From NCBI GenBank assembly GCA_039881145.1, contig JAYKKI010000027.1:17805001-17869000 (forward strand): 64,000 nt of DNA, written 5' to 3'. Made by a program: the position numbers and the translations under genes. The notes under the pieces were generated by a model. It did no database searches and had not been told where the DNA came from. It saw nothing but the letters and a program-made list of their open reading frames with translations. Below are positions 1-64,000 of the stretch, piece after piece; position 1 is the stretch's first letter, and each line of letters starts with the position of its first letter. The stretch comes from Druceiella hillmani (lineage: Eukaryota; Arthropoda; Insecta; Lepidoptera; Hepialidae).

Positions 1-1833
1 GCTATAAATTACGTAGTTAGTAATGATAGCCTGTAGGATGGTTTCTATACCGTAACTATTTTCTATCCCATGCATAAAAGAGTAACATATAAAGTAGTCG
101 AAATAATTATAATGTGATAAAATAGAAATCTGTATTTTCTGCCTAAGTACATTTCAAGTACAACCTTCGGTTTCAAAGCAAAATTATTACTATATTCTAC
201 TTTATTTAATGTCTACCATAACAATCGGTAGGTTATGCCAGACATAAATTCTCGAAAATTGGAAAAAGCAATAATTTTTTTACATATTTTTGAGTATATC
301 TTTGAAGCTGTGATACTAAAAATTATTTTAATCATATTTTTAAATCTCGAATAACTAACCTTTTTACACATACCCCCACTACATATAGAGTTATAAAACA
401 AATTCATACTAACTAGCCGCCTCACCTCACCCCCCCCCCTAAAATGTTCAAATGAATAAAATGATCTTGTAAAGACTTCATTTTTCCATTGAGGTACCTA
501 ACCCTAAAAATTAAAATAAAATTATCCATTTTATCTTTTTAAAAAGCAGCTAATATTTAGAATGGACACCCGTTTATCAAACCTAATATGCGTAGGTAAA
601 TTGGTGAAAATAATATTGAGCAGAATTGCCTCCATAAAACATTGAAATGATAATAATATATATAGCAATAAAAATTAAAGCAAAAGCATAAGAAACCAAA
701 CGAAGTAATACTTAACAAAAATCATATCGAAATGGGCAACGAATTTAAAATAGTCATTAAATTAAAATCCTTTTAAAAATTAAAAAAGCATTTAATTTGA
801 TTACATTTTAGAAGCGAACGTTTTTTAAAAGCTTTTTTGAATTTTATAAACTAACATTTTAAATTGCCTTCATAGTTTAGTATTTGAAAATGTTGAGGAT
901 ATCTATTTAACTTTTTGTCTATGTATATCTATTAACTTGTAATATTTTGTACAATAATAAATATCCATCATATCGTCGAGTTGGTGGTAAAGTATCGTTT
1001 TTAAATGCTTTTTCTATGACAAAGTATGATGTGATAATAATGAAAATAAAAATGTTACAGTTAGTTTAGGTTTTAAGTGAAAGTAAAACCAAGAAGAAGA
1101 AAAATAGAAAGTGTGGTAGAGGAAATGAAGTACAACTAATTAAGAATATGACTCTGAATTGGTATTTTTTCTATTACCTTATTTATAAAAATAAATTTCA
1201 AGAAGAACAAGAAGAATAAAATAAAGCAGAAAACTAATAAATGAGTGAAACTTCTTTCATTTAAAAATAAACTTAAAATAATTGCAGCCAATTGTTCAAT
1301 ACAATAACCACACAAAACAATACCAACCCCAATGTCAATTCCTAATTATTTTTTTAACGCAAAATATTCTAAAATTGTGAACAGTCATATTACAAACCCA
1401 ATTTCTATCTCAATATTACCCAGTAATTCCATATTAAATTGAAAGGAAATTTGAGCTGCTAATTTTGCAAGGCTTTTAAGGTTGCCGCATTTCCAGTACT
1501 ACCTTATTAATTAATTTAATGCAGGGTTTCCCTTAATTTCGTCCTACCTAAACAGTTCTTTATGACAATGGAGGCACCATTTCTAATTACCGTACGTGCT
1601 ATTTATTATTTTCGGTTATTTATATATATAATAAAAGCGATTGATTGCTCGGAACTAAATAAAGTAAGTACCGTAGTCTGAGTAATGTACTATGATTAAT
1701 TTTTGCAATTGGCTTAATGTTTAGTCACTTATCTGTTTAAATTTTATATAATATTAATAAATTATCTTCTTTTCAACCAATCATACAGTTTAGAATATTT
1801 CTGCAAGTAATTTTTTTCCTAATGTGTAATCCA
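1..1833. other. AT-rich DNA without a recognised gene
   Basis: I see no supported gene, RNA or recognisable transposon here. The stretch is A/T-rich, with homopolymer runs (for example a run of C at about 430-439) and scattered stops in all frames. The one listed open frame (213-425, minus) has no motif I know. Confidence 0.5.
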
Positions 1834-1895
1834 CGTCTTAAAATTTACTATAGGTGTGAGACGAAAGTCTCACACCCATAGTAAATTTTAAGACG
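1834..1895. repeat. Near-perfect palindrome, 29-bp arms, 4-nt loop
   Basis: The arms at 1834-1862 and 1867-1895 are reverse complements with one mismatch, separated by the tetraloop GAAA. The arms begin CGTCTTAAAA and end GTGTGAGAC. Transcribed RNA would form a tight 29-bp hairpin. It sits in otherwise unremarkable DNA and does not look like a transposon end, because nothing recognisable lies between or around the arms. It is one of a series of short-loop palindromes in this window. Confidence 0.9.
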
Positions 1896-3119
1896 CGGTG
1901 ATAATACAACATGAATAAACCATCTTGAGTGATAATACAAAATGAATGAATTATATCTCACATACATAATTTTTAGTTATAATCTACGTATGTCATATTT
2001 ATAAACATTCATTTGCTTAAAGAGAATTTTGCCGGAAATTTGCGCTTTCGTCATGGTTTCCACCGATGACAAAGTAATAATTTAATTTTCATTATTACAT
2101 TTTTTTAACACTTCCAAACAATTTTAAAGTATTAAAACTATTTACCAATTCTTTTGACTCTTATCTCTGAATAATGGCCAAATACGACGAATCAGGAAAA
2201 ATAAACTTTTTTGAATCTTCACTTTAATTTTTATTTTCTGATTCCTCATACCAAAAAATAACCAAACTAATCGTTTGATTTTAAAAAAAATTCGCTTTTT
2301 TTCATTTTACAGCGAGAAACAAATATTTCATTTTTTATATGACCATATATGAAAAAAATGTGTATTTTTAAGAAAGTGTGAGTTTGAGCAGCGGAAACGC
2401 AAGTCGTATTACATAATATTTGGAGAATTCTTTTCCTAAGTTTTTAAAAGCCAAATTGACAACGATATTCTCATGGGACCATAAATAATGATTTATTATG
2501 AATTTTCAGTTACTCAATATTCACTAAAGGAAAATCTAGGACAGCTCATAGTAGCATATACAAATCTGAGGACAAGGAAAAGCTTATTTCACCTATATAT
2601 AAATCATTTTAAGTTCATGGCTTGCGGATTATCTTTGAACGCACAATGTTAAATACTCACTTGAGACAATTTTAAGATGATGTGAATACTTATTCAGAAG
2701 AGAAAAGTAAACGTTTTCATCAAGTGATGGGTTTTAAAAGTCGTCATCAATGGCAATACTATTGCCCAATGATAAACAATCTAATGCAAGATTACATTTG
2801 GAGAATAAAAGAGGAAGAAAAGGCTATAAGGAAAGAAACGTGAAAAATTTTATTTCTAAATCCTTTCATGTGTTACTTTCAAGCCATTCATTTAAATTTT
2901 TTTTAAATAAATGTTAATAACAACAGAAGTTTTTTTTGTTATTACATACAATAAACGTGTGAAAATTACAAAACTAAACAAAACCGGTAATTTTATTCTT
3001 ACACCTACATAAGTAAACTTTTCAGGTACAAGTATTTTTTCTATAACAAGTAATATAGAAGAAATAAAAATCATATATACAGAACTCAAACTCAAAAATC
3101 ATGGTGATTAATGTCTTAC
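1896..3119. other. AT-rich DNA without a recognised gene
   Basis: No coding region or repeat is recognised. The only longer open frame (2892-3095, minus) is hydrophobic and T-rich, as expected by chance in such DNA. Confidence 0.45.
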
Positions 3120-3470
3120 AACATGACTTAATCAATTGCCTTATCCACATCAATACTCTACCAATTAGCTTAAACAAGTCTGTAAGTAATTTTATATGAA
3201 TAAAAATTTTACAGGAAAACACCTTTTCCGTGCTTTAAAGCCTATAACCCACCCTTGCAAAACCTTTTAGCGAAACATCATCGGACAATACTACTGACTT
3301 CCGTAAAAGTAATGACTTTAAAGTAATAACCTTTCTGTTACCCGCCTTCCCGAAACCCCGCCTTTGAATAATTGCTACCTGACTTTTAAATTAAAATTTT
3401 GATTAACGTGCTCACATTGAAAAAGCTTTTTCTTTACACATCTCGCTAAAATGTGCTTTTGAACCGGTTT
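3120..3470 (-). repeat. Box A dispersed repeat, minus-strand copy
   Basis: Read on the minus strand, this matches the box A repeats elsewhere. In order it has AACCGGTTC, AGCGAG, AATCAAAATTTTAATTTAAAA, a CAGG(C/T) element, a GAAAGGTTATTA-like element, a segment matching TCATTACTTTTGCGGAAGTCAG, and a tail resembling TTACAGGCTTGTTAA...GATATTGAA. It is the only inverted copy seen and lies outside the large duplicated units. The family is not one I recognise by name. The same region is open for 66 codons on the minus strand, but most other copies have stops, so I treat it as noncoding. Confidence 0.65.
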
Positions 3471-4643
3471 ATTGAATACATTTTCAAACTTTTCTTCTCT
3501 TACGTTCCATCCAGTATTTCACTTTTTCTCATCTACTGAATAAGATTAAACTCTCTTTTTGACCTGATAATATTGAAGAATTTTTTGATTAGCTTTTTGA
3601 AACTCTCTGTTTTTACAAGCTATGTTTCCCGTATCCAAGCTATCTACAAATTAATTAATTTCGTAGTTTATTATATTTGTTTCCATTTATCTTTTGTAAG
3701 CTTAATTTTTGTCCAATCAAAATCAGAGCAACAAGTTTTAAACGATCATGATATAATAAATAATAACTATTTTGTTATCCAAAAATCAACGTTTCGGTAC
3801 TACACGTTTGAGTAAGGCATTCGTTAAACATAACATAATGTATTAAGTAAAAAATTAAAGCAATTAACTATTATAATTAAAGCCGTCGTGCTTCACTTAG
3901 TGGGTGTACTGATTAATTATGAATTGATGTGTTTACAAGGTTCTAATCTAAAATAGTTACTCATTTGTTATAAAATGCAACCCCGCTTGCACTCCCTTTT
4001 TCTAACAGTTTCTTATTTTTTATTCTATTTATATATCTTTATTGTAACATTACATTCAAATTTATATGTAAATAAATTAATATGTAATTTTTATTCTATT
4101 CATATAGACTGTCCCAAAATTCAGCATCAAGTAGAGTATTGAATTTAGGACACTTTATTACTACCCACAAAAAATATATATAAAAAATTGAAGCCATTTT
4201 TTCTTATTATATAATAATTTTATTGAAATTTCTTTTTAAATCGACATCTGTAAAATATTTTTAGGCACTATCAGGAATTATTTAACAATTTTAATATTCT
4301 AATTTTTTGACGGTCATCTACATAATACCTATCTACATAATCTACATAATAATTGAAAGTAAATCTAAAAAAATCGGATTTGCTACATTTTACATACAAA
4401 AAATATTTTTTCTCAATTTTTTCTTGAAATTATTAGAAGAAATTGTTTTCAATTAATCTTCACACTTCCTGTTGTAAATAAAATGTACCAGCACTACCAT
4501 GTAAAGTTAAAGTTGGCGCAACTAGTCAAGATTTCAAAATGGTGCAATACATTCTACATCTTGTTTAAAAAAACACTTGTATTTTTATTTAAACATGGGC
4601 CAATTTAAAATTAACATCTTAATTCAGTGAAAATGACATGCAA
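3471..4643. other. AT-rich DNA without a recognised gene
   Basis: No supported feature. The open frame 3573-3815 (plus) encodes a hydrophobic peptide with no known motif. A short tandem run of CTACATAAT-like units lies near 4317-4350. Confidence 0.45.
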
Positions 4644-4884
4644 GGTCTATAGATAAGATTCAAGTTTCAGATTCATGTAGTCTCAGACAGAAATCAATGG
4701 ATATGGGTAGGAGTAAGACGGACAGCGAAACCATTTCATTTGAGGAAAAGCGAGACAGATAGTGATGCTATGGCGCTACGCTAAAAAGTGGGAGAAATAG
4801 TGAAATCGTTTCGCAATTTTAGACAGATGTAAGAAGGTTAAATTAAAATATAGAGACATTGTAATCATTTTATTACATGTCTAA

Positions 4885-5470
4885 AGCAAATGTTCGAATT
4901 GCCAGTCACCGACATAATTACAACCACGACATCGCCTTAAAAGCAATTTGTTCACCAATCGCGCATATCGTCGTAAATTTATAGCTTCCAAGATTATTCG
5001 ACGTGGTTTTGCAATACTTGTTATGGATTTGGAATAAACCTTTTCCTTTAAAAAATCCCATTAATACAGGGCCAGGGGTTTAAATCTGGAGAACGGAGCA
5101 GCCACAAAATTGGACCAAGGTACCCTATCCAAGGGTCTGCTTACTCTTCATTAAGGCATTCTCGTACTGGACGGATAATCATTTTGATATCATATTTGAG
5201 GCAAAACATTTAGTGGAACGTCTTTTAGTAAATATGGCAGATGGTTTTGAAAAAAATCAAAGTAAGTTTCTTCATTCAATATTTCCGGCAATTCAAACAT
5301 TCTAATAACATGGCCTTTTAACAATCACGTCCATAGATTTACTTTAATCTGGTATTGAGGCTTCTTTTCAAGTATGAGGTGCGGTTTCTCCACACTCTAA
5401 CTATGCAAATTTTGCAGTTTTAAATACCCTTTTTTTGTTATTTCGTCGGACTATAAAATTTTGCCTAAAA
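4885..5470 (-). pseudogene. Transposase fragment, mariner-like DDE type common in insects
   Basis: The minus strand reads as the C-terminal catalytic half of an insect transposase, with frameshifts and stops. From the N-terminal side, near 5470, it shows an ILWSDEATF-like start (here IL-SDEITK). Next comes FELPEILNEETYFDF (about 5270-5220) and then DVPLNVLPQ. The second acidic site follows (YQNDYPSSTR, replacing the usual H-DGAPPHYS). The last is the RSPDLNPLDFFLWG-type block, here RSPDLNPWPC near 5060-5100. The spacing of the last two acidic residues fits the mariner style. A full protein would be about 340 residues, so over a third is missing. It cannot be active, but short matching runs make the family assignment fairly safe. 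Confidence 0.75.
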
Positions 5471-5477
5471 ATTGTGG

Positions 5478-5525
5478 ATCGTCAATATTCTTTTCTAGCA
5501 TACGCTAGAAAAGAATATTGACGAT
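5478..5525. repeat. Perfect palindrome, 22-bp arms, 4-nt loop
   Basis: The arms 5478-5499 and 5504-5525 are exact reverse complements around ATAC. A second, loopless 14-bp palindrome (CGCTAATATTAGCG) follows at 5540-5553. Both sit exactly where the transposase homology breaks off (5470), inside the mariner-like element. They may mark the deletion junction. Confidence 0.9.
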
Positions 5526-6521
5526 TAATTATATTAATACGCTAATATTAGCGTGTTCATCCGTGGTGTGCGGAGACGTCATGGTTGAAAAAAACGTCAA
5601 ACAACTCCTATTACACAACACAAAAGCAAAGTCCAGGAAAATGTCAGGTTAGTTCAGTTTCGAAATCATAGGGTAATCAAATCAATGACAATGAGTATGG
5701 CATAATGTCGGCTCCCTTACCTGTCATACCGACGAAGCAAACCAATCAAAAACAAAAAAAACGGTGTCATTATCTGTCGCACTCTTCCTTCCTATAGCAC
5801 CAATATATATGCCACTCTTTCTCAAATTAAATAGCGTTGCTGTCTGTCTCACTCTTACTTATTTCCATTGCCGTCTATCTAACTCAAACTATATAAAACT
5901 TGAATCTTACCGATTAGCCCTAAATGCCACTTTTACTGAATAAAGTTATTGATTTTAAATTGGTTCTTGTTGGCAAAAAAATACAAACTTTTTCTTATGC
6001 ACGATCTAAAATGTATGATTTTAAAATCTTATTCAATTGAGTTTAGTTTCAAAATAAATTGCTATGAAAGTACCAGTACATTTTTTTCATACCATGAAGT
6101 ATCAAATTTAGCTGAAAACAATTTCTCCTGATAATTTCATGAAACAATTGAAACAAAAATACTTCTTGTGTAAACTATAGCAAATCTTGCATTATTATTC
6201 TATTTTTTTTGTAACAATTACATACGTATGCGTAAAAGCATATTACGTATGTCATCATTAATTTAATTATGCAAATATTAATAAATTATGCTAAAATTAG
6301 AATAATTAAATTAGCAAATTTGTCAATGCATAATAAAAAAATGCATAATAAAATACGCTTACATGGTAAGAAACGGCTTCATTTTCTTTTTTATATTTTT
6401 ATCTGGATAGTCATAAACTTGCGAAAGAGTGTAGCTTTTACTCCAGTTGACGTTCAATTTTGAGATCCCTTTGTATTTTAGTACAATTTTTATATCTTAT
6501 TATAATATAATACCATCTATT

Positions 6522-6735
6522 GAATATATTTGGCGTTAATTTTGTAGAAATTCAACATTCACAATTAAATGAAACTATTTGATGTAGTATTATTTCTACT
6601 TCCTATAAGTTCTATTAGCAAAGCTTTGCTAATAAGCCACTTGAAGATGTTGTAATACAACGAAACCTAGGTTGTGGTAAAGAACTTAAAGAATGTAGAA
6701 ATAATACTACATCACGTAGTTTCATTTAATTGGGA
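6522..6735. mobile_element. Short inverted Penelope-type terminal repeat pair (locus A)
   Basis: Two inverted arms share the PLE terminal repeat seen at 46237, 47396 and 62211. The left arm begins with the outer tail (GAATATATTTGGCGTTAATT, then GTAGAAATTCA) and runs into AATGAAACTATTTGATGTAG. The right arm ends TACATCACGTAGTTTCATTT-AATTG. The left arm is truncated before the ribozyme; the right arm carries one ribozyme-like sequence. No coding DNA lies between them. The short palindrome TTAGCAAAGCTTTGCTAA (about 6615-6632) lies at the junction of the two arms. Confidence 0.75.
6637..6677 (+). ncRNA. Hammerhead ribozyme relic, core mutated
   Basis: It matches the 41-nt ribozymes at 46401 and 62354: stem I CCAC...GTGG, stem II GTTGT/ACAAC, then GAAA, then palindromic ACCTAGGT. 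Two changes stand out. The first core base is T instead of C (TTGAAGA for CTGAAGA), which in hammerheads normally abolishes cleavage. The cleavage triplet is GTT rather than GTC, which is still a permitted NUH triplet. It is probably inactive. Confidence 0.6.
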
Positions 6736-6973
6736 ATTAGTCCAGAATAAGAGATTTAGTTACTTAATATTGCTTTGTATTTTGCAAAGATCAGATATCT
6801 ACCCTCAATATTAATTAAAGCATAAATATAAATATCGATATTTTTCAGAATTTCTTCCTAATTCTAAATTACATTTTTATTTGATTTCATATATTATGAA
6901 CGGGACCAAGCAAAAATTATACAACAATTTTCTATCAGCTATCTAATTTATAATAAAGTTGGAACACTCAATA

Positions 6974-7602
6974 TCGGACTGGATATAGAGGAACCTTTTC
7001 AGGCTCCCAACCCTACTCCCTGTCTGACGACTTATATGTAAAATGGTTCATACATACTTAGAGAGGAATGAAATGAAAAAAATATAAAAATGATGCCATC
7101 TCTGACACTTCCTGTTATTTTCGAGCACAATGCGCTCAAAAATTTTGCTGGTCGTAATTATTGAGTTCTTTTACCTGAAGGATATGATTTTTGTGTACAT
7201 TTTTGAGCTCCATGAGCTGGTAAAATAATTATGGCGTTTTTTTATGTTTTTTCAAAAACAATATTTACCGAGCAATTACGAAAATGAAAATTAATTGGGG
7301 AATTCGAAGCTGTTTTGTTGTACAAGAAATAATATATATTCAAAATTCAATATATTGGAAAGTTATTTTAAAAACACTTGTTTGGAAACTTCTTATGGCC
7401 ATATCTTCTAAATAAATTGATTTTGAGAGAATTTGGGGCTGTTTTTTAAGTAGATTTTAAGAATTATATTTATCTAATAATTTATATCATTGAAAATTAA
7501 TAATATGCATATTTAATTATTATCCGACAATAGAGAGGATTCTCAACCTTCATCCAAGGTTTGTGGAGAGCCACCAGGGCCCTTCCGGTCTAGTCCGACC
7601 CT
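6974..7602. mobile_element. Possible small transposon with GC-richer inverted ends
   Basis: TCGGACTGGATATAGAGG at about 6975 and, on the minus strand, TCGGACTAGACCGGAAGG at about 7600 are similar inverted ends. Each is followed by a GGCTC-containing stretch. These two short islands are clearly richer in G/C than their surroundings, and nothing coding is seen between them. A non-autonomous DNA element is plausible; the family is unknown. Confidence 0.3.
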
Positions 7603-7605
7603 GAA

Positions 7606-8118
7606 AACACTTATTATGAAACAGAGCAAAAAAATGTTATATAAATAAATTACTTTAGCTAACTAAATTATATAAAATATGCTACAAGAAGCGGAGGAGA
7701 ATTCATTATTGCAGCTTTATAATAATCGCCATATTCTTCAATAGTGGTAGTTAAGCGATTCATGCTAAACATGTGGATCAGTATTTTGGCTGGATCGGTA
7801 ATTTAAATATTCTAATGACGATTTCGTAATTATAACTACATAATTGCAAAATAATTACTGCCACTTATATGGAGCAGCCTTAATTCTTTTTCATTTACAC
7901 AATCGTCCAAATAACTTTGAATGACCTTTTAGTTATTCTAGATGGTTGATATCCAATGTAGATATTATATTCGTATATTATATATCATGGCTACCTGTTT
8001 ATATGTTAGTGAGCCGTGCAGTGATAGTCCCTTACTATCAATTTTTTTATATTGCCAAGTAGATGGAAATGGGTAGCCGCATAATTAGTTGCAATAAACT
8101 TAAGTGTATTTATAATTG

Positions 8119-8185
<67 letters not shown>

Positions 8186-9149
8186 GATCCTTATTATATC
8201 TAAAAAAAATTTTCGGAATTTGTTATAACATTTTCTTCATTAATATTTACATAAATTCTTCCTTCATATTCTCTTGAATATAAGTTATTTCCACTAATTA
8301 GGAATTTTGCTAGACTAACCCATTGAGTAAGTGCGATTCGTAGGTATGATGAAGTAAATATTAAGTTGATAAAAACGACTAGATACAAATAGAGTTTTAT
8401 TGTATTTTAAAACGAGAAAAGGTTATTTTACATTTTATTTACATATTTGAATGTTGAATGAAATTTTAAAATGTTTTAATGCAAAGAGGAACATAAAATT
8501 ATATGTATTTTTTATAAAATTTATAATAAATAAATATCTTTAATATTTGTGTGAAAATTTCTAAGATTACAGATAAAGTTTGTAATGATGAAATAACATC
8601 TCAGTTGCTCTTATTGAATTATTTAAATATATTCCCCACTAAAAATGTTACACATAGAAAGGGTTAATTAAAGTGAAATGAAAAATGTTAGCGACGTAAT
8701 TTAAAAATTATATATTACTTCAAAATTAAAGAGTATTTGAAAGGTTTAAAGGTGTTAAAAAAATTAATTACATGCGTTAAGTTGTACATTGAAAATAATA
8801 ATATCGATAAGAAGAAATTTTCTTGTAAAAAAAAAAGTTAAAAAATGCCTGAAAATGAAAAAACCCGGTTTATGGTTTGACGTTTTAATAATGAAATTTG
8901 ATGCAGAGAATAATGGAAACTTTTACTATTTTGAAGATATCTTTTTACATTTTATCATATTATTTAAATAACGAAGCCAGCCTAAACATTGTGTTAATAG
9001 CTTAATCAGTTTTAAAAAGATTATCTTTCTTTCATAGAAAATTAAGATAATCACTATTTACGCTTAAAACATAAATCAAACACTGATCGAAGCATACTTA
9101 AGGTTTTTGCGAGCAAAGCAAACTTTAATCGTGTAGGCAAAGAAAAAGT
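7606..9149. other. AT-rich DNA with a microsatellite, no gene seen
   Basis: Apart from the (TA)n tract at 8119-8183, no feature is recognised. The open frames at 8200-8388 (minus) and 8789-8971 (plus) show no motif. Confidence 0.45.
8119..8183. repeat. (TA)n microsatellite
   Basis: Almost pure alternating TA, interrupted by occasional CA/TG dinucleotides. Confidence 0.95.
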
Positions 9150-9480
9150 ACACTGCAAGCGATTATGCTGAACAAAATTTCAATTTAAAAAAAACAGGCA
9201 GTAATTTTGTGAAGTAAATTTTAATGAGAGGAATGGGTAGAAATTCATTACTTTGAATACAATAATTATGAGAAAGTCAAAATAATTGTTCGACAAAACT
9301 TCGTTGAAAGATTTGCGGTCGAAGAAAAACAAGATTTACAGGAAAAGAGTTCTTCTTAAAGAGTTTATTTTTAGTTAATTAAAGGCTCGTTAAGGGTAAT
9401 TGAGAAAATATTGAAGTAGACAAGGGGCTGAATTAAGCCGCGCTGTAATATTTGTTCACTTCTCAGGGGTGAGCGCGAGT
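9150..9480 (+). repeat. Box A dispersed repeat, diverged copy
   Basis: It contains the order seen in the other copies: TGCTGAACAAAATTTCAATT, a CAGGCAGTAATT element, TTCATTACTTTGA, AAAGTC, ACTTCGTTGAAAGATTTGCGG, then TTAATTAAAGGCTCGTTAAGG and ATATTGAAGTAGACAAG. It is strongly diverged and full of stops. Confidence 0.55.
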
Positions 9481-9732
9481 TAGGTAAAGTTGAAATTATA
9501 TGAAAACTCAAGAAGGGTTACTTCAAAGTTGCTTAAATATAAAGTTATTATTTTACTGGCTTTGCAATGAAGTGAAAATAAATAAATCAGTAGTTTTTGG
9601 GATGTGAAATTTTGCATGGTCCTTAAGAACTTTTTATATGGTCTATATTAAACTGCGGTTCTTATCGATCTATCTATTTGAATTAGTCACCAATTTAATG
9701 AAAACTTTAGGTTTTCATTTATACCTGTGAGG

Positions 9733-9777
9733 AAATTTGTTACGTTATTACCTATTTACTTTGCCCGTAACAAATTT
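9733..9777. repeat. Short inverted repeat, 12-bp arms
   Basis: AAATTTGTTACG at 9733-9744 and CGTAACAAATTT at 9766-9777 are exact reverse complements, 21 bases apart. This could be chance in such DNA. Confidence 0.7.
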
Positions 9778-10219
9778 TTTTAATGTGAGGGATAACTGTT
9801 ATTTTATTGCCGCAACGAATACGGAATTATAAAGTTTCTACAATTGTGCTTTACATAGCAAAAGTACAGATTTTCAAAATATTTAAAAAATGATCTAGTC
9901 TCTAAATTCCTTGAAAACGTCGGTCTCCTGCTCTGAGGTTTGTATGGAATTCTTGATTTGTTTTTTGTTATTGAATATCAACTTATTTATTATAAACATT
10001 TTAAATATAAATTAAGTAAAAATACACATTAAAAATTACAGGCGCAAGAATATTGTGCACATCACCTTTAAGCTTAGTATTTCGTAAATAGGGTTGGAAA
10101 ATTCTAAACAGAGAATGACACTTTCATTCCATTTTAAAATACCTACTAACTGATATTCAACTGAAAAAGGCACGTATAATAAAATGTTCACACCATTTCA
10201 TGTGTAGGAAGGGGAGTAT

Positions 10220-10850
10220 TTTTTAGGCTTCCATAGACAAAAGGGAAACAGCGAACCCTTATAATTTTGTCCTGTTCATCGGTCTGTCTATCTCTCCGTA
10301 GGTCACAACAATTTTACCCGGAATTTGTTGGCACTACGTAGATGAAATTTGGATGGTGTTATCTTTTATCAACCGCTGTACATTAAAATAGTGGAATTAT
10401 GAAATAAAAATAATATTAGGGATGGCACAAGATACATGTATTTGTGGGATGAAAAAATAATCAGTGTACGTAGACGTGTGGCGTATCATTATATAGGGTT
10501 TTAAATAATATGGAGGTTCCAAAATTACTTTTTTATTTAAGTTAAATTGGTGTAATATGGGCTTCTAAAATCTTGAAAATTGGTAAAACCTTAAAACTTT
10601 TCAACTAGTAAAAAACTCTGAAGAAAAATTAAACTAGTAGAAATTAAAATAAACTTTCAGGGAAAATTGGTTTGAATAAGATACGTTGTCGAGTTTTCGA
10701 AATATGGAGTATTTTTGGTACCAACTGCGGCAATAACTTATTTTTCACAATGTCTGAGAAATACAAACTTTTAGTTAAATATTGTTTTGTGCTACGGAAC
10801 CCTTCGTGCGGGAGTCCAACTCGCATTTGGCAGTTATTTTTTATTTTCAT
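10220..10850 (+). repeat. Lepidopteran interspersed repeat relic
   Basis: This decayed copy follows the order of a repeat family I know from many moth and butterfly genomes. It has AGGGAAACAGCGAACCCTTA (normally a CGGAACCCTTATA form) and a GGTCTGTCTATCTCTCCGTA stretch (TGTCTGTCTGTCCGTCC form). These are followed by TGAAATTTGG, GAAAATTGGTTTGAATAAGA, and the 3' block CTACGGAACCCTTCGTGCGG with GAGTCCAACTCGCATTTGGC (GAGTCCGACTCGCACTTGGC form). It encodes nothing here: the overlapping frames 10644-10862 (minus) and 10672-10884 (plus) read through the repeat. It is the best single indicator of the host lineage. Confidence 0.75.
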
Positions 10851-12129
10851 ACATACCTGCAAAATTTATTTGATGCAACTCTAAAATTTTAGAATATGTG
10901 AAACTGTTAGAGATGGGCAGACGGACGGACATAACGGAATTATGTGAATTTCTTATATCAGTGTAATCATAAAAATGTGATCTCAAACAAAAATAAATTT
11001 TGCAAGCACCTTTTTTTATTTAAATCTCTGCCCTTATTAAAATCTCTTCAGATGGGTTTAGAAGATTAATCAGGATAGTAAATATTTAAAAATAAAAAAA
11101 AATTATTGAGGTTGTAAATAAAAATTAAGTTAAATTTTGTCTAATTTAGTCTCGATTTAAAAAATAATTGCTTCCTTATCTGAATTTTTGGCTTTTGTAT
11201 TTAGTTATCTGCTGGAATGTATTTTTATTTGTTAAAGCAACCACTAAATTGATTTAAATGGTACTTTCTTTGAGGTAATTCATATTAAAATTTAAGCTTA
11301 CTTCTGCTTAGGAAAAATTTTACGGATAAAAATTGATATCTAGAAATTTTCAAGATAAGACGATTTTCACATTAAATTTAAAAATATTATATCATATGCT
11401 AGAAACATCGTTGGGAAATAGTTACTTTAATAATAACATCATAAGTTCCGGTTATATGAACTAAGGTAATTAAATGAAAGACCACTTTTCTAATTTATGG
11501 TTTTTATAATATAATGTTATAAAATAAATTTATTGCAAATAAAATAACGTTCTTCATTTTTTAATTTCTGCTTTCACAAAAAATTAAGTTTCTCTTGAAG
11601 CCTTAAACTGCAACATAAATCTTGAAATCAAATTTTCTCCTCCTCGAAATGACAGTTACATTAATATCAGTAGGTAACAAAATACAATACAAACGTTGGG
11701 TTTATGGAATAACCAAATATATTACTTACTCATAGTAATATGACTGGCTCTACTATCTGATGTTTGTTAGTTTTTATAATTAAAGATTAGAATATTTTAT
11801 ACTCGAAACATTTTAAAAGGGGAATTCCAATATTTTATACAGGGGCGCAAAGCTTCGAAAGTAAACTGCTTTACTAAAAAAAATCAATGTAACAGTTTTA
11901 ACATACAAAACGAATGCAATTTATTTACTACACATTTATTTGGAAAGCGAAAATGCAATTTTGCAAAAAATTTCAGAATAATTTTTAAGTATAGTAAAAA
12001 GGTTCGATTAAATTCCAAAAGGGTAAAAATCTTAGAGAATATGTTAAACACATTCAAAATGCAATTTTAACAGGAATTGAAAATGTAATTTACAAACAAT
12101 TGTTGTCACTATATAATTTTTTTTATTAG
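10851..12129. other. AT-rich DNA without a recognised gene
   Basis: A GGGCAGACGGACGGACATAA stretch at about 10915-10935 looks like the tail of the repeat just before. The rest shows nothing I can assign. Confidence 0.4.
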
Positions 12130-12400
12130 AAATCAGCCCTCATCTGTCAGAAATAGGGGTTTAATAAGAGAATTAAGCCATTACTTTCAGGAAAGTCAGA
12201 AGTTTTATTTGACGACATTTTACGAAAAAGTATGCGGGCGGCAGGTACTTCAAGAAACTCATCGTAAATAGTTGGATTTATTTTAAGTTCATTACAGAGT
12301 TGTTAGGGTGTAATGGAATATTTCAGTGAATGTAAAAGTCAATTAAGCCATGTCAATAGTATTTGTTTATTTTCTGCGGAGGACCGTAACGGGAATTGGG
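12130..12400 (+). repeat. Box A dispersed repeat, diverged copy
   Basis: Recognised from AAGCCATTACTTTCAGGAAG, TCAGAAGTTTTATTTGACGAC, ACTTCAAGAAACTCAT, a TTATTTTAAGTTCATTACAG stretch and TTGTTAGGGTGTAATGGAAT, in the order of the other copies. The 5' part is poorly preserved. Confidence 0.5.
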
Positions 12401-14384
12401 AAGATTTTAAAAATGTTTAGGATCAAATATTTGGAAACTAAATACTATTTCTCAAGGTTGAAACAAAGTATAAATGGAACATTTTCAAAAGCACAATTTT
12501 ATTTCAAAGAACCATGATAAATAACATTTACATAACGATAGTTATTAAATATGCAAACTTGGCAAATATTTCAAAACTTATAATTGATGACAATTCAATT
12601 TCATTTATTTGAATTGCTATTAATCAATTAAATTTAAGAGTTTCTCTTTATCCCTTAAAATAAATAATATTTCATGTAGCTAGTACATGCGATTCTCATG
12701 CTTAAATCTATGAATCACACCTTAAGTGAAATTTATAGCAGTTCACCTATTAAACAGATTACGACTTTTGAATTTAAAGGTGACTTCCCCATATAATAAA
12801 ATAGATTCAAGAATCTAAAAAGATCTGCAAAAAGAATACAATGTGTTCTATTTACACGAAGTTAACTGTGTAATGAGGCTAGCGATCTAGTGAAAACTTT
12901 CATCGCAATTAAGCAATGCGTGACTTATATCGGAAAAATTGGATCGCAGTTATAATGCTTAATCAATCAATCGATCTCTTATTCCATCACAAATCCCGAT
13001 TTTTTTTATCAATAATAGCAGTCTTACCTTAATTAAAACAAAAAGAAGAACCTTTAAAATTTGAGCTATAAAATGACATATTTGTCTCAGATTACTGACA
13101 CTGCTCTACTTTTTTTATTAAAAAAATAGGCTCAATTTACAAATTAATTTAAATACTTTAAATACATTCGGTTGAATCGATTAATAATTTCACAAGTTAC
13201 ATTTAAACTATAAGGATATATATGTAAAGAACAGTGTGGTTTTCTGAATTCACAAAAACATGAAACAAACCATTTGGCATTTCTCAGTTTTCATATTGCC
13301 TTTACTCCAATGTGAGTCGTACTTATTCGCTATAATTTTACTCTAAAATACTTTCTTCATTTTCACGAATCCTTTACTGGTTGCTTACGAAATAAGTTCC
13401 TTTTTTGTGGGAGTAGAAAGTGAAAATATAGAAAGAGGAAAAAAAAGGCAGAAAGACATATATTTGGGTAAAAAATAAGTTATTCATTTGTCCCCTAGGC
13501 CGTGGGAAAATAATAAAAAAAATCAAACTAGAATATTTTAATGATTAATCAGCATTTCTTATTACGTGTCATTTGTGTCGCGTTATGAATTTTTTGTATT
13601 ATGAATTCATGCAAAAGATTGGTCTCATGGCCGATTTTAGGTTTCATACTCTAGAAAAAAAAACACAACTTGGACTTCTTCCGAAACAAAATTCGTCACT
13701 CATGAAATTTTAGAAAGTACGTTTTGTCTTGGATCCGGCTAAAGTTATCATAACAACTATTATAGTAGATGAAGGTTTTCCGTTCACACCCAGGTTTCTT
13801 GCAGCATTCGTTTTTTAATCTCAACATAAGGAAGAGCTCAAATCTATCTTGTCTGACATCAAGAAGAGGAATTATCTCCGTACATTTGATATCACTCAAG
13901 TATACACATACAAAAGGTTACTTGCAACTTACAATAAGGAATGCAAATATCGTGATCTGCTGTTTTTTTTCCTAATAAATTGAAATCGTATTGCCTGACG
14001 AGTTTTTCTCTTCAAATGAAGGTTTTTTCTTAGGATAATCTACAATTTATTTTGCGTTTAAGCCATCTTTGGTGCAGCTAATATTTTGGATTAAATCCTT
14101 GCATTTCGTTAATTTTTGCCGGAGCATGAAGGGCTAGATTGGGGAAATGAAAACTCTTACTGCTTATTGGCTCTGGATTATTTCCGTTTTTGATTATTTT
14201 GTTTGACCTCGGCTTGTATTATTAACATTCTTATCATGATATTACAAATTTCAATCTGGAATATCGGGGAAAGCTATTTTTAGTGTTTGGGCGTGCAATA
14301 AAAATATAAAACCTTATTTTGAACTTGAGACTGCACGCGAATAACTTTTATCGAATTTTTATATTTCATGTACATGTACTGTTA
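12401..14384. other. AT-rich DNA, no recognised gene
   Basis: Nothing is assignable. The opposite-strand open frames at 13696-13899 (minus) and 13769-13975 (plus) overlap. The minus one encodes a peptide with a small cysteine cluster (NECCKKPGCERK), but it lacks a start context, neighbours or a second copy that would support a gene. Confidence 0.4.
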
Positions 14385-14610
14385 CACTCAGTGGAAACAA
14401 GATTTTAGAGCTATAAACTCTGTTGCCGATGCTGGTTTCTCTGTAAATTGTCGTTTATGGGTTATTGATATTGATATTTAGGCGCGGTTTAATATTTGCG
14501 AGCTAATGGCCTTGATGGTGCTTCATATGGTGACTTTCGATTAATTTCATTGGAAAATTAATTGTATATTAATTTGAAAATTTATGTTATTTTAATTAAA
14601 CAAACTTACC

Positions 14611-14965
14611 TAGTTTCTGAGGGCACTAACTTGATTAAATCAAATTAAGTGGTTCAAAAGATATAATCGACGAAAAGTCATAAGCGTGTAAAATGAGATT
14701 TTAATGACCGTAACAGTAAATGTAAATACTGCAAGAAAAGCTTATTTTTTCTCGAGTTTCGTTAGTGGATATATAATAAATTAGAAGATTTTCTGACAGC
14801 ACTAGCTAGATTAAATCAAATTAAGTGGTTCAAAAAATATCATCGACGAAAAGCTACAAACAGGTAAAAGGAGATAATAATGACCATGGTAGTAAATGTA
14901 AATATTACAAGAAAAGCTTATATTTTCTCGAGTTCAGTTAGTGGATATATAATAAATTATAAGAG
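14611..14965 (+). repeat. Direct tandem duplication, period about 176 bp
   Basis: The segment with GATTAAATCAAATTAAGTGG starts at 14633 and again at 14809. Each copy ends with TAGTGGATATATAATAAATTA. Unit 2 has only one copy (about 38700-38870), so this happened in unit 1 after the large duplication, or was lost in unit 2. Confidence 0.85.
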
Positions 14966-16212
14966 AATAGAATTTAAACTGGACCGGAATTTTTTTTTTC
15001 TCGAATGGCTTAATTGAATTCGATAGCAGAAAAAACCCCTGGCAAAAAGAGAATAGTCTTCTATTAGTTTCTCAGATAAATCTTTATGCCCAATGTTATA
15101 GAATATATTTATATTGAAATAGTGATAAGAAGCAGTCTTCCATTATTTTGTCTTGTAAATAAATTTTAAGACATACGTCCTCCATTAAACCAAGTATATC
15201 TGGAAATATTTTTCCGGTCGCTAAGATTTTCACCGCGTTTAACAAGTTTAACATTAGACAAAAATAAAATGAACTTCGAACGAGAGAAAAGTACAAAACG
15301 TAAATTAGGTAAATTAATAAAAATGTGTTTTAACACGATTTTTTATCAAAATTTACAATACATCAATTTATGGTACCTTAAGCAACCTAATATAGATTTT
15401 ATTTACTATAACTTTTGGTAAATGAAGTGATAAGAAATTAAAATATTCTTTTATGTCTTTGATTTTATTTCATTTGTCGGTTTGGGTAAGCGCTTGCAAG
15501 TTTTCCGATATTTTACATAAAAAAATTTATAGTTTATGGAAATCACAATACAGGTCATGTGAGATAATTTGGCGTTTACGTACTTCCAAATTTACGATTA
15601 ATGTCTTTTCTATCTGCAAAATATAATTTTTTTTAATAATATAATCTATGGTCAGTATACAATTTTTTTTTCAAGGCAAAAATTCTTAGTAGTTCCGAAA
15701 TTTTCTTCCATTTTTCTTTACACTGTCTCATAATTCAGTATACAAATCTCGTAATTCAGTACTACTGAAAATTATTAATTGTAAATGAAAGTGATAAAAC
15801 TTTAATGGGTACTCATTTTTATAAAATAGGGCGGGACATTTGTTTCGTATTTAACCACCCAGGTTATATTTTTCTTGATGCAAAATTTGACATAAACTTA
15901 AACTTATACTAAAATTTCTATCTATATTATAAAAGAAATGTAATGAATTTTGACATGAAATGATTTTGACACGCTCTTATGTAGAATAACCACATATAGC
16001 TCAAAAAATTTTAGAATTTGGTTTAGCTAGAATATGTTAAGCGTTTCAATACTGGATCTTCTAAATTTTCTATTGTAGATCTAGCGACAAATTTATTCCA
16101 GGGAAATGTGAAAAAATATTATATTAAGCAAGTCTTCTGTCAAACTTCGAAGGCTGATATACTACTGATTTCGTAGCGTTGTCTTTAACTAGATAAATAG
16201 GAACGCTGTTGT

Positions 16213-16482
16213 GTGACAAGTAAGGTGCTTGTCGATATGTCTAGCCTTTACCGGATTTTTCAGTTCATCACATCACTTTTTACCTTCAGCCAAGCAATAA
16301 TTTTCTCCTCATTCATGACAAGCCATATTGATAGGTATCTGAAACAAACCCGAATTATTTGTTTATATGACCTAAAAGTAATAATTTTATTCATTGCAAC
16401 TAACATCATCACATTGGGATCGAATATAAAAACCCATTTGCAAAAGTTACAAAACAACCATATACTTGTAAATATTAATTAA
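16213..16482 (+). other. Well-conserved segment shared by both units, weak open frame
   Basis: This is among the better preserved stretches between unit 1 and unit 2 (39836-40060). The 89-codon plus frame in unit 1 shares MTSHI(D/E)..YLKQ with the unit 2 frame. In unit 2 the frame is broken upstream by a two-base indel. The minus frame is also open in part of both units and shares SIWLVM(N/D)EE. Substitutions fall at all codon positions, so I do not call a gene. It could be an old transposon or exon relic. Confidence 0.3.
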
Positions 16483-16601
16483 TAATAAAAAAAATATTTG
16501 TAGAAACCAAAAAAAGTTATGTTAAAAAGTATTTACGTAAGCCATCATATGAAATTGCATATGAAATTACATAAGTTAAAAGACAAACAATATTTTTTGA
16601 A

Positions 16602-17117
16602 ATGCTGATTAAAACTGCGCGAATAACTCATTCACAAATCGCATTTATGAAAAAATTTAAAACTGCCTCCTTTTTTTCAAACAAAGAAATGTTATATTTA
16701 AAAATAAATCAAACGAACATAAAATTTAATGCTCAAAGAAAATGTGCTTTCGAAATGATTATGCTGATCCAAACTTTAATTAAAAATCACAGCATAATTG
16801 CTGGCGGCAAAGATTCAGTGAGGCGGGCAAGAGAAAGGTATTGTAAGTCATTACTTTTGCCGGAAGTCAAAAGTTTTACTCAGCATCACTTCGTAATAGT
16901 CTTTGAGCTTTGTACTCAATTTTCCGAGGTACAAGATCTGCCGAAAAGGAATTTTTCTGCAAAGGTTTTGATTTACTTTAAGTTAATTACAGGCTTGTTA
17001 AGGGTAATAAGCGAAATATTGAAGTGGGTAAGAAATTCAGTGAAGCTCTGTTATTGTATTCACCTCTTATCTCCGATTAACCAATGCAAAAGTTTAGCCA
17101 AATGTGTGAGTTTGTAG
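16602..17117 (+). repeat. Box A dispersed repeat, best open copy (171 codons)
   Basis: This box A copy contains the longest open frame in the window. It includes GGKDSVRRARERYCKSLLLP (about residues 67-86) and ends ...WVRNSVKLCYC. The unit 2 partner (41320-41820) keeps 68 codons (GGKDSLRRARERYCKSLLLP), then shifts frame; other copies have many stops. The protein resembles no family I know. The conserved DNA, including AT-rich parts unlikely to be coding, is better explained as a repeat family. A degraded gene family cannot be excluded. Confidence 0.6.
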
Positions 17118-17607
17118 AAGATTCGGAAGCGAACTTATTTTTTAATTTATCATCTGAAACATAAAAAAGTTACGGACAAAAAAGGTTTTTGGACTATATT
17201 TTCCTCTTTTTTAAATTACTATAATTATAGCGGTGATATGTGTGCAAAATTTTAAACAAATCTGACGTCTGAAAGTAGGTGGAAATTTAATTGAAACATT
17301 CCATGGCATTCAAAAAAGTGAAACTAATAAGAGCGCGTTAAAAATAATTTTTATTATTTTAATAGCTATTATTCACGGTGTCCTTCGTGTAGTCAACATA
17401 AATATAGATTATTATCACTCATGGGCAGTTATTCCTTCTCTAGGTTACCTTAAGATAACTACATATTACACTTTTGTCGCAAAGACAACTTACCTTTTCT
17501 ATTACCTCGCTATAAATTTCAACAAATTAAACCTCACATCCTAATTGGCGTAATTAATAATTCGCATTAGTTAAACTTTTTATAAATCAGTGCATTCTAC
17601 CCACAAT

Positions 17608-17730
17608 AACCTGCAGCGCTGAAACGTGGACACTCACGTACAACATAAAGTCGCTGGGCTATCGACGGAAAAAGCTATGCTCGAATTGGCCATGAAGGAT
17701 AAAATTGAGATGAATAATGGTCCATATCGA
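17608..17730 (+). pseudogene. Non-LTR retrotransposon (LINE) reverse transcriptase fragment
   Basis: In one frame the strand reads CSAETWTLT; after a frameshift it reads HKVAGLSTEKAMLELAMKDK and then IEMNN. Insect endonuclease-reverse transcriptase elements, which I believe are RTE-like, have ETWTLT followed by a VAQRAMERAMLG-SLRD-IRNE block in the same order and spacing. Only some 40 residues survive. It is specific to unit 1 and lies where units 1 and 2 stop matching. Confidence 0.55.
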
Positions 17731-17936
17731 GCAGTGGTTGGGTACAGCATCAAGATGATTTTATCACATATTAATTTTAGTACTAACGAGAGTTTATTGT
17801 TGATAACCGTGTGACATTGAGTCATATCATATGATCCAAAATAATATTATTACGTAATCAAATAAACTTTTACATGGTAAATGATAATATTCCCACATTC
17901 CAATAGAAGAGTACTAACTTAACTTAACAGACTATA

Positions 17937-17948
17937 CACACACACACA

Positions 17949-17995
<47 letters not shown>

Positions 17996-17996
17996 G

Positions 17997-18043
<47 letters not shown>

Positions 18044-18070
18044 GTATATATATATATATATATATATTTA
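17937..18070. repeat. (CA)n/(TA)n compound microsatellite
   Basis: A short CA tract is followed by long TA tracts with occasional TG and TTTATG interruptions. Open frames of alternating Tyr and Ile across it are artefacts. Confidence 0.95.
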
Positions 18071-18459
18071 TTTATTCCAAAAAATATATGACAACTATTA
18101 TATCATCCTACTACGCAATACTAAAAGGAGCTCTGCCTGCCTACCGCTACTTACTATTCTCGAGAACCACTGCACTTCAATTATTAGAGTAAAGCCACTA
18201 GTAAAAGTTACTAAATTCGTAACCATATAAAAAACTAAAGCAAAAACACATAAAAACTCTATCCGTGATTTAAGAGCCGTCTCATTTATGTATTATAAGT
18301 GTAGCTTGGAAAACTACAGATGGAAAAGTGAATCTAGGAAGACGTAGATAAATGATACACTCACATCCCAGTGAAGATAAAAAACTAATTTTTTATTAAT
18401 TTCACCCAATCGCATGAAAATATATTCCTTGTTCTCATTTTGAATTAGGTGAAAGTATA

Positions 18460-18865
18460 TTCCCGGTTTAACCGTAAAAGTTCCCGATTAAACGGTTGAA
18501 AAAGAACAAAATTTAAAACGTTGTTAATTACATTGATTTAAGCAATATTTTTAGCGAGGAAGCCCAGGGAAATATACTTTAGAATTGATTGCCCTGATCA
18601 AAATTTTAATCAAATAAAAGTAAGGCGTAATTACAAAATTAAAATGTCATTGTGGCGCGAATTTTGTTCTACAGTATTTCTATGAAAGTCTGCAATATTT
18701 ACATTGAATAAAAAGAATTTCCAGGAGGACGTTTCAATCATTTGATTCGTTTTGAATTAATTGAAAGCTTATTAAAGGTTTTAATAAACGAGATAACGAA
18801 ACAGATAAGAAAGTTAATTAAACTTTGTTGAAATAGATAGTCATTTTTCTGGGGCAATAGATAGT
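18460..18865 (+). repeat. Box A dispersed repeat
   Basis: Contains TTTTTAGCGAGGAAGCC, CTGATCAAAATTTTAATCAA, AGGCGTAATTACAAAA, TTGTGGCGCG, GAAAGTCTGCAATATTTAC and TTGAAAGCTTATTAAAGGTT with ATAACGAAACAGATAAGAAA. It pairs with 42910-43335 in unit 2. The part with the TCATTACTTTT and AGTCAGAAG elements is missing. Confidence 0.7.
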
Positions 18866-20557
18866 CATTGCAAGCATATATATCTCACCTGATGTTTAGT
18901 TTTAAGTTTTACTAAAAGTTAAAAATAACTAAATTTATTAAGTAGCATGCTCCGAACTAACTATACTCAATAACTAATTCGGTAACGGTTTCACATAAAC
19001 TCACATTTTCAGAAATTTCTCTTTGATAAATTGTCAGGTAATTTAAGTTTATTAGCGAGAAGAATCTATTTACTTTAATTATTTCTATGCTCCAACGGGA
19101 TGAAATTCTTCGTGTTGCTATGCTCTTTATGTCGTTTCTCTGGAATTAAAATTCAAACGACAGCACTAAGCAGAATTAAATAAAGTGTAATCAATCAACA
19201 AGAAGCTTACGAATCTCAAATAATATTCCTTTCAGGCAAAATGTTATATTTAATTATTTCGAAGTTTCTTCAAAGAGATTAAAGCTTAGTATATTTAAAA
19301 AAATACTACTAAGATATATTAAATACAAAAGCAGTTTCCGTAAATTTTTTTAATATTTGTAAAAATTTAAATTTCATTATATAAAAAGGTAAATAAGCAT
19401 ATTACGAATAGGTTGTTAGAAATAATTATTTTACAGAAATAATAATATAACAACAGGTGACGTGGCATGAAATAATTAATTGTACACACGGGTAGGTAAG
19501 TCCATAACACATGGACCTTTAATTGTTAAATAAATCAATAAAATTAAATATAAATTCAAATTAAGTAGTTAAATATAAGTTCAAATTAATTAAAATATTA
19601 AATTTATTTAAAATGTTTATTACACTGGAAGATTATGTTTATTTTCTTTATTATACTGGAGAATTACGTATGCATATAATTTGCTATTAATCTCGAGATT
19701 ATTGAAATAATATATGCAAAAAGCTATGAAGCTTTCTTTTCATGAAAACACTTACCAGAAAAACTTGTTTGACACTTTAATTTCAAGCTTACAGCTTATT
19801 AAAAGGTTTAGTAAAATTATGTCTATAAATGCGAGAACATTTAGGGATATAATGTAAAAAAGCAACCTTTTTTAATTTGTATAAATGGTTTTTAGCTTGG
19901 TGATGAGGAAAGATTAGGAGTCCTTTTGCATATATCCTTGCAAGCCGCAACGCAACTCAAAAATTAAATTAATTAATCATATATTTCATTTTTAAAAACC
20001 TTTTCAAGAAGATTCTACTCAAGAAAATACCTGTTCATCTAGATTCGTTGAAAAAAGTTGGCTTTAGTTTATATGTGTGGATAGATGCAAATATTTTTAA
20101 TAATTTGAATGCATACTAATACATGAACATCTCCATTTGAAGTAACTTCTAGCAAAATTTTATGTACATACATCTAAAATCATATAATTTGTTTTTTTAT
20201 GACAGAAAGACAGACACAAAAATTTATAAATTTTATTAACAATTTTATAAAGGTGCCTTGTTTCAATATCTAACCCAAAAATTATAAGTTGAGATAAAAT
20301 ATACTCTGCATTCTTCTGCTGTAGGCCGGTGGATTTTTTAAAGTCTTACGGGATGCCACGGGGTCCTCTGGCAGCCCTTTGATTTTCTAGTTTTGTGGAC
20401 CACCACGAAAATGATTATTATATATCGGCATGTCAGCCGTAGTCAAGGCCAGGAAGGCGCCGGCCGCCCCCGTGGCCTGTCATTTGCATTGTTTTCCTAC
20501 GTTTCCGTTCCGACCGCGAGACTCGATTTCATTTTCGCTAAGTAATGATGTCGGACG

Positions 20558-20671
20558 TCTCTGGACTCTGAATCGGATCTAGACTTTATACCAGACTCTT
20601 CTGACAATGATGAATCGTCGTCGGCTGGTACTCGTACAAGTTCTAGTGAATATTCTCTGGCGCAGCCGTAG
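20558..20671 (+). pseudogene. Acidic N-terminal fragment of piggyBac transposase
   Basis: A 37-codon frame reads SLDSESDLDFIPDSSDNDES and continues SSAGTRTSSSEYSLAQP to a stop. Transposases of this family commonly begin with such an Asp/Ser-rich stretch. An upstream ATG (20547) is in another frame, so the start is lost or frameshifted. The minus-strand frame over the same bases (20497-20763) is a shadow of this GC-rich part. Confidence 0.5.
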
Positions 20672-20705
20672 CACTCTCGTAAACGACGATCGTTACGAGA
20701 GTGCT
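20670..20705. repeat. Perfect palindrome, 13-bp arms
   Basis: AGCACTCTCGTAA (20670-20682) and TTACGAGAGTGCT (20693-20705) flank ACGACGATCG. It lies directly at the stop of the acidic fragment, so it may mark the internal deletion of the piggyBac element. Confidence 0.9.
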
Positions 20706-21026
20706 GCGACCGGGTAATCGCGGGCTGCGCAGGCAGAAAACATAAATAGCTGGTACCGACCAACAGGCAACCATTGGTTTACAAAAAAAATCATTGGTTT
20801 ACTTATGTGAAGGGCCTAAAAATAATGCCTAAGATTGCAAATTACTGGAGTAAAAATATAAATCTATCAAAACAAAGTAGCTAGTTCAATCATGAGCCAA
20901 AACCGTTTTTAGTGATTACTTCATTCCTGGTACTTTGAATATGTATATTAATTATATGGATCTAATTGCTTACGAGGGAAAGGAATCAACGCGCCAAAAA
21001 ATTTCGAAAAAAATTTGGTGATGCAC

Positions 21027-21612
21027 CTAAGTAACAAATACTTATATATAGGACGAAGACAACAACTGACAACAACTATAATAACTGACAACAACTATAC
21101 TAGCGTAGACTTGGCGAAATCCTTCTTAAAACGATCTACACATTTAATTGCCAGAGAATTTAAACCAAAAGATAGAAAAAGGAGAGATGGTTACTATGAA
21201 AAATGACAACGGGATTTTGGTCTTAAATTGGAAAGACAAAAGAGACGTCCTTGCCTAGTCTACCAAACATAGAGTGGGATTCGTTACTGTGACAAGCAAA
21301 CGTAACAAAAATTAAGGTAGCCTGAAACCTATAGTAACTGCCGAGTACAACACATGAATATTCAATTGATTTGTCCAATCAGCTGGTTAGTTACAGTAAC
21401 CCATCACGTCGCAGCATTCATTGGTTTCAGAAACTTGCGATTGAATTGTTACTGACCACTATCATTATAAACGCCTTCTCGATCTATAAGACACACAATA
21501 GATTGGCATACAAAAAGTATTCAATTACAAAGTTCAGAGAACGACTGTGCATTCAGTTGCTAAGTCTATGTAAAGAACGGACACAATGGCCTGCTGTACT
21601 CGAAAATGATTA
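21027..21612 (+). pseudogene. piggyBac transposase, C-terminal part, broken
   Basis: The first segment reads TDNNYTSVDLAKSFLKRSTH, the block after the second catalytic Asp region of piggyBac transposases (usual form TDNxYTSVDLAxxL...THLxGT). A shift then leads to NDNGILVLNWKDKRDVLA, where WKDKR is the standard block. The last segment is DLSNQLVSYSNPSRRSIHWF followed by QKLAIELLLTTIIINAFSIY, matching the DLSDQ..SYY...RKS.RWYRKLAIELLLG...VNA region. About 200 of some 580 residues remain, with at least two stops or shifts. The C-terminal cysteine-rich zinc domain is not seen. Confidence 0.85.
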
Positions 21613-21634
21613 ATACAGAAAAGCAGTCAGAGTG

Positions 21635-21636
<2 letters not shown>

Positions 21637-21696
<60 letters not shown>
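21637..21696. repeat. (CA)n-(TA)n compound microsatellite
   Basis: A CA tract runs directly into a TA tract and ends in ATACGTGTATG. It lies at the right border of the piggyBac insertion. Confidence 0.95.
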
Positions 21697-22789
21697 GTGT
21701 ATGCCTGTACGTGTGTTCAACTACGAATGCATAATAGACATTACGATAGTTCCGTACACGCTAAGATACATATAAAACTTTTAAACATAGAATTTTGGCG
21801 AGACTATTATATATTTTAGACTATTTATACTATAGACGAGACTATTTATATATAATATTTATAATTTTTATAATTATTTACTTTTCACTATGTAAATGTA
21901 TTGCTTATATCTTTCACAATCATAAGAAAAACTGCCTCACACACACCATCTGTGATAAAAATTGATCTTGGATTAAGGAAAAACGATATTATTATGAGCA
22001 GTGTTTTCCATTTTATTAATATAAGACGTCTAAATAGGGCTTAAAACTTAATTCACATATTTTCTTTCCATAGGCAACAATGTGTGAATTGCTCTAAGCA
22101 ACTTAAATTTTATTTGTTGTTCAAAATAATTAAAGAGTTTATTGAAATATTGCTTAAATCATTTCACCAAGCTATTTTTAATAAATTAAATTTCATCTCC
22201 CGTTGTCAGTCAGAAGCATCCCTAGATCATATTTCCGAGAACAGGTCACGAACCAAAAGGGAAAAGTTGGTGAGCAGTGTAATTTATATTCCTCTTTAAT
22301 TCATTATTTCGTAAAATTCATACACAATGTACCTTATCCCAACTCAAGATTCGTTTGTTGATTGGATGTGACCAAGGCCTAACTTCACAAGAACTTAATG
22401 TGACGTTATATTCACAAAGTTTTGTGTTTTTTACTTCATACTCACGAACAAGCGAAGGTCAAGACAATACGTGGTCTGACAGAAGAGATGACAGAAGTCA
22501 GTTCTTTGATTTGTGTATACTCATACGTTTCTCTAATATAATTTTCATCCTATATTCCCTATTTTCATATTTCATCCATTCGACTATGATCGTTCATTAT
22601 TAATGATGCATGATGATAATGCATATAATATTATTTCCATGAGGATAATTACTAATATCTCAAGTAATCTTTTAAAACTGATACATATAAATATACAAAA
22701 TGTATATTAGCATAATATTATAAATAGTCTCAGACTTGAATAAAACTTACAAAAGCTTCATGAACGAAAAATTTTAATGGAATACTCGT

Positions 22790-23160
22790 TAAAACGTAAG
22801 AGAATAAACATGCCTAAATGAGAAACGCATGATTCGATCAATTCATCATTTATTACTTAAAATATTTCCAATCCTGATTTGGCGGTAAAACTCATTAAAT
22901 ATCCATTCGGTCTGAATATGCCTTTAATTTACACTCAACCCACCTATCTCAATATAATTTAACTACCTAGCAACAAGAAAGTATCGGCGGAGACAGTAAC
23001 TACTTGAAACACTGTGACATGTAGTCTCCGAGGGCAATAGAGCTACCTGTCTAGAGATAAATATGATTTAGACATCTTGAGGTGAGTTAAACCAGATTAT
23101 CATGACAGTCTAATAAGTGTATCAAAGGTTATGATACGACATACCTTTCGCTGAAAATGC
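22790..23160. repeat. Box B conserved segment, copy in sub-block a1
   Basis: Four copies share, in order, AA(A)CATG, a TCATCATTTA-like stretch, TAAATATCCATTCGGTCTGA-like sequence, GGCGGAGACAG, GAGGGCAATAG, CTGTCTAGAGATAAATATGA, TCTTGAGGTGAGT and ATCATGACAGTCTAATAAGT. The function is unknown, and no frame stays open across the copies. It is among the best conserved parts of the sub-blocks. Confidence 0.65.
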
Positions 23161-25514
23161 TTGTATAGCAGTAGATAATTTGTTTTCGGCTTGTGTTTGT
23201 TTTCGCGGTTTTTCTATTTGAATTCGTTTTCGCAATAATTATTAAATTTAAATCAAATCTAATTAGCTTTATATCGGAACATCTCTATCTCTTATATAGG
23301 AATATGTATTTTCAAATTTATATTTGAAAAAAAATGATTGAGGTAAATATTAACGTTCGAGTATAGCTTTGTTATGATTTCTATGAAGTACTATGAAAAA
23401 ATTATTGGAATTATTTCTCGTCCTTTTTGCGACTAGCATATAGCAATTGAATTTCATTTGAAATGGCTGACACATTTTTTCCTCAAGTCGAAACTGTTGG
23501 CTTTTTCCCGTTTAATATAAACAGAGTTTAAAACTTTATAATAGTTTTTATTAATTAATTTTTATAAATATAAATAAAATTTTACAATACAATGCGTTTA
23601 AAATTAATAATTGGGAATCCATTTAAAATTTATAAGTTGAGACAATGAAAATTCATAATTTAAATTTTTTACGTTTTAGGTTTTGTAATTTAGCAATAAA
23701 TTCATGCTAAGAGAATACCATACATGTACTTTATAGGTATATTATTTATTTAACATTTAAAATTTATTGTATATTGTTTTCATAAAAGCCAATAGCAAGG
23801 TATATTCTAGTCAAAAACTGAACATAATCTAATTAAATATCAGACATTTTTTATTTTATTGTTTGTACATTTTTTATAATTTTGATGATAATAATATTTT
23901 ATTGGCACTATACCAGACAATTGCTGTCCAAACTAGCATATCGAAACTCACAGCGAACCACAAAAACTTTAAACTGAAAGTAATTAAAATAATTTATGTA
24001 AATATAAAAATCAATATTTCTCAAACGTCTTTTCTTCAGTTTATGAGCTCTGTCTATACACAATTTGTTCCAGAGAACCCATCCGTGTAATATAGCACAA
24101 AATGTGCCCAGTTTCTACTTTACGACTTGGGTGGCCATAATTTACAAATAAAGCCATATTTAAACTAGCGTTCTTACAAAACACGACGCTGATATTAACA
24201 AATTATTTTAACTTTGCAGAGCATTCTTTTTTCCTACTTGCTTTATTATGGTATAAGAAATGTTTTTCGCTTTTCGCAGCAGAAAAATTATGCTAAATGG
24301 CACATATCTAGATCACCAAATATGTGTTAGAAATTTGTATCTTTCACACTACAAAGTAGCCCTGTACTCTTACATATAGCTTTAATGTTGTAATTAATAA
24401 AACTTGCATATAATTGTATAAATTAAGAGGGTATCGCCGCCTAGTAGTAAATCATAATACTACATAATAATGATGATAGTGAATTAGAGAAAGAGATATA
24501 GCTTTGTATTAATTAAGTAACAATCTGTTAATTAATTAGCTGGTATTCGATTTAAGTTATAATCTTGCCAGATTCTATTGCAGATATTGATTAAGCCTCT
24601 AAGTTAAAAAATTGTTTCATTAAAATATGGCCAGCTGTTTTTGCGTAATAAGTTCGAAGATAACTTTTTATCATTCTGTTATATATCTCTATATTATTTT
24701 GGTTTAGCATTGTGTCATGATAATTTGAAATTATGGTCTCGGTTGAAATTACATATGAACTTAATCTAGATTGAATGCCATATTAGTCTTCAACGAAAGT
24801 ATATGTAAAACTATAAAAAACTAATGTCGTTTGGTAACACGTGTATATATAGTACTTCAAATCATCATTGCTCCTACGTTTTATGAAACCTAAGCGAAGT
24901 TTTTATTATTTTAAATTTTATTAAACACGTTATTAAACATTTTAAAAGTCGGATTCATTTACGGTTAATACGTTTTTATGGGTTGAACGTTAAATGAACT
25001 TTTGTTTATTTAATAGTTTTTTCCACACACCGTAAAATAGTTTTGTGATGACCTCCATAGAAGCAAGATAAGGTAAATTTTAATTGTGTTGCTCGTGCAT
25101 TTTTCCATTGTGTTTAAGTCCCATAGTAAGTCAATCGTATTTTTGTGTTTTTAATACATGATAGAAGCATACTTATATTTTAAGTAATTACATTATTACA
25201 TACATACATACGTCAATCTTTAAAAAGCCGACATGACCGCTTGGATATTTCCAGCTATGTAGAAACACTTGAATTAAATTTTGAAGTCACAATACAAATG
25301 TAAATTTTTTTTATATGCTCATTAAAATCTATTATTTTTCCGTTTTTAAATTGAATAAATTTCAGTGCGAAATAAAACAGTTAAACTAAGTTAAAATAAA
25401 AGAACTCAAAGCCAAAATACTATTGAGATTTACCATTTAATTTGATACTAATGGATGCTTCAGATAAACTAGAAATAACAAATAATAAAATTTTTCGTGA
25501 TTAAACAATAAGGT

Positions 25515-25516
<2 letters not shown>

Positions 25517-25609
<93 letters not shown>

Positions 25610-25610
25610 A
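25517..25610. repeat. (TA)n microsatellite
   Basis: Nearly pure TA with a single CA interruption. The minus open frame ending here (25501-25869) is largely this tract and the palindrome next to it. Confidence 0.95.
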
Positions 25611-25723
25611 TTATCAGTAAGGAAAAAATATGTGTTAACTTAAAAAAATGTAATTCGTTACCCTTACTAGAAAGTAGTGAGATGATACTAATGTAGTTAT
25701 ATTTAAAAAATGTGAAAGCTTTT

Positions 25724-25776
25724 AAAGCTTTTAAATCCCAAGGGCCATTTAAAATCCCGTGGGATTTAAAAGCTTT
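25724..25776. repeat. Perfect palindrome, 17-bp arms, 19-nt spacer
   Basis: AAAGCTTTTAAATCCCA (25724-25740) and its exact reverse complement (25760-25776). The spacer itself contains TTTAAAATCCC, a partial further copy of the arm, which suggests a complex templated rearrangement. Confidence 0.9.
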
Positions 25777-25944
25777 TTCAGTATATTTTTTATATAGCAT
25801 TACATAAATTAAGTCTAAAATAAAAATATGGATACATATGGTCACATTTGACTTGTGTGCCTGAAGCAATAATAATAGCTACTTCCTTATTAATTTCACC
25901 CAATATCGTGAAAATACCTCCTTTTTCTTTGCGCATTGTGTAAA

Positions 25945-26400
25945 AAAACGTTTCCGGTTAAAACGTAATGAAAGAATACAAAGGTTCAAAAGTTATTCAT
26001 TACACTCGCTTAAGCCGTATTTTTAGCAAGGTAGCTAAAGAAACTTGCTTTCAAAATGATTACACTGATCAAAATTTTAATTAAAAGTGAGGCGTAATTA
26101 CAAGAAGCCGAATTTCATTGAGGTGTACAAGAGAAAGATATTATAAATCATTACTTTTATGGAAGTCAGAAGTTTTGTTAGACAATATTTCAATGAAATG
26201 TCTGCGGCCTTTTCTTGAACGAAAGAGATTTGCAAGTAAGACGCTTTCAAAAAAGTTTGATTTATTTTTAATTAATTACACATTTTTGAAGGTCATAAAT
26301 GAGATAAGGAAACAAGCAATTAAGTCAGTAAGTCTTGTAGTGGTATTTGGTAATTTTTCTAGGGTAGATAAGTCGTTGCTTTTTGAATAATAGAAGCATT
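25945..26400 (+). repeat. Box A dispersed repeat
   Basis: One of the cleaner copies: TTTTTAGCAAGGTAGCTAAA, CTGATCAAAATTTTAATTAA, GTGAGGCGTAATTACAAGAA, AAATCATTACTTTTATGGAA, GTCAGAAGTTTTGTTAGACA, ATGTCTGCGGCC and GAACGAAAGAGATTTG. It pairs closely with 52879-53235. The 90-codon frame at 26118 is partly open but does not match the frame of the other copies throughout. Confidence 0.75.
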
Positions 26401-27712
26401 CTTATTTTAGGTTATCTTCTTATAATAGTGAGTAACATTATGCGATATATAGAACTCCGTTTATCTTTATTGCAATAGATACAACTACAGTTGTAATGAT
26501 TCATAAATAAAATGGAAGAAAATCCACGTTATTCGAACTAACAAATCCTCTATTTAAAATTTAAAACATGGGAAAATATTTACTATCCTTTCCAGTGAAG
26601 AGTATTCGTATATGAGACGATAAGCCCATTCTTTGGGTGATGAGTCTTTTTCTTGAATGTGTTTTCAAAAATCGAATAAACAGTCTAGCTCATTTATTTT
26701 AAGATTGATTTGCCGATATATACAAATATCCTTTGTAATTTATTTATCGTCCTTTTGGGGTATCTTTCTTGATTTTTTTATAAAATTGTAGTATCAAACA
26801 GGTTGAAAAGTATAGTGTGATAAAATAATTTTGTGTCGTTTTTCATATACAGGTGTCAGAAATGCATTAAATATCTTTATGTTAAATAACTAAATAATGC
26901 ACTACTTAACTACATGTTGGCCAAAATTCCAAATATAAATTATATTTTACTATGATATAAATTGCATATTATTATGATATTATACCTATCAGAAACTTTA
27001 ATTTAAATCAAATTTTAAAATAAACGTTTACAATAATTGACCAGATTTGATATATGGAATTTGTTATGACTTTATTTCTGCGTCCAGATTGGAAAATAAA
27101 TTAAATGAGACGCGGAATTACATATATTTTTCAATAGAATGAAGACCTAAATATTATGATATTCTTTGCGTTGCTTTTCAGAAACTAAATTTCAAATGTG
27201 GGTGACACTAAGCAAAATAAACTAAAGCCTAATTAAACAAGAAATAATTTTGCGAGTCTCTAATAAAATTTTCTTATCTTAATAACTCGTAATTTTCTTT
27301 ATAGAGGGTAAAAATTATTAAATATAAAGAATATTGATAATATATTTTTAATAAACGCCTTGTGTTTTCCAAATTAATTTTTACTTTGGAAATTTTTAAT
27401 TTTGTTTCATAAAAGGGTCAATAAGTCTACTGTTAATTAAGTATTAAAGCGAGTACTCTATAGAAGTCTTATGATAATAGATGACGTGGCATCAAGTTGC
27501 AAAGTTCTATGAATCGAATTATATGGTAAATAAATTCGCAAAAATGCAAAATTTAAATGTGATAGCAAAAATAATCATGATTTTCGCTTTTTAGAGTTTG
27601 TTCTTTATAACGTTTAACTCTGATACCGCAGACGGACAAGGGACATTTTCATAGAATTATTCATTAAGTCCATCACCGGACCACCATATTTCAATTATTA
27701 GAAAAAACTTGA

Positions 27713-27716
<4 letters not shown>

Positions 27717-27791
<75 letters not shown>

Positions 27792-27810
27792 GTATATTTA
27801 TATATATAAT
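27717..27810. repeat. (TA)n microsatellite
   Basis: Long TA tract with AAATA, TGTATATTTA interruptions. Confidence 0.95.
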
Positions 27811-29209
27811 CCCTGCTAACCCGAAAGTATTTATGAAAGGAATGTTAAAATATTCTCAATACTTAAATTGTATAAAAGACTTGCTTACGAAATATGTGTA
27901 ATTTATATATTTTTATCATCTTTACCATTACGAAATAGTGCCAAAAAAACTATTTAAAAGTACATTATTTTAATGGTATTGCTTAAATCGCTAAAATAAT
28001 CAGTTTTATCAAACATGTCATTACAGGAAAATTATGTTGAATATGATATTTTCCATAAAAAATTAGAAATATTCAATCGCTTAAAAAAATTGTCAGATAT
28101 AAATTTTAATTTTGTATATAAATCTCTTGGACGATATTTAACTATGGCTCTTATTATGACTATATTATAGTTATTTTGATCAAGCCTTTGTAATTACTGA
28201 AATGTAGTCTGAATAATTCAGAAAAATATTTTTTCCAAAAGTAAAATTTCAAATTACTTTTCTGAATATAAGTCAAGAGTCAGACAATGACCCAAGCAAG
28301 TAGAAGTTAATGACCGCTATAATTTGTATTCACACTTCAATTCATTATTTTGTACAATTCCTCTATTTTGTCTTAACCTAACTCATGGCTCATTACTTAA
28401 TTGTATGTGGCCTTAGCTATCTTTCTCGTTTGTTACTTGTGTCATTATATTAATGTTCAACGAACATTTACAGTTATCACTTTATAGTTTACTGTTACGT
28501 AAATGAAAGTCCCTCTTAATTTACTTTTGGTGTGTTATAATCTGAATATGCCATATTAATAAAATTCTCCAAATACCGGTATAATTCACTCATAACAGTT
28601 GCTTTACTCACCAAACGATGGGGAATGAATAACAAAATTTAGAATCTTTTGTATATTATTTACTTGCTGTTTAACTACAAGATGAATTTAATATTTTAAA
28701 TTTGTTCAAGAATAATAAGCTTCATAGGTTAAAAATAAAAACGGTTATAAAATATTTTTGAAATTACCTGTTTTATATCGAATTGGCAAAATAGGTTTAT
28801 TAGACAATTTTGACGCAAGGAAAAATTAAAATCTAATTTTTTTTTAAAAATCTTTTTTCTATTTTTCAAAAGAACGATATCCGCAAGTTATAATTAAAAA
28901 TTTCAGTTGATTTTACAGCTGGCATAAGGATCGATAATACGGCCAATGCATCTTATATTTAAATATTGTATATTGATAGTTATTTTTATCTCATCATTAT
29001 TACTATTCTTCAAAACTCGCATACAGCTCTAAAAAAAATATTAAAATTCAATTAAACGAAATTAATTAATTTTATCTTACTTATTTACTATCAAACAATA
29101 ATGGCCGAATATATGAACGAAATCTGAAAATTAATATACAGGGATGAAAAATGTTAGGAAAAATAATGTAAACAAAAAGACAGCAAGAAAAAGGAAAAAA
29201 ATAAATAAA

Positions 29210-29370
29210 ACTTACGAGAATATGTAGCCGTTACTGACCTCTTTGACACCTGTCGTCTCTTTTTTCGGACCACGTATTGTGTAGACCGTCACGTATTTGT
29301 AAGTATAAAGTAAACAATATGTGTTTTGTTTATGTGAGTATGGTGTACATTTCAGTTTAAATTAGGCCCA
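29210..29370 (-). repeat. Segment inverted relative to sub-block a
   Basis: Read on the minus strand it matches 22370-22530 on the plus strand. Shared anchors are GGCCTAA, the CATACTCAC region, and ACAATACGTGGTC(T/C)GA followed by AGA(T)GAC. The unit 2 partners are 47220-47340 (plus) and 54595-54780 (minus). Confidence 0.65.
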
Positions 29371-31043
29371 ATTGAATACGAAGCACTTAAATTACGCTGA
29401 TATTTAAAAAACCTAAGAATATAAATGTCAAAGATGTATAACCGGAATATAAATACTGTCCATTAATTGGTTTCAGCGTTATCTTACCACGTAGAGAATA
29501 TTTTTAAACTTGGTATTAATTTCGTATGTACAGACAGTATAGCTAGTGTCCTAAAGGTTTTATCTCTATAATTTTTTTCTTATAACTATTAATGATAGGA
29601 TAAGAAATATTATGAATCAACTTACTTACTTACATGAAGATAGTAAAAAAGTTTATTTACATTCAGATTCTGATGTTATTTCGACTGATATTACTGATAT
29701 CAAACATATCACTCTCTGATCAGTCAATGGAAGGAATGGATTTGTTGATTAAAACTGTCACTGGATTTTAATATTAAAATTTCTTTCCAAGAAATGTTAT
29801 TACAAGAAGAATTTTAATTTGCAATAATTGAAAGTCAATTTCTTTTTGTGGTGACATGCGCTCTGGGTACTTTCAAAATTTGTTAACCAGATGTTTTTGA
29901 TAAAATGATTGTATTAATTTAAGTCAATATTACTAAATTAATATGGAGCTATAAGACCATATTACGAAATTAATATCTCGATTTGAACGTGTTGCCAGAG
30001 AGCCGTAATTTTCATATACTTTTACTTGCTTCTGATATAATAAATAAGTTTGCTAGTTTGTCGTATATTAGCACCAGGGTTCATGTTTGTAATTTGTGTT
30101 CGGAAAACGCTTTACTCTTAAAAGGCATACTATTAAAATTCTAGATGTTCCGTAAACACTTAAAAAATTATATTAAATTTCACACATTCCATAATTCAGT
30201 CTGTACTCGTCCTTCTTTTTCATTTCTTTAATCTCCATCTTTTATCCTCTTTCTGTCCTTCAATCTCTGTTATTTAAATGTATAAACATGTGGGTGCATA
30301 TTTGTTTGCTTGTTAGTACGTGTATGTATCCGCTAAAACTTTTTTATGGATTGTAATGTATTTTTGCCATTATCTTAGATTGTTGAATTTATTGCATTGA
30401 ATCCTATAGTATTAAATGCTTTACTTTTTAGTGAGACTTGTGTTGATTTCGAACAATTACTCTTGTAGCATATAGGTGTATATTACGAATCCTTTGGATA
30501 AATATTAATTTGAAAATTAACAAGTATCTTTCGGTTATATACACCATTTCATAAAACATATTTTATATTTATTCATCGTTTTTTGTTACTAATACGTAAC
30601 CCGCTATTTATTATTTTAACATAATAAATATTTAAACTATTTTACTATTAGAAGGTATAAAAATTAAAGATAAACATAAAATTAAATCCAGAGAAAAATC
30701 AAACAAAAACGGAAGAATTAGTTTGAACTAAATACCATGTCAATGGAAAATTTCATTTTTCTTTCATCATAATAAAATATTAATTTCAAAGGTTATTTAA
30801 AGTTTAAAAAGATAATTTGACAGTTTTATAAACGACTAAATAGGAATAACCTCTGAAAAAATGATAATTTTATGAAGGTAATGTAATTAATAAATCATAG
30901 TATAAAGTCATGACTTTCAATTAACTGTGGCTAGTATAAACTTAGCTTATGTTCATGTTAACAAAGATTATCTCTATAAAAATATTCAGGTTTATGATTA
31001 CATTTTTGAAAACATTTTTTTAACAATGTTTTTTTTATTTATT

Positions 31044-31047
<4 letters not shown>

Positions 31048-31092
<45 letters not shown>
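31048..31092. repeat. (TA)n microsatellite
   Basis: Pure TA tract. The open frame across it is an artefact. Confidence 0.95.
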
Positions 31093-31095
<3 letters not shown>

Positions 31096-31289
31096 TTGAG
31101 TATATTAGGTGTACATTGACATAATATTACAGAATGCAAATTATATGAAATTTTATTTTACCGTGTAAATTACCTTAAATTTCCATTTTATTCTTAAAAT
31201 TTAACAAAAATATGTTAATAAATAATGATCACCCAATAAAAAATTTGAAAAAATTTGCAAACCATATTTTTTCGTACGTAAAGGTTTAC

Positions 31290-31630
31290 AGTTTAATAAT
31301 CATTAAAACATATGGAAGTAAAAGTGCACAAACATGGACTTATCATTGACCACTAAAGACATTACCGAAACTTGATGTGGAGATAAAACCTATTTATTAT
31401 CCATTTATGTTTAATATTTACCCAATTTAGAGTCAGCTCTCCTTACCTGCATAACGCTTTTTGATAGGAAAAGACTAACGGTATAGATAGTATAAGGACT
31501 CAACATACTAACTTGCCATCGGCGAGGGTATTAGGCACACGTGTCTAGAAATAAACATTATTTACATCTTGAGGGAAGTGAAGTCAGATTACGGTGACAG
31601 TCATTGAATGTGGTCCTAGAGCGGTTCACA
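31290..31630. repeat. Box B conserved segment, copy in sub-block b1
   Basis: Shares GGCGAGGGTATTAGGCA, GTCTAGAAATAAACATTATT, TCTTGAGGGAAGTGAAGTCA and ACGGTGACAGTCATTGA with the other copies. It is closest to 56620-56935. Confidence 0.65.
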
Positions 31631-32280
31631 TATGTTGTCTAATTCGAATTTGCTATTAAGGTTATTACTTAAACCGAAACTATACATGTTGATATGGAAT
31701 GTCATTTATAAATAAATTTGAAGAAGATCTTGGTGCTAAATATTAAAACAGTTTGTTTTAATTTCTGTCAAGTTTAATGAGAAAATGTTGGATTGATTTC
31801 CAACATTTTGTCACCTTCACAACTTTTGATTCCAGATATTTTGTAGCATTATATTTCGGATGAGCACAAATATTTTTTGATCATATTTAATTCTGTTTCT
31901 GCCATAATGAAAAATCTCTGCAAGTTTGAAAGTTTCTGCTTGATTTCATTCTTGATTCTGTTTCTGAAAGTTTCCGCCATACTCATATATTGAAAAATAT
32001 TCTAAAAAATATACTCCGAACTGCTGATCCTTAAAATATGAAAAATTAGGATTTTCAGAAGCAGGAGAATTATAGCAATGTCTCCAGATGTCATAATTTC
32101 TTAAGAATGCGCCATATTTTTACGCCTGTGAAGTCATATTGTACAATATATTTACTTTGTGAACAAGTCGTGCTAGAAAGTTTTTTTTTAAATTAATTAA
32201 CATGTTTAACAACACATGACTCTAAATTAATATTGGCACATTTACAATGAGTATGAGTATAATATAATTCAGTATAATAT

Positions 32281-32329
32281 AAATTAACGAAATATATAAG
32301 GATAATATCCTTATATATTTCGTTAATTT
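32281..32329. repeat. Perfect palindrome, 23-bp arms, 3-nt loop
   Basis: The arms 32281-32303 and 32307-32329 are exact reverse complements around AAT. In unit 2 (about 57700-57745) only the right arm has a counterpart (TTCGTTAAT), so the left arm appears to be a later inverted copy. Confidence 0.9.
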
Positions 32330-33398
32330 TGAACTTTGATTTAATTGATATAAGTTATAAATTATTATTAACAATTTAATAATTTTATGGAATATTATCA
32401 TCGTCATAATTCCTAATCGTGAATAATTTTAAAATTCATACATTATATGAGTCTATCAAGCTGAGCAACTGAAACTATGTACAAGCACACTCTACAAAAT
32501 AATAATTTGTACACTTTTACATATAAAAAACATATTAACTATTCTCTTTATATCCCAAACCCGATTATAATCTGAATATTTTTAAAGAAATTTTCGATAC
32601 ACAAGATTTTTAAAATTTTCTGGATAATTTTTTTTGAGATGAAATTAAAATTAATGCTATCCTATGTAGCACCACAGCAAATTTCCTAATAAAAGTAACT
32701 AATCTGCTTAAAATTTATTGTAGTGATTGGATGAAAAAAGTGCATATATTCAGATATTAGTTTCTTTCATTATTTATGAGTTCTGCGTCACTTTATTTCA
32801 GATAGGTTTTATGTATTATTACTGTATTTACACTCATTCTATTTGCAATGTAACTTGTCAAAACTGTTATAAAAAGCAATTAAATTAAACGTATATACTG
32901 AAAAGAAATCCTTTCCGCTCCAGTCGGAGATAGTTTGAAAAACGTCCAACTATAGTATTACCACTGCGGGATAATTTATAAGTTATAAGACGAGATTCGA
33001 ATCAGCATCCTTATACAAATTATTATATAGATAAAAAATTATTTGCTTTATTCCTGTACTAGCAATTTTACTCATTCGTTTGGGAGAAAAAGTATCCTAT
33101 ATTAATTTTTTTAGTCTAAATTTTTACCCTTCGCCCTGAATACATTCGATCAGGGTTTTCCTTGGACTCAGATCGATAGTGATTATATTTTAGTTACTCA
33201 TTTGGAAATATAAATGTAAAAATATAATAACTACGCCTATCTAGAGGAGTATTATAAAATGAAATGATAATGACTCAGAAATAGACGGTTCTGTCTATTG
33301 TGTACTAATATTTTTAATAATTAAGTAATAAAAGAATTAAATAATATTCGGGAGAATTTCTAAATCTCTATTATATATACCTACTTTCAATATATTAT

Positions 33399-33401
<3 letters not shown>

Positions 33402-33463
<62 letters not shown>
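33402..33463. repeat. (TA)n microsatellite
   Basis: CATACATACATA followed by a pure TA tract. Confidence 0.95.
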
Positions 33464-33467
<4 letters not shown>

Positions 33468-34842
33468 ATTGCAAAACTTAAATTTTTAAATTTTCTAGTG
33501 GTCTTTTTTAGTTCTTTTACAGAAACATTATTACCGTTTTAACAAAGTTGTAGATGAGACATATGCACCATATTTGTTGAGATGTGTCACTATGTGTCAA
33601 TTGAAAAAATAAATAATTTAGTACTACACATCAGTTACAAAGTATAACTAAAATTATATGTTAGCTTAATGTGAACTGAATCACGTTTGCGTTCGTAACG
33701 ACATTATGGTCAAAACGACTTTAAAGTAATAATTGTTATTATGATGACAATATGAACACAGTAGTTCGCTGTGATCGCACCAATATTTTACGAGTAATTA
33801 CTTTAATGTTGCATCTTACTTTTCTTTGTATTTCTAGCTTTAAATTATGTTTTATATAGGCGTCGTCTTGTGTATACTATTTAGTTTTTGATGACAATAA
33901 AATAAGAATCAACTTACTTTTGTTTCGCCGCTTGGTGAAGTATGTCGATATGCTGCAGATAAGTTTCAATTTGTGACTACGGTTTTAAACGCAATATTTA
34001 TTACGGCATTTCTAAGTGTGTTATTTTATTCACTTATGCCCATATCAATGGAGAAGATATGTTTTTTTCTTGTAATGAGATGTCTTATTGCAAAAATAGT
34101 ATTATTGTTATTATAAACGCATGTCTATATTCTTATAATTCATTTACCAAGTATTTCTTTGAAATAATAATGAAAAAATGATATTTTAATACATTGTTCA
34201 TTAGTGACCAAAAAGGTGATAAATAATTAAAGGCTTAAATATGCTTAGGTACTAATTTCTCATTAATTTAATATTACATTATTCCTAATAAAAATAACTT
34301 CATTCTCCCTTAAATACTCCTGATTATACTATGCATGTTGTTTTAATATTCAAATGAAATTGATTCGAAATTTTCCAAAGATCTCGCTTATTTTTGGCGC
34401 AAACTAATTTTGCAGAACTTCATTGAAGAATACCACAATGGTTTCAAACGATAATCATGCAATTCAGAATGCATTCAAATAACAATTGTATCATCTCTCT
34501 TAATTTTAAGGTATTATTTTAAGAAAGGTTATTTTCCATTTATTTTCTTCAATAAATTTTTAACCATCAGAAATATTGCAAAAGTTCTTTTACATATCTC
34601 AACTTTATTTGCGCTTAATTGACGAGAATTTCATGAGTTGACAATGACAAGTAATCCAGGTAAAAATTTTCACCATAGTTCGGTACCCATTCGATATAAT
34701 GTATCATTCCATTTCACTCTACCGCAATATGAATCTTATTAAATGTCTCCTTACGAATATACATGAATTGGATATATTTGTAGAGACTTGAAAATCTGCA
34801 TATTCTTATATAAAAGTCATTTGTTTTCTTTACTATAAAGAT

Positions 34843-34912
34843 ATATCGATAGTAAATATCCATAGTCGATATATCGATAGTAAATATCGATAGTCGGAAA
34901 TATCGATAGTAA
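34843..34912. repeat. Cluster of ATCGATAGT units
   Basis: ATATCGATAGTAAATATC-type units occur about five times in 70 bases, with the palindrome TATCGATA several times. Unit 2 has a single degenerate version (near 59995-60025), so this is a local expansion in unit 1. In flies TATCGATA is the target of the factor DREF, and CGATA of BEAF-32. Whether that means anything here is unknown. Confidence 0.6.
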
Positions 34913-35129
34913 TAAAGTAAATATTGAAAATCGTCGTCAATTATACATTAAATAAAGTCAACGGTAAGTATTACGTTGTTAGTAAAGACGGAGAAAAGTT
35001 GCAAAAAAGCTTTTGTTAATGTCTTCTAAAGTAACATTGAAATCAATTCAAAATTTACTATTATTATGATCATTAAATACTTATATTTCGAATAGAAAAA
35101 AATTAACGATTTTCGGTTTTATCCGTTCT

Positions 35130-35310
35130 TTGTGCTATGAGACCTTACTTCTTGCTAAATTTCATGAATCTAGGTCAGCGGGACTATGGGAATCTCGATT
35201 TTGTTTCTCTTGATTGCGTTGATTTAGAAAGTTGATTTTGTTACAGCTATGAAGCGCATTCCTGAGAAAAAGTATCTTCACAGACCGACAGACAAACGAA
35301 GAAATTATTT
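35130..35310 (+). repeat. Lepidopteran interspersed repeat relic at end of unit 1
   Basis: Contains TTTCATGAATCTAGGTCAGC, GATTGCGTTGATTTAGAA, TTACAGCTATGAAGCGCATT and TTCCTGAGAAAAAGTATCTT with CACAGACCGACAGAC. The better preserved equivalents at 60660 and 63640 show the usual order, with CTTCACAGCC where the live family has CTTGACAGACGG. A short frame (35249-35449) reads through it and is not a gene. Confidence 0.65.
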
Positions 35311-38300
35311 TACAAGGGTAAGGACCCTTGTAAAAGTATGGATGCTTAAAAATATATTTCTTCAGAGTAATATATGTCTAACGTATCCAAATGCCTTTCA
35401 CAGTATAGTTGATATCATAACTAATATAATTTGGGTAGAAATATTATGAGTCGACAAACTTAGCTAACGAAATGTCGTCAACAATCAACCCGTAAGCTTA
35501 CTATTGATTGCCCGAATATAGGCGTTTTGTTTAGGTATAAAGCAGTGATGAGTATATATCCAATTTGCGGCAAAGAAAAGTAATTTTTAGAACAGTGAAG
35601 CTGATTAAATACCAATATTACTCTGAAAACAAATATTTAAACTTCTTAAAGAAACATAGTTTCAGTGTAAAATCAATATGTTTAAATTATATATGTCTGT
35701 GTAGATCTTATAAGTTACGGATTATTGTTTGATAACCGCATAACGATAACGCGCATACACACGCACACATACGCACACACACATGCACCCACAAACTCAC
35801 ACATACATGCGCGCGAAATATTTTTATTGAGTAAGAACAAAAAGTTATTTTTAATGAATGGTACAACGTATATATTAAATAGGCTAAAATCCCGCCATCT
35901 TAATGGAAAGCCAGACAGGCGAATCCATGGACAAAACTAAAATGATGTCAGTGGTAATCGCTATAATGACATAATTTGCCACAAATTCAGTTTTTAACTA
36001 AAACAAATACACCAAAGCTTGAAGAAATGTATTAATTATCAAATTTTACTAATTCTTTATTCAGTTTCATTTAGTTGTGCAAACGAGGTTTTACCTATCT
36101 GACGCTTCTCTCTAATAAAGGGCCCGTTGTATTTATGAGTTATTTTTATTTGGTGGTTTTACAAGTAGCTAAAATTGGACCAAGTTACATTAAATTTACA
36201 TCGGCGACGTTGATGAACCCGTGAGCAGAAACAATTTGTCGCATAACAATTACGGAGTAAACGGATGGGACGTCGATAAATAATTGAGGGAGAGTTAAAT
36301 TCAGATATGATTTATAAGGATTACGAAATGTATTGTCTACAAAGTCTAATTTTCTATTAGCGCAAAATATTGCTTTGCACATTTGGTATGACAGTTTCTA
36401 CTTTAGAGCTGGTTGGAGGTATTTTTCAATTTTACTAGTTAATAATACCTGGAATTTAATCATATTTGTTAAAATCAGGATCGGTTGATTTTGTAAAAAA
36501 TTAATTTCGTCGTTATGTTTAAACTATAATCTATTCGTTATTCAGAAATTTGGTAGATAACGATCATTAAAATAATGACTTTTTTTAGTTCTTGTGATGA
36601 TTGTGGATAATACTTTATTTTCTGTATTTTGTAAGCATTTTTAATTTTATTGATAAATTAGTAATTATGAAATTATTGGTAACAGAAATTAAACCATATA
36701 ATTTAAATTGAAAAACACCATTGTCGGTGCGGAAAGAATTTTATTGCGTGGAAATCAATGGAATTTTCATTGTTCACAATTCAATTTAGCGTAATTCCTG
36801 AAGGGATGGCTGTGAGAGGCAGATGGCTCATTAAACTTTGATGCAGCTGATGGTAAATTACTATCATTTACTTTAAAATTGCGACATTGTTTTGATATTC
36901 CACTTTGCCGCTAATTTTAAACAAATTGTGCATATATTGCTTATGTATTTTTCACTGTTTCCATTTGAATGCTATGCAAAAATGTTGAATGTAGTCATTT
37001 AATTTAATAATTACGAAATTTTTACAAGTGGCATTAATTTAAATTTAAAATGGTTTGTAGTTGGGTTTTTTATCTTTAAATTATCCTATATGACCGTTTA
37101 TCCAAAGCAATTACTAACAAATAGTGGTGAAAAAAAAAAGATGAAATAACATTTCATCCGTATAGATAAACGTAAAACAAGATTCAGGTTGTTAGTGTCG
37201 CCATTTATGATATTCATTTACGGCCATCTCCATCTATTTATATACTTTAATTTTTATATTTTAAAGTTGTTATTTGGTTTATGAATACTTATTTAATAAA
37301 AAAGTCTCATTAATATTAATAATGACGTCTGAAAAATTTGCAATTCGAAAAAACTACAGCCAAAAAATACGCTATGACCTCTCTCCAAGTGTGCCTACCT
37401 GAGTGTGGCCATCTTCCCCATATATCGGAATAAATGGCCAGTTGACTTGTATGTTGTAATCTGATATTATGCAGGTTGTTTAATTAGAATTTCATATTAT
37501 TTTGTCGATTATGGGAGATTTATGAACCAAAATCCTTTTTATATTTATATAATCGATTCATTGCTCTCAATATCAGTTTAACTAAGATAATAATAAAATA
37601 TGGCCATACTTCCGGCATTATCTTATTGTCCAGAAGTACTTCTTAAATCTATAATTAATGACATTTTGAATGGTTGCAAAAATTAATCAGATCAAATTAT
37701 TATTAAAGCTCCATTCAAATTACTTTTGTGATGTAATAAGGATAAATCTGTTTTTAATTTTTTTTTAATATTACATGAATGTCTGTATACACTAGTATTA
37801 AAGTTCTTCGAAAATTAATTTGAATGGATTAAAATACCTTAGATAAATAATTTGGTCTTTAAATTGTATCAAGTACGATCTCTTAAGTTATGGAATCGAA
37901 TGAAAGGTCATTGCTTAGGGGTTCGAAAATTGTTCGATGTTCGAAATAACCGGAATATCTCATATTTAATATGAACACCAAAGATTATTGTGCGATGAAA
38001 GCAATGTAATTACTTATTTTTATATTATAAATGCTACAAACGTAAAATGAATTTCGAATATAAAAGAGTTGGTAGGAATGGGTCGCCGTTTTGTACCTCA
38101 GCATATGGTAGCCATTCCCTTATCTAATTGACGAGAGGCGCAATTTGCTGATTATATTACTTGATTGTGGTTTTGTTTTATAAATTGTGCAGAAATTGAG
38201 AGAAAACTGATATATTTGTCGTTTTTTTTACTACTCATTGTTGACTTTTAATTAGATAATTTTTGAGTTTTTATATCATTATTTCTTCATTAGTATCTCA

Positions 38301-38479
38301 ATCAAAATTTGTTTTCGAAATGTTGTTATTTCCAATTAGTTCAGTAAGGTAAGGAAAACTGAGTTATATTATAGCGCTGAAATTGTTTCCTAATTTTGTT
38401 TTGAAATTTTTATTCATAATTACGCAAGTACTCCAATCGTGGCTGAGTAATTAATTTCCGACGGTGATTCCTTCTAATA
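35311..38479. other. Spacer between units 1 and 2
   Basis: I found no homology to the units, except that the border itself is a repeat relic. A degenerate (CA)n tract lies at 35752-35815 and makes a Thr/His-rich open frame (35725-35940). The minus frame 36185-36382 has no known motif. Otherwise I see nothing assignable. Confidence 0.4.
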
Positions 38480-40129
38480 ATATCCGATGAAAACCAGATT
38501 TTATAGCTATAAGCTCCGTTGCCAACGTTGGTATCTATGTAAATTCATCGTTTATGATTATTGATATTGATATTTAAGGGCGGTTTAATTTTCGCTAGTT
38601 AATGGTCTTGACGGTGCTTTGTATGGTGACTTTCGATTAATTCATTGGAAAATTAATTGTAACTTAATTTGAAAATTTATATTTTCGAATTAAACAAACG
38701 TATCGATTTTCTTAAGACATTACCTTGATTAAATCATATTTAACGAGTTCAAAAATTATAAATTACGGGAATTTATAAGCCGTTACATATAAAAAGATTG
38801 TAATGAACGTAATGGTACCAGTAAATAATGCAAGACAGAAAAGGAACACAAATATTCGTTTACGGTCTTAATTTGATTTCATTTCCTTGATTAGGTAAGT
38901 TCTGACAAGGTTTCCGATGTTCCGCAAAAAAATTTAGTAATTCGTGGAAATTCGAGACTTTATACTAAATTTTCTATTAATTTCTTTATCAATCTATAAA
39001 ACGTAATTTTATTTTCATAACCATGTAATATTTGTTCAATATGTACATCTCAAAACTCCCCTGTAAATTTATACAAATTTTTATCAGGATAATAATTTTG
39101 GCAGCTCCGAAATAGTATGAGTATCTCCTGGAATCTACTGTATCATATTTATTATTAGTCTCGAAATTTAGTATAATTTAATAATTATTAGGTGTGAATG
39201 AAAATTACGCGACAAGCGTTTAGTCGTTGCTCATTTTTGTAGAACTAGGGCGAACGGGTCGAAAATATTTCGTCGCCCGAGTTATAACTTTCTTTCTTCG
39301 AAATGTTACTAAAGCTTTAACTTATGTTATAATTTTTGTTTATATTATGAAAGAAATAAAATGCGCGTTTACACAAATTTGAATTTTTTTATTATATTTT
39401 TACATATTTAAAGAACTTACGTAAGGAACAAATATTAGCATAAATATATAGTCTTCAAGTTATCAAAAAAACGACAACATAGGAAAAGATAGAGACTACT
39501 CTAAATTATCCCTATAGTGCGTTATATAAAAAAACAGTCTGACAATATTTCACCCTTTTTCCTTCTCTTATTTTCTATGACTTCTTCGAAAGATATATGG
39601 TGCACACATTTTTTGGCTCTGATGCAGAATAACCATATATCTCAATAAATCTTTGAATTTGCTTTTGCTAGCACTTATTAGTAATCGTCTCAATGTAGGA
39701 TTCAAGGAGGGATTCTGGATAAGATTGCTTTACTTTTCTAGAGAATATCAGGAAATTGTGAAACAATGTTATGTTAAGCAAGTCTCGTATCTTTGTCTGG
39801 ATGAGTAGCAACCCCGTAGAAAGTGAGGTGCTTATGAATATATTTCGTCTTTACCAGATTGCTCGATTCATTACCCCACACTTTTTAACTTCAACCAAGA
39901 AATAATTGGCTCTTCATCCATGACGAGCCATATTGAAAACTATCTGAAACAAAAGCTTATGATCTGTCGATATAACCTAAAAGTAGCAATTTTATTCCTC
40001 ACAACTAGCATCACCATATTGAGATCATTTTCGAAAATTGGGCAACAATCATATAAATAGTACACAGTAGAAAAAAAATAGGTTCGTAGGAACCACACAA
40101 AGCTATGTTAAATAGTATTGATGTAAGTG

Positions 40130-41230
40130 GACGATCGATAAGAAAATAATTCCCTAGGGAGGACCACCGTCAAAAATCTCCTACCACGTGCTGTGGTCTA
40201 TCGATTTAAAGAGAAGTTTGATTTTTTTTAGTGACTGGGGAGAATATACTTGAAAGCTCGATATTAGAATGTCCGTGCTTAACAAATTAATTAAATTTTT
40301 CTGTGCTAGTTGGCAAGATATCCAAAGCGTAATTCTATGGTTAATATTTTATTTTAATTCAAACTAATTGAATCATTTTCATTCAATGTGGACCTTAGCA
40401 CATAATCCATATTTGTTTTGAGTTTTTGGAGACACAAGTTTAAAAATGTTTTTTTAAAATTTTTAATATTCTCGCTTTTATTTTGTATTAAGCAAGATAT
40501 GGTTAAGATAAACGAAAAAAAATATGACTGATTTAACTTTACAGTGATAAACGATAAAAAAAGAGAAAAAATAAAAACAAGAATAAAAAAAAACATAGAT
40601 TTTATTTTAAATATTTCAATTAGGAAGACAATTAAAAATAACCATAAAAATATGAGGAAATACATAATGACTTATTAGAAACAATTTTATGAAATTACCA
40701 ATACCGATTAATTTAATTTGGCGCTTTTATTTAAATTATTAAAAAAAACTAATAACTGACATTGACATCGGTTCTATTGTTGTCAAAATAAATGCCTTTA
40801 TTTACTCAATTTTTCACCCTTCTTGAGTCTTAGGCTTTTTGATGTGGGAGATTTTATGGGCTACCATTTTATTTCATTTTACTAGTTCAAAAAGTTCTGT
40901 AGAAATAGCGTTTTGTAACTATAATGAAAAATAAGCTGTCTTTATATTATATATAGGTATAATATTTGTGCAAATAATAATTTAATTTAACAAATTTCTA
41001 ACTTTTGCGTCTTACGTATACAAAAAAACTTAAAAGACGACATAATAATTAGTAAAACAAGAATAATGTCTACAAAAAGTACTAATAAACATTTAAAATA
41101 TTACTTTTGTGTATTAAAAATATATTGATATGCTTCAGGGAAAGCATTGAAATAATATATAATTTATTTCAAATTTGAATATGTGTCTTGATGTAGAAGT
41201 TTATTTTCTCCAAAATAGGTAAAAGAAATT
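40130..41230. other. Stretch present in unit 2 but not unit 1
   Basis: Unit 1 passes from TATTTACGTAAGCCATC (16530) almost directly to GAAATTACATAAGTTAAAA (16563). Unit 2 has about 1.1 kb more between the matching points. The insert holds a 103-codon minus frame (40354-40665) rich in Phe, Leu and Ile with no recognised motif, probably by chance. I saw no terminal repeats, though a palindrome (41240-41284) lies at the right border. It could equally be a deletion in unit 1. Confidence 0.45.
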
Positions 41231-41239
41231 GTAATGTAA

Positions 41240-41284
41240 TGTAATTTCGACATCAACAAACTAATTGTTGATGTCGAAATTACA
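41240..41284. repeat. Perfect palindrome, 20-bp arms, 5-nt loop
   Basis: TGTAATTTCGACATCAACAA and its exact reverse complement around ACTAA. Unit 1 (16563-16575) has only the GAAATTACAT end of the right arm. Confidence 0.9.
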
Positions 41285-41319
41285 TACGATAAAACCAAAT
41301 AAAATAAATTTTTAATGCT

Positions 41320-41820
41320 AATTAAAACTGCCTTAATAACTCATTCGCAAATCATATTTCAAGAAAAATTTTAAAACTTCGTCCTCTTTTTGAAGCCAAG
41401 CCATATGATATTTAAAAATAAATCAAAGGAACACAAAAGTCAATTCGCAAAGAAAATGTTCTTTCTAAATGATTATGCTGATCAAAACTTTAATTAAAAA
41501 TCGGAGCATAATTGTTGGTGGCAAAGATTCATTGAGGCGGGCAAGGGAAAGATATTGTAAGTCATTACTTTTGCCGGAAGTCAGAAGTTTCACTCAGCAG
41601 CACTTCGTAAAGTCTGTGAGCTTTATGCTCAATGTCGCGAGGTTCAAGATCTGCCCTAAAGGAATTTTTCTGTAAAGATTTTGATTTACTTTAACTTAAT
41701 TACAGACTTGTTAAGGGTAATAAGCGAAATATTGAAGTGGGTAAGAAATTCAATTAACTTCTGTTATTGTATTCCCTCTTCTCGGCGATCGGCCGTTGTA
41801 AAAGTTTAGCTTAGTGTAAG
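41320..41820 (+). repeat. Box A dispersed repeat
   Basis: Close partner of 16602-17117: TTCATTGAGGCGGGCAAGGG, AAGTCATTACTTTTGCCGGA, GGTTCAAGATCTGCC, TTACAGACTTGTTAAGGGTA and ATATTGAAGTGGGTAAGAAA. The frame open in unit 1 is broken here. Confidence 0.75.
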
Positions 41821-42909
41821 ATTTTGTGGAAGATTCGGAAGGTAACTTATTTTTTTTTATTCTTCATGTTAAACGTAAAAAAAAAGCGACAAAATGAGCA
41901 TAAATGATAATAAATTAAGATGTAAAGAAAAAAAATATTTGCAACGAAATAATTTGACATCTGTTTTTTCGTTCGTAAGAAATAAGTTGCCTGTACGAAG
42001 TAATAAAATTTTATGAATAAAAAAATATGTAAGCCAATCATTTCGAGTATTGTTCATCAAAAAATAAATATATAAATATGCATGTACATAAAAGAAAACA
42101 AAAACAAAATAATAAAGAACACTGACTATTGATTTCAAATTTTTTGAGCGACTTACAAAAGTCAAATGACTTGAATAAATATATTGTATAAATGTTTAAT
42201 AACTAAACCAATTAATAACTTAAAAACAAGGTTAAAAATAGCAATCATTCTATTATTTACGGAACATTGTGCAAAATTATTTTTCCATCCAAGACATATC
42301 TCATTATTACACAAATATCTTATCTGTTTCATCATTATCTCATCCACATCTGACAATTAACTATTCAAATAATTAGTCCCACAATCACTCATGTAAAATT
42401 AAGCGTGCAGCTATCTTATTCATAAACGCGTGCCTTAAACATTTTTGAACAAAAATATCAATTGTACCATTTATTAAGAAAAATTTACTATTTCCAAATA
42501 TTTAATGACGAATTATGCCTAAAGGACTTGCAAGTTTATGAAACTTTATGGACAAACTTCAGGTTTCAAACTGATATATAGGGTTCTATTTAACGCGAGA
42601 AATATTCTGTCTCTAAATATTGACAAAAATTTAGAATTACAACATTTCAATGAATGAGTCTTTCATTTCAGCGGATATAAAATCGGCAAAATATTATTAA
42701 TAGGGAAATTTTGTTTTTGTCATGTTCATATATAAATCACTTATGCAAAAAGGTATAAACATCCGATGTAAAAATAACAAATGGGAAAGTGAACTTAAGA
42801 AGACCAAGATAAATGGAATCATATTACAATCATGTCCCAACGATTATTTTATCCACTTAACCCAATCACGTGAAAATATCTTCCTTGTTTTTATAATGAA
42901 TTAGGTGTT

Positions 42910-43335
42910 ACCAGTTAAACCGTTATGAAAAAATAAACAAAACTTAAAATGTTATTCCTTACATTTTTCTAAGAAATATTTTTAGCAAAAAAAACCAAAA
43001 GAAACTTATTTTAGAAATGATTGCACCGATCAAAATTTTAATTAAAAGTCAGGCGTAATTAGAAAGTAAAATTAAATTGTGGCGCGTAAGGCAAAAGTAT
43101 CATAAATTATTACTTTTGTGGAGAATATAATGCGATAATATTTTTCTACAAAACTCTGCAACCTTTAGCTCATTGAACAATTGGAATTGGAAGACACTTT
43201 ACCAATTTGATTCATTTTGAATTAGTTAGAAGCTTGTTAATGGTTTTAATAATCTAAATGACGAAACAGATAAGAGAGTTATTTAAGCCTTATTGCAATA
43301 GTCATTTTTCTGGAGCAAGCCGTTGCAAACCGGGG
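42910..43335 (+). repeat. Box A dispersed repeat
   Basis: Contains CGATCAAAATTTTAATTAAA, GTCAGGCGTAATTAGAAA, TTGTGGCGCGTAAGGCAAAA, AAATTATTACTTTTGTGGAG, and TAGAAGCTTGTTAATGGTTT with ATGACGAAACAGATAAGAGA. Partner of 18460-18865. Confidence 0.7.
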
Positions 43336-45835
43336 CTTGAGATATGTATGTCTACTCACAGATTTATTTTAAATACTCTTTTTTGATTTCACCCATTCTT
43401 TAAACGATTATGAGAAATAATGAAAGGATTATAATGTAATATCTAACTTCGGACCTCCATTAATACACAAGAAACAACCACTGTTAAAATAATCTACATC
43501 TATCAGACACGTGGAAATGGGAAGACGTGAAGTTTGTAAGAATATTTTCACACACGTTTCGTATATATCGGTGGAAAAGATAAATTCTCTGGCTGACATT
43601 GAAAATTTGTAGAAACATTTTTCTCCAGAGAGACTTCGTAAAGAAACCAGATCATAAATGCGTCCGCTGATTGATGTTTTTTTTTCTCTAAACTATCTTA
43701 AAATATCGAAGAATAGTCAATCAAGTCCTTTGATCTTTTGAACATCACTACATCGGCAATATAAGCACATATCCTTCGTAATTTATTTATCGTCATACGA
43801 AATGCCTGAACTTAAATTTCTTTGAGTAGTTTTTGCTAGGTTTTTCATGATTCGATTTCTAAATACACTAAAGCAGTATGTTGGATAAATAATACACGAC
43901 TCTGATTATCGATTAATAGTAAATGAGAATTTACTTGATATAATAAGTAAAATAATTGATATATTTCATATTAAACATATAAACCGAAAATAAAATTCTT
44001 TCCGAATCCAAGTGTCGTTTATTGACTAATTAATTTTAAACATACAGTTATAAAAAAGGAAATAAAGATATTAGTTAATTAAATTTGGTACTGCTATTAA
44101 TCAATTGCAATAAAATATTTATGTGCGTTTGAACTGGTATCAAACTAAATGGAAAAGTTATTCATGAATTATGAAGATACGAAGAGACACTTCACAAAAA
44201 TAATTTTATTATTCTCCAAATTCTATCACATTTTGATTATATTTATATATGTAACTTTATATTTAATACGGCCAAATTACAAATTTTATAATAATTTTCA
44301 AATATTTCGAAAAAGCATTGCAATACATTTTATCTTAGTTCTATATGTAAAGTCATAGCTTACGCATGACATTGAATTAGAAAATAATCCTAGTGGTAAC
44401 TTTACCGTTTCCTTATCTCTGAACATAACATCATATACTATGAATACTCATTCACGGCATATGAAAGCAAATTTTAAAACGCACTTAATAATTATATTCA
44501 AAATGCGTCGTCGAGTACATCTTCAAAATATTTTAAAGAAATAACTTCTATCTTGATTCTCTATCACTCTTCCAACCTTTCTTCTCCTTTTCCACGCAAT
44601 CATCTTTTACTGTGCATACTGATACTTAAATATATAATCACAATAAATGTATTTTAAGTGTGAAGTACTTTTACAATGAAGACTATACCATCTTCTACAA
44701 CACTAAGTTCTTAATTTGTTATGTTTTGACCGACTGAAAGAGATAAATAATATATAAATAATATCACATGATATTTACTTTCAAGTGTTACTAAAAGTTA
44801 AAAATAACTAAATTTATTAAGTCTCTTGCTCTGATCTAATTACACTTAGTAATTAATTTAGTAACAGTTTCATGCACACTCATATTATTAGAATTACCTC
44901 CCTGATAAATTGTCATATAATTTAAATTTATTAGCGAGAAGTATCTATTTATTTATTTTAATTATTTTTATATCCCAACGGGAGGAAATTCTTCATGTTA
45001 CTATGCTCTTCATGCCATTTCTTAGGAATTAAAGTTCAAACGACAGCATTAAGCAAAATTAAATAAAGTGTAATCAGTCAACAAAGAGCTTATAAATCTA
45101 AATTAAATTTTCTTTCAGACAAAATGTTATATTTAATTATTTCAAAGCTTCCACAACGAGATTAAAACTTATTACATAAAAAAATATTTCTAAGATTTAT
45201 TTAATACGAAAGCAGTTTCCTTATAATTCGTTAATGTTTCGGAAAGTTTCAATTTCATTTTATAAAAAGACAATGAGCATATCACAAATGGGATGTGATA
45301 AATATTTATGATACAAACATGCATGAAATAAAAATAAATTTATGATACAAACGATTAGGTAGTTCCATAAAATTTAGACATTGATTTATTCATTGAAGCA
45401 ATAAAATTACATCTTTTGTTTAGTAAAAAAATATAAGTTCAAACGAATTTAAATAAAGATAATTGTTGTTTATAACATTGCAGAAATTTATTAATTATAA
45501 CTAGATAATTTACTTATCTTACCTTTACTTTTAGTTATTTTATTTTAGATAATTTACACAATAATTACGTAGGTGAATAATTATGTTAGAACTTTTGTAA
45601 ATCTATTTAAACCCGTCTCGAAATTACTGAAATAATATATGGAAAAAGCTGTGATGCTTTCTGTTTATGAAATAACTAGCAAAACTTGTCTGTCACTTCA
45701 ATTTCAAGCTTCCAGTTTATTAAAAGGTTTACTGAAATTATTTCTGAAAATTTTAGTACATTTACAAACATAATGTAAAAAAGTAACACTTTTTAAAATT
45801 TTTCTACATCTAAAATCATATAATTTGTTCGGTTG

Positions 45836-46036
<201 letters not shown>

Positions 46037-46331
46037 CCAGTATTCAACTTTTTTATCTTTATATAACGAAGGAAATATATACAGGATCTTTGATTTTTCT
46101 ATCCGCAGTCGTTTTCTTAAACATATAGTAATATAAATTAATTTAAATAAAATTGTATTCATATATAATATTTAGTACAACACGCATAATAGACATTATC
46201 ATAGTTTTGTACAAGCTTAACTATTTGTAAATTATTGAATATTTTTGGCGTTAATTTTGTAGAAATTCATTATTCACCATTAAATGAAACTACGTGATGT
46301 TGTATTATTTCTACTTTCTTTAATTTCTTAC

Positions 46332-46372
46332 CCACGACGTAGGTTTCGTTGTATTACAACTTCTTCAGATGG
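46332..46372 (-). ncRNA. Hammerhead ribozyme (minus strand), slightly degenerate
   Basis: On the minus strand: CCAT (stem I), CTGAAGA core, A, GTTGTAATACAAC (stem II, 5 bp with 3-nt loop), GAAA core, then CCTACGTC and GTGG closing stem I. Stem III has lost perfect symmetry (ACCTACGT). One stem I pair is G-T. The core is intact. Confidence 0.65.
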
Positions 46373-46400
46373 GATATTATCAAAGATCTTTGCTAATATC

Positions 46401-46441
46401 CCACCTGAAGATGTTGTAATACAACGAAACCTAGGTCGTGG
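46401..46441 (+). ncRNA. Minimal hammerhead ribozyme of a Penelope-like element
   Basis: Reading 5' to 3': CCAC (46401-46404, stem I), CTGAAGA (46405-46411, core CUGANGA), T, GTTGT-AAT-ACAAC (stem II), GAAA core, then ACCTAGGT, whose two halves can pair as stem III. The triplet GTC (46435-46437) precedes the predicted cut, and GTGG (46438-46441) pairs with CCAC. The T between core and stem II is unpaired and not canonical. A stem III this short can hardly close within one molecule. The known PLE hammerheads were proposed to act as dimers joined through that palindrome, and the same fits here. Confidence 0.75.
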
Positions 46442-47095
46442 TAAATAAATTAAAGAAAGTAGAAATAATACTACATCACGTAGTTTCATTTAATTGGGAA
46501 TATGTAAAGTTTCAAAGATTTTTTTTCGACGAACTATTTACAAATATTTATTAGTATTACTATTATTATCATTATTTACTTATCACTATGTAAGTATATA
46601 GCTTATATCCTTCACAAGCAAAAGAAAAGCTGTCTGACAGCACTATCTGTGATAAAAAAACAAACATTATTTTGTGCAGTGTTTTCCATTTTATTAATAT
46701 TAAAGTTGTCTAAATAGGGTTTAAAATAATATTCTCGAAAGCAAATTTTAGTATTCAAATTTTCATTTTATTTGTTTTAAAAAATAATTAAATATAGAAA
46801 TATTATATTTTGTATATATTGAGATATTATTCAAATTATTTCATCAAGCTATTTTTAATAAATTAAATTTCATCTCCAGAATCCATCTCCAGTCAAAAGC
46901 ATCCCTAGATCGTATTTACGAGAACAGATCACGAACCAAGTTAATAGAGGTTGGTGACCGGTGTAAATTGTATTCCCCTTTAATTCATTGTTTTATAAAA
47001 TTCAATTCATACTCAGTGGTTATTGGATGTGACCTTACCCATCTTTTTGTTTCTATTTTATGCATTTGTAATGTAATATTTAAATATTTATGATA

Positions 47096-47105
47096 AATAA
47101 ATATA

Positions 47106-47162
<57 letters not shown>
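47096..47162. repeat. (TA)n microsatellite
   Basis: TA tract with one CA interruption. Confidence 0.95.
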
Positions 47163-47164
<2 letters not shown>

Positions 47165-47452
47165 TTTCTACGGATATTTGCATTATCGAAAACATGTCGA
47201 ATTCAAGTAGCCTTACTTCACAAGAACTTAAATGTGACGTTATGTTCACAAAAATGGGAATGTATAGCGTACTTTTTTACTTTATACTCATGAACAAGCG
47301 AAGTTCAAAACAATACGTGGTCTGACAGAACAGATGGCAGATATCAATAAGTTCGAAGACAGCGATATACTTTCCTAATTCATAATTATTTTTTCCACAA
47401 TTAAATGAAACTACGTGATGCAGTACTACTTTTACTCTCATTAAGTTATTTA

Positions 47453-47490
47453 CCACGACCTAAGTTTCTTAGTATTACTTCTTCAGATGG
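47453..47490 (-). ncRNA. Degenerate hammerhead ribozyme in PLE terminal repeat
   Basis: On the minus strand: CCAT, CTGAAGA, a shortened and weak stem II (AGTAATACTAA), GAAA, CTTAGGTC, GTGG. It is in the sense orientation of the minus PLE copy, after its coding part, which places the ribozyme in the 3' repeat. The damaged stem II makes activity doubtful. Confidence 0.55.
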
Positions 47491-47884
47491 GCTGTTAGCA
47501 AAGATTGACTCTTAGGAACTTCCAACAGCATTTACGTATTACAGAAAATAATAGCGGAAACCGGGTTTGCGCGGGTTTTCCCACTGCTTACGTTAGTGAG
47601 TTCATAGTAGGGGAGCGGTGTAATTTTATTTTAGTTTCGTTAATTATACAAAATACAAGTATTTTACTGAGGGTAATAAATTAGATTGATGTTATTCTAT
47701 GAGGTTATATAATTCAAATGTTCCAGTGTATGTAATAAAGTTATATGGATATTATACTCCGTAATAAATTTATAAATAGCGAGAGTAACTGATGGTTAGA
47801 ACAAAGTTGAACCACTGGTTACACACATCTCCCATTTCATTTTTTATTTTTATTTAGATGTGTAGCCGGGCTGTAATAATTTCA

Positions 47885-48634
47885 AGTGTATTGTAGCATC
47901 AATGTTGACGAACTGTATTATATCCAGAAGATATTAAGTATGGGGGATGACATTGTATTTAGTTGTTCATTTAACATATTAACGTTGGTGTCTTTTTTAC
48001 GTTTATTTATTTCTAATGTTTTTTATTTATTTGTAACATATGGGGAGCATTGTCGGTATGAGAGTGGTGGTTATTTTCAATGAGATGTTTTCCTAAATGA
48101 GATGTGTCTGGTTTATTATTACGCTAACTAGCAATTTGTTCTTTGTATCTGGTAGTAACATCTCTTCCTGTTTGACCTACCTATGTGCTATTACAGTCAT
48201 TATATTTAAGTTTATAGATACCGCTCCTTTTATATTTATTTATTTTTTTCTATATTATTAATAACGGTTTTACCAAAGGTATTTAAAGTTCTATAAGTAC
48301 ATGTGGTATTATTTGTCGTTTTTATTATTAGTCAAGAGTTTCTCTAATTTAATTAATACATTACCTTTACGGAAATTAGGTTTTTCTAGTGGGATGGTTA
48401 ACGCTCTGTGAATCTTCGAATGGAAGGCTGCTAACTTATGGGATCAAGGAGGGGGTGAATGACCATTAATTATGAAGTCGGCAAGTGTGTCTTTTCTAAA
48501 TATACTAAATTTATGTTTATTGTTTTTGCGTTCTAATATGATATCTAAAAAGTTTAGTTTATTATCTGGTTCTAGTTCTAAAGTAAATTTTATATTGTTG
48601 TGTAGTGAGTTGGCAAAGTTATCACACTGGTCTT
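47885..48634 (-). pseudogene. PLE polyprotein remnant, minus copy (RT end to endonuclease)
   Basis: From 48634 downward the minus strand reads DQCDNFAN, NIKFTLELEPDNKLNFLDI (the region just after the reverse transcriptase active site), FRKDTLADFIINGHS, and AAFHSKIHRALTIPLEKPNF. After a linker there is an SGIY-type remnant (AVSINLN in frame with gaps) and QTGRD-like sequence. The catalytic YVDD part lies beyond the truncation and is absent from this copy. Many stops and shifts are present. The 3' flank continues to the terminal repeat at 47396-47490. Confidence 0.75.
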
Positions 48635-49330
48635 AAGAAAGATTGCCTAAATATTATTTCAAATATCTTAGAAAAGAAACGGTTAAACCCCATTGAAATA
48701 TCGAAAATTGTAGACCTGGTTGAATTATGCATGGAACAAATATATTTTTTATTCGATAACCAATTTTTTTTAACAAGTCAATGGCCTTGCAATTGATTCC
48801 CCCTCAGTCCCCTGTTAGCCGAGTTATTCATGAACAATCTAGAAACCAACCTATTAAACAGTACATTAGCGACTAATTTAGTATACTATTATCGATACGT
48901 AGACGACATACTTATCTGCTGGAAAGGTACGAAGCGACAGTTAGACCAATTTGTTAACTTTGCCAACTTCCTATACAACAATATCAAATTCACTTTAAAA
49001 ATAGAATTCGATAATGAACTAAGCTTTTTAGATATTAGAACGCAAAGCAAACAAAAATTTAGAATATTTAGAAAAGACAATTTGCCGACTCCATAATTAA
49101 TGGTCATTCACAACACCCTAGGTCACCTAAGTAAGCAGCCTTCCATTCGATGATTCACAGAACGTTAACCATCCCACTAGAAAAAATCTAATTTGCGTAA
49201 AGAAATAAAAACTATAAAACAAATCGCAGTAAATAATAATTATAACCCATAAATTTTCACAAAACTGTACCAGAATAAATACGAAAAATAATAATCCAAG
49301 AAATATAGCCGGTCGTACCAAATAATAATA
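48635..49330 (+). pseudogene. PLE reverse transcriptase remnant, plus copy
   Basis: Segments in order: KKDCLNIISNILEKKRLNP, VDLVELCMEQIYFLFDNQFF, then a one-base loss in the GLAxxSPLSP box (ATTGATTCCCCCTCAGTCCC). The frame resumes at LSPLLAELFMNNLE and reaches the catalytic YRYVDDIL (YVDD at 48896-48907), then NIKFTLKIEFDNELSFLDI. After a stop at 49097, decayed FHSMIHRTLTIPLEK follows. YRYVDD with the following order is typical of Penelope reverse transcriptases, which are related to telomerase. A 5' truncation removes the N-terminal half. The single frameshift and few stops in the core suggest only moderate age. Confidence 0.85.
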
Positions 49331-49439
49331 TATTTTTTAATAAATCCATTCCATTAAAAGATAATATGGCAATTTAACTAGGAAAACCCCTAACCGATAA
49401 TGCGAATTTAAATAATACCACATGTGCCTATAGTACCTT

Positions 49440-49980
49440 AATTACTTGAGTAAAACCCTTATTAACAATAAGAAAAAAATAGATAAATATCAAAAGAGCG
49501 GTATTTATAAACTTAAATGCGACGACTGTAATAGCGTATACATAGGTCAAACAGGAAGAAATTTTACTACCAGATGCATATAACACATTGTCAGTTGGCA
49601 AAGTAATAAACCAGACACACCTCACTTTATAAAACACCTCATTGAAAAAACCATCACCCTCATATCGACAATGCTCCCTATATATTACAAATAAATACAA
49701 AAGGCAAGAAACTAAATATACTAGAAACATTAGAAATAAACAGACATAAAAGAAACACTAATGTTAATATATTAAATGAACAACTAAGTACAATATTATC
49801 AGCCACGCTTAATATCTCTATATATTACAAATAAATACAAAAGGCTATAAATTCATTCTCCTAGAAACATTAGAAGTAAACAGACATAAAAGAAACACAA
49901 ATGTTAATATTTTAAATGAACAACTAAATACAATATCGTCACCCAGGCTTAATATCTTCTATACACAATATAGTTAGACA
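49440..49980 (+). pseudogene. PLE GIY-YIG endonuclease remnant, plus copy
   Basis: One frame reads SGIYKLKCDDCNSVYIGQTG followed by RNFTTRC: GIY at 49500-49508, a CxxC pair (49518-49529), YIG at 49539-49547 and the conserved Arg after QTG. This is the endonuclease that nicks the target in Penelope elements. A stop comes at 49581. Further on, NKPDTPHFIKHLIEK and, in the repeated part, LETLEVNRHKRNTNVNILNE resemble the C-terminal end of PLE proteins. The part 49678-49965 is duplicated in tandem. Confidence 0.85.
49678..49965 (+). repeat. 140-bp direct tandem duplication inside the PLE
   Basis: CTATATATTACAAATAAATA begins at 49678 and again at 49818. Both copies contain ACATTAGAA(A/G)TAAACAGACA and end with CTTAATATCT. 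The minus PLE copy has only one. The copies differ by several substitutions and one small insertion. Confidence 0.9.
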
Positions 49981-50639
49981 ACATTGATACTACAGTAAAA
50001 ATTAAAAATAAAGTGGGAAATATGTATAATTAGTGGTATAACCTTGTTCTAACCATCAGATATCCGTGCTATTGCATAAATATATTACTAAGAATAATAT
50101 CCATTTAATTTTATGACACCATAGAATTACTACATAGAATTACTGAAATAATTGTATATTGTAGAACTTTCGAAAATATAGTAAAACCACATCGCTCCCC
50201 TGTAATGAGTAATACGAAAATATAATAATTCCAAACCTAGGTTGTGGTAAAGAACTTCAATTAAGTAGAAATAATACTACATCACGTAGTTTCATTTAAT
50301 TGTGAATAAAGAATTTCTACAAAATTAACGCCAAATATATTCGATAATATTTTTGGTTTCATTTGATTTGTATATACTCATATATTTTTTTCATATATTT
50401 TTCATCCCTTTTTCCCCATTTTCATGTTCCATCTATTCGGCGATTGTGGTTAGTTATTAATTATACCTGATTATATTGCATATTATATTATTTCAATGAA
50501 GTTAATTACCCATATCTCAAATACTCATTCAAAGCTGATTCATAGAAATATGGAATATGTATATTAAATCGATATTATAAATAGTTTCAGACTTAAATGA
50601 AAGCTTACAAAACTTTATGCACTAAAATGTTTAACATAA

Positions 50640-50970
50640 TACTCATTAAAACGTATGGGAACAAACATGCCTGAATAAGAAACACATGATTAGATTAATT
50701 CACCATTTACTTACAATAGTATCAATCCTGATTTCGAGGTAAAATTTATTAAATATCCATTCGGTCTAAAAATGCTTCTAATTTAGACTCAACAGTCCTA
50801 CCCTTACATAATTTAACTGTCTAGCAACACGAAAGTGTCCGCGGAGAGAATGACAAAATGTCGCCGAGGGCATTAGGTGTACCTGTCTAGAGATAGATAT
50901 GATTTACACACCCTAAGGCGAGTGAAGCCACATTATCGTGATAGTTTAATAAGCATATCAAAGATTATGA
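50640..50970. repeat. Box B conserved segment, copy in sub-block a2
   Basis: Contains AAATATCCATTCGGTCTAAA, GCGGAGAGAATGACAAAATG, CTGTCTAGAGATAGATATGA, AAGGCGAGTGAAGCCA and ATCGTGATAGTTTAATAAGC. A 69-codon open frame here is closed in the other copies. Confidence 0.65.
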
Positions 50971-52233
50971 TGCGACACACTTTCGCTGAAAATACTTGTA
51001 TAGCAGTCGATATATGCTTTCTCATTTCATTTGGTTTGTTTCCGCTGTTATTATTGCATTTAAATCATTTGTTACGCTGTATATGAACATCTCTATGTCT
51101 TCTATTCTTCTTTCTAAATAAAAAAAAAATAATTGAGGTAAATATTAATGTTCGAGTGTAGCCATGTTACGATTTCAATGAAAATGATCGAGATTATTCC
51201 TCGTCCTTTTTGCAACTATCTATAAAGCAATTTAATTTTCCTTTGAAATGGCTGACACATTCTATCCTCTTTAACCTAAATAGTAATCCGTTGTAACCAG
51301 ATAAGTAATATTGTTGATCAAATATTCAGTGACTGACTGGCGTTAAAATACCAACATGACCAAAATGCATTTTTTACATCAAATAGCTGCATAGGAGTAA
51401 TGTTGTCTGTCCAATATCCGACGATTTTTTAAAGTTACTTTTTTTTATACAATCTTAATTCTAGATTTTTAGAATGATTCAATTATTTTCAAAATATTTC
51501 TTTTTGGAATAAAAATAAGTATAAAATAACAATCTCAAAATATCCATTTAAGATGAAAAATGATACGCAATAAATAATTGAAAGTTAATTAATTATTTCT
51601 TTCCGTTTAATTTTATATTTCTCATACATCACTTCTTGTACGTTACCCTTAAATATTTTTTTTTTCAAAATACTGCTTATGTATCCCACGTCGTATGTGA
51701 TAAACACATTTTTACACCCAGTCTGGCTATATCGTGAATTCATTGTGTCTTGAATATCGAGAATTCATTTTATTGTAATCCACATATGCTTCAATAAAAT
51801 GAATCAGAAAATACCTAATTTTTTTTTCTATATATTTTTTAATATATATATATATAATTCTTAATCGTCAAAAACCATTTTGAAATTCAGTTATTAAACA
51901 AATTACACCCAGAATGCAATTAAGACTACGTTTTTAACGAGTAATGCATTTTCACTCTTATGTTCAATCGCATCTTACGACCGTGAAATAGATTATTATC
52001 CAAACATAATTTTTTCAATAAATTTTTATCCACATTCATTGAAAATAAGTAAAAAGTCATAATTTTTGCCCTGAATGGCCAATGGCGTCTGTACGTCGAC
52101 AATAGATGATCTTATTATCAGAATATACATGTCGATATAGTCAGCGGTAAACTATCTGTTTAACAATTATGTTATTGAAATAATTTTATTCGGTTTTAAA
52201 TAAACTGAAAAAAATTGAAGATGTGCAAGAAAT

Positions 52234-52329
52234 CTTTCTTCCAAAGAAATATAATACATCTGATAAGAGATTAAACAGAAAAAAATGTTTAATCTCTTAT
52301 CAGATGTATTATATTTCTTTGGAAGAAAG
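52234..52329. repeat. Perfect palindrome, 44-bp arms, 8-nt loop
   Basis: The arms 52234-52277 and 52286-52329 are exact reverse complements around GAAAAAAA. It is the longest perfect inverted repeat I found, in DNA where everything else has diverged, so it must be recent or maintained. RNA from either strand would be an unbroken 44-bp hairpin, similar in size to a young microRNA or hairpin-siRNA precursor. Confidence 0.95.
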
Positions 52330-52852
52330 TTTTGTTTTAATAAAATTTTGGAGTTTTCTTATTATTTTGATTATTTTCATCGAAAATCATTTCTTAATTA
52401 TTAAAATTGCGTTTCAAATCAGGTCCACATTTAAGTTTACTAATACGCATTCATGAGGTAATTTTGTCGTGTGATTACGGCTATACGAAAACTAGTATGT
52501 ATTTCTTTAATAACGACATTCCAGTAATTGTTCTATATTGTAAAAAAAAATTTATACCAATACAGATATCATAATCAACCTATTAACTTACATTGCATAA
52601 AAAGAGCTACTCTCTAGAGAACTTCGCCAAAAGTTTAATGGATATTTGCTAATGTTTTTTTACTTACCACTATAAAAAAATCTGTATCTCGTTTATAACG
52701 TTTCACAGTAATATTTATTTATAACAAAGTTTTTTGACCAAAATTACAATACAAATTAGTATTTCTTTAAGTATGCTCATCAAAATCTATTAGTTCGTAC
52801 TGAAAGCATGATATTTTATACAACTTTATTTAAATTAAGTCCAATCATTAAT

Positions 52853-52907
52853 CCTTGCTAAAAATGCGGTTTAAGCCATTGTGGCTTAAACCGCATTTTT
52901 AGCAAGG
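52853..52907. repeat. Perfect palindrome, 26-bp arms, 3-nt loop
   Basis: The arms 52853-52878 and 52882-52907 are exact reverse complements around TTG. The right arm is the start of box A and is present in unit 1 (26008-26034, slightly diverged). The left arm has no counterpart there. Confidence 0.95.
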
Positions 52908-53235
52908 TAGCTAAAGAAACTTGCTTTCAAAATTATTACACTGATCAAAATTTTAATTAAAAGTGAGGCGTAATTACAAGAATCCGAATTTCCTTGGCGT
53001 GGACAAGAGAAAGGTATTATAAATCATTACTTTTACGGAAGTCAGAAGTTTTGTTAGACAATATTTCAATGAAATGTCTGCGGCCGTTGCTTGAACGAAA
53101 GAGATTTGAAAGGAAGACGCTTAGATAATTACACATTTTTTAAAGATAATAAATGAGATAATGTAACAAACAATTAAGTAAGTCTTATTGAAGTATTTAG
53201 TAATTCTTCTAAGGTAGGTAAATACTCTTTATAAT
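52879..53235 (+). repeat. Box A dispersed repeat
   Basis: Very close to 25945-26400: TTTTTAGCAAGGTAGCTAAA, CTGATCAAAATTTTAATTAA, GTCAGAAGTTTTGTTAGACA, ATGTCTGCGGCC and GAACGAAAGAGATTTG are shared. The 3' part is shortened by a small deletion. Confidence 0.75.
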
Positions 53236-54594
53236 AGAATCATTCTTCTTTTAGTTTATCTTCTTATCATGATGAGAAACATTATACGAAACATTATAGG
53301 AGAAACCAACTCCGGTTATATTTATTACAATAGATACAGCTGTAGTTGTAATGATCATTTTTCCTCAACCGGTTTCTGAAATATAGTAAATCTGTTTGTG
53401 ATATAAAATTGAATTATGCACTACTTATATGTGTACAAGTCAAATATGTAAACATGAAAATTATGGAATAATTATGTTAAATATGGTATTTTAATATTTT
53501 CCATAAAAATTTTAAATATTCAACCCCCTTTAAAAAGATTCGTCACGTAAATATAAATATAAATTAAAATTATGGGCGTAAATCTTTTGGACTCTGCCAC
53601 TTATTATGCCTATATTATAATTATTTTGATCAAGTCTTTTGATTACTAAAATATAACCTAAACGATTAATTATTTTTAAATAAAATTTTATTTCCAAAGG
53701 TAAGTTTTAAAATCACTTTTCTGATTATAAGTCAAGGGTCAGGTCATGACCCAGGCGAATAGAAGTTAATAACCGTTATAATTTGTATTCACACTTCAGT
53801 TCATTATTTTGTACAAGTCCTATTTTATCCTACCCCAACTCACAGCCCTTTAGTTAATTGTTTGTGACCATAGTTACCCTTTTTGTTAATATATTATTTG
53901 TATTATTATATTAATTTTCAATGAATATTTACAGACGCCTCAACATGCCATATTAATAAAATTGTCTTAATACCGGTTTAATTCACTTACGATATTTGCC
54001 TTACTCACCAAACGATAGGAAAATGAATAAACAATTTAGAAAATTTTACATAAATTATTTATTTGCTGTTTAATTGCAAGATACATTTAATATTTCAGTT
54101 TTGTTCAAGAATAACATTCAAAATTTAAAAAAATAATCGTGATAAAACATCTTTGAAATTTCATCATTCGACAGTTTTGGCTCAAGGGAAAACTAAAACT
54201 AAACTTTTTTAAAATTGTAACCCATAAATTATAATTAGACTTTTTTCAGTTAATTTTACAGCAGTAATAAGGACAAAAACACGAGCAATCGGTCTTATTT
54301 TTAAATATTTTATATTGGTTGCTTTTTTTCATTATTATTACTCTTTTTTTTTTAGATTTCACATGTAGCTCTAATAAATTATTAAAATTCAATTAAACGA
54401 AATTAAAGCATCGATTTTTTTACGTAAAACCTAATTCTACTTTACAACAATAAAACATAATTCCACTTTACAAAATTTTGTCTTACTTAATTACTATCAA
54501 ACAATTATATCCGAATATATTGATGCAATCGAAAAAGTAATTAATTGACGATGTTGGGAAAAATAGAATAAACAAATAATACAGCAAAAAAGAA

Positions 54595-54780
54595 AAAAAA
54601 ACTGACGAGAATATGTAACGGTGACCTCTTTGACACGGGTCGTCTCTTTTGTCGGACCACCTATCGTCTAGACCGTCACACATTTGTAAGAATAAAGTAA
54701 ACAACGTGTGTTTCGTTTGTGTGAATATTTGAATTCAAGTCAGGCCCACTTGAATTTGGCATGCTTAAATTACGCTGAAA
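54595..54780 (-). repeat. Inverted segment, unit 2 copy
   Basis: Minus-strand counterpart of 29210-29370. GACCTCTTTGACAC and GTCGTCTCTTTTGTCGGACC are shared with it in plus orientation. Against sub-block a (22460-22500) it matches only after reverse complementing. Confidence 0.65.
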
Positions 54781-56619
54781 TTTAAAAAAAAATATAAGAA
54801 CATAAAATAATATAAATATTATCCACTAATTGATTTCAATGTTATCTTACGATGTACAGAATATTTTTGAACTTGGTATTAATTTCGTACGTATAGACAG
54901 TATAGCTGCTATCCCAAAGATTCTATATGTATCATCATTACTTTTGTAATTTTGCCATCTATCATAATTTTTTTCTCATGACCGTTAATAATACTACTTA
55001 CTACAAGAAATATTCTTAATAAATCTTACTTACATGCAGATAATATAAAAGTTTATTTGCATTCAGATTCTAATACTCTTCAACTAATTTTATTAAAAAT
55101 TACTCATGTCAAACATATCACTCTTTGATCGGTCAATCAACTGAAAGAATGGATATGTTGGCTTAAACTTAAAAGTGTTAATGGATTTTGGTAATCAAAT
55201 TTCTTTCCAAAATGTTCATGTTCAATTTACAATAAATATATTAAAGGAACTTTCGAATAACTGTATGTGCTTTGGGCACTCTTAATGCATACTGGGCACT
55301 TTCAAAATTTGTTAAACAAATATTTTTGATAAAATAATTTTATAAATTTAAAGTCAATAAATATCACCATGTTACTGAATTAATGTCTTGGTTCGAATAT
55401 GATATCAGACATCCCTAATTTTCATATTGTTTCACTTTCCTTTGATATAATCTATAATTGTTTAGTCTATCGTATATTAGCTTCAGAGTCCTCTCATGAC
55501 CTCTTTCTATTCTATAATCTCTGTTATTTAAATGTGTAAATGTGTTGCAGTACATTTGTTTGAACGTATGTACGTGTAAGTATCCGATTACATTATCATG
55601 GATTGTAATGTATTTTTCACTGAATTCTGTAATAATAGCCCTTCCCTTTATAGTGGGACTTGTGTTTATTTTATGCAGTTACTCTTGTACCATATACGTA
55701 TATGTTACGAATCCTTTGGAAAAATAAAAGTTTAGAAGCAAAAATTATATTCACTCTATTATAATATATTTATATATTGAATCATTGTTTTTTTTATTAT
55801 CATTGCGTATCTTGGTATTTATAATAATAAAATGATAAATAATGAAAATATTAAGCTACTCAAAAGTGGAAATATAATAGTTGAAAAGATAATTAAGTCT
55901 AAAGATGGAACAAACGAAAATGAAAGGTATTTTTTGAATTAAAACTATATCAATAGAAAACTTGATTACTGCCTTGTCATTGTTTGTTGCCAATGCTTAT
56001 GATATATAGAATGAAATAAAACATTAATGACAAAGATGATTATGATTATTATGATGTTTACGTCCATAAATGAAAGCGAAAACTTATAGTGAAAGCTTTC
56101 GTGTACGATTAAACAGGAAAAACCTCTAAAACTAACCAAAACCATTATGGGGTAGTATAATTAATAAATCGTAGTATAAACTCACGACTTTCCATTAAAT
56201 ATGGCTAATATAAACTTAGCTTATATTTATGTAAACAAAGATTAAATTTTTAAAAGTTTACGATTATGTTTTGATTAAAATATTTTTTTAAACATTAGCC
56301 GTTTTTCAATATAAATAATCATCATAACACAAAAATCAATAAAATATTAAATAATCATATAATATCGTAACAAATAATCATATCACATATCCTTCAAAAT
56401 TTCCGTAAACGAGTGGCTCAAATGTACATTCACATATTATCATAGTCTTAAAATTTTTTATAAGTGTACAAATGAATGGGTTATATTTATTTAAATTTTT
56501 CCATATATTTAAAATTCACAGACAATATATTAATAAAAAAATCACGCCCCAAAAGCTTTACGAAAATTTACAAAAGCTTCATACGTAAATATTTGTGGTA
56601 TAATATTCATTAAAAGGTA

Positions 56620-56935
56620 TGAGAGCAAACATGTACGAATGTAAAATACGTCATTTCATCATTCTTCACTAACGACATTAGCGAAACTTGATTTGGAGGT
56701 AGAATCTACTTACTATCCATTTACGCTAAATAGGCACCCAATTTGGAGTCAGCAGGCTTCTTTTTACCCTATTTAACGCTTTTTGATAGCGCAAGAGCAA
56801 CGGTATAGACAGTAAAGAGACTCGAGACATTGTAACAGGCGTTAGGCATACCCGTCTAGAAATAGACATGATTTATGTCCTGAGGGACATGAAGCCATAT
56901 TAACATGACAGTCTATTGAGTGTATAAAAGTTAAC
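56620..56935. repeat. Box B conserved segment, copy in sub-block b2
   Basis: Contains GAAACTTGATTTGGAGGTAG, CCCAATTTGGAGTCAGCAGG, ACGGTATAGACAGTA, CCGTCTAGAAATAGACATGA and CATGACAGTCTATTGAGTGT. The copy most like it is 31290-31630. Confidence 0.65.
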
Positions 56936-57289
56936 TACTATTGAGTTATTTTGGTGCTATTGAGGTTATTACTTAAACCGGGACTATATATATATTGCAA
57001 ATTTTGATACAGAACTATCATGTGTAAATAAAGCATTCATTGGTAATAATTTTCATTTGTAATAAAAACAGTTTGCTACAGGTTTTGAAAACAGTAATAA
57101 GAAAATGTTCGAAATCAGATTTTGTCGTCTTCCCGACTTTTGACATAAAAAAATGTCTTTAAAAAGTCTTCAATTTTTTATTCCGATTTAGATATTTCAT
57201 AGATTTCTATTTTGGATGACCACAAATATTCCTTGTTCTTGTTTAATTCTCTTTCTGCCTGCTACTCTTTGAAACGTCATTATGTTTTT

Positions 57290-57420
57290 TAGTGTTTGGT
57301 AACCTCAAATAAAAAACGAAACCCTTGTAAGGTCACTCACGTGTCTGACGGTTTGTGCATCATAACTTTTTTTTTCGAGAACAGCTTGACAAGAAACATG
57401 AAATTTGGAGCTGAAGAAAC
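57290..57420 (+). repeat. Lepidopteran interspersed repeat relic
   Basis: GGTAACCTCAAATAAAAAAC, GAAACCCTTGTAAGGTCACT and CACGTGTCTGACGG correspond to a well-known moth repeat with GGTACCTCAAAAGG, CGGAACCCTTATAGGATCAC and a (TGTC)n tract. It is followed by TTCGAGAACAGC and GAAATTTGG as in that family. Confidence 0.6.
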
Positions 57421-58388
57421 TACCGATCTTTAAATTATAAAAATCTAGGAATTTTAGAAGCCACGCAAAGTTTGTAGGAAAATTATAGCCATGGTTTTAG
57501 ATGTAATAATTTTTTAAATATGCACCATATTTTCAAACCTAGATGAGTTAGGCCGGAGATATATCATGCAATATATATTTACGTTGTAAATTATCTGCAC
57601 TGGAAATATTTTGTTCTTAATTAATTTGTTTAAGCAATACATGACTTTAAATAAATATTGTCATGTACACCAAGAGTATGAATATAATTATCTGTATATA
57701 ATGTTAGCCTAAATTTATTTTCGTTAATCTCAATCGTTAATTAATACCGACAATGTATGAATAATTCTATAAAATATTGTCGCAGTCAATATTAATAGGA
57801 AATGTTTTTGAAATTTATGCACGATATTGGTGTATCAAGTTGAGTAATTTAAAATGCGACAAGCACACTTTCTCATTTAAAAATATAAAACTGTGTTGAT
57901 TTTGAAACACAAAAATGTTGAAGTTTCGTACCAAAAATAAATGTCATGTAAACAATTTCCAAAGAAATTTTTATGTGTAAGATTTTTCAATTTGTACAGA
58001 AAATATTTTATTGAGATACTATGAAACAAATATAGTTCCATATAGCATACCAGCAAACTACATATTCGGTTAAAATTGATTCATTGCAGAAAATAAAAGA
58101 GTACACATATTCAGACGTAAGTTTATTAATGAGTTCCATTTCACTTTCTTTTCGAAAGATTTTATGGATCATTGCTGTATATACATTTAGTCAATTAGCA
58201 CCATAACTTATTAATAAGTTAGAGAAGACTACCAAATTTTATTTACATTATGAAACGAAATCCTTTCTGATCCAGTTGGAAATGATTTGAAGAGCGCTCA
58301 GCTTCAATATTATCACCGAATTATAATTATCTTTGAGGCGAGGTTTGAATCACCATCCTTATACAAATCATCACACTGATAAACATCG

Positions 58389-58583
58389 TTGAAAATGATT
58401 TGCTTTATTCTTGCACTAGCAATTGTATCCGCCCGTGTGGTGGAAAATTGTTGTATACTACACCTTTCTAAATCTAAATTTTCACCCTCCTATTTAAAAC
58501 AGTTCCATAAACTAACAACACACACAGACACACACGCACACACGCACACACACACACACACACATATATATACATATGTATAA
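58389..58583 (+). other. Signal-peptide-like open frame, doubtful exon
   Basis: The frame starts MKMICFILALAIVSARVVEN, which looks like a secretory signal peptide with a cleavage site near VSA/ARV. Later residues run into a CA microsatellite. In unit 1 (about 33040-33130) the aligned frame has lost the ATG but keeps CFI..LAI, and shared CATCCTTATACAAAT lies upstream in both. It could be a relic first exon of a secreted protein, but no downstream exon is recognisable and chance is quite possible. Confidence 0.15.
58522..58572. repeat. (CA)n-(TA)n microsatellite
   Basis: An imperfect CA tract, with GA and GC interruptions before it, passes into TATATATACATATG. Confidence 0.95.
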
Positions 58584-60659
58584 AATGTCTAGTGGATTTT
58601 GTGTAATGTGCCCAGAAACAAGATATGATTGCCATTGTATTATATTTATAGATAGATGTGCATAAGTGTTTGGATGTGTCACTATATATAAATTAAAAAT
58701 TCTATTATCTAAATATTTTTACAATAGTACGGCCAAAATCACACTAAAAGTAACAACTTCTGTTAGTACAAGTATATGCACATAGTAGTTCTAACTATTA
58801 TCGCTCCAGTTGTTTTACGTGCCTTTATTTTAATTTTTAGTCCTATATTCTTTTGTGTGTTTGGTTTTTTACCATATTTTGCTTTTTATTAGGCTCGTGA
58901 TGAAAAACACTCAAAATCTCATAAAATCTTTTTGTAAGTTAAACTTTAAATAACATAAAGTTAAACATAAAAGTATTATGTAGATGTCGTTTTGTCCATA
59001 TCATTTAGTCTTTATTGGTAATAAAATAAGATCCAACTTACTTTTTTAACCTCCTAGTAAATTAAAATGATATGCTGCAAATAAGTTTCAATTCGTGACT
59101 ACGGTTTCAAACGCAATATTTATTATGGTATTTATAACTATATTGACTTGTGCCTAAATCAATGTACAATAGATGTTTTCTTCGTGAAATGTTAGGTTTT
59201 AATTCCGAAATAGTAATATTTATAAACACACACCTATATTTCTATAATTGATTAAACTAATATAAAAATGAATTTATTTAAATAATAATCAAAAATTTAT
59301 AATTTTCTACGCTGCTGATTAATGACCGAAAACAGAAAACAAACAATTAAAGGTTTAAATATTGTTAGGTACCAATTCCTTAATAATTTAATGCTTCCTT
59401 GGTCTTGAATAAAATAAATTTATTCTCCTTTAGACACCCCGATAATTCTACCCACTTTATTTTGTTACGTTCCAATGAAATTTCATCCAAAATTTTTCCA
59501 AGATCTTGTGTATTTTTTAAACCAAATAATTTTTCAGAACTTCATTGAAGAAGACCACAATGGAATCAAACGGTAATCATGTAATTCAGAATGCATTCAC
59601 ATAAGAATTGTATCATCCCTCTTAATTTTAATGTGTGATTGAAAGAAAGGTTATTTTCCATTTATTTTCTTCAATAAATCTTTAGCAATCGGAAACATTG
59701 AAAAAGTTTTTCACATATCTCTACCTTATTTAAGCTGAATTGACGAGAATTCTACAAGTCGACAATAATAAGTAATCTTAGTACTAGAATTTTCTTGTCG
59801 ATGTAAAAAAAATTGTGACCGTACTTCGGTACCCATTCGTTATAATATATCATCGTACTCCACAGTACCGTAGTATAAATCTTATTACTTTTCACCTTAT
59901 AAATGTACATGAATTTAATACATTTGTAGAAAATTTAAAATCTGTTCAAGTCTAATTGTTTTATAAACGTTGTTTTCTTTATAGTTTCGTGTTGAAAATA
60001 TCAATAACGGTACAGTAAATAATAAAAAAAATTAAAATCATCTCTACATTGAATAAAGTCAACGGACATTATGATATTGTTATGAAAGTAGGAGAAAAGT
60101 TGCAAAAAATTTGTTAAGGTCTTCCAATGAAATATTGAAACCAATAAATATTTATCATTATTTTAAACAATAAATACTAATATTATCTTATTAAATAGGA
60201 AAAATTGCGGATAAATTGGTCTTTTTTAATAGAAAAAAAATAGGAATATTTTTTATAAATTGATTTCTGAAAGGGAATGTCGTATCCCTCCGTCTATTAG
60301 AATTGAAAATTTTCTGACAAATGCATTCATTATAATTATTTTTTGTATGTTATAAAATCTTGAATTTTTAAGTAATTTTCGACATCATAAGACGTGTATG
60401 TTTTTTATTTTGAGCAACCTGTTTGGATCAGATACCCAACTTTGAAAAAAACCTGTCAAGCACTCGCGACTCGAGTGGAACTCTCACTACGTGGATTCTG
60501 TATACATTTAGGTATTTTTGAACATTTAGTGGTACGTAATATTCCTATTAAACTATATAGAAAATTTAAATTTTTATAAAGGAAAGCAAATTGCCTACTA
60601 TATCATTCACAGGCGCAAATTGAAAAAATATTTTTTATAACAATTTTACGGTTTTGTTA

Positions 60660-60975
60660 TTTACTTGTGGTGTGAGACTTTGGCCAGATGCAAGATCTTG
60701 CCAAACTTCATGATTCTAGGTCAACGAGACTAGATTAACCTATAGGTTCTGGTTTATTTGCAAGTGTCAAATTGCGGCATATTTTTAGGGTTCTTCTTGA
60801 TTGTGTTTGACTTAGAACCTGCATTTTTTTACAGCTTCGAGAAACCGCATGTATAAACATTTATTAATTTTACTTTGATATCTCTACGTGTTCCTGAGAA
60901 AAAAGGTCTTCACAGCCTGTCATACGTACAACAAATTGATCATATTATAATCCATTATTTCCTTTCAGAGTAGGG
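60660..60975 (+). repeat. Lepidopteran interspersed repeat relic at end of unit 2
   Basis: Order: GTGTGAGACTTTGGCC, TTCATGATTCTAGGTCAACG, ATAGGTTCTGGTTTATTTGC, AGTGTCAAATTGCGGCATA, TTTAGGGTTCTTCTTGATTG, a TTTTTACAGCTTCGAGAAAC stretch, TGTTCCTGAGAAAAAAGGTC and CACAGCCTGTCATACGTACA. Present in all three units. It is more complete than at 35130. Confidence 0.7.
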
Positions 60976-61097
60976 AACCTTGAAAATTCGTGCCTTCAAA
61001 GAAAGTTTAGAGATTTAAACTTTATATTTTATGTCATAAAGTTAATAAATAAAACATCAAATATTACCTGATTTAGAAAATAACGTTGTAGCATATA

Positions 61098-61157
61098 TAA
61101 AAACAATTATAATAAAAACAATTATAAAATAATAATAAAAACAATTATAAAATAACA
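61098..61157. repeat. Short tandem repeat, about 22-bp unit
   Basis: AAAACAATTATAAAATAATA-type units repeat two to three times next to the start of unit 3. Confidence 0.8.
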
Positions 61158-62268
61158 AAAACCACGGACTATTAACAACAAATTTCTTGTTCGACTTACA
61201 ATTATTTGACTTGAATAAATAAGCTATAAAACTGATTAATAAATAAAACATCGATTAAAAACTGATTTACGAAAAAACGTCAAAAATTTTGCAATACATA
61301 CATGAATTCATTATATTCTTTACGAAACATCGTGCATAATTTATCAGGACATAACTCACTATTAGACAATCATGTAGCATAATTTGAAGTCATCTCATCC
61401 ACATCTGACAATGAATGTCGTTAAATTAATCCATTCAATTCATAAAAACTTCACTCAAATCGATCTATGGTTTCATTTATTCTGCGATCCTTACATCATT
61501 TAAGAAACACACAATAATTAACTATTCCCATAACTAGTCTTATGATCAGTCACATTAAGTAATGTGTGTAACCCAATTGTTTATAAAAGCATGCCTTATA
61601 AATTTCATTGCAAAAATATAATTTTCACCATTTCTTAAGAAATTTTACTGTTTTTAAATATTTCTTGATGAATCATGCTTAAGATGCTCATCTGTTCATG
61701 AAAATTTATGCAGACATAGTTCAGGATTCCAACTGAAATATGGGGTACTATTTAACGAGAGAAATATTATCTTTCTATACATTAAACAAATTTTGAACTA
61801 CAACATTTAAATGAATGACATAACGCAGATATAAAATCGCCGAAATGTTATTGGTAGGGAAATTTTGCATTTTGTCATGTTTGAATCTCACCGCTTTAAT
61901 GGAAAATTGACGCAGGTGAAGGCACTAGTAAAAGCTAGTATTTAATAAAATCACTAAATTCGTAGCAATATAAATAATAATTCTAAAATAACAATGTAAA
62001 ATTGTATAAATGATTTCACTAATTCTTTTTGTGATTTAGAAAGCTATTCATTTATTTATTATAAATCACCTTTTAAACTATAGACGGAAAGTGCATGGGT
62101 TTAAATGTGTCACGATCTATAAATTAAAAATGTAAAAATAAATCTAGACTGAATCATATTTGCGTCTTTAATGATGTTATGGCAAAAACGACTTTAAAGT
62201 AATAATTTTTCACAATTAAATGTGACTACGTGATGTAGTATTATTTCTACTTTCTTTAATTTCTTTAA

Positions 62269-62309
62269 CCACGACCTAGGTTTCGTTGTATTACAACATC
62301 TTCAGGTGG
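62269..62309 (-). ncRNA. Minimal hammerhead ribozyme, minus strand, intact core
   Basis: On the minus strand: CCAC, CTGAAGA, T, GTTGT-AAT-ACAAC, GAAA, CCTAGGTC, GTGG. All core bases and the 4-bp stem I are present. It is identical over 41 bases to the plus-strand ribozyme at 62354. Confidence 0.75.
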
Positions 62310-62353
62310 GATATTGACAAAGATTGATATTGGCAAAGATCTTTGCCAATATC

Positions 62354-62394
62354 CCACCTGAAGATGTTGTAATACAACGAAACCTAGGTCGTGG
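62354..62394 (+). ncRNA. Minimal hammerhead ribozyme, plus strand, intact core
   Basis: Same 41 bases as 46401-46441. Stem I is CCAC (62354-62357) with GTGG (62391-62394). The core is CTGAAGA (62358-62364) and GAAA. The cut is predicted after GTC at 62390. Because the arms are inverted, a transcript of either strand contains one sense ribozyme and one antisense ribozyme that could pair into a long hairpin and hide it. Confidence 0.8.
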
Positions 62395-63639
62395 TTAAAG
62401 AAATTAAAGAAAGTAGAAATAATACTACATCACGTAGTCTCATTTAATTGTGAATAATGAATTTCTACAAAATTAACGCCAAATATATTCAATATCAGTA
62501 ATCATTTTTGTTATTGTAGCAATGTGTATAAGTAGTTCACTATGATTGCTCCAATATTTTAAGAGCAATTACTTTAATTTTGAGAGCTCTGTTTATTTTA
62601 TAGGTCTGGTTTTTTATGTCATTTTCCTTTTTTTAAGCATGTGATGGAAAACAGTCAAAACCTTTTATAGATAAAACCTTTTTATGAGTTAAAAGATAAA
62701 TTATTTTTTATGTATTTGTTGTTTTACGTTCATCATTTTGTTCTCGATGATAATAAAATAAGATCTTACTTGTCAATGTAAAAAAAACTGTCGCCTAATT
62801 CGGTATCCATTCAATATAATATATCATCGCACTTCACTGTACCGGAATATAATCTTATTAACTCTTTCCTTAAAATATACATGAATTTAGTACATTTGAA
62901 GAAACTTTAAAATCCGTTCAAATTTTATTCCTGTATCAAAGTCATCTATTTTCTTTAAAGTTGCATATTGAAAATCTTGGTAACAGTAAAGTAAATAATA
63001 CAAAAATGGAAAATTATCATCTATAACACATGAAATAAAGTTACATTAAATATAGTCATTATTAAATTGTTATGACAGAAGGAAACTTTTATTACGGTTT
63101 TCAATAAAGCATTGAAATCAATAAATATTTATCATTATTTATATCAATAAAAATTTATATCGTTTTATTAAAACAGGGAAAATTGCGACCAGATTGGTCT
63201 TTATGAATAAGAATTTCTTTTTATAAATGTATTTCTGAAGGAGACGTCGTATCCCTCTGTCTATTAGACGTGAAAATTTTCTGATAAATGTATTCATTAA
63301 AATTACTTTTTTTTCACATTATTAAATATTGAATTATTAAGTAAATTTTAACATAGTAAGACGTATACGGTTTTAAATTAGAGCAACCTGCTTGGATCAG
63401 TTACCCAACTTTGAAATAAAACTTTCTCAACTTCAATGGAACTCTCACTACGAGAGTTCTGTACACATTTAGTTATTTTTAAACACTTAATGTACGTAAC
63501 ATTCCCGTTAAACTACGAGTATTTACAAAATTTTAATTTTTGGAACGAAAATAAATTGTCTACTATATTATTTACAGGCGCATGATTAAAAATATTTTGT
63601 ATATGATCTAACTACAAATTAACAATTTTCGGTTTTGTT

Positions 63640-63980
63640 CTTTACTTGTTCTGTGAGACCTTGCTTCTTGTCAAATTTCATGATTCTTGGACAGCAGGAC
63701 TATAGGAAACTATAGGTTTTGATTTATTTACGAGTGTCAAAAGATTCGGCATACATTTAGAGTTCTACTTAATTGCTCTTAACTTAGAACCTTGATTTTT
63801 TTACAGCTTCAAAGAACCTGATATCTAAATATTTATTAATCTCAACTTAAGACCTCTAAGCGTTCTTGAGAAAAAGGGTCTTCACAGCCCGTCATACAAA
63901 CAACAAATGATCCTGTAATATCCCATTACACCCTTTTAATGTACAGAACACTGAAAATTGGATTCTTCTAGGAAAATTGA
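63640..63980 (+). repeat. Lepidopteran interspersed repeat relic in unit 3
   Basis: Best copy of the three: GTGAGACCTTGCTTCTTGTC, TTCATGATTCTTGG, TTTATTTACGAGTGTCAAAA, GGCATACATTTAGAG, TTTTACAGCTTCAAAGAACC, TCTCAACTTAAGACCTCTAA, GTTCTTGAGAAAAAGGGTCT and CACAGCCCGTCATACAAACA. The usual (GACGGACA)n core has decayed. Confidence 0.7.
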
Positions 63981-64000
63981 AAGATTTAAATTTTACATAT

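Follow-up and report, generated by a model that had tools for sequence, protein, structure and literature searches.

What is a 286-bp insertion that carries the same ribozyme-like motif on both strands, facing itself, and how was it made? The question is raised by positions 62211-62496 of the stretch of DNA analysed here (the window, 64 kb, with 25-32% GC per 4-kb bin). An inverted-repeat search of the window returns two arms, 62205-62324 and 62339-62458, which are 120 nt long and 98% complementary. Both flanks carry a 13-bp direct repeat with one mismatch, AGTAATAATTTTT at 62198-62210 and AGTAATCATTTTT at 62497-62509, which delimits the insert to 62211-62496, with arms of about 114 nt around a short centre. 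The left arm (62211-62324) has its sense on the minus strand, while the right arm (62339-62496, plus strand) continues into a 44-nt tail (62453-62496) that the left arm lacks. Between them, part of the arm end is repeated once more within the head-to-head junction (62325-62338), and a perfect 14+14-bp palindrome (pair I4) lies at the centre of the insert. The coordinates that a preliminary description of this locus gave for the inverted insert, and for a 41-nt motif on each strand, were recovered, and the 13-bp target duplication that it reported is borne out, with one mismatch.

The motif reads CCAC, CTGAAGA, T, GTTGT-AAT-ACAAC, GAA, ACCTAGGT, C and GTGG, with the same letters at 62354-62394 (plus) and 62269-62309 (minus). 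It presents CUGANGA, GAAA and NUH in type I order, and every core element of a minimal hammerhead is found on both strands, as had been proposed. In the plus copy, stem I is CCAC/GTGG, the extra T is at 62365, stem II is GTTGT/ACAAC and the palindrome occupies 62382-62389; self-cleavage is predicted after C17 at 62390, and in the mirrored copy after 62273. When 501 bp were searched against Rfam with a permissive threshold, 24 matches resulted, of which the strong ones were to miRNA-precursor models; we rejected them as artefacts because the insert forms a long hairpin, and the motif was then searched alone. Its sole match was Hammerhead_1 (RF00163), at 14.6 bits (E 0.21) and below the gathering score of 34, in an alignment that spans stem I, CUGANGA, GAAA and GUC, so the covariance-model check suggested in the preliminary description succeeded as to the alignment and fell short as to the score. 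The whole 64-kb window had no Rfam match at the gathering score. A genome-wide search for RF00163 had no match, an outcome that carries no information given 73 of 260322 candidates scored and 0 of 14 controls detected.

As a monomer the motif was rejected as a hammerhead, since its predicted fold differs and is no more stable than that of shuffles (z -0.89). The energy model does not permit a stem III of 3 bp closed by a 2-nt loop, which agrees with the earlier suggestion of a minimal hammerhead of the kind found in Penelope-like elements (PLEs), with a stem III too short to work alone. For two 41-mers the double hammerhead is the exact cofold MFE, at -23.0 versus 2 x -7.2 kcal/mol. As 81 of 500 dinucleotide shuffles cofold to an energy as low (and 128 of 500 gain as much on pairing), we offer this fold as consistent with the motif and not as proof.

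The identity of the insert comes from its coding kin. Several copies in the same genome (2.59 Gb, 181 contigs) retain an open frame of 810 codons; in two of them, L077 and L078, the pLTR is 96.4-96.8% identical to that of the insert and the ORF starts MNFYKINAKYIQY, the exact translation of window positions 62457-62495. L078 scores 55.2 bits against RVT_1 (cut-off 29.6) and 21.0 against GIY-YIG, just below the cut-off of 22.6; the GIY-YIG ORF of L040, which is of the Penelope type, passes (PF01541, 34.5 bits), and a diverged pLTR follows it in L041. Among 7992 proteins scored, 906 are relatives of the ORF at E <= 0.001, the best at about 45% identity, and they include RT proteins annotated from the insects Parnassius, Euphydryas and Diabrotica. 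The shared pLTR and the identical ORF start identify the insert as the pLTR, the mostly non-coding end, of a PLE. In keeping with EN-containing PLEs, the coding kin have an RT and GIY-YIG ORF, of which the insert itself holds the first 13 codons only; the pLTRs are inverted head-to-head with the optional tail on one, and a short target site duplication (TSD) surrounds them in an AT-rich target. The family is large, with 3,904 places in the genome matching a 66-nt stretch around the ORF start with up to 3 mismatches; for coding copies an RT fragment was the more useful query, a GIY-YIG family search of the genome giving only 2 matches.

This identity changes two points of the preliminary description. 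The insert had been said to have no coding DNA, and for the most part this holds, yet 62457-62495 encodes the start of the element's own ORF. It had also been presumed to depend on another element's enzyme, a presumption we abandon for the end of a PLE that has open 810-codon RT/GIY-YIG copies of its own. Furthermore, the window's pLTR variant is also found joined to the ORF start, in exact matches and in the coding copy L110, so that on these joins a dedicated non-autonomous source family is not needed, though one may still exist. A candidate for such a source is the form seen in L042 (5701-6480; also in L099), in which most of the ORF is deleted and about 100 N-terminal codons run directly into the 3' untranslated end with its pLTR; a search for this junction found it in 1 of 40 scored candidates (of 1916).

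The ribozyme itself is not new: minimal, dimer-cleaving hammerheads in PLE pLTRs are already known. The available text of PMC7761336 describes PLE hammerheads as minimal and possibly cleaving as dimers, and the core, the very short stem III and the location in the pLTR are alike in those of Cervera & de la Pena 2014 and Lunse et al. 2017, as described in PMC7761336 and PMC6155905. A hammerhead of this type in a small element might also suggest a metazoan non-LTR retrozyme, that is, a tandem element processed by its hammerheads (HHRs) into circular RNA and using PLE enzymes in trans. According to the available part of PMC7229834, such elements share the type I hammerhead, the low GC and the length of a few hundred bp, and they are thought to borrow PLE enzymes; our insert is likewise AT-rich and has a TSD. 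Retrozymes, however, are tandem HHR-to-HHR units that give circular RNAs, whereas here the arms are inverted, the full arms, whose start lies some 51 nt upstream of the predicted cut, hold an uncleaved hammerhead and are not HHR-to-HHR monomers, and the sequence is that of a PLE's own pLTR and ORF start. We thus regard a retrozyme as extremely improbable.

The extra T before stem II, which had been called unusual, is present in the motif but is not peculiar to the insert in the window. It creates an AUG 26 nt before the predicted cut, which reads AUG UUG UAA (62364-62372), a two-codon frame 93 nt before the ORF start codon that could be a small upstream frame. We rejected it as the main start codon, a role known from the anole, on the grounds of this reading and of the ORF start at 62457. 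A viroid hammerhead reportedly has an extra residue in its core as well.

Did the palindrome move as a unit, as the preliminary description held? The first set of copies consists of the 40 scored of 2388 candidates, those most like the window's, all of which were fetched; the query stops before the tail, and as these are the copies nearest to the window's, older ones may differ. The 80 matches in these 40 places exceed chance, and each place has a head-to-head pair. The search for further inserts with target duplications that had been proposed was fruitful, with a flanking direct repeat in 40/40 (9-16 bp long, 12 being the commonest length, and never more than one mismatch). A TSD score of at least 9 was reached by a copy's own ends in 39 of 40, versus 3 of 160 ends paired across copies; the exception is L063, whose tail is partial (to 62471) and whose direct repeat is no better than control. 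Around the 36 inserts with clean repeats, a TTAA-like motif, noticed post hoc, faces outward on both sides of the TSD, with T at +2 in 29 on the tailed side and the mirror A at -2 in 17 on the other. In the same copies the core pattern of the hammerhead is intact in 69 of the 80 arms of the 40 pLTR twins, and its letters are identical to the window's in 49. Mean per-site variation in pLTR arms is 0.009 within the motif versus 0.017 downstream, a difference that is no more than suggestive.

The centres are distinct in all 40 copies, and no two copies have a common left flank. Two separate RT start sites account for the outer ends. For tailed arms the site is S1, and the end lies at 62486-62500 in 39 of 40 copies; for tail-less arms it is S2, with an end that corresponds to 62452 in 21 copies and lies within 62446-62455 in all 40. 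In the window, the outer end of the left arm (62211) mirrors 62452, and the tail of the right arm runs from S2 to S1. Full arms start at 62339/62340 in most loci, as does the right arm of the window insert, and partner arms are cut off at various points from one locus to another. In L104, L105 and L108 the homology of the tailed arm to the coding element reaches past the usual S1 by about 10 nt of ORF sequence, which may point to a third RT start site.

With distinct centres and outer ends at two start sites, each insert was assembled afresh, contrary to the claim of movement as a unit. A palindrome that is itself mobile, either of a foldback type or as a non-autonomous element copied whole from read-through RNA, would account for many copies of like overall shape with TSDs. 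It is hard to reconcile with 40 distinct centres, with a second arm that is often shortened on its own, with a single arm flanked by a TSD (L021) and with coding twins of the same anatomy, and we consider it highly improbable.

The distribution of the tail is strict. With a fixed cut, all 40 copies of the first set have one tailed and one tail-less arm, the tailed arm being on the left in 20 and on the right in 20, as fetched. A second set was selected for a tailed arm: 40 of 1916 candidates were scored, 30 were fetched and 19 gave usable pairs, after leaving out six that were already in the first set (L009, L017, L018, L025, L030 and L038) and five more (L011 and L023, which are mutual duplicates, L013 and L021, which are single-arm inserts, and L019, in which the second arm is 84% identical). 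In all 19 pairs the partner of the tailed arm has no tail. The single-arm inserts, of which L021 has a perfect 12-bp TSD, indicate that pairing is not obligatory.

Coding copies follow the same pattern. When 150 RT matches were scored of 1637 candidates, 22 opposite-strand neighbours less than 6 kb apart were obtained, and all 22 are head to head. The predicted outer ends were fetched for 20 of these 22 pairs, of which 19 were readable (L119/L120 was left out), and 19/19 are one-tailed. By automatic calling, 9 pairs of the first 10 and 8 of the second 10 had one tail, and two other calls were corrected by hand, with perfect repeats at the corrected ends. L087/L088, called 'no tail' because of an adjoining old pLTR, has arms of its own, one tailed and one tail-less, whose ends carry a perfect 12-bp repeat. 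L125/L126, called 'two tails' at L125, is one-tailed, since what looks like a second tail contains a perfect 13-bp repeat that marks the tail-less end. Older tail-like sequence lies at L125 266-297, just past the TSD, as if the element had inserted beside a relic of its own tail.

Each of the three other inserts of the family within the window also has one tail per pair. At 47397-50346 is a coding twin, made of head-to-head, 5'-truncated and decayed RT/GIY-YIG copies, in which the minus arm (ORF residues from about 512) is tail-less and the plus arm (from about 410) is tailed; its GIY-YIG region has a 140-bp tandem duplication (49678-49963). Two pLTR twins, at 46233-46502 and 6518-6737, have the tailed arm on the left and the tail-less arm on the right, and for 6518-6737 no convincing target duplication was found.

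These observations bear on a mechanism that has been published for Penelope in bdelloids, where it was inferred from palindromes at inverted junctions (PMC3846280, as far as its available text goes). In that proposal, an antisense pLTR transcript has a terminal palindrome on which its 3' end would fold back to prime its own copy, and the resulting head-to-head palindrome would be inserted. The 14+14-bp palindrome at the centre of the window insert would suit such self-priming. It would, however, be expected to give mirror-equal arms and one junction, whereas an S1 and an S2 end were found in every pair read; moreover, the 40 centres are distinct and their fills mostly non-palindromic, partner arms are cut at several points, and the arms of the coding twin in the window are unequal. 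The one-tail rule in particular argues against self-priming, which is disfavoured and in our judgement very unlikely for this family.

Do the two arms come from one RNA source? The one common polymorphism, T/C at 62439, is concordant between arms in 39 of 40 inserts of the first set (22 TT, 17 CC and 1 TC), where chance would give about half; in the second set 18 of 19 are concordant, the remaining pair having a third base. The two members of every coding pair (22/22) fall in the same RT identity class (13 and 9 pairs). Mean arm distance is 0.019 within inserts versus 0.027 between them, and 0 of 5000 permutations were as low. Gene conversion could contribute to this concordance. However, minor variants that recur in two or more arms, 62439 aside, were confined to a single arm of the insert 27 times and present in its two arms 7 times, so the arms have diverged independently and the concordance is not mainly due to gene conversion. 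The concordance thus indicates that both arms derive from one source, either one RNA copied twice or two sister RNAs.

We consider it very probable that the insert is the pLTR product of a PLE, made by two-ended target-primed reverse transcription. According to this model, the GIY-YIG endonuclease, probably as a dimer, would make a staggered cut of about 12 bp that leaves 3' overhangs of about 12 nt. Each target 3' end would then prime one cDNA on RNA from one source. The cDNA of the tailed arm would start at S1, at about codon 13 of the ORF, and that of the tail-less arm at S2, immediately ahead of the start codon. The cDNAs would either terminate prematurely or reach the RNA 5' end (62339/62340), and their 3' ends would be joined through microhomology and small templated fills, giving a centre specific to each copy. 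The hammerhead would be copied uncleaved into both arms, and both arms of the window insert do retain it; in pairs made of pLTRs only, synthesis would have started at the pLTR nearest the RNA 5' end. A staggered cut primed at both ends predicts head-to-head pairs between TSDs, the orientation seen in 22/22 coding pairs, and the early-stopping partner arms and the unequal coding twin in the window fit two separate syntheses.

Two known PLEs of the Penelope/Poseidon clade come closest to the insert, as far as the available text of their reports goes. Poseidon of Anolis carolinensis (PAc, PMC11167929) and the Penelope of Adineta vaga (PMC3846280) share with our family the pLTR, the RT and GIY-YIG ORF, the TSD and the AT-rich target, as well as a tail that is bounded by two RT start sites and sits on one of two inverted head-to-head pLTRs. 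PAc also has a hammerhead whose cut lies 26 nt downstream of an AUG, as is predicted for the window insert, but its main ORF starts at stem II, whereas here the main ORF starts 67 nt after the predicted cut. The purified anole PLE cuts at AT-rich sites, cuts and extends both target strands, and starts reverse transcription at the two sites that bound the tail (PMC11167929); the positions of the arm ends and the TTAA-like flanks in our copies agree with these properties. In vitro, its start site does not differ between the top and bottom strands, and the one-tail rule is therefore not predicted by that report, at least in its available part. PMC3846280 describes the tail on one of the inverted pLTRs as optional. 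A strict rule of one tail per pair together with a shared source, as seen here, appears in neither account, and no statement of either was found in the PLE literature searched, mostly at the level of titles and the beginnings of abstracts.

L1 twin priming offers a further parallel: a second target strand primes on the element RNA and an inverted structure results between TSDs. In L1, what is inverted is an internal piece that for the most part does not overlap. In our family, unlike in L1, both cDNAs start at fixed sites close to one another and span the same sequence.

The rule of one tail and one source points to a paired, two-ended reaction and so bears on how PLEs insert; any genome rich in PLEs, or a purified protein, would serve to check it, and the present family, being abundant, supplies many clean inserts. 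With this in mind, one may speculate on a role for the hammerhead. The stem III palindrome might serve as a dimerisation element, joining two sister RNAs of one locus in a double hammerhead; a single dimeric PLE particle would then take up both, and each would serve on one strand of the cut, one at S1 and one at S2. We think this unlikely as things stand; if true, RNA dimerisation would explain the head-to-head pairs, the shared source and the one-tail rule. It would also explain why a ribozyme is kept whose cleavage, as the available text of PMC11167929 reports, is dispensable for insertion in vitro, and it offers a concrete hypothesis for the retention of a dimer-forming hammerhead.

Two tandem arrangements were also noted. 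The end of the pLTR and the start of the ORF form a satellite-like tandem array with a 174-bp unit in L109 (355-922), and in the window, at 14614-14964, there are two tandem copies of a 176-bp unit with an 85% match.
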